Source: Candidatus Woesearchaeota archaeon CG10_big_fil_rev_8_21_14_0_10_45_16 (lineage in GTDB: Archaea > Nanobdellota > Nanobdellia > Woesearchaeales > GW2011-AR9). From it: a stretch of DNA of 64,000 nt. Each line of letters opens with the position of its first letter. The stretch's first letter is position 1. A program made the position numbers and the translations under genes. Of the stretch, positions 1-64,000 are shown one piece after another. Location: assembly GCA_002762785.1 (NCBI GenBank), contig PCXY01000004.1, positions 62,001 to 126,000 of the forward strand, written 5' to 3'. The notes below the pieces were generated by a model, which searched no databases, was not told where the DNA came from, and saw only the letters and a program-made list of their open reading frames with translations.

Positions 1-3000
1 GAACGTGAATTCAACGCCAGCCAGTACAACCGCGGCGAGTTCATCTATGTTTACAGTCATCTGCAGAACAATCCTGAGGATGATATGGTTACAGCAAACT
101 GTATCCTGAACAGGACGAATCAACGGCAGGATGTTTCCGGTACGTATAATGATTCCAACAACCGGATCAGATGTTCGTACCAATGGCAGTTGAACGATTA
201 TGCAAATAGGACTGGTGTTAATTGGACAGCCCGTGTCAATGCTACAGTTAACATGGAAAATTCGTTTACGAGCGATGCTGATTCGGTGGAAGACACTACT
301 CTCCTATTATACAATGTTATCAAGTTATTTGATTACATTGTTGATGATAATGGAACATTGAAATCAGATATTTTGAGTTTTAATACCGGTAATGAGCCAG
401 ACATCATGTTTACTTTAGCACGATTACAGAACATCCGCGGTGAATTTACGAATCTATTCGATAATGTTTCTACTAATGTAACGTTAAGGAACCCGAATAA
501 TTTCGCTTTCAACACTTCGTTCTTCTACAACGTCACTCCTCCTAACGAGTGGGGTAACTATACTGGGAATAGGTCGCTAGTCGACCAGCGTTGGAACACA
601 GAGAACGCAACCATTGAACTTGTTTCCAGCGACAGTAATAACAATACCTTCATCCAGCAAGACTTTAGTAGGAACAAATCTGGAAAACTGCATTTCCTGG
701 CGGTCAATCTGACCTTTGACGACCCGGCTAATTTTGGCAACCATACCCTCCGGACACAGACTAACAACATTACACTAGAAGCATATGATACTTTTGAGGA
801 CTTGAAGGATAACAATGCGCTGGACGCTTCTTCCGGATTTGTCACCGCCAGCGTTGATTGGATCATGCGAATCTATCTGGATTCTGACCATAGTACCGCA
901 GAATTTACCAACCAATCTACTACTACAATAGGTAGAACCATCTATAACAACACGTTCAACAGATCTGCTTCTATCGGTTGGCGGGATGTTCTGGTCAACA
1001 GTACTGCTGCAGAACTTGATCTTGACGGCTACACCTGGAACAAAATAACTATCCGCGATGAGCCGGGAGAAGATGACAAAGCAGGTATTTTCTTCGTCGA
1101 TGATCTTAAGGTAGTTAATGTTACTGTCAACCAGTCAATATATGATCCGCCGGCCAATGCTCTCTTTGTTATTGATCTGAACTTTTCACAGTTATTTACA
1201 AACCTTGACCCTGCCGATGAACCGTATGATTTTATCAATCTGACCATCTATGAAACAGATAGTGAACTGGCAAGTGTACACGATTATGTCAATGACAGCA
1301 ATCCTGTATTTTTCATTACTAATAATACTGGATTTATCAGGGGAATATTTAACTTATCAACGATCGCTGAAGCAGGTGCTAATTGGACCTTACGGGCGCA
1401 GACCTATAATAATTCTCTCACAACGGCGTTCGATGTCAATGTTGTCTTTAATGCTACTACCTGGTATGCTTATCTGAACAGCAATTCTTCTAAAGCACAG
1501 GTGCAGAGCAGCCTTCATAATAGGGGTGAACAGGTCAATGTTTCTTTTACTATTGCCAACAATCCTGAACAGGATGCGGTTTCAGCAGCACAATTGAATG
1601 ATGACCTTGGTGGAGAAGTTCTTGATCCACAAGGGACGATCTCCGGTGATAACCTGAAGTTTAATTTCACTTGGAAGATTGGTGATGAAGCGAATAGTAC
1701 TGGTATTAACCATACCCCTGTCGCTAATATTACCTTGAACAATCTTAATGCTTCACAAGCGGCAACTGTTGCAGCTGTTTTGTACGATCTCTATAACATT
1801 ACAGTAACCTTTGGCGCGAATGAATATATCGTGACCGATTTTTTCGGAACGACCACTACCATTAAGAATATCAGGCAGGAAGGTCTTTCGGCCCGGAATT
1901 TCACATTGAATTTCACAGATTCAGCAGGTGCTGTACGGTACAACAGAACTCCTCGTACTGATTCCAGCGGAACCTATACCAATGACGGGGAATTGTTAGT
2001 AGTACGGCCATTAGGTGCGTGGGTAACTTTAGCGACTGTTATCTCTGAATTAAATTTTAACAACAGCGGTTCTGATGACGACACAGTCAACGTAATCCTG
2101 CCCGGTCAGGACCCGCTCTTCGGCTATGCACAAGGCCCTTATATCAGAGGCGAAGATTACAGTTATATCTCGGTAAAAGCGATCACTACATCGGGAGAAT
2201 TAGTCTATAACAACTCGGTCTGTCCAGATGCCACCACTTGTATCGCTGATGGAGACATGAAGATCTACGTCTATTATCCCAATAGCAGTTTCTTAATCCA
2301 TGGACATAATCTTACTTTCCAGAATCCGAGTGACTGGATCTATAATTTCAACATGACCAACCTGACGACTATTCCTATCGGCACCTATCGGTTCTACGTT
2401 AATGCTACGACAAACCAGGGAGACCTCTGGGCGGCTGACGGTGTTTTCCAGATATGGGAATGCCGGCCTGGACAAGATGGAACTGATTGCGCTAGTGGAG
2501 GAGGCAGCAGCAGCGGGCTTACTCCCGGTCAGGATGTGATCTTGAATCAGACCAAAAATTTGACTGAACAGCTTCATTACAGGCTGGATACTTCCGGCAC
2601 CTGGTTCCAGGCAAGTGATATTCTTTTGGTTGACGTGTTATTCTTGTCAGATGCAGGAGCAGGAGCAATATCTGGTGCTACCTGTAACCTCTCGCTGATC
2701 GCCTCCAACAGATCATTGATACTGAATAATACCGGGATGGAGGAGGTCTTGATAGCAGGAACATCTCATTACATCTATAATGTTACAAATGTTTCCACAT
2801 TATCGTCCTCAGGGCCACAATCTGGTAAATTTACCGGTCATGTGCGTTGTACCGATAACCAGCTTGTTCCGACGATCCGTTTTGCGCAGGTAGATTTTGA
2901 AGTGCATGACCTGAAAAGAGATATTATTGACGAAATTCAAGCTACGAAAGCAGCATTGGAGAAACTTCTTGACCGGCAGTATGATTTTTCACAGGAAGAA

Positions 3001-3462
3001 ATTTTCTTGATAACGGATGCTATAAACTCGATTGCAAAGATTTCAACAAGGCTTGATTCAGGCGAATTATCTCCTGAAGGAGCAGAGTTAGAATTAGCCA
3101 AGATACGGGATGAGATTGATCCGTATGCGCTGAAAGCTGAGATCATGGATGAATTAGAGGTGACTTTAGAACTATTTGATTCCTTGCCATTGGATGAGTT
3201 GACACTTGAGGAACGGTTGTTGGTCGAAGATTCAAAGAAACAAGTTCAGCGTATCCTGGGATTATTACGGTCAGGGGAAGTTTCGGCTGCTGACGCTCAA
3301 GAACAGTTACGGGTAGTGAAAGAAGCGCTTGGTTCATTGACCGGGCAGGTAACTGGTCCTGCTCCGACATCTTTCCTTAGACCAGCACATTATATTGCTA
3401 TCAGTGTAGTTGCAATCGTGGTAACATCTATTGCAGTATGGAGAAGACGGCGCTATGACTGA
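1..3462 (+). CDS. Large secreted, N-glycosylation-sequon-rich surface protein with C-terminal TM anchor (5'-truncated by window edge)
   Basis: Frame 1 is open from base 1 (EREFNASQYNRGEFIYVYSHLQNNPEDDM...), so the ATG at 85 is probably internal; very many N-X-S/T sequons; C-terminus HYIAISVVAIVVTSIAVWRRRRYD = TM plus basic tail. Confidence 0.85.
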   Translation, partial: EREFNASQYNRGEFIYVYSHLQNNPEDDMVTANCILNRTNQRQDVSGTYNDSNNRIRCSYQWQLNDYANRTGVNWTARVNATVNMENSFTSDADSVEDTTLLLYNVIKLFDYIVDDNGTLKSDILSFNTGNEPDIMFTLARLQNIRGEFTNLFDNVSTNVTLRNPNNFAFNTSFFYNVTPPNEWGNYTGNRSLVDQRWNTENATIELVSSDSNNNTFIQQDFSRNKSGKLHFLAVNLTFDDPANFGNHTLRTQTNNITLEAYDTFEDLKDNNALDASSGFVTASVDWIMRIYLDSDHSTAEFTNQSTTTIGRTIYNNTFNRSASIGWRDVLVNSTAAELDLDGYTWNKITIRDEPGEDDKAGIFFVDDLKVVNVTVNQSIYDPPANALFVIDLNFSQLFTNLDPADEPYDFINLTIYETDSELASVHDYVNDSNPVFFITNNTGFIRGIFNLSTIAEAGANWTLRAQTYNNSLTTAFDVNVVFNATTWYAYLNSNSSKAQVQSSLHNRGEQVNVSFTIANNPEQDAVSAAQLNDDLGGEVLDPQGTISGDNLKFNFTWKIGDEANSTGINHTPVANITLNNLNASQAATVAAVLYDLYNITVTFGANEYIVTDFFGTTTTIKNIRQEGLSARNFTLNFTDSAGAVRYNRTPRTDSSGTYTNDGELLVVRPLGAWVTLATVISELNFNNSGSDDDTVNVILPGQDPLFGYAQGPYIRGEDYSYISVKAITTSGELVYNNSVCPDATTCIADGDMKIYVYYPNSSFLIHGHNLTFQNPSDWIYNFNMTNLTTIPIGTYRFYVNATTNQGDLWAADGVFQIWECRPGQDGTDCASGGGSSSGLTPGQDVILNQTKNLTEQLHYRLDTSGTWFQASDILLVDVLFLSDAGAGAISGATCNLSLIASNRSLILNNTGMEEVLIAGTSHYIYNVTNVSTLSSSGPQSGKFTGHVRCTDNQLVPTIRFAQVDFEVHDLKRDIIDEIQATKAALEKLLDRQYDFSQEEIFLITDAINSIAKISTRLDSGELSPEGAELELAKIRDEIDPYALKAEIMDELEVTLELFDSLPLDELTLEERLLVEDSKKQVQRILGLLRSGEVSAADAQEQLRVVKEALGSLTGQVTGPAPTSFLRPAHYIAISVVAIVVTSIAVWRRRRYD

Positions 3463-3516
3463 TCTGTCATGATAAAAATAGTAAAAGAAAATGATAATGA
3501 GGAATAATAAGAAAGA

Positions 3517-5427
3517 ATGAAGATGAAGATAATGAAGATGAAATTGGTAGTGCTTATACTTGTAGTACTAGTTATAGTTACACAGGTGTATGCAGCCTCT
3601 ACAGCCAGAGCTGATAAGATTAATTACTATCAGACTGCAGAGAATCACACTATTACAATAACTAATGATGAAGGATCTACCACCAGTTATAACTTTACCC
3701 TCCCAACTGGCTGGGCTGCCTTTGCTTCATCAACTTGTTCTGTAAATGCCACAGGAGTCAATTGTAATGGGATTGCGAACGGGGGAACTGCATTAGTCAA
3801 TCTTACTAATCCTACTTCTGATTTCGAATATACGGTAACTACTGTTGACATCCATGGCGGCTCGACAAACGACGTCAAGTTCCTGATGATAAATCCTTCT
3901 GAAATATTTCACACCCTGGTGGAGTACGGTCGCGGTAGAGGCAACTATTTCTTTGATAGTGCTACCAGCGGAAATACATCCGGTTCTGGTGCAACTGGAA
4001 CTGGGACGACGTATCTTCCGAACGGAACAGATTTCGAACTGAACTATCTCCATAAAGTGTTAAATATACGACAGTATTATGGTTTCTCTTCTAGTTTAGG
4101 AGAAAATGCTACCTGGACGTGCGTCTATCCAAATCAAACATCAGTGCGGCAGCATCAGGCGATCAACATCTCCCGAGGGCTCAACTGGACTGTGACATAT
4201 CAGATCGATGAAATAGGTGGTTCCTGGGAGAGAATGGGCTATTTTGGTCAACGATTCGGGAGATCAGAATATCCTACCGGCCAGAATATTACGGTAAATT
4301 GTACAGATCTGAAATATACGCTTACTGCCGCAGGAGGTAATGTGAGTGTTGGTGAAGGTTCGTTTATCCTGCAATTCCGTAGCAGAACTCCTTTTACCGT
4401 CTTTGCTTCCAGCAGTTCCACCATCAACAACGGGACCCAGGAGGTAGAGATAACCTATAATATCAATAATACGGAAATTTATACTGCGGATTCACCGTTC
4501 ATAGAGATACAATCTCCAAAATATGCTACTTTTATCGGCACACGTGGTGAACTTTGGGGTTCCAGCAGGGATCGTTACGTCCTTGAGAGTACTGAAATGT
4601 CTAGCGGAGGGTCGGAGCAGATAACGTTGGTCGCTCGGTTTGATACTTCCACTGTTCCAAGTACAGTCTCCGCTGTTAATCTCTCAAGGGGTGTGAACAT
4701 ACGATTCATCGCTCCGTGGGAAGCTAACGCCTATAACCCGCAGGAATACATCCAGGAAATCCCAGAGGGGAATATAGGCACTACATCATTTAACCTTGGT
4801 GTCCAAACTTCCATCGTGGCAGTGCAGTCGTTATTATCGACGATAAATGAAACCTCCTTTTTCATCAATACGACATCTAATACCCTCGAGAATATCATAA
4901 GATACGTCAATGAAACACGTTGGAATCAGACTACTGCCCAGGACATAATTGATGCTATCATCTCTAATACTTCTTCTATCACCACCAATAATTCTGAGAT
5001 CATGACCCAATTGGAACGTATGCGGGAGTTTGATGAAGAATTGGTATTTTTAGTTACAGACAGTTTCGGGTTACAGGAACAGGCCCGAGAACAGGCTCGT
5101 GCGGGAGATCGTGACGGTGCTCTTGACAGTTTACGCCAGGCTAATGAGAAATTGCGAGAAGCTGCTGACAGGCTGGAGAACTTGGATGCCGGTACTGATC
5201 ATCTCAACTCAGGGTTACTTGGCGTTTCATCTGAGGGAGAGGATGGTGTATTCTGGTTTTGGTTTATGTTTTTCATCATTGTCAGTTGTGTTGTCATCTA
5301 TCTCCTGGTTCTCAAGAGATCTCATCGCAAGCAGCATGAAAATGTTTTTAAGGATTACCAGGAACCAGATACCAAAGTGGAGATGAAACCAAAAAAAAGT
5401 AATTCCTTCCGGGGACCGTTACCATGA
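3517..5427 (+). CDS. Secreted/membrane-anchored surface protein, hypothetical
   Basis: N-terminal signal peptide (LVVLILVVLVIVTQVYA), many N-X-S/T sequons, C-terminal TM (FWFWFMFFIIVSCVVIYLLVLKR); alternative ATG at 3535. Confidence 0.85.
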   Translation: MKMKIMKMKLVVLILVVLVIVTQVYAASTARADKINYYQTAENHTITITNDEGSTTSYNFTLPTGWAAFASSTCSVNATGVNCNGIANGGTALVNLTNPTSDFEYTVTTVDIHGGSTNDVKFLMINPSEIFHTLVEYGRGRGNYFFDSATSGNTSGSGATGTGTTYLPNGTDFELNYLHKVLNIRQYYGFSSSLGENATWTCVYPNQTSVRQHQAINISRGLNWTVTYQIDEIGGSWERMGYFGQRFGRSEYPTGQNITVNCTDLKYTLTAAGGNVSVGEGSFILQFRSRTPFTVFASSSSTINNGTQEVEITYNINNTEIYTADSPFIEIQSPKYATFIGTRGELWGSSRDRYVLESTEMSSGGSEQITLVARFDTSTVPSTVSAVNLSRGVNIRFIAPWEANAYNPQEYIQEIPEGNIGTTSFNLGVQTSIVAVQSLLSTINETSFFINTTSNTLENIIRYVNETRWNQTTAQDIIDAIISNTSSITTNNSEIMTQLERMREFDEELVFLVTDSFGLQEQAREQARAGDRDGALDSLRQANEKLREAADRLENLDAGTDHLNSGLLGVSSEGEDGVFWFWFMFFIIVSCVVIYLLVLKRSHRKQHENVFKDYQEPDTKVEMKPKKSNSFRGPLP

Positions 5428-7904
5428 AGACGGAGACTGTAAAAAAAAGTGTACGATGGAGCATCATTCTATTTTATGTTCTCTTATTTTCTTCTTCTGT
5501 CCTGGCAATCACGTATTATACAGACCAGATGAACTTCCAGCCGGGAGAAGCGCGGAACCATACACAATATATCACGTATACAGGTGATAATCTTACGGTG
5601 GTCGTTCCAGCGCAATTTACAATCATCTCTAACAGTTCGGGATCAACAATCTCAGGTAATAACATCACCTGGGGTTCTGGAGTAAGCAGGGATGTTGACT
5701 ATACTATTGAAAGTCCTGATAATTGTACTGAAAATACTTTCTTCGATTCACAAATCTACCGCAATGATGTTCTGAATGCTTCATTTAGATATGTCTGCAT
5801 TCCCGACTCTAAGATCGTCGATTATAAATTAGAGTACGGGCACGGCGATGCCAATTACCTTTCTGAAGACTACATCTCAAACGAGTCGGTCACCCTCTTC
5901 AACTTAATTCGGGTCTTTAACATAGGGCATTACTTGGATCCAGATGAGAATCCAGTGAATGCAAAGATAAACTGCACTTTCGAAAACCTGCCGGTACGGA
6001 CATTCGGCCGGGTTGACCTGAACCACCATGATGATGTTATAAATGGTGTTTTTACCTGGAGTTCCATCCAGTCTGGATATTGGTTCCGTATTGGAGTTGT
6101 AAGCCAGGATCTTTCAGGAAAAGTTCTCGGCGATTATTATAACGTTTCCTGTAATGACTTAACATATAATTTTACAAATCATCAAGTAAAAGCTTCGTAT
6201 ACCAATAAGACTATCCAAGTCCGTAACACCGCCCCGTTCACCATCTCTGTCACTGAGTTCTCAGACCGTCTGCGTTACGTAATCAATCATACTGAGTTAT
6301 ACTCCCTGGAAGATGTTGACTTCAGATGGAGTGTTGCTGGAACTCATAAGTCTGAATCATACAGAAAGGTTCTTCCTGATGATAGTTTACAGTTTGATGT
6401 CTATCTCAGCGGGAACGATTCTGTTGACTTGGAGATCAATTATGTTCCTAGTTGGTATGCTAACAGCCGAAATCCAATGGTGTATACACAGACGCGAAAT
6501 CAAGGCTATAACATAAGTTCAGCAGCGGCGGCAATCTCTGGGGTAGATGGTTCCTTGATCCGGTCTATCAATAACACGGTCAGCCTTATCAGAAATTCTC
6601 AGACAGCAAACTTTCGGATAGAGATGAGTGATTTTGATGAACTTAACTCTAATAATCTTTACAGAGCTCGTCTCTTGGTGTTTGACTATGAAGGCAAACC
6701 GCAGAATGCAGATTCCTTACCTAACATTACATTATATGATCCGGTGCGTTCAGTGATTGCCAATACGACTATGTCTTTAGATGAGACCGGTGTCTATACA
6801 TATACTAACAACATCACCAACGGTAACACTACGGGCGTTTGGGAGACAATAGTTTCAGCTGTGATTGACGGGACGACGGTCAAGCCGAACGATTACTGGG
6901 AACTGGAAGGCAGTCCCGCAGAAGTAAAGATAAATTCTATCACTGATAATGTTATCACAACCATTATTGCTGATGCAACCATAACTAATGAGGGACAATC
7001 AGGCCAGGAGTATCAATATGAGTATTGCATCGTCGCTGAGCAGGCCAACCAATGCGGCGGTGACGATGATCTGGGCTATGCCTCTGCGGCTAAGTTCATA
7101 AGTCCCGGCGATAGCTTTAACACTGCACTTACTCTGAATGGGATAACGCAGACAGGTCCTCTTTATTTCAAGCTTGTGGTTTACTTCGGCACGGAGAAAA
7201 GCGGTGCCAGTTTATTGTTTACTGCTGTTGCTGCTTCTCCGGCTCCTGCAGCTCCCGGTGCTGGCGGTGGCGGCGGCGGAGGCGGCGGGGCTGCGGCTCC
7301 AAGAGTGATTACCCCTGAAGAGATTCCAGAAGAAGTTATTGAAGTTATTGAGAGGGAAGGAACCCTTGATCTTACTGGTTATCCCATTGCCATCACTGTC
7401 TTCAAACCAGACTTGATGAGGAAAACGTTTCAGATTTCTAATGTAGGTGAAGGTGATTTGACCAACGTGAGGATGAGGATTGAGGGTCTGCCGTCAGGCT
7501 CATATGAAATTGTCAAGGATTATTACTCTTCAGTTCCTCCAAGCGAAAAGAGACCATTCTCAATAGATTTTAGTAATGATTATTTTGATATCGGCACTTA
7601 TGACCTTAAGCTGATTGTCTCCTCGGATCAAGGAACGAAAGAGATAGACGGTGTGTTGATCGTCAGGGAAGAGATTACAGAAAACCCTACGATACAAGAG
7701 CCAGGCCCCGGATCATATCCGCCATACCTTTGGTATCTTCTGATCCCTATGATACTATTTATAATGATCTTTATCATCATAATACATTGTAAGGCCCATT
7801 TGTTCAAGAAGAGACCGACTGATTCCAGAAAGAAATCTCAAAGACCCAGCACAAAAAAAGACTACTGGGAAGAGATTGAAGAGAAAGTAAAAAACATAAA
7901 ATAA
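5424..7904 (+). CDS. Secreted/membrane-anchored surface protein with Gly/Ala-rich linker
   Basis: ATGA overlap with upstream ORF; signal peptide; linker APAAPGAGGGGGGGGGAAAP; C-terminal TM YPPYLWYLLIPMILFIMIFIIIIHC with basic tail. Confidence 0.85.
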   Translation: MKTETVKKSVRWSIILFYVLLFSSSVLAITYYTDQMNFQPGEARNHTQYITYTGDNLTVVVPAQFTIISNSSGSTISGNNITWGSGVSRDVDYTIESPDNCTENTFFDSQIYRNDVLNASFRYVCIPDSKIVDYKLEYGHGDANYLSEDYISNESVTLFNLIRVFNIGHYLDPDENPVNAKINCTFENLPVRTFGRVDLNHHDDVINGVFTWSSIQSGYWFRIGVVSQDLSGKVLGDYYNVSCNDLTYNFTNHQVKASYTNKTIQVRNTAPFTISVTEFSDRLRYVINHTELYSLEDVDFRWSVAGTHKSESYRKVLPDDSLQFDVYLSGNDSVDLEINYVPSWYANSRNPMVYTQTRNQGYNISSAAAAISGVDGSLIRSINNTVSLIRNSQTANFRIEMSDFDELNSNNLYRARLLVFDYEGKPQNADSLPNITLYDPVRSVIANTTMSLDETGVYTYTNNITNGNTTGVWETIVSAVIDGTTVKPNDYWELEGSPAEVKINSITDNVITTIIADATITNEGQSGQEYQYEYCIVAEQANQCGGDDDLGYASAAKFISPGDSFNTALTLNGITQTGPLYFKLVVYFGTEKSGASLLFTAVAASPAPAAPGAGGGGGGGGGAAAPRVITPEEIPEEVIEVIEREGTLDLTGYPIAITVFKPDLMRKTFQISNVGEGDLTNVRMRIEGLPSGSYEIVKDYYSSVPPSEKRPFSIDFSNDYFDIGTYDLKLIVSSDQGTKEIDGVLIVREEITENPTIQEPGPGSYPPYLWYLLIPMILFIMIFIIIIHCKAHLFKKRPTDSRKKSQRPSTKKDYWEEIEEKVKNIK

Positions 7905-7914
7905 GGTGATTCAG

Positions 7915-8712
7915 ATGAAAAAGAAACAGAAAAAGACAGTACCAAAATCTCGTCGCAATGAACCGACAGATACTTCATTCAAAAAACTGCTCAAAGGGAT
8001 CGAAAACGAGCTGGTCAATGAGAAAAAACGCATTGACAAGACAGTGTTGAAAGCGAGACAATCTAAGCTCACCGATTCCCTGGAACTGGTCGAAAACCGC
8101 CGCAAGGAGATATCATTCCTTGTCGGAAAATTGCGGAAACTGCATAACAAGATTATGGCCAATGTCCACGCGGCAGAACAACAGATCGCCGTTCTTCATC
8201 CAAAACTAGAAAAAAGCAAGTCAGCGCTTCAAGAGATAGCATCATTAGCAAAAGAAGTTGGGTCGCTTGACAGCTCTGCCCGTGAGATTGATAAAGCCCG
8301 AAAGGAACTTCTCAAGAAAGAGAAAGTCTTACTGTCAAAGATAACCCGTTCATTAAAGAATAACAAGAAGACTCTGAAATCACATGGCATGTCGAGTTTT
8401 ATCTCCTTACAGAAGGTTCTTAATGATAAAGTGGGCAGTTTGCGGAGATCAATGGACGCTTTACGGAATCATCAGCAATCGATATTTAAAGACAAAGCGA
8501 TTCTTCTTGATATCAGGAAGAGACGAGAGAAAGTGGTCAAAGATATCGAAGCCAAGATAAAAGCTCTAGCCATGTCTAAAAAGAAGCTTCTGAAGAAGAA
8601 GAGTATTGTCGACACACAGGTTGAGAAGTTCGAAAAAGAAGCCAGATATCTTGAAAAGAAAAAGTCACAACTTCTCAAAAAGATGAAAAACATCAAAGTG
8701 AAAGCAAACTAA
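7915..8712 (+). CDS. Lys-rich coiled-coil protein, hypothetical
   Basis: Start refined to ATG 7915 preceded by AAGGTGATTCAG (the upstream GTG at 7906 lies in the SD-like sequence); long heptad-like helical Lys/Glu-rich sequence; co-directional with the surface genes. Confidence 0.75.
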   Translation: MKKKQKKTVPKSRRNEPTDTSFKKLLKGIENELVNEKKRIDKTVLKARQSKLTDSLELVENRRKEISFLVGKLRKLHNKIMANVHAAEQQIAVLHPKLEKSKSALQEIASLAKEVGSLDSSAREIDKARKELLKKEKVLLSKITRSLKNNKKTLKSHGMSSFISLQKVLNDKVGSLRRSMDALRNHQQSIFKDKAILLDIRKRREKVVKDIEAKIKALAMSKKKLLKKKSIVDTQVEKFEKEARYLEKKKSQLLKKMKNIKVKAN

Positions 8713-8741
8713 TTTAAAACAGCTTCTTTTTTCTTCTTTAT

Positions 8742-9686
8742 ATGACAGAACTGGAACCTATACCCACGGAAGTAGAATTCAAGAAGGGGTTTATTGAACG
8801 ATACTCTAGATTAACTGACTGGGAACAGTTTAGGAAATATTCATTATCGTATCTTAGAAGATGTATTCGGATAAACACGATCCGTGGTTCTGTTGCAGAT
8901 GTGAAGAAAAGTATCGAAGCTAAAGGCTGGAAGCTGGTACCCATACCTTGGTGCAAGGAAGGGTTCTGGATCTCCAATCCTGAGAGGAAAGATGTTGGTA
9001 ACCTCTTAGAACATCATCTTGGAAAAGTCTACGTCCAGGAAGCCGCGTCGATGATCCCGCCTTTAGTATTGCAGCCAAAACCGGGTGAAGTCGTCTTGGA
9101 CATGTGCGCGTCTCCCGGCAGCAAGACTACTCAGATGGCGGCGATGATGAACAATGAAGGGCTGCTGGTAGCTAACGATTACAAAGGATTGCGTCTGCAA
9201 TCTTTAGGCATAAATATCCAGAGAAGCGGCATCACCAACTGTATCCTGACCTTGATGCATGGCAAAGGTTTCAAAAACTTTGAGTTTGACAAGATCTTGG
9301 TAGATGCTCCTTGCTCCGGCACGGGAACGATCAGGAAGAGCCTCAAGACCTGCACCATCTGGAATCCCAACATGATCACCAAACTGGCTGGTCAGCAGAA
9401 AGGCCTGCTGGAAAATGCTTTTTTAAATCTTAAGAAAGGCGGTGAATTGGTCTACTCCACCTGTTCGGTCGAACCGGAGGAAGATGAAGGTGTCGTCAGC
9501 ACTTTACTGGAGAAATATGAAAATGCCGACGTGGTGAAAGTCACTCTCCCTGGATTGAAATTGAGTCCGCCGATACTGGAATTCAACGGCAAGAAGTATG
9601 ATCCACGGCTGAAAGATTCGATACGCATCTGGCCGCAGGACAACGATACGGAAGGATTCTTTGTCTGCAAGATCAGGAAGGCTTGA
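8742..9686 (+). CDS. NOL1/NOP2/Sun-family RNA m5C methyltransferase
   Basis: SAM motif VVLDMCASPGSKTTQMA, DAPCSGTGTIRK, and catalytic-Cys motif LVYSTCSVEPEEDEGVV. Confidence 0.93.
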   Translation: MTELEPIPTEVEFKKGFIERYSRLTDWEQFRKYSLSYLRRCIRINTIRGSVADVKKSIEAKGWKLVPIPWCKEGFWISNPERKDVGNLLEHHLGKVYVQEAASMIPPLVLQPKPGEVVLDMCASPGSKTTQMAAMMNNEGLLVANDYKGLRLQSLGINIQRSGITNCILTLMHGKGFKNFEFDKILVDAPCSGTGTIRKSLKTCTIWNPNMITKLAGQQKGLLENAFLNLKKGGELVYSTCSVEPEEDEGVVSTLLEKYENADVVKVTLPGLKLSPPILEFNGKKYDPRLKDSIRIWPQDNDTEGFFVCKIRKA

Positions 9687-9774
9687 GGATCTCTACTAGG
9701 TGTTTTACCCGCGCGATGTAGACATAGACCAGGAGAAGATAAGCTCCATATATTGCCATAGCAGTATCGATCAT
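9673..9774 (-). CDS. Putative 33-aa single-TM microprotein
   Basis: Minus-strand ORF MIDTAMAIYGAYLLLVYVYIARVKHLVEILKPS*; GGTGGAG upstream of ATG; overlaps the 3' end of the methyltransferase antisense by 14 bp. Confidence 0.4.
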   Translation of the reverse strand: MIDTAMAIYGAYLLLVYVYIARVKHLVEILKPS

Positions 9775-9824
9775 GAACAGTAGTCTCCACCAGCAAAACC
9801 TTTTTAAGAGAGCTTGGTTCTGGA

Positions 9825-10877
9825 ATGATCATGTTCGGGCTTTCTGAAGATATCACCAAGATTGTAGAGAAGAATGTTCCCCGCTTCGTCAAGGTGCTGA
9901 AAAATTCGCTGAAGATGAAAGAGGAGGAGATCCTCATAATCAGCGACCATGGCCTGGAAGGCAAAAAAGTGGCCAGCATGCTCGGTTACGGCTATTATCT
10001 GGCCGCTAAGAAGAAGAAGCTGCCTACCGCTCTGCTGTTCCAGGATGTCAAGAAAGGGTTCATGTTTGCAGATGAGCACGTCGTGAAAGCGATGGAAAAT
10101 CTTCCACAGAATAGTATCATCATCGTCGCGGTATCTAATAAGTTGGGCCGTTTCGGCGAAAACAAAAGTTTCCGCATCTTCTGCCATGAACAGAAGCATC
10201 GCTTTCTTTCTGCTACTGGTCTGGCTGATGTTTCTGCATCTCATTTCGACGTTTTCCTGGAAGCCATGTGTGTCAATTATAGAAGGATGAAGAAGAAAGG
10301 GACGGCGATAAAGAAACTCTGGGACAAAGCCTCTGAGATCAGGGTCAAGACGGAAGCTGGCACCGATGTCGTGTTCAACGTGAAAGGGATGCAGGCCATC
10401 GCTAACATCGGCGAATATCACCAGCCTGGTATCGGCGGCAACATGCCGGCCGGCGAAGTGTACATCCCGCCTTCAGGGATCGATGGCGTCAACGGAAAAG
10501 TGGTCATCGATGGCAGCATGAAGACTGATTTTGGAGCCGTTCTTCTAGATGAGCCGGTGACGATCACTATCGTCGACGGTAGGGTGGAAAAAGTGGAAGG
10601 AAAACACGCCCTTTTGCTGGAAGAGACTTTCCAACGTTTTGAAGACCGGGCCAAATACCCGGAACGGGTGCGCTTAGTCTGTGAACTAGGCGTCGGCATC
10701 AATCCTGGAGCAGTATTGATCGGTTCCATGATCATGGATGAGAAAGTTCTCGGAACGGCTCACGTGGCCATGGGCAGCAACTACTGGTTCGGCGGCGAGA
10801 TCAGGACCGTCTTCCACGGCGATCAGGTCTTCAAGAATCCGACGTTCTATGTGGACGGCAAGAAGATGGAGATGTAA
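9825..10877 (+). CDS. M29-like (thermophilic) aminopeptidase family protein
   Basis: GGNMPAGEVYIPP, ELGVGINPGA, LGTAHVAMGSNYWFGG motifs typical of M29-family aminopeptidases. Confidence 0.75.
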   Translation: MIMFGLSEDITKIVEKNVPRFVKVLKNSLKMKEEEILIISDHGLEGKKVASMLGYGYYLAAKKKKLPTALLFQDVKKGFMFADEHVVKAMENLPQNSIIIVAVSNKLGRFGENKSFRIFCHEQKHRFLSATGLADVSASHFDVFLEAMCVNYRRMKKKGTAIKKLWDKASEIRVKTEAGTDVVFNVKGMQAIANIGEYHQPGIGGNMPAGEVYIPPSGIDGVNGKVVIDGSMKTDFGAVLLDEPVTITIVDGRVEKVEGKHALLLEETFQRFEDRAKYPERVRLVCELGVGINPGAVLIGSMIMDEKVLGTAHVAMGSNYWFGGEIRTVFHGDQVFKNPTFYVDGKKMEM

Positions 10878-11059
10878 TATTCTCTGGTTACACTATCTAT
10901 TTAAAACTGCTGTTACTGAAGCTTTTATGGTCTCTGTTTATCATGGTGTTGATACGTCTTTAGGCGGTGACCCATTGAAGAGATTTTTTACAGAGCCACC
11001 CAGATAGAAATATTTATATTCTTTTAAAAAAGCAGTCGTTACAAAAGAGGTGATATTCA

Positions 11060-11446
11060 ATGGTAAATTATGTAGCGATATTGGTGGCTGCTCTAGCTTA
11101 TTTTGTGTTGGGATGGCTGTGGTATGGTCCATTGTTTGGAAAATTGTGGATGAAGCTGCAGGGCATGAATCCGAAGAAGATGGATAATAAAGGCATGGCC
11201 GGTAAGCTGGCGATCCACTTTGTGGCCAACGTAGTGATGGCATTTGTCTTAGCTCGTCTGGTGACTGTCGGCAACCTGACCGTAAGTTTGATCATGGGTG
11301 TCTGGATCTGGCTGGGATTCATGGCGACGATGTCATTAGGAAAAGTGTTGTGGGAAAAGAAACCTTTCTCATTATATGCGCTTGACAATGCTCACAATCT
11401 TCTAGGTGTGTTGATCATGAGCGGCATCTTAGCTTGGTGGGCTTAA
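11060..11446 (+). CDS. DUF1761-like small membrane protein
   Basis: GAGGTGATATTCA-ATG; four hydrophobic segments; YFVLGWLWYGPLFGKLWMK resembles the DUF1761 signature. Confidence 0.65.
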   Translation: MVNYVAILVAALAYFVLGWLWYGPLFGKLWMKLQGMNPKKMDNKGMAGKLAIHFVANVVMAFVLARLVTVGNLTVSLIMGVWIWLGFMATMSLGKVLWEKKPFSLYALDNAHNLLGVLIMSGILAWWA

Positions 11447-12009
11447 CGTTCCACCATTTTTTCTTCTTCTATCTTTATTATCTTTGACGGACGTCCTTGC
11501 TTCGGTCCTTCGTAGATGATGAAATCTACCTGAAACTTTACTTCCTCTTGAAGGTCTTCCAGCGAGGTCATGAACGGCTGGCCGGAGACATTGGCGGAAG
11601 TGGTGACGATAGGAATGGCGGCTTTTTCTACAATAACATGGAACCAATGGTCTGGCATCCTGATGCCGATCGTTTTAGCGCCAGGGTTCACCTCTGTTAC
11701 AACAGCGTTCTTGTCTTTAAGAGACATGATCAACGTATAATGGCCAGGCAATTTTTCTATCCATCCTTTGGCTTTGCTGGTGAGGGAGCAATGCTTATTG
11801 ATCCATCCTTTTGAAGGCGCCCAGATAGAGAACGGTGAGTCAGGCCTTTGTTTGATCCGGCGTATCTTTTGCACTGATCTTCCATTTTGGGCAGAACAGC
11901 CGATCCCGTAGATGGTGTCTGTCGGATAGATGAAGACAGCTCCGTTTTTGATCCTGGCGATAATCTCTTCTTTTCTTAACATCACTTCATCTTTAGTAAG
12001 GATCTCCAT
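11443..12009 (-). CDS. Sua5/YciO/YrdC-family L-threonylcarbamoyladenylate synthase
   Basis: FIYPTDTIYGIGCSAQN, KQRPDSPFSIWAPS, PIVTTSANVSGQP motifs. Confidence 0.9.
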   Translation of the reverse strand: MEILTKDEVMLRKEEIIARIKNGAVFIYPTDTIYGIGCSAQNGRSVQKIRRIKQRPDSPFSIWAPSKGWINKHCSLTSKAKGWIEKLPGHYTLIMSLKDKNAVVTEVNPGAKTIGIRMPDHWFHVIVEKAAIPIVTTSANVSGQPFMTSLEDLQEEVKFQVDFIIYEGPKQGRPSKIIKIEEEKMVER

Positions 12010-12020
12010 AAAGAAAAAAA

Positions 12021-12076
12021 GAACGGGACGGATTTAAATATGTTGTGGAGGCAGGTGAGAGATGGCCGTCCCGTTC
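12021..12076. repeat. 11-bp perfect inverted repeat GAACGGGACGG...CCGTCCCGTTC (34-nt spacer)
   Basis: Arms 12021-12031 and 12066-12076; on the minus strand the distal arm is followed by TTTTTTTCTTT; the spacer contains TATTTAAAT upstream of sua5. Confidence 0.75.
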
Positions 12077-12090
12077 AGAGAGGTGGTGTC

Positions 12091-12204
12091 TTAGGTGCAC
12101 ACTTGATGGTATTCATCGATATAGGTTTGTTTTGCAGTATGGTTCCAAAAAGGACCTTCATCATAGCGTTCTAGCAATTCTTGGATACGTTGTTTCATGT
12201 TCAT
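12091..12204 (-). CDS. 37-aa micro-ORF, unknown
   Basis: MNMKQRIQELLERYDEGPFWNHTAKQTYIDEYHQVCT*; ATGA stop/start overlap with the upstream 42-aa ORF. Confidence 0.55.
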   Translation of the reverse strand: MNMKQRIQELLERYDEGPFWNHTAKQTYIDEYHQVCT

Positions 12205-12329
12205 GATAACCACCCCCCGCTGAGCTGGAAGTCAAATGAGTCTTCTTTAGACATCATGGTCCGTTCCGTCAAATCCCGGATCTGTTGTTCAAACAGTCGT
12301 TTTATGGTTTTGGTGCTCAAGTCAATCAT
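12201..12329 (-). CDS. 42-aa micro-ORF, unknown
   Basis: MIDLSTKTIKRLFEQQIRDLTERTMMSKEDSFDFQLSGGWLS*; GAGGTGATATCC-ATG Shine-Dalgarno; TATATATA about 40 bp upstream. Confidence 0.6.
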   Translation of the reverse strand: MIDLSTKTIKRLFEQQIRDLTERTMMSKEDSFDFQLSGGWLS

Positions 12330-12365
12330 GGATATCACCTCGATATGAGATATTACTGTGGTTGG

Positions 12366-12376
12366 GGTTATATATA
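12366..12376 (-). promoter_or_regulatory. TATA-like element for the micro-ORF pair (or divergent transcript)
   Basis: gttatatatac, near-symmetric TATATATA, about 40 bp upstream of the 12329 start codon. Confidence 0.5.
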
Positions 12377-12390
12377 CCTTAACCGGACTT

Positions 12391-12568
12391 GACCAGTGCG
12401 TCCAGTGGCCTTCTTCACTGCCTGAAACCCCAAAATTTTACGCTCTCAGAAGCTCTAACACTGGTCACTGGGGGCTGTCCAGTGCAGGGGGCTGCCATAA
12501 AAGAGTTGTCATGAGGGGCTGCCACGTATAGCCGGTGGCCATTCATTTTTGACAGAGCCGTATAGCCG
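12391..12568. repeat. Intergenic cluster of short direct and inverted repeats; possible structured RNA
   Basis: CCAGTGCGTCCAGTGG (12392-12407) vs CACTGGTCACTGG (12459-12471); hairpin CACTGG-GGGCTGT-CCAGTG (12466-12484); GGGGCTGCCA at 12488 and 12515 plus GGGGCTGTCCA at 12471; CGTATAGCCG at 12525 and 12559. Confidence 0.55.
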
Positions 12569-12603
12569 ATAACCTTTAAATAGCTCAAAGCTTTCCTTTT
12601 ATC

Positions 12604-12969
12604 ATGGCAGATGCATTCGAGAAACTACAAAAGACGGTGGAGAAGCATGAGAAGAAGGGTATCTCTAACATTCTTCCTCCATCCCGTTCGTATGAAGAGC
12701 AGTTTCATTCAGAATTGTCTATGCTTTCGCTGATCCTCGGTGTTTTCGGCTTGATCCTGCCGTTGTTTAATGTTCTAGCGGTCTTGTTCGGGATGGCCGG
12801 CTTGATGCAGGTCAACAGAGAGAAGATGAAAGGAAGATGGATGGCTATTACTGGTATATCTCTGGGATTTTTAGGGATATTTATCTTGGTAGCAGCGATC
12901 ATTCTTGGGGTCAGTTTCTTTCAGGGTGTTTTGACCCAGTTTGCTGGTATAGAAGCGATCGTGAAATAG
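12604..12969 (+). CDS. DUF4190-like small membrane protein
   Basis: LSMLSLILGVFGLILPLFNVLAVLFGMAGLMQVNREKMKGRWMAITGISLGFLGIFILV. Confidence 0.65.
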   Translation: MADAFEKLQKTVEKHEKKGISNILPPSRSYEEQFHSELSMLSLILGVFGLILPLFNVLAVLFGMAGLMQVNREKMKGRWMAITGISLGFLGIFILVAAIILGVSFFQGVLTQFAGIEAIVK

Positions 12970-12985
12970 AAACGTAAGAAAAAAT

Positions 12986-13363
12986 CTAAACTAAAACAGC
13001 GTTGACGCCGCCTTCTTGTCCAGGTCGGCTGGTGATCCTGGCCCGTCCCAGTTTTGTCTCGACGATAGCCCCTTTGGTAAGGACGTTACGTCTTACTAAG
13101 TTTGGGTTAGCGACGTTTTCGACGACGTTGATGATCTCGGTCTTGGTGGCCTTGCCTTTCTTGTCAAGGACATTGACTTCCTTAACTTGTAGAAGGGAGG
13201 TCTTGACGTTGCTGCCGAGGACGCGTTTTACTCTTTTGCGTTTCTCATCAGCCAGCTTAGTCGTTGCCGGAAAACCAGATAGTTCGTACTTTTTCTTGCC
13301 TCTTGACGGCCGGTAACGGCCTCCTGAGACTTTTAGTTTTGATCGTGTTTGAGCTCTTGCCAT
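12986..13363 (-). CDS. rps8e: Ribosomal protein S8e
   Basis: GGRYRPSRGKKKYELSGFPATTKL; RRNVLTKGAIVETKLGRARITSRPGQEGGVNAVLV. Confidence 0.95.
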   Translation of the reverse strand: MARAQTRSKLKVSGGRYRPSRGKKKYELSGFPATTKLADEKRKRVKRVLGSNVKTSLLQVKEVNVLDKKGKATKTEIINVVENVANPNLVRRNVLTKGAIVETKLGRARITSRPGQEGGVNAVLV

Positions 13364-13390
13364 GTTTATGCTTGATTATAGGGGTAGTTT

Positions 13391-13945
13391 TTAAAGATTG
13401 TGGTTGCTTTGCAGATACTCAGCCAGTTTCCGGAAAGCCCGGGCCCGATGGTTCTGAGTATTCTTCTTCTCTAAGGGCATCTCAGCGAAGGTCTTTTTAG
13501 AATTTTCCGGGATGAAGATCGGGTCGAAACCAAAACCTAATCTCCCTTTTATCTCTGAAGCGACCTGGCCTTTCACTTCTCCTACAAAGACGACCGGTTC
13601 ATGTCCCGGTTCACAATAAGCAGCCCGGCAGACCATGCTTGCCGAACGGTCTTCAAAATCAGCCAGCATCTTTAAAGTTCTTTCATTCCCGACAATTTTC
13701 ACATAATCAGCAGCATATGGTCCTGGAAAACCGTTAAATGCATCAATGTGGACTGACGTGTCGTCAACCAAAACCGGTTCACCACACAACTTGACGGCTT
13801 CTTTTACTTTTGCCAGAACTATCTCTTCAGGTTTTCCTTGGATTTCCACCAGATCTAGTTTCCTGCCGATGATCTCAAACTGAGGCAGAGCCTGCTGGAC
13901 TTCCTGGACTTTATGCTGGTTTCCTGTAGCAAAAATAATTCTCAT
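13391..13945 (-). CDS. RdgB/HAM1-family XTP/dITP pyrophosphatase
   Basis: [57 protein letters not shown]. Confidence 0.95.
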
Positions 13946-15864
13946 CTTTTCTTGAACAATTTCTCTTTCAGCTTGCTGTTGCCGTTCCAGTCAAGGGCGT
14001 GTTCCAGAACTTCTTCGATAGAACTTACAGCGATAATTTTAACTTTACTTAGTTGAGATTTGTCGAGAACGATATCCTGCAGGTTTGATTTAGGGACGAT
14101 GACTGTACTGATACCTGCTTCGATAGCAGCTTCTACTTTTGAAGAGACGCCGCCCACAGGCAGAACTTCTCCTCGAACAGATAATGAACCAGTCATTGCT
14201 ACATCTTGTTTGATAGGAATATTCTTCAAAGCAGAGATGATGGCGGTAGCGACGGCTACTGATGCTGAATCGCCCTCTACACCTTCATAGGTCTGTAGGA
14301 ACTGAACATAGATATCGCGGGTTTCTTTGATATCTTCGCCGAAATAGTGCATGATGATAGCAGAAACGTTCTTGACAGCTTCTTTGGCAATCTCTCCTAG
14401 TTTACCGGTGGCGATGATCTCAGCTTTTTTGCCGCCGGCAGTTACCTCTGCTTCGATAGGTAATAAGATTCCCGAATGTGCGGAACCGGCGCCGATGACG
14501 GCCAGACCGTTGACCCGGCCGACTCTCTTACCAGTGGTCATAATAACCTCATATTGTTTCTTGCGTTCGATGTACTTGTCGGCGATCTGCTGTTCCAGCG
14601 GTCTGGCTAGTTTCTTGGCATCTTTCACATGCTTGGCAGTGACAAAGTCTGCGTTCTCTTCCTTGGCCAGGTCGCCGGCTGCTCGTACCAGTCCGCCAAG
14701 ACCTCTCAGATGCAAGGTAAGGTGTCCCTTACGGTTAGCTCTTCTCTTCGCTTCTTCGATGATAACATTGATCGCTGTAAGATCGAAATGAGGGATCTTG
14801 TTTTTCTCTTTCTTGACTTCCTGAGCCACGAAACGAGCGATCTTCAGCCGGTTCTCTTTGGTGTCCAGCATGGTCTCGTTCATGTGGATCTCATAGCCGT
14901 ATCCTCTGATCCTTGACCGAAGAGCTGGATGCATGTTCTTGATTGTTTCAAGGTTCCCGGCTGCTACGAGGATGAAATCACACGGCACTGGTTCTGTACG
15001 CACCATCGCGCCTGCCGACCTTTCCGATTGGCCGGTGATCGGAAATTTCTTTTCCTGCAATGCTGATAACAGTTCTTGTTGTGTTCTTGGATGAAGGGTA
15101 GCGATCTCGTCGATAAACAAGACGCCGAGATGGGCTTTATGAATCATACCTGCAACAACTCTTTGGTTGGCTGGTGTTCCTAAGCCACCTGATTGGAACG
15201 GATCGTGAAGTACATCACCTAGCAAGGCGCCAGCATGAGCTCCGGTAGCATCAAAGAAAGGCGCTTGTTTCTTGTCAAAATTGTCAACGATAAGTTTAGG
15301 CGCGATGGTCTTGCCTGCTTTGAACATCTTTGGCCCCATGCTGAGCATCATGGAGACGCCGACGATAGCGATCATGCCGGCCAGGACGCTGACGCTGGTC
15401 ATGATGGACGCTTCGATAGTGCCGAACTGGCTGTAATAGCTCCAGATCCACCACGGCGCGATGATGGCTAGGATCAGGACTACAAATAAGATGAAGTTAT
15501 TATTCTTGGACATCTGACGACCGTCAAGGTTGTAGCGACTTACTTCTTCCCGGCCTTTGCCACCGGGACGCTCTTCGATGATCGGATTGTTCTCATCATT
15601 AAGATTAGGTATGGCTAACGTGTCTTTAAGATCTGATTTAGGAAGAAGTTCGGCCAATCCCATACCTAACATGCTTTTTCCAGTGCCTGGTTCACCGATC
15701 AGCAGGACATGTCTCCTCTGCTGGGCAGCTTTCTTGATGATGTTGACGGCCTCTTCCTGGCCTAGGACTTGGTCTATAAGTTTCTCTGGGACAGTGATAT
15801 TTTTTGTTGATTTCATCGCAAAGTTGTCAGAAACATCTATCATGCTACAATTTACCGTCGTCAT
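13942..15864 (-). CDS. lonB: Archaeal membrane-anchored ATP-dependent protease LonB
   Basis: Walker [14 protein letters not shown] insertion in the AAA+ domain ([18 protein letters not shown]...); Lon Ser-Lys catalytic region [10 protein letters not shown]...[16 protein letters not shown]. Confidence 0.95.
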
Positions 15865-15922
15865 TTAAAAAGATTATGGTAGAAAAGTCTGCTCTTTCCA
15901 TTGGTTGTCAGATAAGACTGTT

Positions 15923-16660
15923 TTACGCATTTTTATGATCTTTACGCAGCAACCTGACGTTGATCTCAGAAAAAGCTTCCGGTTGCTGCATGTTTATCCT
16001 CTTCTGGTTTTCCAGATGCAGCAATGGCAGGAAGGTATAGACTTTCTCCTGTCTTCCGGCTCGGGGCGGCAGTAATCTGGTGAAAGTGATATTATCGGTC
16101 TTGTCTTTATCCGAGTAATACTGGATCTTGTGATAGACGTCGCGGATGACTTCCATGATGTCGATCTTCCGCTCCGGCATGTTGAAATGGACCGGCTTGA
16201 TCTTCTCCAGGACTCTTTTCTTAGTGATCAAAGCATGCTGTAAAGCATTCACGAGGTCATGGATGGAGACTTTCCTGTTCCTAGGCTGTGGATTCCTGGG
16301 AATAAGCTTGTATTGTTCTTTATCGCCTCTGGGATGTCCTTCCACGCCCAGGAACATCTCATCTTCAAGATCTTCCAGGTCTTCCGCAGGGTTCATCAAT
16401 GCATCCAGCCGGCTGATATCTTTATCGAGAAGATGGTTGCATTTCAGTTTCAGCAGCACAGCGGCAGCCAATATGATCTTTCCGGATACTCTAAGATCAT
16501 GTACCTGCATCTCTTTGATGACTTCGATATATTTCTGGGTAAGGAGAGTTATATTGATATCCCAGGGATCCATCTGCTCACTCTTCACTAGGTCATAGAG
16601 GATGTTCTTCCAACTGATCTCTTCCTCTTCCAGGAGCATGTCAAAGATTTTCTGCTGCAT
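15923..16660 (-). CDS. scpA: Segregation/condensation protein A (ScpA kleisin)
   Basis: N-terminal WKNILYDLVKSEQMDPWDINITLLTQKYIEVI, KIILAAAVLLKLKCNHLL; C-terminal FLPLLHLENQKRINMQQPEAFSEI. Confidence 0.85.
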   Translation of the reverse strand: MQQKIFDMLLEEEEISWKNILYDLVKSEQMDPWDINITLLTQKYIEVIKEMQVHDLRVSGKIILAAAVLLKLKCNHLLDKDISRLDALMNPAEDLEDLEDEMFLGVEGHPRGDKEQYKLIPRNPQPRNRKVSIHDLVNALQHALITKKRVLEKIKPVHFNMPERKIDIMEVIRDVYHKIQYYSDKDKTDNITFTRLLPPRAGRQEKVYTFLPLLHLENQKRINMQQPEAFSEINVRLLRKDHKNA

Positions 16661-16798
16661 CTCTTTGGAAGAATAGATTTTGCTTTATAAAAGATGTGGT
16701 TTCAAAAGACAAAAATGAACACAAAGATTTATAAATACTCCCTCTAATTACAGGGTAGGATTTAGTTGTTTGATCAGCTATTTCTCGTTGTTTGCATA

Positions 16799-16921
16799 AT
16801 GGACTACCAAATCGTAAAATATTGTATAATGTGCCGGAAACGGTTTCTCGTAGAGAAAGGCCAGCGGCGTACGATTTATTGTCCAGAATGTCAAAAGAAA
16901 GTAGATAAATCAAGTAGATAA
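16799..16921 (+). CDS. 40-aa zinc-ribbon microprotein
   Basis: MDYQIVKYCIMCRKRFLVEKGQRRTIYCPECQKKVDKSSR*; paired CxxC motifs; directly upstream of cspA; TATA-like TTATAAATA at about 16728. Confidence 0.7.
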   Translation: MDYQIVKYCIMCRKRFLVEKGQRRTIYCPECQKKVDKSSR

Positions 16922-16932
16922 GAGGGAATACC

Positions 16933-17127
16933 ATGAACGGAAAAGTAAAGTTTTTCAACGAAGGGAAAGGGTTCGGCTTTGTCGTAGCCGATGACGGAAA
17001 AGAGTACTTTGTACACATCTCTGGCCTGACTGAAGGCACCAGATTACGTGAAAACGACGAAGTCACTTTTGACGTTGCTCAAGGAGACCGCGGACCTAAA
17101 GCTATAAACGTAGCTCTTGCAAATTAA
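16933..17127 (+). CDS. Cold-shock domain protein (CspA family)
   Basis: MNGKVKFFNEGKGFGFVVADDGKEYFVHISGL, RNP1/RNP2-like motifs. Confidence 0.95.
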   Translation: MNGKVKFFNEGKGFGFVVADDGKEYFVHISGLTEGTRLRENDEVTFDVAQGDRGPKAINVALAN

Positions 17128-17128
17128 G

Positions 17129-17557
17129 ATGACTATCGTTAAAGGAAAAAAAGTCAAGATTCAATACGTCGGCACATTTGACGACGGTTCTGAGTTCGAC
17201 AGTTCTGAGAAACACGGCCAGCCTCTCGAGTTTGAAGTAGGGGAAGGGCAGGTGATTCCGGGATTTGAGAACGCCGTGATCGGTATGGAAGCTGGTCAGG
17301 AGAAGGAGGTTGTCATAAAGCCCGCTGAGGCTTACGGTGAACATAATCCTGAATTTCTGAAGAAGGTTCCACGATCACAGCTTCCTGCTGAACAGGAGCC
17401 GCAAGCCGGCATGATGCTTGGTGTGGGCTTGCCTAACGGCCAGCAGATACCGGCAGTCATCGCTGAAGTCTCAGACGACGACGTGACCCTTGACCTGAAC
17501 CATCCTTTAGCTGGAAAGACATTGCATTTCAAGATCAAAGTTGTAGAAGTGAATTGA
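17129..17557 (+). CDS. FKBP-type peptidyl-prolyl isomerase (SlyD-like)
   Basis: VKIQYVGTFDDGSEFDSS, FEVGEGQVIPGFENAVIGMEAGQEKEVVI, DLNHPLAGKTLHFKIKV; start refined to ATG 17129. Confidence 0.95.
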   Translation: MTIVKGKKVKIQYVGTFDDGSEFDSSEKHGQPLEFEVGEGQVIPGFENAVIGMEAGQEKEVVIKPAEAYGEHNPEFLKKVPRSQLPAEQEPQAGMMLGVGLPNGQQIPAVIAEVSDDDVTLDLNHPLAGKTLHFKIKVVEVN

Positions 17558-17588
17558 TTTTTTTATTTTTACTATTTTTTCTGAGATT

Positions 17589-17810
17589 CTAATCGTGTAA
17601 TTTCATCGTTTCCACATAGATCAATCTTGATCCGTCGTGGTAGTATGTGACCATCTGTCCTTCTCTTCCAAGAAATTTATAGATCTCATAGCCTTCCTCA
17701 TCGGTATCGCCGCAGGGATTGATTCCCGCTTGTTCTCCTTCCTTTAAAGAGAAGTTTCTTTCATAGCCTCTTATCGATGGAAGAAAATTCAATAAAGTAG
17801 TAATGTCCAT
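17589..17810 (-). CDS. 73-aa hypothetical protein
   Basis: MDITTLLNFLPSIRGYERNFSLKEGEQAGINPCGDTDEEGYEIYKFLGREGQMVTYYHDGSRLIYVETMKLHD; start chosen at 17810 to avoid the upstream tRNA. Confidence 0.5.
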   Translation of the reverse strand: MDITTLLNFLPSIRGYERNFSLKEGEQAGINPCGDTDEEGYEIYKFLGREGQMVTYYHDGSRLIYVETMKLHD

Positions 17811-17821
17811 AGTAAAATGAG

Positions 17822-18008
17822 TGGGCCCAGCCGGACTTTCGTGAGCCTGCGAACAAAGGAACGAACGCAGTGAACTTCTCGAACCGGCGATCAACGCCTA
17901 GCTTATCCTTACAGGCTCAATCTGAGCAAGCTCATCTGAGCCGGAAAATGGATCTCTCCTTTTTCTCGGAATGTAAGGGCGCTGTCATAGCCACTAGACC
18001 ATGGGCCC
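17822..18008 (-). tRNA. tRNA-Val(TAC) with two introns (anticodon-loop 37/38 and T-loop 59/60)
   Basis: Exon1 17972-18008 GGGCCCATGGTCTAGTGGCTATGACAGCGCCCTTACA; intron1 17900-17971 (72 nt; TGTAAGG complements CCTTACA); exon2 17878-17899 AGGCGTTGATCGCCGGTTCGAG; intron2 17836-17877 (42 nt); exon3 17822-17835 TCCGGCTGGGCCCA. The spliced 73-nt product folds as a canonical cloverleaf. Confidence 0.88.
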
Positions 18009-18119
18009 AACTAAATCCTATTTTGAGAGTTTGTTTATTAAGTTTTTGGTATGGTTGAATGATCTTGCGACAGTAACCTATATAAACCATCATAATATAA
18101 TAATCCAAAAAGAGGGACC

Positions 18120-19595
18120 ATGAAATTCAAAGTTAAAGATATGGATATTGCTACCGGCGGGATTATGGTAGCCATCCTTAACCAGAAAGACGCCAAAAAG
18201 CTTGACCTTCGCTCCGGCGACAGGGTTTTCCTCAAAAATTCTCATGGCGGGGTCACTTGTATCTTAGATATTTCTGAAAGCCGAAAAGCTGTTCCTGAAG
18301 GAAGGATCGGCCTCTTTGAAGAGGTTCTTGATAAGCTGCGGGTTCGTGAAGGTCATATGGTCAGTATCAGATACACTGGGAAACCGGAATCCGTAGTGCA
18401 TATCCGCGACAAGCTTTTCGGCAAGAAACTTTCCAAGAAAGAGCTTCTTCACATCATGGACGACATCACCAATGACCGTCTTACTGACATCGAGAAGACT
18501 TATTTCGTCTCCGCTGGTTTTGTCAACGGCTGGTCGACATCTGAGATTGTCGACATGACCAAAGCCATGGTCGAGACCGGAACAAGATTAAAATTTAGAG
18601 GGATCACTCTCGATAAGCATTGCATCGGTGGTGTTCCCGGCAACCGGACCACGATGCTGGCCGTGCCGATCGTCGCCGCCGCCGGCTTTACGTTTCCTAA
18701 GACCAGTTCAAGAGCTATTACTTCTCCGGCTGGTACAGCCGACACCATGGAATGCCTGGCTAATGTTGAGTTAAATGAAAAGAAGATCATGAACGTGGTC
18801 AAGAAAGTCGGGGCCTGCATCGTCCACGGCGGCGCTGTCAACCTCGCTCCTGCCGATGACAAGATCATCGAAGTTGAACATCCGCTGTCGATCGATCCCG
18901 ACGGCCAGCTGCTGGCATCGGTGATGGCTAAGAAATATTCTGTCTCTGCTAATCACGTCCTGATCGATATCCCCATGGGTCCCAGCACCAAAGCTAACAA
19001 CTGGAGACAAGCCCGGAAACTGCGGAAGATGTTCAAGCTTATCGGCCGTAGATTAGGCATGAACGTGAAGGTGGTCATCACCGACGGTTCACAGCCCATC
19101 GGCAACGGTATCGGCCCTTTACTAGAAGCAGAGGATGTCATGGCGGTCTTGCGCAACGACCCATTGGCGCCGCAGGATCTTAGGAAAAAAGCATTGTTGT
19201 TGTCTGCCAAACTGCTGGAGATGACTCGTTATTGCAGCCACGGTTGCGGCATGAAGAAAGCTAAAGCTATCTTGGAAAGCGGTCTGGCCTTGAAGAAGAT
19301 GAACGAGATCATCAAAGCTCAGGGCGGCCGCAAGAATTATTCTATGGGTTCTCACCGTTACCAGATCAAAGCTTCCAAAAGAGGAAAAGTGCGTTCTATC
19401 GACAACGAAGTTATTGCCAAGATCGCTCGTCTGGCCGGCGCCCCTGAAGATAAAGGATCAGGCTTGTATCTTAACCACAAGGTCGGCGATCGCGTCAACA
19501 AAGGCGACGTGTTATACTCTATCTATGCTGAGAACAAGCAGAAGTTTGATTTCGCAATAGATTTTGCCCGGAAGAATAAAGGGTATAAGGTTTGA
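18120..19595 (+). CDS. AMP phosphorylase (archaeal thymidine-phosphorylase family)
   Basis: KHCIGGVPGNRTTMLAVPIVAAAGF, KTSSRAITSPAGTADTMECLANVEL, DGSQPIGNGIGPLLEAEDVM; extended N-terminal domain typical of archaeal AMPpase. Confidence 0.92.
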   Translation: MKFKVKDMDIATGGIMVAILNQKDAKKLDLRSGDRVFLKNSHGGVTCILDISESRKAVPEGRIGLFEEVLDKLRVREGHMVSIRYTGKPESVVHIRDKLFGKKLSKKELLHIMDDITNDRLTDIEKTYFVSAGFVNGWSTSEIVDMTKAMVETGTRLKFRGITLDKHCIGGVPGNRTTMLAVPIVAAAGFTFPKTSSRAITSPAGTADTMECLANVELNEKKIMNVVKKVGACIVHGGAVNLAPADDKIIEVEHPLSIDPDGQLLASVMAKKYSVSANHVLIDIPMGPSTKANNWRQARKLRKMFKLIGRRLGMNVKVVITDGSQPIGNGIGPLLEAEDVMAVLRNDPLAPQDLRKKALLLSAKLLEMTRYCSHGCGMKKAKAILESGLALKKMNEIIKAQGGRKNYSMGSHRYQIKASKRGKVRSIDNEVIAKIARLAGAPEDKGSGLYLNHKVGDRVNKGDVLYSIYAENKQKFDFAIDFARKNKGYKV

Positions 19596-19636
19596 TGGAT
19601 TTTTGTTGTCGAACATTGAAGAAAGTTAGCTGATTA

Positions 19637-19682
19637 ATTATTATCATCATTATTATGATTATTATTGTTGTTGTTGTTGATT
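19637..19682. repeat. Trinucleotide-like low-complexity tract (TTA/TCA/TTG)n
   Basis: attattatcatcattattatgattattattgttgttgttgttga in the convergent intergenic region. Confidence 0.6.
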
Positions 19683-19757
19683 TTAAAAATTCATAAATTA
19701 AAACCTGTTTAAAAATCTAATCTAGACATAGTAATTAAAAATTTTAGATGAAGTCAA

Positions 19758-21686
19758 TCAATTCCCGCCAACATTCTCCTGTAAGACTGCCACCAGCTGG
19801 CTCTTGTCGACAGCTTTCCGTATCCGCTTGGCCAGTTTCTTCTCTTTGAACGTGTCTTTGATCCAGAGAGCGAACTCGTTGCTCTTTTCGCTGACATATT
19901 TCATGTATTCACTATCAGGCATCTTTCGTAAAGCGTTAAGCAGTTCTTTTTTGTTGCGGACCATGGCACCGCTTTCCAGCAGGAGGTAATTCTCTCTGGT
20001 AAGGTGGGGCATACTGAGGATCTTACGGCTGCCGAAGCTGGCGAAGAATCTTCTTGCTGACAACTTCTGAGCCAATATCAACAATACCACGGCAACGATA
20101 ACATAACCGCCCAGCACCAGCAGATCCAACTGCAGGCTTTTGATGGGCGTGTTGAAGATGATCGCTTTTCGCAATAGTTCCGAACAAAGCATGTATGGAT
20201 TATATTGGAGGACTTGTCGTATCGCCTGCGGGAAGCTTTCGATAGGCAGGATGACATTAGAGAGGAACAGGAACAGGCTGCCTAAAGAGATCGAAGCGAT
20301 GGTAGTGCCTTCCTGTGTCCTGAAGACGTAACCGATGATCGCTCCCAGGAAGATGAAGAACGACAAGCTGAGGAATAGGATCAGCACAGTTGCGCCGATG
20401 TTCTCAAGCAGCGGCAGTTTCAGATAGAAATACGCTGCGACAAAGATCAATCCCAGCTGGCCTACTTGCACCAGGATGTTCGTCAGATAATTAGCGACGA
20501 TATGGAGGATCTCGCTCGTCGGGGTGGTGAAATTCCTAAAGAAAGCTCGTGATTTCTTCTCCATGACCACTAGAGTGCTGCTAAGCATGATGCCGACAAA
20601 CAATATGATCAGCATGATAAAATAAGGGAACATGAACGATGTCTGGGAACCGGCGGCGATAGGACTGATCTTAGTGATGAATGGGTTGACGATATTCTCG
20701 GCAGAAGTGATCTGCACCCCTGCTAGTTGTGTGCCTACTTTCTCCTGGCTTGCTCCCAGTTCTGTCAGTTGATTGTTGCTCTGCTGAGCCGCCGTTGCAA
20801 TCTTACCTGAATCGGCGCCAACTTTATCGGAAGAGGATTTCACAGTGCTTTTAGCTGTGTTCAAAGCTTCTAAAGCGCCAGTCAAAGCTTCGTCGATATC
20901 AGTGCTCTTGTCGGTAAAATTAGGGCTGAGAGCATCATATGATTTTTGAGTATCGGCCGGGTTGACTGGATCATTGGCCTGATCGATGTCTTTCAAGAGG
21001 TCTTTGACATCCACCAAAAGATCGCTAGTCTTCGGCTGGATTTCATCCCAGCCTTCCTGTACGGTCTCTACGTTATCTTTAGTATTGTCAAGTTTCGTAT
21101 TGGCTCCTTGCAGGCTGTCTTTCTCTTTCTGCAGGCTGCCGGCACTGACGGTTATAACTGCAATCTGGTTCTTCAGGTCAGCCGTGGATGTCTTCTGTTT
21201 GACCAGCTCTTCCGAAGCAGTATCGACAGCATTGACCAATTTCTGAGTAAGATCTAATGAAATCTCATCTGATTTGACGATGATGGTCGATTTTACAGAA
21301 GAGATGATCGATTCCACTAGATTGGTCCTGGACTGATCCACGAAAAATTCAACTTCACTCACTTCCTCGTTATCAAGGACGAAATTAGCCGGGAACTTGA
21401 TGCAGACATTAGTGGTCTGAAGCTTGATGTTCTCGACACATTTTTCTATGTCATCATAATGTTGGATGCTATACTGTCCACTCTCTAGCTGGGCGATGAA
21501 TTGGGCAGTAAGCCCTTCTTGATCGGGGTTTACTATTCCCACGGAGATAGAATAGCCCTGGGCGTTGGAGAAGGCGAGAGCGATCAGCGCGACCAACAAT
21601 AAGGGTCCGACGATGACGGCAAAAGCCGATGCTCTTGACCTGATAAGGATCTTGAAGTTCTTCTTTATGATCTCTAGGAATTTCAT
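19758..21686 (-). CDS. ABC-2 type transporter permease with large extracytoplasmic coiled-coil domain
   Basis: N-terminal TM, long central helical loop (SLQKEKDSLQGANTKLDNTKDNVETVQEGWDEIQ...), C-terminal multi-TM ABC-2 region; paired with ATPase. Confidence 0.85.
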   Translation of the reverse strand: MKFLEIIKKNFKILIRSRASAFAVIVGPLLLVALIALAFSNAQGYSISVGIVNPDQEGLTAQFIAQLESGQYSIQHYDDIEKCVENIKLQTTNVCIKFPANFVLDNEEVSEVEFFVDQSRTNLVESIISSVKSTIIVKSDEISLDLTQKLVNAVDTASEELVKQKTSTADLKNQIAVITVSAGSLQKEKDSLQGANTKLDNTKDNVETVQEGWDEIQPKTSDLLVDVKDLLKDIDQANDPVNPADTQKSYDALSPNFTDKSTDIDEALTGALEALNTAKSTVKSSSDKVGADSGKIATAAQQSNNQLTELGASQEKVGTQLAGVQITSAENIVNPFITKISPIAAGSQTSFMFPYFIMLIILFVGIMLSSTLVVMEKKSRAFFRNFTTPTSEILHIVANYLTNILVQVGQLGLIFVAAYFYLKLPLLENIGATVLILFLSLSFFIFLGAIIGYVFRTQEGTTIASISLGSLFLFLSNVILPIESFPQAIRQVLQYNPYMLCSELLRKAIIFNTPIKSLQLDLLVLGGYVIVAVVLLILAQKLSARRFFASFGSRKILSMPHLTRENYLLLESGAMVRNKKELLNALRKMPDSEYMKYVSEKSNEFALWIKDTFKEKKLAKRIRKAVDKSQLVAVLQENVGGN

Positions 21687-22852
21687 CTGCGGTTGTTCCT
21701 CGCTAGTTTTGCTTCGATCATCTCGATCTGTTGTTTGGTCATCTTGCCCGATTTCTTAAACCGAGCTTTCTCCTTCCGGCGCTTCTTGGCTGATTGTGAT
21801 TTATCCTTGTTAGAACTTTTGCTCTGAGATTTATCCTTGCTTATAGTCTCATCTTTGATCATCACCGTATCTAGGTTCATGCTGACAAAGATCTTGTCCA
21901 GGGTCGGTTTCATGAATTCGATATTTAAGACACGTTCACCGCTGTTTTCAGCGATATGGACCAGCTGTGACATGATGTCTTCCGCTTCTTTTGTGTAAAG
22001 GACCAGCTTGTCGCTCTGGATCTCATAATGGTGCAGTTTCTTGCCGACCACTTTCTTGATCTCAGCTAGATAGCCTTTGTAATTGCCGGGCTTGGTCTGG
22101 ATATGGATCTCCTGCCAGGCTGATTTCATGGCTTTGATCTCTTCTGGCTTTCCCAGAACTGGAATCTTGGCATTTCTGATGATGGCTACTCTGGTGCAGA
22201 GCTGTTCCAGGTCGAGGATATCATGACTGGCTAGGATGACGGTCGTTCCTCGCTGGTTGATGATCTTCAGTAAGTTCCAGATATTGTTGCTTAATACCGG
22301 GTCCAGGTCTGACGTCGGCTCGTCCAAGATCAAGATCTTAGGATCATGGATCAGAGCGCAGGCGATGTCTAATCTTCTTTGCATACCGCCAGATAATTTC
22401 TTGGCCAACGTATGCTGGAAATGGGCCAGACCGATAAGTTTCAGCAAGTTGGTGGCGTTATGCTCCGTAGCCGCTTTAGAAAGGTTATATAATGAGCCAA
22501 AGTAAAGAAGATTCTCTTTTACAGTCATGTTGGGGTAGAAACTCGGTTCCTGCGACGCGAAACCGTATAATCTCTTAAGATCTTTCTGAGCTTTGAACAC
22601 GGAACGGAATGATTCCTCGCTGTCTTTATCGAACAGATAAACATCTCTAAACTTGACGTCACCTTTCTCCGGCTCGACGAAACCGATCAGCGTCTGTAGT
22701 AAAGTTGATTTCCCGCTCCCCGAGGTACCGATAATACCAAATATCTCTCCTTGATATATCTTGAAGCTAAGATCATTCAGGACATATCGGTCTCCATAGA
22801 TCTTAGAGATACCTTCGATACGGTAGAGTTCCTTGCCTTTAGGGGAAGCCAT
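21683..22852 (-). CDS. ABC transporter ATP-binding protein
   Basis: Walker A GTSGSGKSTLL, signature LSGGMQRRLDIACAL, Walker B ILILDEPTSDLDP; overlaps the permease start. Confidence 0.95.
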   Translation of the reverse strand: MASPKGKELYRIEGISKIYGDRYVLNDLSFKIYQGEIFGIIGTSGSGKSTLLQTLIGFVEPEKGDVKFRDVYLFDKDSEESFRSVFKAQKDLKRLYGFASQEPSFYPNMTVKENLLYFGSLYNLSKAATEHNATNLLKLIGLAHFQHTLAKKLSGGMQRRLDIACALIHDPKILILDEPTSDLDPVLSNNIWNLLKIINQRGTTVILASHDILDLEQLCTRVAIIRNAKIPVLGKPEEIKAMKSAWQEIHIQTKPGNYKGYLAEIKKVVGKKLHHYEIQSDKLVLYTKEAEDIMSQLVHIAENSGERVLNIEFMKPTLDKIFVSMNLDTVMIKDETISKDKSQSKSSNKDKSQSAKKRRKEKARFKKSGKMTKQQIEMIEAKLARNNRR

Positions 22853-22910
22853 GTAGCAGTTATAACATAATTTCCCTTTTTAAAATGATTTAACTCTTTA
22901 GAAGTAGAGA

Positions 22911-23330
22911 CTACAATCCAGTACTGCCGAATCCGCCGTCTCCCCGCTGTGTCTCTTCCAGTAAATCAACTTCAACGATAGCTCTTTGTTCTACCGGCTG
23001 GATCAGCATCTGCGCTACTTTTTTCCCTTTTTCAACGAGGTACGATTCTTGCGAAAGGTTATGGACGATGATCTTTACCTCTCCCCGATAACTGGAATCG
23101 ACAACTCCGCCCATCGTCTTCAAACCGGTTTTAGCAGCGATTCCTGATTTGTCCCAGATCAAACCAACATAACCGTGAGGGATAGCCATAGAAATACCGG
23201 TGCTGACTAAATATCTTTGTTGTGGTTTAACTTCAACAGTTTCATTAGCGTAAAGATCCATGCCTGCATCACCTGGATTGGCATAGGCAGGAAGGACCGC
23301 ATCAGGATGGAGTTTCTTTATCTTTAACAT
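22911..23330 (-). CDS. dut: dUTP diphosphatase
   Basis: AYANPGDAGMDLYA, IWDKSGIAAKTGLKTMGGVVDSSYRGEV, RGDGGFGSTGL C-terminal motif. Confidence 0.95.
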   Translation of the reverse strand: MLKIKKLHPDAVLPAYANPGDAGMDLYANETVEVKPQQRYLVSTGISMAIPHGYVGLIWDKSGIAAKTGLKTMGGVVDSSYRGEVKIIVHNLSQESYLVEKGKKVAQMLIQPVEQRAIVEVDLLEETQRGDGGFGSTGL

Positions 23331-23401
23331 ACGTGTTCAGAAAAAATGATCGTATTTAAGCATTATTGTGCCTGGGGCTAGTGTTGTCTGCCCGTTTAAA
23401 C

Positions 23402-23743
23402 CTAGAGGTACACGATATCCAACGCAAGAAGGAAGGATACCAAAGCATGGAACACTATCAGGACGATTATGGTTCCTAGGATCCATAACACGGCCGTCTT
23501 CCAGGAGACACTTTCTTTTCCGATCCTTTGCCACCATTGTTTGTTTTTTATAGTAAAGTTTCGATAAAGGAGGAAGTCGCCGATGGCCATGATCAGTATA
23601 CTTAGCAGGATGAGGAACGGCAGGCTCCAGCTCTGAAGAAGTCCTTTGAAGACATAGTAACGATAGCCATAATATGTTAATAATGGCAGTAAAACTAGAT
23701 TGACAAACACCCAGATCTTGATGTAAAGTGTTTTTTTATTCAT
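23402..23743 (-). CDS. Hypothetical membrane protein (3-4 TM)
   Basis: Hydrophobic segments throughout; promoter-like A/T-rich upstream. Confidence 0.6.
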   Translation of the reverse strand: MNKKTLYIKIWVFVNLVLLPLLTYYGYRYYVFKGLLQSWSLPFLILLSILIMAIGDFLLYRNFTIKNKQWWQRIGKESVSWKTAVLWILGTIIVLIVFHALVSFLLALDIVYL

Positions 23744-23774
23744 CTTGCACCTATTGTTTGATCTATTTTTATAT

Positions 23775-24455
23775 CTATTGGAAATTGAAAAGCTTTAGGA
23801 AGGTGTTTATGATACCGTTAGTGCCGTCGACGGCTTCCCTGACTTCTTCTTGAGGCTGGTCTTGGTACGTCTTGACGGTATAAACTCCCAGGCTGAAAGG
23901 GTTCTGGACAGCATCGGCAGCTAGGTCGACATCTTCCTGAAGTTCCGACCCTTCGCTGGTGGTGAGCGCGCCGACCACTTTCACGACTCCCGCGACGAAG
24001 GCGGTTACTCCTACAATTACCAACCCTACGGCTACTGCCGGAGCGGCTGCCGCTGCGCCGAAGATGGAGACGCCGCCAATGGCAGCCAATGATAGCCCTT
24101 GGTCAAACATTCCCCAGGAAAAATCTTTTTGATCTTCTTCTTCGTCTTCTTCTATCTGCTGGACAGCCTGTCCTACGATGACTTGGTCTCGAGTATCGGA
24201 ATCCTGAACGACTGCTGCTGCCTGAGGAACAACATTCTGGGAGACACAACGGTCAGCCGTGAAATCATACCTCGAATCGATCGGACAGCATTTGGTCATC
24301 ACGAACGAACCCTGCGGCCCGGAACAGTAATGGTTCGGTTCGCAATCACTGGAACTATGGCAATATTCGCTGGGGGCGCTGCCATCAGCGACGGTAAATG
24401 GCAGCAACAACAGAAGTATCGTGATGAGATAAGCGCGACATTGTCTTGGCCTCAT
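23775..24455 (-). CDS. Secreted Cys-rich/TM protein, hypothetical
   Basis: Signal peptide RAYLITILLLLLPFTVADG; motif YCHSSSDCEPNHYCSGPQGSFVMTKCC; internal hydrophobic region AAAAPAVAVGLVIVGVTAFVAGVV. Confidence 0.7.
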   Translation of the reverse strand: MRPRQCRAYLITILLLLLPFTVADGSAPSEYCHSSSDCEPNHYCSGPQGSFVMTKCCPIDSRYDFTADRCVSQNVVPQAAAVVQDSDTRDQVIVGQAVQQIEEDEEEDQKDFSWGMFDQGLSLAAIGGVSIFGAAAAAPAVAVGLVIVGVTAFVAGVVKVVGALTTSEGSELQEDVDLAADAVQNPFSLGVYTVKTYQDQPQEEVREAVDGTNGIINTFLKLFNFQ

Positions 24456-24623
24456 CTTGAGAAGGATATCTCTTTTTCTTTTAAATGTTACTGGTGAAGT
24501 TTGTTCTTATCAGGAAAAAATGAAGCCCTTGTTCCTATAAACTTCCTGATGGCAGGACTGCTGTGGTTCAGATCCATAACAATAAAAATGGAGGGGGGTT
24601 TCTCTCTAAACTACGTCTCTAAA

Positions 24624-25352
24624 CTACAGCTTCCTGCAGAACGTCAGAAACCCGGTGTGTCCCAGCATCTGGAACTCCGGCCGCATGATGTTGTCTTCGA
24701 TCTTCCACTTCCGTTCGATCAATTCAACCGTCTCTAAGACAGTTATCCCTGTCCTTCTGGTAGAATCAAGAAAGAGCTTGACCTGTCCCAGGTTCGGCAG
24801 GTAGACAACTAGAAAACCGCCTTCTTTCAGAGCCTTTTCGGCATGCTCCGTCACCTGCCATGGTTCCGGCAGGTCTAACGTAATAAGGTCTAATTCTTTT
24901 TCTGCGATGCCGTTATAGATATTATCTTGCTTCAAGATCAGATTCTTAAAACCGATGTTCTTGACGTTCTTCTGGATGATATCATAATGCTCTGGATGGA
25001 TCTCATAGACAGTAACTTCCTTGCAGACATTGGCTAAAGAGAGACACAATGACCCGGAACCGCCGCCGGCATCAACTATTTTCGATCCAGAGTTGACACC
25101 AGTTCTTGCTAAGATCAGACCGATGTCTTTCTGGATCATCACCTGCGGACCTCTTTGCAAGTTTTCCCAGAAGTCGACGAACGTCGGTGTCAGGATGGTG
25201 AAATGTTTTCCTTTGCTGGAGACGGCCTTATTCTTCTTAAGATCATTCTTGGAGATGATCCCGGCGGAGGTATGAAAATCCTCGGCAAGGTCCTTGACGT
25301 AATACTTCTTGCCTGTCCTTTCTTCGATAAGTATCTTCTTGATGTTTCGCAT
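24624..25352 (-). CDS. trmI: tRNA (adenine-N1)-methyltransferase TrmI family
   Basis: MIQKDIGLILARTGVNSGSKIVDAGGGSGSLCLSLA, DLITLDLPEPWQVTEHAEKALKEGGFLVVYLPNLGQV. Confidence 0.92.
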   Translation of the reverse strand: MRNIKKILIEERTGKKYYVKDLAEDFHTSAGIISKNDLKKNKAVSSKGKHFTILTPTFVDFWENLQRGPQVMIQKDIGLILARTGVNSGSKIVDAGGGSGSLCLSLANVCKEVTVYEIHPEHYDIIQKNVKNIGFKNLILKQDNIYNGIAEKELDLITLDLPEPWQVTEHAEKALKEGGFLVVYLPNLGQVKLFLDSTRRTGITVLETVELIERKWKIEDNIMRPEFQMLGHTGFLTFCRKL

Positions 25353-25403
25353 CTGTCGTTTTCCAGAGGTAAACTATTTAAATGTTGCTTCTTCCGAGAG
25401 CAG

Positions 25404-25949
25404 ATGACTTTTTCCAACGACAAGAAGACCTTCCTGGCCAAAGAAGACCATAGCAAGAAAGGCAGTATTGACCAAAAAGTGATCTCTTTGATCGAAGTCA
25501 TCAACAAGAGCCAACATCTCTACACCACTTCCTCCTGTTCCGGGCGGATCTATCTCTGGCGAGGGACGGAGGTGAAGACAGAGATGGAATGGCTGAAAGT
25601 ATCCCATGATCTCATCACGAAAGATTTCTTTGATACGGTTGAAGATGGATTCATCTGGTTACGGCTGGAACCATTTATACTTCATGTCTGCTGTAAGGAT
25701 CTCGAGACTGCCTCTGAATTTGTCGAGGCGGCCAGAACTATCTTCAAGAAAAGCTGCATCCTTACTGTCAGTAAAAGAATCGTCGTCGAGATCCGTGGTT
25801 CTGAATATATCGAGATGCCCTTTCAGCAGGATGGCAAGCTTCTTTACGCCGGCAATCTTTCAGAGCTGCAAAAGATGATCAACGCTAAATTAAAGAAAAA
25901 CTTTGATAATGTAAACAGATTAGAATCTGTGTTAAAGAAAATTATTTAA
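25404..25949 (+). CDS. taw3: tRNA wybutosine-synthesis family protein Taw3/TYW3
   Basis: LYTTSSCSGRIYLW, KVSHDLITKDF, LRLEPFILHVCCKDLETASEFVEAAR; start refined to ATG 25404 to remove the overlap with trmI. Confidence 0.9.
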   Translation: MTFSNDKKTFLAKEDHSKKGSIDQKVISLIEVINKSQHLYTTSSCSGRIYLWRGTEVKTEMEWLKVSHDLITKDFFDTVEDGFIWLRLEPFILHVCCKDLETASEFVEAARTIFKKSCILTVSKRIVVEIRGSEYIEMPFQQDGKLLYAGNLSELQKMINAKLKKNFDNVNRLESVLKKII

Positions 25950-25972
25950 ATCATTACCCTTACCCTTCTGAC

Positions 25973-26428
25973 ATGAAAAAAGAGAAACATGTCTTTGGGC
26001 ATGAGCTATTGCTCGATTGTTACGACTGCAAGCCAGGTGTCTGCGGCGATCTTGACCACTGCTACAGTTTTCTGGACAAGCTGGTCGATGCTATCGGTAT
26101 GAAGAAACAGGCGCCTCCACAGGTCTTTCGTACGGACTATAAACTGTTTCCTGATAAAGCGGGGTTAAGCGGCTGGGTAGCATTAGTGGAATCGTCGATC
26201 GTCATCCATACTCTTTCCAAAAAGAAATTTATCTCTATTGACATCTACACTTGCGGGAAACTTGATCCTAAAGCGGCAGTAGCTTTCGTCACCAAATACT
26301 TCAAGCCCAAGAAGATCGAGAAGCAGTATGTTGAGAGAGGCATCCATTATTATGCCAAAGATACAAGATCTACCCCCAAAAAATCTACAAAAAAAACAAA
26401 TAAAAAACAAATAAAAAAAAGTAAATAA
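25973..26428 (+). CDS. speD: S-adenosylmethionine decarboxylase-like pyruvoyl proenzyme (SpeD family)
   Basis: HVFGHELLLDCYDC; predicted self-cleavage region VESSIVIHT and DIYTCG motif; poly-Lys tail. Confidence 0.8.
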   Translation: MKKEKHVFGHELLLDCYDCKPGVCGDLDHCYSFLDKLVDAIGMKKQAPPQVFRTDYKLFPDKAGLSGWVALVESSIVIHTLSKKKFISIDIYTCGKLDPKAAVAFVTKYFKPKKIEKQYVERGIHYYAKDTRSTPKKSTKKTNKKQIKKSK

Positions 26429-26471
26429 AGAGTAAAAATAAGAAGTAAAAAAGTAAAAACTCTCTCTTAAC

Positions 26472-29400
26472 TTATCTCTTAGCTCTTCTTCTGCCTTTCC
26501 TGCTGGTCATGACAGCGATGGATAGGATGAACGCCACCAATCCTAGGAACAGCAGTCCGCCCAAGACAAACAGATAAGTCGTGCTGTCACGGAAAGAAGC
26601 TCTGACGCTGGTCTCCCGCAACGGCTGGTTGTATTGCTGCCGGGCCATGACCTGCCGACTTAGTTCGTTTTGGAATCTCTGTGCATAGTTGTCCAGTCCA
26701 AGCTGTTGCTGCTGGCCTACACTTTGGCTGACACCACAATCGCTTACAGTCAGGGTGATGGTCTGAGAGTCTTCTTTCTTGCTGCCGCGAAGAACTTCCA
26801 CCTCGATCGGGTACGAGCCAGATTTAGCGTCGCCGATGTTGAAGTTGAAGGTTTCGTCCTCTTCATTATTGGAAGCGGTAAACTCATCGATCTCGATCTC
26901 GTCACGGCTAAGGTCCAGGCCAAGAGCCGCGTTGCTTACTCGGACTACTACGTCATCTTCATCACTTCTGCCTAAGTTCTTGACGGTGACATCAAGTCTA
27001 GTGTTGGCAGTGCATTGCAGGCTGTTCGGTGAAAGGACGGCCCTGTCGATGACCAGGTTATGGTTTTCTAAGTCAATCTTGACGGTAAATTCCTCGGAAG
27101 TCTTATGGATGACATCATTGTCGTCTTCGCCTTCTACCTCTACCAGGAAGGTGTACTCTTCTTCATCGATCTCTTCGTTTCCAAGGTCAAATTCTACTTT
27201 GAATTTCTCCTTATCTCCGGCATCGATATCCTGGTCTTCAGCATCTTCATCAAGGTCGTCGCCGTCAACATCAAGAAGAGTTATGGTGACTTCCACATCG
27301 TTCAGGTCGATATCAAGATTGTTGCGGATCTCAACTTCAATCTCGTTGCTCTCTTCGATGGAGAGGTCGTTGCTGCTCTTGCCGTTTATCTCGAAGCTCT
27401 CGATGATGATGAAACTCTTTGGTTTTAGGTAGATGGCCTGGCCCCATTCAAGAGAAGCTCCTTTAGCGGTTCCAGCCAATTTCAGGACGCCGATCTCATG
27501 CTTGCCATCCTCTTCATCTTCAGGGACGGTAGCTTCTAGTTCGAATGCGATCTTCTCGCCGGGAGCAAGCTCAGTAGGCAGGTTTTCAGGCAGTAGGATG
27601 CCGTATCCTGTCTCTGCTACCTTATAGGTGATGTTGCTGATCGTGTCAAGCGATCCAGTGTTCTGAACAGTAACGATGGTGATGCCTGTCTCACCTGGGG
27701 CTACATCATCAAAGAAAATATCGGAGGTGCTGAATGCTGCATTCTTTCTCTCTTCTACTTTATAGGTAGAGAAACTTTCGACAGTGAAAGTCAGAGGGTC
27801 GCTGTTTTCTATCACGCAATTCTCACAAAGCAGAAAACTGCCATGGTTGAAACCTTCTGAGGTGAGAATAGCCGGATCGCTGAACTTCTTGTTTAACGTG
27901 ATCCTAGCTTTTCCAGCAAGCTTAGGAGCATTCTCAGTGTCAACTGCGACGGAATTGCTGGTGATAGTAACATGTTGGCTGATGTCGCCGATCTGTGAAA
28001 GGTCAAGTCCCTGCAGCCATTCGATCTTGCCGTTAGCGTTCTCTAAGACGAGTTCAACATTGTTGATGTTAGCTTCGGCTGCTATATCGGTGGTGCTGCT
28101 TCCGGGAAAATCATCAAAGCCGATAGGTCTATCGACAACAATGACGGTCCAACTTTCGGAGACGGTCTGCAGCTGTCCCTGGGCATTGAAATAGGTGATG
28201 CTAGCTTTGACTTCATACCTTCCTGCGTTGACGGAAGTGGAATCCAGATCAAACTTATCAATGTTAACGTTAAGATTTTCAGCGGATCCGCCTGCCGTAT
28301 TGCGAAGCGTCCAGATATAGGTTATCGGGATCGCATCATCGTTGGTAACATCAACTGAAAAGGTAGTATCCTCATCTTTGTTCTGGTTAAGGACGATCTC
28401 ATCGTCTGGTCCAGGAGTCCGGCTGCTGATCTGGACACCGTCATCAGCTAATTGTTTGATGACATAACGTACTTCTACCCTTGTCGCGGCAGTTCCGTCT
28501 TCAGCGATCAGGGTGAAAGTATCTGTCTCACCAGCTGGTGTAAAGTAATCGCGTATTGGCGTGATGGTGACAGCATCATCACTGACGACAACATTGACAT
28601 TAGCGTTGTCATTCTCAACCCTGAGGCTGAGCGTCTGGCTGTCTTCAACATCCAAGACCATCCCTGCTAGGTTGATCTGGCTGGTGGTGTCTTCATCAAA
28701 TTGGAAAACCTGGCTGCTGAGGCTGTCATCAACCTGCGGTGCGCAGTTTTCCATATCGACCGTGACTTCGGCCATATCAAACGGTGCAGATCCAGGTACA
28801 TCTGAGTCAGATATCTCTACTCTTAGGGTATGTTCACCGGTCAGGTCATGAAGGTCAAGTGGAACAGATACCGGAACGTCGATCATGTTAGCGTTCATGC
28901 GGAACTCTTCTTTTCTTAGGAGTTCTTCTCCTAAAAAGACTTTAGCGACTAGATTCTCATTCTGTTCAAGACCGATATTAGTTGCAGTCAGATGCATCCG
29001 TACATTGTTCTGTTTGGCCAGGCAGCTGAAATCTTCATCATTGAAAGTAGCACTGGTTATCAGGATGGAATGTGGTTCTCTTTGGACATCAACTTTGATA
29101 TCAAAAACATCTCCGTAGAAATGTTGAGGCACATCCCTGTCAGCTCCATTGACAAAGAATTGTATCAGGTGATTTCCGTCATTCCAGCTGAGGGGAATAG
29201 TGTAATCAAACTGCACAGATTTTTCTTCTGAAGGGCCTAGGAACAATAGTTCTCCGTCCTGGCCGCGGTTGAAACGCAGAGGGATGCCTAACTCGCTCGG
29301 GATCTGCGGAACGTTCATGACGATCTGTTCGATGATCGGTTCGACATCCTGTCTGATCAGCGGATGATCATCATCAGTAAACTGGTTATGCAAGGTAACT

Positions 29401-31583
29401 TGGAACTGTAGAGTATCTCCTGGCTGGAAAGATGTTGTGGTTGAGTTCCTGCCGTAAGAAGAGAGCTGTTCTCCTTTGCGGGCAACCTGGACATTGCTCA
29501 CTTCCAAAGTTGAAGCGACGTTAAGGTCATAGGCTTGGGTGTTACGGCCGCCGTTTCCATCAGAGACGACGATACTCACGCGTGATACTCCTGTATTCTG
29601 AGGAATAATCGATACCCTGTTGTCCCGGACACTAACGTAATTTACATCGATAAAACGCTGGCCGTTGATCGTCGATTGTGATATGCTGACGCTGACGTCG
29701 TCTCCATCAGGATCTTCAGCTATGACATCATAGGTGTAGGTGCGGCCTCTTATAGCATCTGCTGGAGGCGTGGAAGTTATGGCCGGCGCGTCATTGTCGT
29801 TATTTACAGTTATCGTAAATGTATCCTGTGTTCTTCCATCGTTGCTGTCGGTGACTGTAAGCGTTATGAGGCTGTCGCCAGACTGGTTTGCCAACGGTTC
29901 ACATTCCAGGATGGTCACACTAAGAGAACAGCTGACGACGGATGGGTTGCTTTGGTCGTCAAGGCTGAAAGTTAGGTCGGTGGTGTCATCTTCTACGTCT
30001 GAAACGAAGTTGGTAAGATCTAAAGACAGCGCTCCAGAATCTTCGCCGACCATCTGATCAGGGACATCAAAGTTCGGAAGGTCGTTGATCTCGTTGACAG
30101 TCAAGATGAATGAACCGGTGGCTGAAAGGCCTTCAGTATCGCTAACAACAATCTCTAAAGTGTTGCTGCCGCTCCGGTCAGGAACAGTAGCACATTCAAG
30201 ATCATGTCCGCTGATACGACAGCTGACTGCGGAAAGGTCTGATTGTGATTGTAACCTTACTCTTAGGTCGGCGGCAGCATCTTCAACATCAGCAATGAAA
30301 GGGTCTAAGTCTATAGCCGTCAATCCTGAATCCTCGTCGACAGAAAGGTCATTTAAGTTGATAGTTGGCTGGTCATTGACGGGGTTCACGATGATCTTAA
30401 AGTCATCGTAATTACTTCCTCCGTCCCTATCGGTTACATTTAATAAAACAAGATTCTTCCCTATTTGGTTAAGTTGCGTCTCACAGACCAAAGTGTGGCC
30501 GTTGTCAAGACTGCAGTCAACTGCGGTCTCATCAAGTTCAGAAATGATGCTGTACTGCAGGTTGTTGGTCCTGTCTTCGATATCTCCAGAATGATCGCGA
30601 AGATCAACGCTGTACGATCCTGAATCTTCGTCAACATAAACGTCGTCTATCCTTAAAGTGGGAAGATCGTTAATAGGGTTGACGTTGATGGTCATTGTAT
30701 ATATCTCTGAATCAAACTGTCCATCCCTTACTTTGAACTTAAATGAATCGTAAGCTGCTCCATTCTGGTCGCGTCCAGGCATGTAGGCAAGCGATCCATC
30801 TTGCAATCCTGCTGCATCATATCTAACTCCTTCTCTCAGAACGCCTCCAGTGAATGTTAAGTCGCCACGGGCTGGAAGATCTGTGATGATGAATGTAGAG
30901 AAGTTATCTCCATCTGGATCGCTGAAATTGAAATCAGCTGCCGAGAAGGCATATTCACTATCTTCATCGGTAGTTATAGTGTTGTCGGCAGATGTAGGGG
31001 GAGCATTGTTGGCTGCTCCAGGAGTTCCGAAGTCGCCTGCACCGAACTGGATGGTCGCTTCTCTCCAGCTGCTTCCTAGATTGTTGTCGAGAGCAGGGTT
31101 GATTAGTTCCATGGATATCCCATCAGAAGGATCAGGGAAAGTGAGACCATCGTTATATTCAACACGGTCAACTTCCAATGAAGAATTGTCCAATAAGATA
31201 ACCTCATCATCAGCGTTGCCTAAGGTGATGCCTGCATATTCATAGTCACAATTAAAACCGCCATTTGTCAGGTTATTTGAATTTCTACAAAGAACGATAA
31301 AACCGTTGGCGGGAACAAGAAGAGGAGCGCCATTGTTGATAATGTGCGAATCAGAACCGTTATCTTTTACAGTCCAACCATCGATATCTACAGCATTATT
31401 CGGATCAGTATTGTACAGTTCTATATACTCACCCATAGATTCGGGACTCGCAGAAGGATTCTGCATGATCTCATTGATGACAACATCAGCCAAAGCAGCC
31501 TGTGCTGTGATCAGGACTAAAAGAATAGCGATAAAAAAAGGTACACCTTTATGTAGTTTCATGTTTTCCCCCTCTCCTAACAT
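26472..31583 (-). CDS. Giant secreted surface protein with N-terminal lamin-tail domain and tandem cadherin/Ig-like repeats, C-terminal TM
   Basis: Signal peptide; LTD-like VVINEIMQNPSASPESMGEYIELYN...; repeated NDxPxxxxxDxxVDEDSGxxxxDLxxxxxDxED units; C-terminal TM TYLFVLGGLLFLGLVAFILSIAVMTSRKGRRRAKR. Confidence 0.88.
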   Translation of the reverse strand: MLGEGENMKLHKGVPFFIAILLVLITAQAALADVVINEIMQNPSASPESMGEYIELYNTDPNNAVDIDGWTVKDNGSDSHIINNGAPLLVPANGFIVLCRNSNNLTNGGFNCDYEYAGITLGNADDEVILLDNSSLEVDRVEYNDGLTFPDPSDGISMELINPALDNNLGSSWREATIQFGAGDFGTPGAANNAPPTSADNTITTDEDSEYAFSAADFNFSDPDGDNFSTFIITDLPARGDLTFTGGVLREGVRYDAAGLQDGSLAYMPGRDQNGAAYDSFKFKVRDGQFDSEIYTMTINVNPINDLPTLRIDDVYVDEDSGSYSVDLRDHSGDIEDRTNNLQYSIISELDETAVDCSLDNGHTLVCETQLNQIGKNLVLLNVTDRDGGSNYDDFKIIVNPVNDQPTINLNDLSVDEDSGLTAIDLDPFIADVEDAAADLRVRLQSQSDLSAVSCRISGHDLECATVPDRSGSNTLEIVVSDTEGLSATGSFILTVNEINDLPNFDVPDQMVGEDSGALSLDLTNFVSDVEDDTTDLTFSLDDQSNPSVVSCSLSVTILECEPLANQSGDSLITLTVTDSNDGRTQDTFTITVNNDNDAPAITSTPPADAIRGRTYTYDVIAEDPDGDDVSVSISQSTINGQRFIDVNYVSVRDNRVSIIPQNTGVSRVSIVVSDGNGGRNTQAYDLNVASTLEVSNVQVARKGEQLSSYGRNSTTTSFQPGDTLQFQVTLHNQFTDDDHPLIRQDVEPIIEQIVMNVPQIPSELGIPLRFNRGQDGELLFLGPSEEKSVQFDYTIPLSWNDGNHLIQFFVNGADRDVPQHFYGDVFDIKVDVQREPHSILITSATFNDEDFSCLAKQNNVRMHLTATNIGLEQNENLVAKVFLGEELLRKEEFRMNANMIDVPVSVPLDLHDLTGEHTLRVEISDSDVPGSAPFDMAEVTVDMENCAPQVDDSLSSQVFQFDEDTTSQINLAGMVLDVEDSQTLSLRVENDNANVNVVVSDDAVTITPIRDYFTPAGETDTFTLIAEDGTAATRVEVRYVIKQLADDGVQISSRTPGPDDEIVLNQNKDEDTTFSVDVTNDDAIPITYIWTLRNTAGGSAENLNVNIDKFDLDSTSVNAGRYEVKASITYFNAQGQLQTVSESWTVIVVDRPIGFDDFPGSSTTDIAAEANINNVELVLENANGKIEWLQGLDLSQIGDISQHVTITSNSVAVDTENAPKLAGKARITLNKKFSDPAILTSEGFNHGSFLLCENCVIENSDPLTFTVESFSTYKVEERKNAAFSTSDIFFDDVAPGETGITIVTVQNTGSLDTISNITYKVAETGYGILLPENLPTELAPGEKIAFELEATVPEDEEDGKHEIGVLKLAGTAKGASLEWGQAIYLKPKSFIIIESFEINGKSSNDLSIEESNEIEVEIRNNLDIDLNDVEVTITLLDVDGDDLDEDAEDQDIDAGDKEKFKVEFDLGNEEIDEEEYTFLVEVEGEDDNDVIHKTSEEFTVKIDLENHNLVIDRAVLSPNSLQCTANTRLDVTVKNLGRSDEDDVVVRVSNAALGLDLSRDEIEIDEFTASNNEEDETFNFNIGDAKSGSYPIEVEVLRGSKKEDSQTITLTVSDCGVSQSVGQQQQLGLDNYAQRFQNELSRQVMARQQYNQPLRETSVRASFRDSTTYLFVLGGLLFLGLVAFILSIAVMTSRKGRRRAKR
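29790..30675 (-). repeat. Tandem protein-level repeats (3-4 cadherin/Ig-like units of about 95-100 aa) inside the giant surface gene
   Basis: Successive NDLPTLRIDDVYVDEDSG / NDQPTINLNDLSVDEDSG / NDLPNFDVPDQMVGEDSG / NDNDAPAIT units. Confidence 0.75.
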
Positions 31584-31601
31584 TGTTAAAAATGTTCCTG
31601 C

Positions 31602-33038
31602 TTACCTTTTCTTCAGCAGGATCATGAAAAACAATGCGATTAATGTTACGATCAATACTGCGGCTATGACTACGGCAGCTATGAAAAAGTCTTCGATCGT
31701 GTATGGATCCTCAACAGACGTCACGACACTGCCGCCAGTTACGCTGTCATCAGCAGTTGCAGCTGGTTTTTCAGGCTGCTGCGGCTGTGTGGTAGCTGGC
31801 AAGGTGCTGACGATGACGTTAGGATTGTCTTCTTCGTCATCAGCTGCTGTAGTCGGACATTTGACAACTTCCAGGTTGACAGTTTCAGTGTCGATGGTAT
31901 CATCACGGTTGATGAAAGCCTGGATACTGATCGGGTAGTTCTTGACTTTTACGCCTTTTGGCAAGGTGAACGTAAACGCGTCGCTCCAGGTATCGTCACC
32001 GTCATCGAACTCATCCATCTCGATCTCCATGACATTCTCCAGGATAGCCAGCTCAGAGTTGCTGATCCTTACAGCAGCCTGATCTTGGTTGTCGTTTCCG
32101 TAATTGTAAAGTTGCAGGTCAAGAGTATATTGTCGGCCTTCACAGGCTTCCACAAGATTAGGCGAGACTGTCGCTCTGGTGATGCGGACATCGTCATCTT
32201 GACGCTCCAGTTCCAGGTCGACACTCTTGACGACTTTATACTTGACGCCAGCTTTGTCTTCACCCTCTAAAGTGAACTCGAGGGTGTATTCACCGGCTTC
32301 TACATCTTCAGGGATCTCCCATTCGATGGTCAGCTTGTCTTTGCTGTCTGCTTCTAGATCTGAGAAAGCATAGGTATCATCCAGATCGTCGCCGAAGATA
32401 TCGTCATCATCAGAATCAAGGCTAATTTCGATCTCTTCGATCTCGCTGTCTCTGTAATCTTTATCTGGGAAAAGGTTCTCGACAGTTATATCGAATGTGA
32501 TAGTAGAGCCGACACGAACATGGTCATTCAGAGAGAAATCGTTCTCTTCTCCATCAGTGTCAAACTCATCGTTCTGTTTCTTGTCGTCTTCATCACGGTA
32601 ATCAACTTCAATCTTATTGAAGACAAACATCTCTTTAGTATTCTGCAATAGGTCAACGGTATCTTCTTCTGCACCAGCAGAAACCCGTACGGTTCCGATC
32701 TTTACTTCGCCGGGAGCTTTATCGTGAGGGATGTTGACGCTGATGGTGGCTTTTTCGGTAGCGCCAGCAGCGATGTTCAACTCTACATCTTCTGCTTCAT
32801 AACCTGCCGGCAGGCCTTCGACACTGACGGTCACGACAGCTTCAGCTGCATCATCATTGTTTATGTTGACAGAAGCGTCTACGGTGATGAAATCTTGGTC
32901 TTTGGTATCAAAACCACTGTAATCGGCATCAAGGACGATCTCATCTTCCTGTATTGTAAGGCTGGCAGCAACGCTGACAGATAATAGTAATAGTACGAAT
33001 ATTGGGATAATTAGTGCTTTAATTTTAATCCCCTCCAT
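31602..33038 (-). CDS. Secreted surface protein with C-terminal TM, paralogous in part to the 1703-aa protein
   Basis: Signal peptide IKALIIPIFVLLLLSVSVAASL; acidic beta-rich repeats; TM FFIAAVVIAAVLIVTLIALFFMILLKKR. Confidence 0.85.
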   Translation of the reverse strand: MEGIKIKALIIPIFVLLLLSVSVAASLTIQEDEIVLDADYSGFDTKDQDFITVDASVNINNDDAAEAVVTVSVEGLPAGYEAEDVELNIAAGATEKATISVNIPHDKAPGEVKIGTVRVSAGAEEDTVDLLQNTKEMFVFNKIEVDYRDEDDKKQNDEFDTDGEENDFSLNDHVRVGSTITFDITVENLFPDKDYRDSEIEEIEISLDSDDDDIFGDDLDDTYAFSDLEADSKDKLTIEWEIPEDVEAGEYTLEFTLEGEDKAGVKYKVVKSVDLELERQDDDVRITRATVSPNLVEACEGRQYTLDLQLYNYGNDNQDQAAVRISNSELAILENVMEIEMDEFDDGDDTWSDAFTFTLPKGVKVKNYPISIQAFINRDDTIDTETVNLEVVKCPTTAADDEEDNPNVIVSTLPATTQPQQPEKPAATADDSVTGGSVVTSVEDPYTIEDFFIAAVVIAAVLIVTLIALFFMILLKKR

Positions 33039-33133
33039 TGTTTTTATTCTCCAGTAGTTATGGTTCTTTAAATATTTTATGGTAGTTTCAGTCCGGATTG
33101 AAGGGAAATAAGAAGAAATAAGATAAAAAACCT

Positions 33134-33655
33134 CTATCGGTTGCCCATATAGAAGAATTTTTCGATAGAAACGTCGTTTTCGTTGTAGCCGCCAGATCGG
33201 GGATGAGATGCTGGTTTTTCAGGCTGTTGTGGCTGTTCTGTCGGCCTCGGTGCAGCTACTGGTTCAGGTACGCTGTTGGTGGTAAGCTCCTTTACTGTTG
33301 GCAGACGGTTATAATTCATCTTAATCTTGAGCGCTTCCATCTCTTTTTCCAATACATTGACCTTTTCGTTGAACTCTTTAAGGGTCTTGACGATGTATTT
33401 GGTGTTCTGTTCCAGGATCTCTTTGATCTTATCCTGGCCGAGTTCTGAATGTCCGCCCATACTGCTGCCTTGAGCTGGTTCTGGCGTGCCGTGGACCTGG
33501 CCCATGGTATTGCGCATCTGGGAATAGCCTCTGCTATCCTGTTCTTTATAGATCTTCTGAGCCTGATTGATAGCATCTTCCCTATCGGTAGCCAGGCCTT
33601 GTTTCATCAGTTCTAAAGCAAGAGAATTGATCTTTTGAATCTGTTCGACATCCAT
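33134..33655 (-). CDS. Helical/coiled-coil protein with QPQQPEKPA linker
   Basis: MDVEQIQKINSLALELMKQGLATDREDAINQAQ...; C-terminal PTEQPQQPEKPASHPRSGG. Confidence 0.7.
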   Translation of the reverse strand: MDVEQIQKINSLALELMKQGLATDREDAINQAQKIYKEQDSRGYSQMRNTMGQVHGTPEPAQGSSMGGHSELGQDKIKEILEQNTKYIVKTLKEFNEKVNVLEKEMEALKIKMNYNRLPTVKELTTNSVPEPVAAPRPTEQPQQPEKPASHPRSGGYNENDVSIEKFFYMGNR

Positions 33656-33733
33656 TTGTGTTTACCTCTTTGTATTTCTATAAGTGATGGATATCTTCTT
33701 CTTAAAATGTTTTCGCTGTTGCGGTGTATATGA

Positions 33734-34240
33734 TCAGAGCTGGTTTAGGATATTTTTGCCTAGAGCCAGAGCTTCCTGGAAGGTTTGATTGCCACTATAT
33801 TCCTCATGCATGATAATCTCTTTGCTTTGTAATAGGGCTTTGATGGTTTCTGCTTTCGATTTCCCATGCTTGGCTAGCCGGACGATGTTTTCAAAAGTGC
33901 GGATGTCGGCTCTCTTCACACCGCTGGCAGCCAATTTAGGCAGGATACTCTGTAACGCTGCCAGAGCTTGCTGCAGTTTGGGAGTCATCTGTTCTTCAGC
34001 TAGACTCTCTAGAAGCAGGTAGCTTAGTTGGATGCCTTTCCTGAGAATATCTTTATCTTTAGGTGTATTTGCTTTCCCTAAGCTGTAGAGAGCCTCGATG
34101 GCACTTTTTATGTGTTCCAGCTGATTATTATCAGCATACTCAAGAATCTTTTGAAATGTACTGTAATCGTTCTTTTCTAAAAACTTCTTATTCTGCTTCA
34201 GAAAGGCTTGCAGGCCGGCTTTAGCTTCAGTTGAGCCCAT
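33734..34240 (-). CDS. All-helical hypothetical protein
   Basis: 168-aa ORF with good coding character; starts directly after the stop of the 48-aa ORF. Confidence 0.7.
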   Translation of the reverse strand: MGSTEAKAGLQAFLKQNKKFLEKNDYSTFQKILEYADNNQLEHIKSAIEALYSLGKANTPKDKDILRKGIQLSYLLLESLAEEQMTPKLQQALAALQSILPKLAASGVKRADIRTFENIVRLAKHGKSKAETIKALLQSKEIIMHEEYSGNQTFQEALALGKNILNQL

Positions 34241-34387
34241 CTATCCACAGACCCAGGGAATCTTGAATGGAAGGACGCCTGTTGTACCAAGAAGTACCAA
34301 TACGAAAGCGATGATGATGCCGATAAACAGGCCTGTCATGAAGTACTTAAATTCGATAATGCCTAATTGACCTCGTTTTGAAACCAT
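34241..34387 (-). CDS. 48-aa single-TM protein with class III (pilin-like) signal sequence
   Basis: MVSKRGQLGIIEFKYFMTGLFIGIIIAFVLVLLGTTGVLPFKIPWVCG*; resembles the archaeal KGQxxxEY/F...TG type N-terminus; TAG-ATG junction with the next gene. Confidence 0.7.
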   Translation of the reverse strand: MVSKRGQLGIIEFKYFMTGLFIGIIIAFVLVLLGTTGVLPFKIPWVCG

Positions 34388-34533
34388 ATGAACACCTGCC
34401 TTTTTGTATCCTAAACCAATTATTTGTAATTTATAAATGTTTCTTTTTGCATCTGCTTCAGATCAATCGAAAGTTTTATAAAGGGTCTTGTGAACTCTAT
34501 TTAAAATTAACTATCCATAGGTGGTTCTTTACA

Positions 34534-35466
34534 ATGACAACGATGCGCCGCAAAACTATCAAGGAATGTCCTGAATGCGCTAGCAAGAATATCTATCGTA
34601 ATATGGAGCGCGGTGAGACTATCTGCCGTGACTGTGGACTGGTATTGGAAGACCGGATGGTCGATTTCAGCCAGGAATGGCGCGATTTCGATGACGATTC
34701 CGGTGGTTCTCGAAGAAGGACCGGCGCTCCCACATCTGAGACCCAGTTTGATCAGGGATTAGGCACTGAAGTTGGATCCACCTCAGATTTCTATAAATTA
34801 GGTTCAGACCGTGAACGAGACAGATTTTTCAGGTTACGAAAATGGAACATCCGTATCAGCACTGCTATCGAAAGAAACCTGAAAGTAGCTTTGGCTGAAC
34901 TGAAAAGAGTCAGTTCATTCTTGCGATTACCTCGTTCTGTCGAGGAAGAAGCTGCCCGGATCTATCGTCGGGCGGTCCAGAAAGGCTTGGTCCGTGGGAG
35001 AAGCATGGAGTCGGTCATCGCCGGCGCTTTATACGCTGCCTGCAGAAGGCATGAGATCCCTCGTACTTTAGATGAGATGGGCGAAGCGTCTGGTATCGAG
35101 AAGAAAGAGATCGGACGGACATATCGCTTTGTCACCAGGGAACTGGAGATCAGCATCAAACCCAGTAACCCGGCAGATTATATCCCTCGTTTCGCATCAG
35201 CTTTGAAATTGACGGCTGAGACCCAGTCAAAAGCTGTCGAGATCCTGGAGATGGCTCGTGACATCGAACTGACTTCCGGCAGAGGGCCGACTGGCATCGC
35301 AGCCGCTGCTTTGTACGTCGCTTCCTTGATCCATGGTGAGAAACGGACCCAGAGAGAAGTGGCTGACGTGGCTGGCGTAACTGAAGTGACGATCAGGAAC
35401 AGGTATAAAGAGCTGATCAAGAAGCTGAAGCTGACCAAACAGGTCGATAAGAGCAAGAAGAAGTAG
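34534..35466 (+). CDS. tfb: Transcription initiation factor B (TFB)
   Basis: Zinc ribbon CPECASKNIYRNMERGETICRDCGLVLE, B-reader FSQEWRDFDDD, two cyclin-fold repeats; start refined to ATG 34534. Confidence 0.97.
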   Translation: MTTMRRKTIKECPECASKNIYRNMERGETICRDCGLVLEDRMVDFSQEWRDFDDDSGGSRRRTGAPTSETQFDQGLGTEVGSTSDFYKLGSDRERDRFFRLRKWNIRISTAIERNLKVALAELKRVSSFLRLPRSVEEEAARIYRRAVQKGLVRGRSMESVIAGALYAACRRHEIPRTLDEMGEASGIEKKEIGRTYRFVTRELEISIKPSNPADYIPRFASALKLTAETQSKAVEILEMARDIELTSGRGPTGIAAAALYVASLIHGEKRTQREVADVAGVTEVTIRNRYKELIKKLKLTKQVDKSKKK

Positions 35467-35478
35467 GGGCTCTTTTTT

Positions 35479-35592
35479 ATGGTATCCAATTGTCCAAATT
35501 GTGAAAAAGAACTTAAATGGCACGAAGGTTATACAGCTTTCTTTAATAATAAAAAATATTGTAACCTAAAAGAAAAGCCAATGAAAAGTTAG
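35479..35592 (+). CDS. 37-aa CxxC microprotein
   Basis: MVSNCPNCEKELKWHEGYTAFFNNKKYCNLKEKPMKS*, 12 bp after the tfb stop. Confidence 0.45.
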   Translation: MVSNCPNCEKELKWHEGYTAFFNNKKYCNLKEKPMKS

Positions 35593-35623
35593 CATATACC
35601 CAGAAACTTTAATTCTTAGAAAA

Positions 35624-35686
35624 ATGAACCCAACGTGTAACGCCCCTGATCATGGTCATCACAAGGGAAGTGCTACGCTGGGTTGA
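35624..35686 (+). other. Hairpin-forming element / possible structured RNA or 20-aa ORF
   Basis: Outer AACCCA(35627-35632)...TGGGTT(35679-35684), inner CCC/GGG and TGAT-CATGGTC-ATCA; also encodes MNPTCNAPDHGHHKGSATLG*. Confidence 0.35.
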
Positions 35687-35760
35687 TACTGGTTATATCT
35701 TCTGTTATTTAAATGTTTTTTTGAAAATAATTATAAAAGGGAAGGCGAACCTTCAGCATC

Positions 35761-36762
35761 ATGAATCTTACCCCGGAGATGAAAGCGCAGCTGGCCGAAC
35801 AGAAGAAGCAATGTATCTTCTGCAAGCTGATCGCTGGCGAGATGCCGGCCAAGACGGTTTTTGAGGACGGCAGGACTATCGGCATGTTGGATATCTATCC
35901 AGCGTTGAAAGGGCATACTTTATTCATGCCCAAAGAACATTATCCGATCATGCCTTACCTTCCTGGGGATGAGTTCTCTCATTTTTTCGGGATACTGCCT
36001 AGATTGAGCGCTTCGATCATGAAAGCGATGATCTCCACTGGTGTCAATGTCTTCATCGCCAACGGCGGAGTGGCCGGCCAGCAAGCTTCCCATTTCCTGG
36101 TCCACGTCCTGCCGAGAGAAGCTGGCGATGGTTTCTTTAATTTCTTTTTTGACCAGAGGAAAGCGAAAATAAGTGAAGAAAAGAAGAATATCTTACAGCA
36201 TAATTTTCCGACGATGATGGCCAATCATTTCAGCCGGAACCCAGCGGCCTGGCATCAAGGAGCAGGAGAAAGACCAGCTTTCCTGAAGCCTTCCACAGTC
36301 TTATATGAAGACGAAAAAGTGCTGGTATCACTTCCTGAAAAAGGGGTTGCTGAAGGCCATATCGAGATTTATAGCAAAGAAGAAAAAGATTTCCAGAAAT
36401 TGTCTCCTGAATCTGCTTCTCATCTATTTTTCGTAGCATCTTTTGCCGCTACTGCCGTCTTTGAAGGGCTGGGGGCGCATGGCACCAACATCATCGTCAA
36501 GTCCGGTGTCAGCGACGACAATCCCTCCGGCCGTCTGTCGATGCATATCATCCCCCGGAAGCAGGATGATGGATTGAAACTGCAATGGGAACCGAAACAG
36601 CCGAAGTATAATCTAGACGAAGTGGTTTCCATGATCAAAGATAAGACTTGGGAGATAAATGTCGTGAAGAAGAAAGTTCTAGTCGAAGAACCTCAGAAAG
36701 TTGAGAAAAAGAAGATAGCTCCTCACGACGAGATCAGGAAAGCCATCGAACGTTTACACTAA
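35761..36762 (+). CDS. Tandem HIT-domain family protein
   Basis: CIFCKLIAGEMPAKTVFEDG...; C-terminal half also HIT-like (VLVSLPEKGVAEGHIEI...GRLSMHIIPR). Confidence 0.85.
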   Translation: MNLTPEMKAQLAEQKKQCIFCKLIAGEMPAKTVFEDGRTIGMLDIYPALKGHTLFMPKEHYPIMPYLPGDEFSHFFGILPRLSASIMKAMISTGVNVFIANGGVAGQQASHFLVHVLPREAGDGFFNFFFDQRKAKISEEKKNILQHNFPTMMANHFSRNPAAWHQGAGERPAFLKPSTVLYEDEKVLVSLPEKGVAEGHIEIYSKEEKDFQKLSPESASHLFFVASFAATAVFEGLGAHGTNIIVKSGVSDDNPSGRLSMHIIPRKQDDGLKLQWEPKQPKYNLDEVVSMIKDKTWEINVVKKKVLVEEPQKVEKKKIAPHDEIRKAIERLH

Positions 36763-37725
36763 TTCTTTTAATGTGTCTATCTTGATCTGGTCTAACTTGA
36801 CGCCTTTCTGTTCGATGATCTTTGATGCCAATAATGAACCTAATTTTCCCGACCTTTGGATGTCCCAGCCGTTGCAGTAACCATACAAGAATCCTGCAGC
36901 AAAAGTATCGCCGGCTCCTGTCGTGTCAACAGGGTTAGCCGTGAACGGATCGATCATGCTGATCTCACCCTCATTACTTATGATCGAACCATTTTTCCCG
37001 AGCTTGACGATGGCAATCTTACAATGTTCAGCCAGATCAGTTAGGGCGTCAACCTCATCTTTACCGGTAAATTCTTTCGCTTCCGTCTCGTTGACAAAGA
37101 GGATGTCCACTTTTTTGATAATGCTTAAGAAGAATTCTTTGTTCCGTCTGATGACGCCTGGGTCGGCCAGGTCAAGAGAGATCAGGGTATTATGCTTCTT
37201 CGCCAATTCCATGGCGTGCAGGACGACCTCTTTGGTCTTGCCCTCGAATTGGTAGCCTTCCAGGTGCAGGATCTTGCTGTCTTTGATATCTTCTTCCAAG
37301 ATGTCTTCCTTCTCGATCTCTATGGCTGCTCCCAGATGGACTGAAAAAGTCCTTTCGCTGTCAGGAGTTATGAACGTCAAGGCATGTCCTGTGGTGGCAT
37401 GATATTTCTTTAATCTGGAGGAGACATTATGTTCTTTGATCTTCTCCTCGTACATCTCGCCATGCGGATCGTTTCCGACTTTACCGCAGAGGATGACCTT
37501 GCTTCCTAGAAGACCGAGACCTCTTAGAGTATTGGCGACAGAACCGCCGGGGACGATCTCCATCTTATGCTCCTTGATCTTCTCCAGATACTGTTTGGCC
37601 TCATTTTCTTCAACTAGGTGAAATTCTCCTTTGTTGAGGTTCATCTCCAACAGCTTGTTATCTTCAACTTCAATCAGAAAATCCATCAGTGCATTGCCGA
37701 TGCCGATGACGTCGTTAGTTTTCAT
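36754..37725 (-). CDS. PfkB-family sugar/nucleoside kinase (adenosine-kinase-like)
   Basis: [52 protein letters not shown]. Confidence 0.92.
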
Positions 37726-38174
37726 ATTCTCTTCCTTTTCTCTTCGTACTTCTGATGATACTCTTCTGCTTTATAGAATTCTGCTGCCGGGATTATTGTA
37801 GTTGCAACCGGTCTTTTTAATCTTTTCTGAAGTTCTGCTTTCGATCTTTCTGCCGTTTTTTTCTGCTCTTCTGTGTGATAGAAGATAGCTGACCGGTATT
37901 GTTCTCCTACATCTGGACCCTGCCTGTTGATCTGTGTTGGATCATGGATCTTCCAGAAGACGTCCAACAACTGTTCATAAGAAACTTCTTTCGGATCATA
38001 TTCAACATGCACCACTTCGGCATGTCCAGTATTCATGGAACAGACTAACTTGTAAGAAGGATTCTTTACTTCCCCGCCCATGAAACCGACGGCGGTCTTT
38101 TTTACTCCTTTGATCTTGTCAAATTCTGCCTGCGGATGCCAGAAACATCCTGCTGCGAAAGTTGCTTGTTGCAT
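37722..38174 (-). CDS. msrA: Peptide-methionine (S)-S-oxide reductase
   Basis: [50 protein letters not shown]. Confidence 0.95.
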
Positions 38175-38233
38175 GGTTGTGGATAATCTCCTCTTTTTTT
38201 ATATCTTACTGATCAACGATAAAAAATTAAAAT

Positions 38234-39631
38234 TCAATACCGATAATGATCCGGCTTGAACGGCCCTTCCTTAGGCACATCCAGATAGGCAGCCTGTTCG
38301 GCAGTCATCTCGTCTATCTCGACACCTATTTTAGCTAGATGCAGCCTGGCGACTTCTTCATCAAGCTTCTTCGGCAGCACGTAAACACCGATCTCATGTT
38401 TCTTGCACCATAGTTCGATCTGAGCCAAAGCCTGGTTGGTGAAAGAGCAGCTCATGACGAACGATGGATGTCCGGTTGCGCATCCTAGATTGACCAAGCG
38501 TCCTTCTGCCAGCACATAGATCTCTTTGTCTGGGAAGACATATTTATCATACTGCGGCTTGATCTGTTCTTTCTTGGCACTGGATTTGCTGTTAAGCCAA
38601 TGCATGTCGATCTCGTTATCGAAATGGCCGATGTTGCAGACGATGGCCTGATCTTTCATAGCTTTGAAATGTCTCTCTACCAGGATATTCTTGTTTCCCG
38701 TTGTCGTAACGAAGATGTCACCTTCTTTTACGGCAGAATCCATCTTCTTCACTTCATAGCCTTCCATGGCTGCCTGTAGGGCGTTGATCGGATCGATCTC
38801 GGTGATGATAACCCGGCAGCCGTACCCTTTCAAAGATTGGGCACAACCTTTACCAACATCACCATAACCAGCGACGACAGCTACTTTTCCAGCAAGCATG
38901 ACGTCAGTAGCTCTTTTGATGCCGTCTACTAGAGATTCTCGGCAGCCGTAAAGGTTGTCGAACTTGGATTTGGTGACAGAATCATTGACATTGATAGCTG
39001 GAAACAACAACTTTCCTTCTTTATGCATCTGATATAACCTATGGACGCCCGTAGTCGTCTCTTCAGAAACGCCTTTCACATCTTTAGCGACGGCAGTCCA
39101 TCTCTGTTGGTTCTTTTGATAGGCTTCTTTCAACGCTTTCATCAGTTCCTGGAAATCTTCCCCTTCATCAGAATAATCTTTGTCCAGTATGGATGGGTTC
39201 TTTTCTGCTTCCACCCCTTTGATGATCATCATCGTCGCATCGCCGCCGTCATCCACGATCAGCGTCGGCCCTTTTCCATTGAAATCAAGAGCTTTCTCGG
39301 TGCACCACCAATATTCAGATAATGATTCGCCTTTCCAGGCAAAGACCGGGACGCCAGCTTGAGCGATCGCCGCAGCGGCATGATCTTGGGTCGAGAAGAT
39401 ATTGCAGGAAGCCCATCTGACTTCTGCTCCTAATCTGACTAATGTTTCGATAAGGACAGCTGTCTGGATGGTCATGTGCAATGAACCGGTGATCCTGGCG
39501 CCTTGCAACGGTTTCTGAGAACCGAATTTTTCCCGGAGAGCCATCAAGCCCGGCATCTCTTTCTCTGCGATAGTAATTTCTTTCCTGCCCCAATCGGCTA
39601 ATGACATGTCTTTGACTTTATAATCGTTCAT
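38234..39631 (-). CDS. ahcY: Adenosylhomocysteinase
   Basis: [76 protein letters not shown]-terminal PFKPDHYRY. Confidence 0.97.
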
Positions 39632-39769
39632 AGTGGATCACCTTTGAGGGGCTGGTTTCATTATCATTTATAAGATTTATTGAAATGGATCGCTCCCCAA
39701 TGGTGTAACTACTTGACAATGACTATTTTTTAGAAAGATTTATAAATCCCGCATCTTATAGATCTCTCT

Positions 39770-40960
39770 ATGTCTCGAAGAAAAGCAGGATGGGGAGCAG
39801 CAGTATTGCTAGCTCTTGGCATGTATCATTCCTGTGATGAGCGCGCGAAAACAGATCTTCTTTCGAATACTCCGCAAGAGCATCAAAGTGAAGAGATTAA
39901 ACCAGGATCAGCGGTTAAAGATGTTGATGCTGCAGAAAAGGCGCTTGAGATCCTACTCAGATCGATGTATCACGTGGCTGCCGAATCTACGGAAAAAAGC
40001 CTTTTTGACCAGAAGTTGGAGGGAGTTGAGAATTGTCTTGCCGATCTCGAGCTTGAAGAAACTTGTTTGGTATATACTGTCAGTAAGCTTAATAGTCTTG
40101 AGACTGATTCCTCTCGGATTCTTCGATATGGGATACGTTCTTCTGAAGGTCATGCTGTCATAGCTTCTCAGTATGAAGTGGACTTGTTCTTTAAAGGATT
40201 AGAAAATGAGCGTTCTTGTTCGGTGATGCCTGTCCGTATAACTGATGAAGGCGAACAGCCCTGCATCTCCAATGAGAAATATCGCCACGGCGAAACATTC
40301 CTTACGCTGATGATCCATGCAAGTAAAAGGCCAAATGGCCAGCAGTATCTTCGGGATCTAGGCCTGGATGGACAGATGGCTGAGATTGGAAGCTGTCTAG
40401 AGGAACAGAGCACATCATTTGCATATCGTCTGCAGTTTTTCACGACTGATGTACGTGAGCTGGATATCGACCAAAAGATGGAACGGATCGACATGGCCCG
40501 CGCAGCTCTCTTAGAACTAGGAGTTATGGAGGATGACCTTACATCAAGATATGCAGATCAAAGCTCTTTATCGAGAGATGTCAGCCGGCAGTTTCACAGG
40601 ATTGAGAACCAACGTGCTAAAGTATTGAATAATCTGATCGAGATCGGCAACTATGATGACGCTTTTGATGTGATCCGAGAGTTTGAACCGGAAGAAGGTT
40701 ACTATACTATGGGGTTTTTGGGAACCAATGTTGAAGATCCTTATCGTTTCTCAGAGCTAGTAGATTTTGCGGAAAGAAGACGTGATCATCCGGACCATGT
40801 TCTTCTGAATGCAGGCGGTTACCTTAAAGATGGTCTCAGGGCATTTAGGAGAGATAGCAGCTTGGGCTACGACCCTTTAGACGTTGAACGAGCCCGCAAA
40901 TTGATCCAGGATGTGGAGAGGATAGATACTAGGGGTATGTCTGATGTGTTTGATGATTGA
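39770..40960 (+). CDS. Hypothetical exported protein, unknown family
   Basis: 396-aa ORF; N-terminal hydrophobic segment AGWGAAVLLALGMYHSC (possible signal/lipobox); TATA-like ATTTATAAAT upstream. Confidence 0.75.
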   Translation: MSRRKAGWGAAVLLALGMYHSCDERAKTDLLSNTPQEHQSEEIKPGSAVKDVDAAEKALEILLRSMYHVAAESTEKSLFDQKLEGVENCLADLELEETCLVYTVSKLNSLETDSSRILRYGIRSSEGHAVIASQYEVDLFFKGLENERSCSVMPVRITDEGEQPCISNEKYRHGETFLTLMIHASKRPNGQQYLRDLGLDGQMAEIGSCLEEQSTSFAYRLQFFTTDVRELDIDQKMERIDMARAALLELGVMEDDLTSRYADQSSLSRDVSRQFHRIENQRAKVLNNLIEIGNYDDAFDVIREFEPEEGYYTMGFLGTNVEDPYRFSELVDFAERRRDHPDHVLLNAGGYLKDGLRAFRRDSSLGYDPLDVERARKLIQDVERIDTRGMSDVFDD

Positions 40961-41025
40961 TCTATCTGATCTGCATACCTCACCACATCAAAACCTATAT
41001 AAACAATAATCGATTCTGTCTGGAT

Positions 41026-42309
41026 ATGGCCAATCCGGGAGATTCCGTCATCGTCAAGACCAAGAAGCAGGAAGAAAGAGGTCTGCTTATCCCCAGCCCT
41101 AGTAAAAGCGTTGTTCTGGTCAAGTTGGACAACGGTTATAATGTCGGCTTTCCTAAGAAAGAAGTTACGTCTTTGACGGTCGTAAAGAAAGGGACGGCTG
41201 TCAAACCTAAATCTGCGAAAGTTTCTAAAAATACTAAACTTCCTACTATCTCCATCTTACATACCGGCGGCACCATCGCTTCTAAAGTTGATTATCGTAC
41301 TGGCGGTGTCACTACTGATTTCAAACCTGAAGAATTAATTTCATTATTTCCAGAACTGAAGAAGATCGCTAACATCAACTCAGAACTGGTAGCGCAGATG
41401 TGGAGCGATGATTTAAGATTCGCCCATCTTACTTTATTAGCTAACAAGATCCAGCAGCATATCAAGAAAGGTGTGAAAGGAATTATCGTCGGCATGGGAA
41501 CTGACAACCTGTCGGTTGCGGCTGCGGCGATGTCATTCATGGTAGAACGTTCTCCAGTGCCGATCATCTTTGTCGGCTCGCAGCGGTCTTCTGACAGAGG
41601 CAGTTCTGACGCAGCTATGAACCTCATCTGCGCAGCAGAATTTGTCGTCAAGACTGATTTTGGCGGCGTGGCTATCTGCATGCACAAAAGTTCTGACGAC
41701 ACGGAATGCTGGATATTACCTGCTGTTAAAACTGCTAAATTGCATTCTTCACGAAGAGATGCTTTCAAAGCTGTCAATGACAGACCATTAGCGACTGTCA
41801 ACTATAAGAACGGCGTCATCACTTATCTTAAGCGTGATTATCAGCTTCGTTCTGATGCTACTATCATCAAGCCGCGTCTGGAAGAGAAAGTCGGCCTGTT
41901 GAAGATCCACATTAACATGTTTCCTGAACAGTTTGAATTCTTTAAAGGGTATAAAGGGCTGGTCATCGAAGGAACTGGCATGGGCCACACCCCTGGACAG
42001 TCTCCTAACAAAGAGACGGAGATCCATAAGAAGATGTACCCGGCGATCAAGAAAGTCATCGATTCTGGCTGCGTGGTAGTGATGACGACGCAATGTTTGT
42101 TCGGTCCTGTCAACCTCAACGTTTACAGTAAAGGGAGAGACTTGCAGGAGATTGGTGTGCTTTCAGGAAAAGACATGCTGGCTAATACTGCTTTGGTAAA
42201 ATTGTCCTGGCTGTTGGGAAATTATCCTAAGAAAGTCAAAGAGATGTTCAGCGAGAATCTCCGTGGCGAGATCAATGAACGATTACAATATGAAAAAGAG
42301 TTTATCTAG
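41026..42309 (+). CDS. gatD: Glu-tRNA(Gln) amidotransferase subunit D
   Basis: ISILHTGGTIASKVDYRTGGV, GTDNLSVAAAAMSFM, GSQRSSDRGSSDAAMN, KSSDDTE; start refined to MANPGD at 41026. Confidence 0.95.
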   Translation: MANPGDSVIVKTKKQEERGLLIPSPSKSVVLVKLDNGYNVGFPKKEVTSLTVVKKGTAVKPKSAKVSKNTKLPTISILHTGGTIASKVDYRTGGVTTDFKPEELISLFPELKKIANINSELVAQMWSDDLRFAHLTLLANKIQQHIKKGVKGIIVGMGTDNLSVAAAAMSFMVERSPVPIIFVGSQRSSDRGSSDAAMNLICAAEFVVKTDFGGVAICMHKSSDDTECWILPAVKTAKLHSSRRDAFKAVNDRPLATVNYKNGVITYLKRDYQLRSDATIIKPRLEEKVGLLKIHINMFPEQFEFFKGYKGLVIEGTGMGHTPGQSPNKETEIHKKMYPAIKKVIDSGCVVVMTTQCLFGPVNLNVYSKGRDLQEIGVLSGKDMLANTALVKLSWLLGNYPKKVKEMFSENLRGEINERLQYEKEFI

Positions 42310-42312
42310 ACT

Positions 42313-42579
42313 ATGGTCCTGAAAATGGTGATGATGATGTTTGCATGTCTAGCTTTAGTCTCTTGTACTTCTAATATTCCTCTTGAGAAACAATGTTCTG
42401 TGGATAGTGACTGCGTTCCTGCTGTCTGCTGTCATGCCGATGATGCGGTAAATGGCCAGTACGCGCCTGATTGTTCCGACGTCTTATGTTCACAGTCCTG
42501 TGAGCCTGATACTCTTGATTGCGGTCAAGGTGAGATAAGGTGTATCGATAATACTTGTACGGCGGTGATCTTGCGATGA
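42313..42579 (+). CDS. Small Cys-rich lipoprotein-like protein
   Basis: Lipobox-like CLALVSC; KQCSVDSDCVPAVCCHADD...; ATGA overlap with the downstream gene. Confidence 0.6.
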   Translation: MVLKMVMMMFACLALVSCTSNIPLEKQCSVDSDCVPAVCCHADDAVNGQYAPDCSDVLCSQSCEPDTLDCGQGEIRCIDNTCTAVILR

Positions 42580-43256
42580 AGATGAAACTGCGGGACGTCG
42601 TCCGTGATTTTGTCTTCGGCATGGAAGATGGTCTAGTGTCTAATCTTGGCCTGGTCTTAGGCGTCTATATCGGCGGCGGCGGTCCGTATGCTATCCTTTT
42701 AGCCGGGTTGGCTAGCATGTTCGCCGGAGCTTTCTCGATGTCTGCTGGCAGTTATCTCTCAGCCAAATCACAAGCTGAAGTCTATGAGCAGGAGATCTCT
42801 TCTACCAAACGAGATCTTGAAAAGAACCCTAAAAAATGTTTTACCGATATGAAGAAAATATTGGTCGATCAAGGGCTGAACGCCAAAGATGTTGACCGGC
42901 TGTTCAAATCTTCTCCTAAGTATAAGCATTCAGAATTTGTCTGCAATTACATGGTCCAAAAGAAAGTTGGCATCTCCAAAGAGAAGTTCGACCTGCCGCT
43001 GAAAAATGCCGCGATGATGTTCTTCTCATTCTTGGTAGGTTCTTCATTTCCGATCTTTCCTTTCATCTTTCTTGGCGAGAAGAATGCCGCCATCACTGCG
43101 ACTATCCTGACGGTCTGCGCTCTTTTCTTTGTCGGTTGGATTAAAACTATCTTCACCAAACGCAGTTGGTTTAAGTCCGGTCTCGAGATCGTGCTGATCG
43201 GAGTTGGGGCCGGAGTCATCGGCTATATTGTCGGCTGGCTGTTCGGCATGTTTTGA
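42576..43256 (+). CDS. VIT1/CCC1-family transporter
   Basis: VRDFVFGMEDGLVSNLGLVLGVYIGG, GAFSMSAGSYLSAKSQAEVYEQEI, multiple TMs; start refined to 42576. Confidence 0.92.
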   Translation: MKMKLRDVVRDFVFGMEDGLVSNLGLVLGVYIGGGGPYAILLAGLASMFAGAFSMSAGSYLSAKSQAEVYEQEISSTKRDLEKNPKKCFTDMKKILVDQGLNAKDVDRLFKSSPKYKHSEFVCNYMVQKKVGISKEKFDLPLKNAAMMFFSFLVGSSFPIFPFIFLGEKNAAITATILTVCALFFVGWIKTIFTKRSWFKSGLEIVLIGVGAGVIGYIVGWLFGMF

Positions 43257-43300
43257 GAGAAAAAAAGTATTCCTTAGATCTCAAGCCGCTTGTTCTTTAT

Positions 43301-43954
43301 TCAGGTTTCCCTGTAATGCTTCTTAAAGAGTTGATTTAATCTTTTGTGCGCTTCTTTCAATGGGCTGACGTCGATCCCTTCTTCTTTCAGCAAATCTTTC
43401 AAAGTCATGATATAAGCATGTGCTTCGTCCAGCCAGACATCATGATGGTAGCCTTTCGACCTGGCGAAAAAACGGTAGATCTGGACGATACTTTCTCTGG
43501 GCAGCGAGTGGATGACTTTTAACGCTTCCTTTCTATATCTTTTGTTGGTATAGAACAGAGCATGGGCGATCTCGTGGCGTAAGATGTCTTTGGTGTGGTT
43601 GCCATAGGTGCCGATGATGTAATACGGCTGTTTATGTTTCTGAAACTGCTGCAACAACTTTTCTTCGGAGTTGGTAAGTGGGTTGAAGCGTCCTTTATAG
43701 AACGGCTTCAGGACATATGAAGGGATGTTGAAACCGCCCCAATCCTGATAGAACGTGAAGCGGCCGGTCTTCTTCCCTTCTGGTGAATGAGAAGTGTACC
43801 ATTGCCTGAACTGGGCTATGGTGAAGTATCTCCCACGGAAATGGGGGGATTCAAAATGCTCTTGGAAACGGAGGAACGTTTTTCCCAGATCCTCCTGCGA
43901 ACGGAACCGGACGAGATGGATGCTGTCAGCGATCGGGGTGATTTTCATGGTCAA
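43301..43954 (-). CDS. Putative zinc metallopeptidase-like protein (HExxH)
   Basis: DILRHEIAHALFYTNKRYRKEALKVI; no signal peptide. Confidence 0.6.
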   Translation of the reverse strand: MTMKITPIADSIHLVRFRSQEDLGKTFLRFQEHFESPHFRGRYFTIAQFRQWYTSHSPEGKKTGRFTFYQDWGGFNIPSYVLKPFYKGRFNPLTNSEEKLLQQFQKHKQPYYIIGTYGNHTKDILRHEIAHALFYTNKRYRKEALKVIHSLPRESIVQIYRFFARSKGYHHDVWLDEAHAYIMTLKDLLKEEGIDVSPLKEAHKRLNQLFKKHYRET

Positions 43955-44027
43955 GGTAAGGAAAGAAGGTTATATATAGTTTATTGTTACAAACCTTTTT
44001 AAGTAATCCTAGAAACCAGCATCTTAC

Positions 44028-44154
44028 GCGAGGGTGGGAGAGCGGTCAAATCCGCTGGCTTGAGGCAATGAAAGGTCAACCTTTGTGGTTTGCGCCTGCG
44101 TTACAAACGGCCAGTCCCTTAGTGGGTACGCGTGTTCGAATCACGTCCCTCGCA
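44028..44154 (+). tRNA. tRNA-Leu(GAG) with intron
   Basis: GCGAGGG/CCCTCGC acceptor; CTGGC-TTGAGG exon boundary, intron about 44066-44108, GCCAG; long variable arm TCCCTTAGTGGGTAC; T arm GCGTG-TTCGAAT-CACGT. Confidence 0.88.
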
Positions 44155-45279
44155 TCACTTTTCAAATGGCTCCTGTTGTCACTCTAGAGAAACAAAAGAT
44201 TTATAAAGATTTCTCAATCTTGATCTCTAATGTTTGATGAACATATAAATATGCTCTTGTTTGGAAAAACAGGAGAAGATCGTAGTAATGGAAAACTTCT
44301 TGCTAGTATCCTTAGTGTTGGTGCGCAAGTTTCTGGATCATGTACTAATCATGAAGTATTTATCAGTCCTCTTCCAAAGGAAGAACTATTTGCTTTATAT
44401 GAAAGACGAATGGCTTGTTTGCAAGACTATCAGATTGTTCGAGAAGCTTACGAAGACGAGCATCCGAGACCAGAAGTTGGGAGCTACTTGGAGTGGAATC
44501 GCCAAATAGATCAAGCTTTAGATTCTGCTCATGGACACCTGCTTTCTATTGTTCGTAATATTGACCGTGAGATTAATGAAGAAAAAGGAAAAATATTTGA
44601 TGATATCGTTCCACAATTTAGGTCAACAGTAGCTAATATGCGGAAAGTCGTTCTCTTGGATTTGATTGCTGCCAATTGTACTAAGGTCAGAGAATTATCA
44701 TCAGCTAATGCCGGTTTGGATAGAGCTTTAAAAAAATTCTTAACATCATATCAAAAAGCAGTTGCTGGTAGGGCAACGTTAGATGACATTGATGGTGATG
44801 AACTTGAGGTTCTTGAGCGGACCTTTTTCCAAGGGGTAGGCCGTCATTTCAAAAAAGCTGGCGGCAATAGCGATGATTTGGCAAGCGACCTCTTTTTTGG
44901 AAGGATAGGCAGTGATTATTTTAGCGGCCCCAGAGAATTTTTCCATTATTTTGACTGGTCTGCTGCGCGCCGGGGCGAGATTTTGTGTAGTGCATCCGGG
45001 ATGATGAAAGGAGAATATGCTTTTATGAATAATGGTTATGGATTCTCATTTAAAGATTTACCAAGCGACTCAGCTCCTACAGACAACTTATTCGCAGCCC
45101 TTACAGGAAACTTATTCGGGCTTGTTTATTTCAGGATGGAAGTTGCCTCAAGGTATAACTCTTGCGTTGAACCTGTTTTTGGCAGAATAAGAGAGATGTA
45201 TAATGTTGTCCCTGCTGAAGATCTTCGACGTTTGGTCTAAAATGGTTAATTAGTGTTCAGGATCCCTCGCATCACTTTT
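44146..45279. mobile_element. Putative single-gene integrative element at tRNA-Leu 3' end, flanked by 17-bp direct repeats
   Basis: TCCCTCGCATCACTTTT at 44146-44162 (tRNA 3' end) and at 45263-45279; 1,117-bp repeat period; enclosed A/T-rich orphan ORF 44230-45240; GTGTTC also precedes both copies. Confidence 0.7.
44230..45240 (+). CDS. 336-aa orphan protein carried in the tRNA-Leu insertion
   Basis: Own TATA (GATTTATAAAG about 44198), leaderless-like start; no recognisable domain or integrase motif. Confidence 0.7.
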   Translation: MFDEHINMLLFGKTGEDRSNGKLLASILSVGAQVSGSCTNHEVFISPLPKEELFALYERRMACLQDYQIVREAYEDEHPRPEVGSYLEWNRQIDQALDSAHGHLLSIVRNIDREINEEKGKIFDDIVPQFRSTVANMRKVVLLDLIAANCTKVRELSSANAGLDRALKKFLTSYQKAVAGRATLDDIDGDELEVLERTFFQGVGRHFKKAGGNSDDLASDLFFGRIGSDYFSGPREFFHYFDWSAARRGEILCSASGMMKGEYAFMNNGYGFSFKDLPSDSAPTDNLFAALTGNLFGLVYFRMEVASRYNSCVEPVFGRIREMYNVVPAEDLRRLV

Positions 45280-45601
45280 TCTTTCTTTTGTTCCAGGGTT
45301 CTTCCAACACAGAAACGATATGCTCAAAATATTTCTCTTGTCGCTGTACGTAATGGCCAATGACTGTGCCGATCAGATAGAGCATGATGGCGATGCCGAA
45401 AACAGCATAGAAAGGTGTAATTATCTTGGTACTGGTATGTGTTGGCACCAGATCACCGTAACCGACAGTCGTCAAGGTCATGGAAGAAAAATAGAACGCA
45501 TCTACATAAGACCAATCTTCCAGATGGTGGAAATAGATCGTGCCAAAGCTGAGAAGGATTATTGTTAGGACGAGGGAGTAGGTGATTCTTCTGGCTAGCA
45601 T
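45272..45601 (-). CDS. Two-TM potassium channel subunit
   Basis: Selectivity filter MTLTTVGYGDLVP between two TM segments; stop codon lies inside the 17-bp repeat. Confidence 0.88.
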   Translation of the reverse strand: MLARRITYSLVLTIILLSFGTIYFHHLEDWSYVDAFYFSSMTLTTVGYGDLVPTHTSTKIITPFYAVFGIAIMLYLIGTVIGHYVQRQEKYFEHIVSVLEEPWNKRKKK

Positions 45602-45692
45602 GGAATGAAGGATATACTTAATGGTATTTAATGTTTTGGTCTTTCTCCACTTTTCCCAAAAATATATAAACCAGATTCATTTTAATCAGACC

Positions 45693-46502
45693 ATGTCACA
45701 ATGGCAAATAACTCAGGAAGAGAAGAAACTTCCCGTCTTAAAGAATCCTTTGTTCATCGAGGGTCTTCCAGGTATCGCTAACGTCGGCAAGATTGCCACC
45801 GATTTCCTCATAGAAGAATTGAACGCTAAAAGATTATACTCCTTCTTCTCGTACCGTTTCCCGCATTCTGTCTTTGTCGGAGAAAATAACCTTATCGAAA
45901 CTCCAAAGATCGAGATCTATTACAAAGCGTTCGGCAAGAACAGCAAGAAACGTGATCTGCTTATCCTTACTGGCGATATCCAGCCGATCGATGAAGAAAG
46001 CTGCTACACTTTCTGTGAAGAGGTCCTGAAGGTCGCTCTGCAGTTCAGATGCAAAGAGATGATCACCACCGGCGGTATCGGTCTGCAGAACATTCCCGAC
46101 GAGCCCAAGGTGTATTGCACCAGCAATGATGCAGGTCTTTTCAAAGACTACACCAAGAAAGGCTTAGGGGTGGAGAAAAATATCTTCGGTGTCGTCGGCC
46201 CGATCATCGGTGTCTCTGGCGTCTTGTTGGGATTAGGCAAGAAACGCGGTGTCAAGGCCGTCTCTCTGTTGGCGGAAACGTTTGCTCACCCGATGTATCT
46301 TGGGGTGAAAGGCGGCAAGGAAATACTGAGCGTCATCGAGAAAAAATTCAGATATGGTGTTGACCTTAAGAAAGTTTCCCAGGAGATCGTGGAGATCGAA
46401 AAACAGCTGATGAAGAAGACCAAAGAATGGGCCACCGAAGCGGTTTCCCATTCCCGAGCCGGCGCAAAACCGAAAGCGAAAGAAGTCAGCTACATCGGTT
46501 AA
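45693..46502 (+). CDS. PAC2-family protein (proteasome assembly chaperone-like)
   Basis: PLFIEGLPGIANVGKIATDFLIEEL, ILTGDIQP, MITTGGIGL; start refined to ATG 45693. Confidence 0.88.
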   Translation: MSQWQITQEEKKLPVLKNPLFIEGLPGIANVGKIATDFLIEELNAKRLYSFFSYRFPHSVFVGENNLIETPKIEIYYKAFGKNSKKRDLLILTGDIQPIDEESCYTFCEEVLKVALQFRCKEMITTGGIGLQNIPDEPKVYCTSNDAGLFKDYTKKGLGVEKNIFGVVGPIIGVSGVLLGLGKKRGVKAVSLLAETFAHPMYLGVKGGKEILSVIEKKFRYGVDLKKVSQEIVEIEKQLMKKTKEWATEAVSHSRAGAKPKAKEVSYIG

Positions 46503-46641
46503 ATGCAATCATTTCGAGGGTTATCTGTCTTTTTTAAACTGATCCACAGAAGACCTGTGTTTTTTCCTTTCTGTTTTTCTTTAATTTTATAGTCGGAGAT
46601 CAAGCACAATCTTTATAAACCATCCAGATATACTTCTAGCG

Positions 46642-48639
46642 ATGCAAAAAAAGAGGTTTGAACTAGGTTTAGGTAGCTTTATTTCTAATTCTAACACTAG
46701 AAAAGGCCAGGTTACAATTTTCATCATTCTAGGCATCGTGATCCTGCTGGTTATCGCCCTTATTATCGCTTTCCAGACTGAGATCATCAAGTTCAAGCCG
46801 GAAGAGATCGTCCCTACCGAACGCGGCCGGGTCGAGAGCGTCATCTCATCCTGTCTGCAGGAGATCGCCGAGGATTCTTTGACTAAGATGGGCCTGCAAG
46901 GCGGTTATGTCACTCTCCCGGATGAGATCCTTAACGATGGCGGTAAACACTTGGCCATCTCTTCATTTGTGGTCGTCCCTTACTGGGCTTATGGTGAGAA
47001 TGTTGCCGTTCCTTCGTTAGAAGATCTTCAGGACCGCTTGGATGAGGCCATCGAATCCCAGATCAGAAGCTGTGTCTTCGATCCGGAGAAGTTCAGCGAG
47101 ACTTATGAGATCAGCGAACGTAGCGGCATCACTTCACAGACTCAGCTTAATGACGCCGGCATCACTTTCAACGTCAATTGGGATATCCAGATCAGGAACA
47201 AGCAAGGGGAAGTGGTGACGGAAGTCAACAATTTCGCCTATGATTCTGACATCAAGCTCAAATCAGCCTACGAAACTGCGAAGAGGATCGTGGAAGTAGA
47301 GATGCAGGACCTTAAGTTGGAGGATATCACGCAAGACCTGGTCGCTCTTGAACATCCTGACGTGCCGGTGGTCGGCTTTGAAGTCAGCTGTTCAGAGAAA
47401 CGCTGGGAGATCGCTGAGGTGAAACAGGCCGTCAAGGATCTGCTGCGGGTCAATATCGCCGCTCTGCAAGTACGGGGAACTGATGTTATCGAGTATCCGG
47501 AAGACTTGCCCTATTACCAGAACCATTATCTCTGGGATCTGGGAGAATTCAGCCAGAATGATGTTTCCGTCGATTTTTCATATCAGGACAATTACCCTTT
47601 CACTTTTGACGTTTCTCCGCGAAGCGGCAAGTTCATCAAGACCAGTTCATTCGGCCAGAAGAACAGCTTTCTTTCTTCTGCTTTCTGCCTGCAATCCTGG
47701 AAGTTCACCTATGACGTCAGCTATCCGGTGCAGGTTACCATCACTGACGATACTACTGGTTATGCGTTCAGGATCGCTTTCACCGTCCATCTTGTCAACA
47801 ACATTCCAGACCGGAGCCAGCCGGGAACTTCAGGCGTGACCCAGACTTTCCCTGCTTTCAGCGACGATGATTTCTGCGCCCAGAAAAGCATCCCGATGAC
47901 TGTCCGCAGCTACGAGTTGGTCGACAATCCGCAAACAGGGGTTTATGACCGCATCCCGCTGGACGATGTTGATCTCACTTTTACCTGCCTGAAGTTCCAA
48001 TGCGATATCGGCAGCACCCAATATGATTTCGGCGGCCAGGGCGATGTTTCCGCTGTAAGGACCAATTTCCCCTACTGCGGCGGCGGCATCATCCGCGGAC
48101 AGAAAGTCGGATTCAAAGATGATTGGGTGCGGGTCATTCCGGCTGCTGACAAAGTTTCCGAGCTGAACCTTATCCCTGAATTTGCTGTCTCAGCCGGCAG
48201 TATCAATATCCTGGCTCATGAGCTTCGTGCTGACGGCACCATCGGTCCCGGCCGTGAACTTCCTGAAGATGTGACTTCCCTGATCTCTATCTATTTCGAC
48301 AAAGACGGCACGTTCCTGGACCAGTCGCAGCAGCATTTCCATGAATCCAGCGTCGTGATGTCGCCAGGCATGGAAGAACGAGCTATCAATAATCAGAATC
48401 TTCGGTTTTTAGCGAAAGCCGATTTCACGTATCCTCTTGAGATTACCATCATCAAAGAAGGCGAATACGCTGGCGGATACAAAGGCAACTGGACTGTCCA
48501 CTGGAATGACATCTCTAATGTTAAAGAGTTGACGTTCCATGTCTTGAATGCGCCAGGCGGTTCGGATGAGAACCTTTACGAATTTATCTTGGGATTAGAT
48601 CAAAACAGCAGGCTGCTGCCGCTGCCGGAGTTAGGTTAG
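46642..48639 (+). CDS. Large membrane-anchored extracytoplasmic protein with N-terminal KGQVTIFIILGIVIL class-III-like signal
   Basis: RKGQVTIFIILGIVILLVIALIIAF N-terminus; about 600-aa extracytoplasmic part; first gene of a coupled cluster. Confidence 0.8.
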   Translation: MQKKRFELGLGSFISNSNTRKGQVTIFIILGIVILLVIALIIAFQTEIIKFKPEEIVPTERGRVESVISSCLQEIAEDSLTKMGLQGGYVTLPDEILNDGGKHLAISSFVVVPYWAYGENVAVPSLEDLQDRLDEAIESQIRSCVFDPEKFSETYEISERSGITSQTQLNDAGITFNVNWDIQIRNKQGEVVTEVNNFAYDSDIKLKSAYETAKRIVEVEMQDLKLEDITQDLVALEHPDVPVVGFEVSCSEKRWEIAEVKQAVKDLLRVNIAALQVRGTDVIEYPEDLPYYQNHYLWDLGEFSQNDVSVDFSYQDNYPFTFDVSPRSGKFIKTSSFGQKNSFLSSAFCLQSWKFTYDVSYPVQVTITDDTTGYAFRIAFTVHLVNNIPDRSQPGTSGVTQTFPAFSDDDFCAQKSIPMTVRSYELVDNPQTGVYDRIPLDDVDLTFTCLKFQCDIGSTQYDFGGQGDVSAVRTNFPYCGGGIIRGQKVGFKDDWVRVIPAADKVSELNLIPEFAVSAGSINILAHELRADGTIGPGRELPEDVTSLISIYFDKDGTFLDQSQQHFHESSVVMSPGMEERAINNQNLRFLAKADFTYPLEITIIKEGEYAGGYKGNWTVHWNDISNVKELTFHVLNAPGGSDENLYEFILGLDQNSRLLPLPELG

Positions 48640-48643
48640 ATAG

Positions 48644-51600
48644 ATGGTTAGACAGATGAAAACGAACAGAAAGATGCAATTGGCGACTGTACTTGTGCTT
48701 TTGCTGATCGTAAACCTGCCTATCGTCACTGCCTTGGAGATCTCTAACATACAGGTTCAGGATATTACAGATGATTCTGCCGTCGTCACCTGGGAAACCG
48801 ATGAACCGGCTGACAGTTTCGTGCGTTTTGGAGAAGATCCGCAAAATCTCATGTCACGAGGAGACGCCAGCAGGGTAACTGATCATAGTGTCGCTCTTGA
48901 CAACCTGCAGCCGTTGACAACGTACCAGTTTGAGGTAGAAAGCAATAAAGTTGTCGATAATGTTGAAGGCGCCTATCATTCCTTCCAAACTTTGGCTGTG
49001 GATATCACGGCGCCAGGGTTGACTATCAGCGCGCCTGAGGCGGTGCAGGGCAGCCGGGTCACGATCAACGGTACGTCTGAGAAAGGCGCAGAACTGCAAT
49101 TGTTTGTCAACGGTATCTTTGCCGCGAAACAGCAGGTGGAATCACAGAGTTCTGCTGAACTGGTGCCGTTTGTCTTTACCGATGTCTTATTGGTCGATAA
49201 TACTTTAAATGAGATCAAAGTTGACTCCAAAGACCGCAGTGGCAACACCAATACTGCTTCTGTCTCTGTGTCGGCTGATGCTAAACGGCCGGTGTTCGAA
49301 TTGACCCCTTTGCCGGCGATCATCGGCGAATTGTCTGTCAAATTACAAGGCAAGATTTCCGAAGAGGTTTCTTACGAAGTTTTTGTCAACAACGGTTCCG
49401 TCGTCCAGAAAGACGGCCTGGAAGTGGATGAAACTCTTAATCTCCAGGAAGGCAACAACACAGTCAGGATCACTGCCGTGGACAAGGCCGGCTGGGATGC
49501 AGAAGAGACTTTCAATGTTCTGGCTGATTCAAGAGTGCCCAGCATCAGGGCCGAATTGGCGAAAGGGTATGAGTATTATGAAGGCCGAGCTGAATCTGAT
49601 ATCACAGGAGAGACAGAAGCAGGAGCGACCGTCTACCTCTATATCTATCGTCCTTTGTCGTATGAGTTCAAGCCAGATTTCAGCAAAGCGGTAGCAAAGA
49701 CCACCGCCGATGTCAACGGTTCGTTCAGCTTTAACGATGTCAAGTTCTCACAGTCTGTCTTCGATGCCTCTTTAGGCGACCTGAAACCGAGAGAGGTGCC
49801 TTCTGACTTACTCCAGGCGACCATCTATCCGATCGAGCAGATCGCTGCTGATCAGGAGAACACTTATTTTGTCTATCTTATCGCTGAAGACCAGACCGGC
49901 AAGACTGCCTATTGGCAGCAGACCGTCAATGTCAACCGATGTTTAAGCACTAATTTCGCATTTGGTGTGGAGACTTTGACCCAGTTTACCGGTCCTTTAA
50001 AGCTGAATCCGATCTTGATGGATGAAGGTCGTCAGGAAGTACAAGCTACGTTCAAGCTGAATTATCTTGGTAAAGGATTACCGGAAGTCGGCCCTTCCGG
50101 TGATGAGATCAGCAAAGGTTTCCGGCTGCAGGGAACACCGCGGATAGAGCCGGCCTGTACGCAAAGCATGCGTGATGATGACAAGTTTGGTGTCGGCTGC
50201 ACTATCTTTCCACGAAGCACCAGGAATATTGTCAAGAGTCCCGATGATTCCGCCATCTTCGGCCTCTGGCAGCTAGGTTCCACGCAGGACATGAGCAAAC
50301 GTGAGGACGATTTCTGGAACGACTTCGAGAAGAGGCAGATCGTCTTCCCATTGAAAGTGCAGATCGAATATCAAGAGAGGACCGGCAAGGATGCTCAAGG
50401 CAACGATCAATGGAGCGAGACCAAAGTACAGACTTCCTGCCAGGACTTAAGTTATTTCGTCGATGTTCCGTTGAAGAGCAATGAGCTATTGCCTGACTTC
50501 ATCGCCGATGAAGGTATCGATGCGTTAGATTTTACTGTCAAGCAGATCCAGAATGCCCGCGAGTATGTGGAAACAGCATATATCATCACCGGTATCAGCT
50601 GCATCAGTTCATTCTTGCTGCGGTTTGTAACCAGAGGCGTCCGTATCGCCACTTCAAGATTGGAAGCGTATTTCAGCGCGGTCAAGACAAAATTGACGCC
50701 GGCGCAGATGGAAGAGCAAGGCGCATGTCCGGTTCCGGGCAAGGGTCAGGAAACATTATATCTGCAATCCACTGTTGAGAATTGGTATAGGATGTTAAGC
50801 GCCGATCAGGCTAAATATGAAGCCAGCATTCCGGCTAAAGTAGTGGAAACCTTCCTTGCCGACGGCGGTTCCATCGGCGATGCTACCAAGAAAATATTAT
50901 TGGATGAACGTTGTCCGCGGACGGCTGGCGCCTGGAAACTGGAAGCAGCGTTGGATACGGCCTATAAGTGGACCTGCGACCGCGCTTTCTGCCGGGCTGT
51001 ACCGGCCGGCTGGACGGCTACCAAGACGGAAGAAGAGATCTCTAAAGTTATTTTAGAAGGACAGCAATGCGCCGTCACCGGTAGAGGCATCCCGCTGCAG
51101 AAAGTGGAAGGGTGTAAAGAGCTGTTGAGGCAGGATGCAACTCCTCTTGATCCGACACTAAAGATCGATGATGTTGGCGGCGTCTGTTGGCGAAGAGGAG
51201 ATGGCAGCGACCAGTTGTATTATTATGATGAACGGAACCAGGATTCGGCTTTAGCTGCAAAAGGTATCTATCGTCTTACGCCGGTGCGAAGAGCTTTAAG
51301 TAATGTCGGAGATCTAAGCGAGCCGCTGGTCGTGACACAGCCGGACGGATCTGATTATTATGTGGCTGGTCAGGACAAGAGCTGTCAGCAAGTCTGCGAT
51401 GACAGAAGGAAGCCTGGATTTGAAGAAGATAATCTGTTGTCTTATGCTAAGTTAGGAGCTCAAGGTCAGGATCCGGGGTTAGTGAACCATAATAGTAATG
51501 TCGGTATCGGCTGTTACAAAGAAGAGTTGGTGGATGGCGTCACCCAGTTATTTGACAAAGATGGAGATCAGCTAGGCACGAAAGATGATAAGGAAAGGTA

Positions 51601-54109
51601 TGCTGCTGGTTACACCAACGATTGTTTCATCAACCAGGAATCGGCAGGAGAAACGTTCTACACGCAGTGTGTCTGCATGGGGAAACAGCCCAACAAGCAG
51701 ACTTATAGCAACACTGATCGGACACTAAGGACGGCAGAACCCAGAGACGAAGAGAATAACGTCGAGGAAGAATGGTCTTACCGCCAGGATCGCATCTTTA
51801 AAGAGACCTCCGGACCAAACCGGAAAGGGACTTATTATCCAGATATTAGATATTATTCCGGCCGTGATCTCTCCGGCGCGTTCGGCGCTAATTATATCTT
51901 TGACTATTTCCGAGATCAGGAGAAAGTTGCTAAAGTTGATCCGCATGCCGGTTTCATCGAGACCGCGCAGACCTTGTGCACATCGGGAATATTAAAGAAT
52001 TTGGTCATGTTAGAGAGCATGCTGACCGGTCTGCGGAACTGTCTGGAAGAAGCGAAGACGACAGAGTTCCATGATGCCGGCATGTGCAAGGCCTGGTTCT
52101 CACAGCAGGTCTGCGGCTTGGTCTATAAAGGGGTTGCTTCCTTGCTGACGAGCTGTACGCCGAGCAACTTTGATGATGTCGGTAAAGATAGTATCTTTGG
52201 TGATGTCGGCGCTTTTGTCTCTGAAGGCACGAGGGCGATGTCTTCTTCGTTACAGTCGTCGATAACTGATCTGAAAGAAGATTATGGCAACGCGCAGTTG
52301 AACCAGTATTTCTCCGGCGGCGCGCAGGGATTCGCCCAATCGTTATGTATGGCTGCGTTCGGTTTTGACTTTCCGCTGTTCAGTGATGAGTTCCTCTTAG
52401 ATGCGGCGTATGCCTTCCCGACCCAGTCCAGCGTGCTGGTCGGTCCAGCCTATCGGGAACTGAGCACTTTTAATCCAGCGAAACAGACAGCCACGTTCAA
52501 TTATGAAGTTGGCGCTGCGATCACACCTGGTTGTCGTATTAGAAGATGGGATGTTTCTTTGAAATGTGTTGGTCCTGAAGACCGAGGACTGAGTGGTGTC
52601 GATCCAACCTGTAACGGTGTGGGCTGTGATTGTCTCAATGCTCAGCCGACCAGCCAGTTTGCCGGTGAGAGAGTCATGTCTTTGAAACAAGGACACAACC
52701 TGCCGTCGGGAAGGTTGTTCTCGGTGCCGATCGAGTCGCCGCAGAGAGTGGATTCACACTTCCGTTACGACCACGTTAAAGTAGAATTGGAACTGGATCC
52801 AGCGGAAGATCCTGAATTCTGCATCGATCCGGAAGTACGCCAAGGCAACAAAGCAGTATATTATTATCCTATCACCGATACCACGCCGGCAGGTTTCGTG
52901 CAGTGTGAAGTAAATGCTGCTACTGGCCAATATTCCTGTCCGGAGTTCGCCAAATTGTTCGGTTTCGGCGGCGCTTACTTGCAGGAACCGTACATGACTT
53001 GTTTTGACAAGAAAACCAGCAATTATGTTGATTGTCAAACGCCAAACCTGTTCCTTGACGGCGATATTATCCAGGTACGGGTCAGTCTTAATACAGACGG
53101 CAAGCCGTACTGTCTGAAACGCACCGTCACTAACGTGGCCGGCATCCCGGATAATGTGATCTACCAAGTTCCTGAACAGCTTAATGGACCGCTGAACATT
53201 GAGCAAAGCCTCGGCACAGTACAGGCTAGCATGTTCCGCGGGGGCGCCAATGTTCTGGAGAAAGTTGCGGCTGCTGACAGGAGCAATAGGCTGGGCTGTA
53301 ACATCGCTTACCCTGGCAGTCCGGCTACGGTGGATGCCACCAAAGAATATGAGTTTAAGTATAAATTTGTAACTGCTGACGCGCTGGAGTTGTCTATTCC
53401 TCCTGGCGTCTCTGTCCTTGGTACATATACTGATAAAGGCGGTCTATTAGCTTTAAGTGAGAGGACGCAGTTGACTCTCGATGAGATCAACCGGGCGCAA
53501 TTTGACGTCCAGGGTTTCGTCGCTTCCAATGTTCTGGGAGGTATCAATCCTGCGGAACAACCCGGACAATGTACTTACCGGATCAGGGCTCAGAGCGCTT
53601 TCTCCCAATCAGATAATGTCCGGAATATCGCTGTCGAGTATGAATTGTTAGATGTCGATGAAGGCGGCAGCTGCTTACTGCCGAAGAACCAGGTCAAAGC
53701 GACGCAAGGCAAGGCCAGACATCCCGGTCAGATAAGGATCCAGCTGCAGGAAACTGCTGTGGCGCAGGCCGGCGGACTGCATGAGTTCTTTATGGCTCAG
53801 AACTACGATCACGTCCATGCTTTAGCTTTAGATATCATGAACCGGCATGAAGGCGACTTCACCAATGCGGTAGCTATATATTATGACGTCGCTTCCTGGA
53901 TCATGAAAGGTAATCGAGAGAAAGATCCGAAGAAATATAGCAACGGCGTGCAGAACGGTCTGAATTATTTCTTCCAGAGAAAATTCGGCGGTGTGGATGC
54001 GCCGGTCTATGGTCCGGATGTCACGTCTAAACCTGAATATGACAAGATCAAGAATTATTTATGTGAAGTGGATAAAGTGTTCGGTGGTGTGAATCAAGGA
54101 AAATGTTAA
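48644..54109 (+). CDS. Giant (about 1.8k aa) secreted protein with N-terminal fibronectin-III-like domain, internal TM and Cys-rich regions
   Basis: Signal peptide LATVLVLLLIVNLPIVTA; FN3-like LEISNIQVQDITDDSAVVTWETDEPADSFVRFG; internal hydrophobic segment AYIITGISCISSFLLRF; many Cys. Confidence 0.82.
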   Translation: MVRQMKTNRKMQLATVLVLLLIVNLPIVTALEISNIQVQDITDDSAVVTWETDEPADSFVRFGEDPQNLMSRGDASRVTDHSVALDNLQPLTTYQFEVESNKVVDNVEGAYHSFQTLAVDITAPGLTISAPEAVQGSRVTINGTSEKGAELQLFVNGIFAAKQQVESQSSAELVPFVFTDVLLVDNTLNEIKVDSKDRSGNTNTASVSVSADAKRPVFELTPLPAIIGELSVKLQGKISEEVSYEVFVNNGSVVQKDGLEVDETLNLQEGNNTVRITAVDKAGWDAEETFNVLADSRVPSIRAELAKGYEYYEGRAESDITGETEAGATVYLYIYRPLSYEFKPDFSKAVAKTTADVNGSFSFNDVKFSQSVFDASLGDLKPREVPSDLLQATIYPIEQIAADQENTYFVYLIAEDQTGKTAYWQQTVNVNRCLSTNFAFGVETLTQFTGPLKLNPILMDEGRQEVQATFKLNYLGKGLPEVGPSGDEISKGFRLQGTPRIEPACTQSMRDDDKFGVGCTIFPRSTRNIVKSPDDSAIFGLWQLGSTQDMSKREDDFWNDFEKRQIVFPLKVQIEYQERTGKDAQGNDQWSETKVQTSCQDLSYFVDVPLKSNELLPDFIADEGIDALDFTVKQIQNAREYVETAYIITGISCISSFLLRFVTRGVRIATSRLEAYFSAVKTKLTPAQMEEQGACPVPGKGQETLYLQSTVENWYRMLSADQAKYEASIPAKVVETFLADGGSIGDATKKILLDERCPRTAGAWKLEAALDTAYKWTCDRAFCRAVPAGWTATKTEEEISKVILEGQQCAVTGRGIPLQKVEGCKELLRQDATPLDPTLKIDDVGGVCWRRGDGSDQLYYYDERNQDSALAAKGIYRLTPVRRALSNVGDLSEPLVVTQPDGSDYYVAGQDKSCQQVCDDRRKPGFEEDNLLSYAKLGAQGQDPGLVNHNSNVGIGCYKEELVDGVTQLFDKDGDQLGTKDDKERYAAGYTNDCFINQESAGETFYTQCVCMGKQPNKQTYSNTDRTLRTAEPRDEENNVEEEWSYRQDRIFKETSGPNRKGTYYPDIRYYSGRDLSGAFGANYIFDYFRDQEKVAKVDPHAGFIETAQTLCTSGILKNLVMLESMLTGLRNCLEEAKTTEFHDAGMCKAWFSQQVCGLVYKGVASLLTSCTPSNFDDVGKDSIFGDVGAFVSEGTRAMSSSLQSSITDLKEDYGNAQLNQYFSGGAQGFAQSLCMAAFGFDFPLFSDEFLLDAAYAFPTQSSVLVGPAYRELSTFNPAKQTATFNYEVGAAITPGCRIRRWDVSLKCVGPEDRGLSGVDPTCNGVGCDCLNAQPTSQFAGERVMSLKQGHNLPSGRLFSVPIESPQRVDSHFRYDHVKVELELDPAEDPEFCIDPEVRQGNKAVYYYPITDTTPAGFVQCEVNAATGQYSCPEFAKLFGFGGAYLQEPYMTCFDKKTSNYVDCQTPNLFLDGDIIQVRVSLNTDGKPYCLKRTVTNVAGIPDNVIYQVPEQLNGPLNIEQSLGTVQASMFRGGANVLEKVAAADRSNRLGCNIAYPGSPATVDATKEYEFKYKFVTADALELSIPPGVSVLGTYTDKGGLLALSERTQLTLDEINRAQFDVQGFVASNVLGGINPAEQPGQCTYRIRAQSAFSQSDNVRNIAVEYELLDVDEGGSCLLPKNQVKATQGKARHPGQIRIQLQETAVAQAGGLHEFFMAQNYDHVHALALDIMNRHEGDFTNAVAIYYDVASWIMKGNREKDPKKYSNGVQNGLNYFFQRKFGGVDAPVYGPDVTSKPEYDKIKNYLCEVDKVFGGVNQGKC

Positions 54110-54657
54110 GCAAGAAAGGCGGATTACTGGTACAGGTGTTGGTGGTGCTGATAGTTATCATATTAACCAGCGGCTTGATCTTGTATCTGGTTAGTTCAGG
54201 AGTATTGACCCCTGATCCGGCAAGAGCTGAGGTCGATATCCTGAATGCTGAGTTTATCCCTTTGGAAAGGACCGGGACGTTGACGATAAAAGAGTTTGAT
54301 ATGTGTGAGTTTGTTGACGAGGAATTGAACTGTTTCCACAAGACCAGCGAGTTCCAGCGTGGCACTAATATCTATCTCAGAGCTTTGGTGGAGAGCACTG
54401 TCTTTGGTGGTCAGTTAAGTGTGGGTCGTAATTATCGCGTTGTTGACTCACAGGGGAAAGTGATTTTAGAACTAGAGGACACAAACCAAAGGGATTTTGA
54501 TTATGATCTTGAAGGGACCAAAGAGAACTTGGCTTTTTCGGACACTTTGTTTTTTGAAGACGAAGTTCCTGCTGGAGACTATGAATTACAGCTTATAGTT
54601 GAAAATCAGTTGACGATGAAACAAGCGACATTGACGAGGGGGTTTAGACTAATATGA
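54103..54657 (+). CDS. Pilin-like/membrane-anchored 184-aa protein
   Basis: MLSKKGGLLVQVLVVLIVIILTSGLILYLVS N-terminus; overlaps both neighbours (7 bp upstream, ATGA downstream). Confidence 0.72.
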   Translation: MLSKKGGLLVQVLVVLIVIILTSGLILYLVSSGVLTPDPARAEVDILNAEFIPLERTGTLTIKEFDMCEFVDEELNCFHKTSEFQRGTNIYLRALVESTVFGGQLSVGRNYRVVDSQGKVILELEDTNQRDFDYDLEGTKENLAFSDTLFFEDEVPAGDYELQLIVENQLTMKQATLTRGFRLI

Positions 54658-57600
54658 GGAAGATAATCTTTGTCTTAATGCTCGTACTCTCGCTTCCTCT
54701 TGTTGTTAGTCAAGCTTCTGTAACACCGGGTGCTGCTGCTGTTGGATCTGATTCCCTTTCTCAGGCATCATCTTCAACCCTAAACATTATTCATATTGGT
54801 GATTCTCATGTTGCTGGTTCTTATGGTTATGGTCTTCATCAATTATTGCTGCCAGTTGCAGCCCATAGAGAAACGTATGGTTGTGTTGGGGCTAGTGCCT
54901 CTTGGTATACGGCAGAACATAGTTGTAATCCTAGTCTTGGTTCGAGATCATCTATTGATCAGAAAACCAGTGATCTGATTTCAACCATAAACTTTCCTGA
55001 TTATATTAAAAAAAACAACTTTGACGTTGCTATAATCTCTCTTGGTACTAACTTCAGATCGGGTGATGTTGTTACTGGTAATGAGAGAGAATCTGTTGAA
55101 AAATTGCTGGATGCTGCTACACTGGTTGAGAAATGCTTCTGGGTGGGGGCACCGGTAACCAAAGACCCGAATGTTAATCCAAATACTATCAATACTGCTC
55201 TAAAGACATTAGTTGAGAATAAAGGCTGTAAGTTTATAGACTCAACTGACTTCACCTCTACCCCTAATATTAACGAAGGTTCCGGCTCCACGAAAAACCT
55301 TCTTCACTTTAACTCTGTGGGGGGAAAATCATGGGCGTCTGGCGTTTGTGGATCTATCATAAATGACATCGCTCCAGGAACGACATTAGCTGATTGTATC
55401 GGCGAGCAGACAGAAGATCCAGAACCAGTAAATGTGGAAAGAGACGAGTTTGTGCCAGATTACTCTCAACAGACTGGTCCGACGCCGACGATAACAGAGA
55501 TTGATCAGGTCTGGCAGCAGATCAGTGGTGTCTTGAAGATAAACCATATGTTAGATGTCTGGGTGCCTAAATTAGGGTGGCAATCCGTACAGCCTGTAGT
55601 ACCTAAAGATGCACCTATCACTGCAACTACAGCAGGGATTACAGGTTCTGATAACGATATCCAAGCTCTCGCAAAGATCTACCGAACATATGGTTCTGCT
55701 GTTGAAGCTGCTGCAATATTTCACACAGTTGAGCCATCATTGATAATGGCAATCATCTATAAAGAATCACTGGGGAGAGTAGATGCCGTTTCTTCCTCTG
55801 GGGCAGTTGGTCTTATGCAGTTGGTTGCTGGAACTGCCCGCGACGCTGGTCTTAACGTTCCAGAATATAATAGGATAACCATCACTCTTTCGTCAGGAAG
55901 AGAGATAAATGTTCCTGAACATTGTCGCTCAATAGATGTCACTGGCTGTGATAAAGTTAATGACGAGCGATTTGATCCCACCAAAAATATCCTTGCTGGG
56001 GCTAGAAGCTTGCGTGTGTTCTTTGACAGCAAGACAAGAGGCGGTTCTTGGGAGAAAGCTATCAAAAGATATCGTGGTAGTACAGATGATATACAACAAG
56101 CGTATTATAATAAAGTGGTCCAGTATCAAGCTATTGCCGAACAGATTATCAGGCAGGGCGGTTCGGCAGTTTCACCGGTGTCGACTGATGCTCTCTGCTT
56201 CCCATTGACGCAGGAGAGTTTAAACACTAATAAAGGTAGAAATGGAGATAATGATGATTGGGGTAATTCAAGAAGCGAAGGAGACAGATGCCACGCTGGT
56301 AACGATCTTTTTGAACAAGGACCAGGTGAAGTCATCGCGATTACAGATGGGACTGTTGTGGCTATACAAAAAGGTTGGACGCGATGTGAAGACGGCTGGG
56401 GTGGAACAGCAGGTACTCCGAAAGGTGTTAGTGCGGTTTTAGTCTACCATCCAAGCCTTGGTAAGACTATTAATTATGGAGAAATCGATGATGATAAAGT
56501 TGAAGTAAACGTTGGAGGTCAGATCTCGAAAGGCCAATTTTTAGGTGTTGTCAGTTACTGTGATACTTTCCATCTTGAAGTTTATAACGGTGAGCAGAGG
56601 ACGACGATAAAATGGGAGCCACCAAAAGGCCAAACTGTTTCTGGAGGTAATACTAAAGATTACTGCGAACAGAACTATTTCAACACTAAACCGGCTGCTC
56701 TGGAAGATCCGCAAGTTCTATTGCGTCAGATCAAAGGAAACTTCTGTGAGAAAGATACCGGTAAATTTTTAGTACAGGCTCCTATAGTGCCTACTCCTGA
56801 AGCAACATTGGCTTCTATCCCCACTGGCGCATCTGCCTCTTCTTGTAGCAACGACGAAAATTTCGTTGATCCTTCTAAAAGCACAAGGGCTAATCTTTAC
56901 AAAGATAAATGGGTGAAAGCATTAGGTGATGCAGGTGTCCATGGTACCACTTTTGTCAGTAAATTACAATCCAATGGGCCTGAGGATCAAAATCTTCTCA
57001 ATGAAAAAGGGAGGTTGACGTTGGTCTTCGCTCCTTGTTCTACTGATTTTAACAAACCGATCGAGATGGTCTATTATTTCCACGGCAACAATGGATTCTC
57101 ATATCAGGATGGATCAGGGGCCTATGATGACTTCAATAAGCGCCTTGCTCCTCAGATTAAGAAGATGATGGACGCTGGAAGGAATTTTGTAATTGTGTTT
57201 CCAGAGTTACCTTGGTCAGCTGGTGACAATCCTGGAGTAAGCAAAAAAAATCACGGAAAGGTATGGGCCGACGGTGATTCTAATCTTGTTGCTCTTCATA
57301 ACGATGTCTTAAGATTGTTGAATCTTAGATTTTCTAATGTCGTTGTTGGTTACATCTCTATGACTGGTCACAGCGGTGGCGGTTCACCATTGAAACGAGG
57401 TGTAGAAGTGGGAGCTATCCAAGAATTAAATGTTAATAAGATCACTTTCTCAGATGCTGATTATGGCTGGCAAGGATCTGGTTCTTCATCATTGTATGTC
57501 TACAACAACTACGTGAAAGATCATCCGAATGTGGAACTTAATCTGTTAGTGCAAGCCCCAGCCAATATAGGGGTTCACGAGCCAACTAAGTATTCAGTTG

Positions 57601-64000: not shown

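Follow-up and report, generated by a model that had tools for sequence, protein, structure and literature searches.

A single-gene segment between tRNA 3'-end repeats at tRNA-Leu(GAG) of a woesearchaeal genome, and similar integrase-less segments at tRNAs of relatives

In the window analyzed here, a stretch of 64,000 nucleotides in contig C4 of an archaeal assembly (1.18 Mb, 45% GC) whose host is placed in a Woesearchaeota family, a segment of 1,117 bp, comprising one gene and one copy of a 17-bp repeat, lies directly behind an intact tRNA-Leu(GAG) gene. The reading to which we give roughly even chances is that this segment is a passenger cassette, inserted at the 3' end of the tRNA gene by site-specific recombination, with the recombinase either acting in trans or since lost. 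Counted for this reading are the unique 17-bp repeat situated on the tRNA 3' end, the low GC3 of the enclosed ORF and its absence in relatives, the recurrence of such segments in other genera, and the finding of displaced tRNA 3' ends on the downstream side only; counted against it are that no exact empty allele, second copy or circle was seen, that the repeat is short, and that its extension into the T-arm is not significant.

The tRNA-Leu(GAG) locus and its insert

The tRNA-Leu(GAG) gene (positions 44028-44154, + strand; C4:106028-106154), which contains a 43-nt intron and would be the insertion target in its intact, regenerated form, is missed by the default tRNA scan of the window and was found when ARAGORN was run on the whole assembly in a mode that permits introns. 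The exact direct repeat TCCCTCGCATCACTTTT occurs on the + strand at 44146-44162 (attL-like), where it consists of the last 9 nt of the tRNA gene and 8 nt downstream, and again at 45263-45279 (attR-like), where it would be the displaced tRNA 3' end and includes the TGA stop codon of a convergent K+-channel-like gene outside the insert (Ion_trans_2 match, 45272-45601, - strand). An earlier note, made from the letters of the window, had described both the repeat and its overlap with the channel stop codon, and both were confirmed: these two copies are the only ones in the whole 1.18-Mb genome, with 0 on the other strand, compared to a chance expectation of ~7e-8 per 1.2 kb and 1e-4 per genome. 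A direct repeat that overlaps a tRNA 3' end, with an intact tRNA at one border, is the anatomy of a tRNA-integrated archaeal element. The same note had suggested, from GTGTTC near both copies, a degraded copy of the T-arm and 3' end; for the right copy this was not borne out, as an anchored alignment of the 52 nt before the right copy with the tRNA is no better than that of random genome windows (p ~0.2). No folding was found at the right end of the segment (z 0.09), and the right copy has no intron-type 3' boundary (relatives read GAAAG/TCACG..., the slash marking the boundary). The tRNA-Leu gene is complete before the segment begins, and the segment is therefore not a T-loop intron, which would lie inside the tRNA and be spliced at the T loop.

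The insert has a single gene, a 336-aa ORF (44230-45240, + strand), which is preceded by the TATA-box-like sequence TTTATAAA (44200-44207, + strand) ~26 nt upstream of its ATG. Given the geometry of archaeal promoters, this placement suggests a leaderless transcript, as a prediction from the sequence. The composition of the ORF is foreign-looking: its GC is 0.40, and its GC3 of 0.30 falls at the 4th percentile of the genome (mean GC3 0.50 in 455 long frames), compared to 0.50-0.61 for its neighbour genes. The earlier statements that the ORF is more A/T-rich than its neighbours, has its own TATA and shows no recombinase motif thus all hold. No match to it was found in Pfam, NCBIfam, PHROGs, PADLOC or PDB, and it bears no recombinase signature; homologues are likewise absent from its own genome, from 392 relatives, and from GTDB contigs, viral contigs, phages and plasmids, while 382 genomes of the phylum gave nothing convincing (one weak 54-aa match, located on a stretch with a stop). 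A structure-based identity was sought and discarded, as AlphaFold gave a poor model from the single sequence (mean pLDDT 42.5) and the Foldseek matches to it are meaningless (E >= 2).

Comparison with relatives shows that the locus itself is conserved and its content variable. The order of GatD, tRNA-Leu(GAG), the PAC2-like gene (45693-46502, + strand; the conserved right neighbour of tRNA-Leu in the family and the anchor of the comparison) and a 665-aa gene is kept in most family members, and GatD-tRNA-Leu-PAC2 is kept in ~25 other genera, with the 336-aa ORF present in 0 of them. The situation that the earlier note held to be incompatible with an insertion, in which all relatives carry the ORF, with no empty allele and no repeat, is accordingly not what was found, as the number of searched relatives with the ORF is 0. 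In the empty-site comparison proposed at that time, the tRNA and PAC2 are separated by 62-96 bp without the ORF in G029, G023, G003 and G018, but the exact arrangement tRNA-TCACTTTT-channel was not found among the relatives, all of which are from other genera. The channel gene is also absent from the site in the relatives compared; with both it and the 336-aa ORF lacking there, the window differs from the shortest form of the locus by two gains. Elsewhere the tRNA-PAC2 gap reaches 5.7 kb and is filled by unrelated genes. In most genera these genes are without repeats, indicating that ordinary gene turnover occurs there too, and other intervals of the locus also vary, so that variable gene content alone is weak evidence. 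The idea that the gap is home to one gene family was dropped, since gap ORFs of different genera have no notable similarity. Neither an integrase nor viral or plasmid genes were found in the tRNA-Leu-PAC2 gaps of other family members (by reading of the loci, with Pfam run on most ORFs), and no integrase-bearing element related to the flanks of the segment was found among the family loci compared.

Displaced 3' ends and gene-bearing segments at tRNAs of this and other genomes

The earlier note had regarded a one-gene element of this kind as unusual. The case is not isolated, as at least three further genera have similar integrase-less gene segments, of 0.58-0.75 kb, at the 3' ends of tRNA genes. 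In G033 the tRNA is tRNA-Leu, as in the window, and is followed by 604 bp with a DUF7557 and PemK toxin pair, the far end of which is TGTTCGAACCTCGTCCCTCGCA, a tRNA 3' end located directly before the PAC2 promoter. Relatives of the PemK protein (identity up to 74%) are scattered through the order, as would be expected for a gene that moves horizontally. In G009 a tRNA-Ser is followed by one 153-aa ORF (an ORFan) with its own TATA-like box and by the 3'-end copy AACT-CCCCCAGGGCCA, for a total of 583 bp; in G018 (L246/L305, G018:C20) a tRNA is followed by ~0.75 kb containing a LAGLIDADG homing-endonuclease ORF and the 3'-end copy TCTCGGCGGGGCCA. For each of these three pairs the local alignment of the tRNA with its 3'-end copy beats all 2000 shuffles. 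None of the three segments encodes a recombinase, and no inner-end motif common to the four gene-bearing segments is visible. Coding sequence accounts for 1011 of 1117 bp in the segment with the 336-aa ORF, 535 of 604 bp in G033 and 462 of 583 bp in G009, a near-complete fill more in keeping with cassettes than with random remnants. Since like inserts hold a PemK toxin pair and a homing endonuclease, we would bet, by analogy, that the 336-aa ORF is a selfish or defence-type accessory gene.

Duplicates of the 3' end of a tRNA, located downstream of that tRNA, occur widely among these archaea. They were counted by searching for 12-nt tRNA 3' ends (<=1 mismatch) within 1.5 kb of tRNAs. A first set, composed of two whole genomes and the family tRNA-Leu loci (69 tRNAs), gave 7 downstream copies (7/69 tRNAs), with 0 upstream and 0 on the opposite strand; a second set, drawn from other loci and overlapping the first in part, comprised 62 distinct tRNA 3' ends and gave 11 downstream copies at 9/62 tRNAs and 0 in the controls. 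The genomes are metagenome-assembled, and the rates are approximate because ARAGORN misses multi-intron tRNAs. Most of the downstream copies lie 40-130 bp from the tRNA and enclose no gene. They are usually 12-16 nt long, and a strict 17-nt search (<=3 mismatches) matches tRNA-Ala only.

Several other features were observed at the same kind of place. In the genome of the window, strong hairpins whose 3' arm is a copy of the 3' end of the preceding tRNA lie directly downstream of tRNA-Phe (C2:100042-100095, z -5.9), tRNA-Ala (C3:533188-533251, z -5.6) and tRNA-Ser (C4:164230-164290), and in relatives the loci L254, L240 and L036 contain one or two further tRNA 3'-end copies in a row. T-loop introns occur in the tRNA-Leu genes of G017, G016, G022, G024, G012, G002, G026 and G036. 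Partial second copies of tRNA-Leu lie behind the intact gene in L193 (G050), L185 (G036) and L194 (G049), and in G050 the displaced copy keeps a T-loop intron that the intact gene is without. In G002 (L239) the segment between tRNA-Phe and a second 3' end holds an inverted copy, identical at 37/37 nt, of the tRNA-Leu T-loop intron (L202), a match that suggests that this intron moves as DNA.

The earlier note had also called for a search of the genome for a trans-acting integrase and for other copies of the element. Candidate enzymes were found, but the repeat copies number only the two already described. The genome encodes three tyrosine recombinases (Phage_integrase matches, contigs C2 and C5), all closest to the XerA model; none is near a detected tRNA and none is linked to the tRNA-Leu site. 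One of them (C2:77880-78908), above the cut-off of XerA_Arch ('tyrosine recombinase/integron integrase'), adjoins a region at C2 ~62,570-76,260 (L080:2570-16256) in which at least 12 copies of a repeat with the core AAGCATAACGATGTTATGCTT and a hairpin are spaced 0.3-3.4 kb apart between ORFs, an arrangement that resembles an integron-like cassette array. The tRNA-Leu segment contains no copy of this repeat, and kinship of the 336-aa ORF with the cassette gene beside the recombinase was rejected for lack of similarity. At C2:166913-171525 a 206-aa tyrosine recombinase, apparently N-terminally short, lies within a few kb of restriction-like ORFs and a DNA cytosine methyltransferase, assignments that were made by eye.

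Origin of the segment

Integration at the 3' end of a tRNA gene characteristically leaves an intact tRNA with a displaced 3' fragment behind it (PMC8371274; PMC4383910), and archaeal att sites of no more than 8-14 bp are known (PMC8371274). For the 1,117-bp segment, a small circular or carrier DNA would have recombined, through a 17-bp tRNA-3'-end site of its own, with the chromosomal tRNA-Leu(GAG), thereby restoring the tRNA on the left and pushing the original 3' end, fused to the channel stop codon, to the right. Since the cassette encodes cargo only, the recombinase would have been supplied in trans, by another element or by a resident Xer-type enzyme. A tyrosine recombinase as the enzyme, its action in trans and a circular intermediate are all three inferred; the lean toward trans action, over loss of the enzyme, reflects the small size of the four segments, each from a different genus and almost wholly occupied by intact genes, and the fact that the site yielded no form with an integrase. 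The integrase-less insertion at the tRNA 3' end proposed in the earlier note is the best reading, and mobility as a one-gene non-autonomous element is a proposal.

The same borders would result if a tRNA-targeting plasmid, virus or island had arrived with its own integrase and later deletions had spared a single gene between attL and attR. It is standard for islands and proviruses to occupy tRNA 3' ends (PMC8371274; PMC4383910), and integrase loss is common; however, the 1.1 kb contain no integrase, viral or plasmid gene, whole or partial, none was found in the gaps of other family members (Pfam on most ORFs), and the three independent look-alikes are of similar size and each filled by one intact gene or gene pair. 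This history is considered less likely than the cassette. Still less probable is an origin in the turnover of the tRNA gene itself, in which an old T-loop intron or a partial tRNA duplication left a displaced 3' exon and the ORF came between later, with no cassette recombination. The T-loop introns of tRNA-Leu in eight relatives, the intron-bearing 3' ends found displaced beyond a complete tRNA in G050 (in G018 together with a LAGLIDADG ORF) and the tandem 3'-end copies that follow many tRNAs at 40-130 bp are all consistent with such turnover, whereas the right copy in the window has neither an intron 3' boundary nor a hairpin and maintains 8 bp of identity beyond the tRNA, and insertion of the ORF with its promoter would still be required. 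Finally, entry of the ORF by end joining or transposition, with the 17-bp match arising by chance or as a short repair duplication, appears very improbable: repeats of >=17 bp at a spacing of 0.2-3 kb are found in 66 cases in the genome, mostly in repetitive coding regions or one repeat array, but this repeat runs into the 3' end of a tRNA, on the side and strand where it would be expected, and copies in the lineage lie downstream by 7:0 and 11:0 relative to controls.

Read as a passenger cassette, the segment has several known counterparts. The integrase-less ssrA islands of Dehalococcoides, an example of cis-mobilizable elements (CIMEs) that are proposed to move with neighbouring elements, likewise hold cargo between attL/attR-like repeats of an RNA-gene 3' end without an integration module; unlike the segment, which has one gene and no partner at its site, they carry many genes and stand in tandem with integrase-bearing relatives having the same att repeat (PMC3146451). 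Att-like flanks without recombination or transfer genes, which characterize CIMEs, are present in the segment. Archaeal elements of the SSV and pNOB8 types share with it the target at the tRNA 3' end, the restored tRNA and the displaced 3' fragment downstream, and its 17-bp repeat is within their known range of 8-243 bp, but the segment has no integrase, whole or partial/split, and is limited to 1.1 kb and one gene (PMC8371274). In Caldiarchaeum, a tRNA-Thr disrupted by a mobile element, a case that links tRNA intron gain to integration, also has a tRNA fragment and an intact tRNA flanking an insert; there, in contrast, the fragment comes from the 5' part of the tRNA, and a recombinase is predicted in the insert of 1.8 kb (PMC3293823). 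Integron gene cassettes, known in Archaea, are single-gene units without a recombinase, as is the segment, and are moved by a tyrosine recombinase in trans (PMC9668308), whereas the ends of the tRNA-Leu segment are tRNA sequence and lack the array repeat of C2. No attC-like site was recognized at its end, which is unfolded and without that repeat, and it is located on C4, apart from the array and recombinase on C2. The segment works much as CIMEs and integron cassettes do, without demonstrably belonging to either kind. Elements with att flanks and no integrase are known; the recurrent single-gene archaeal form, which was not found in the open-licence papers searched, appears to be new.

A broader proposal, which we advance tentatively and at less than even chances, is that Woesearchaeota carry minimal cassettes (one accessory gene or a toxin pair, without a recombinase) that enter various tRNA 3' ends via a recombinase acting in trans, and that these correspond, on a tRNA basis, to integron cassettes and have a relation to the mobile T-loop introns and short hairpin copies at the same places. 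Integration scars, T-loop introns and displaced 3' ends of tRNAs meet at one set of loci, and through this linkage the proposal that archaeal tRNA introns originate from integration becomes testable. Should the segments be mobile, some DPANN archaea, whose genomes are close to 1 Mb, would gain single accessory genes at tRNA ends without an integrase for each, by a cheap route of gene capture beside integrons.
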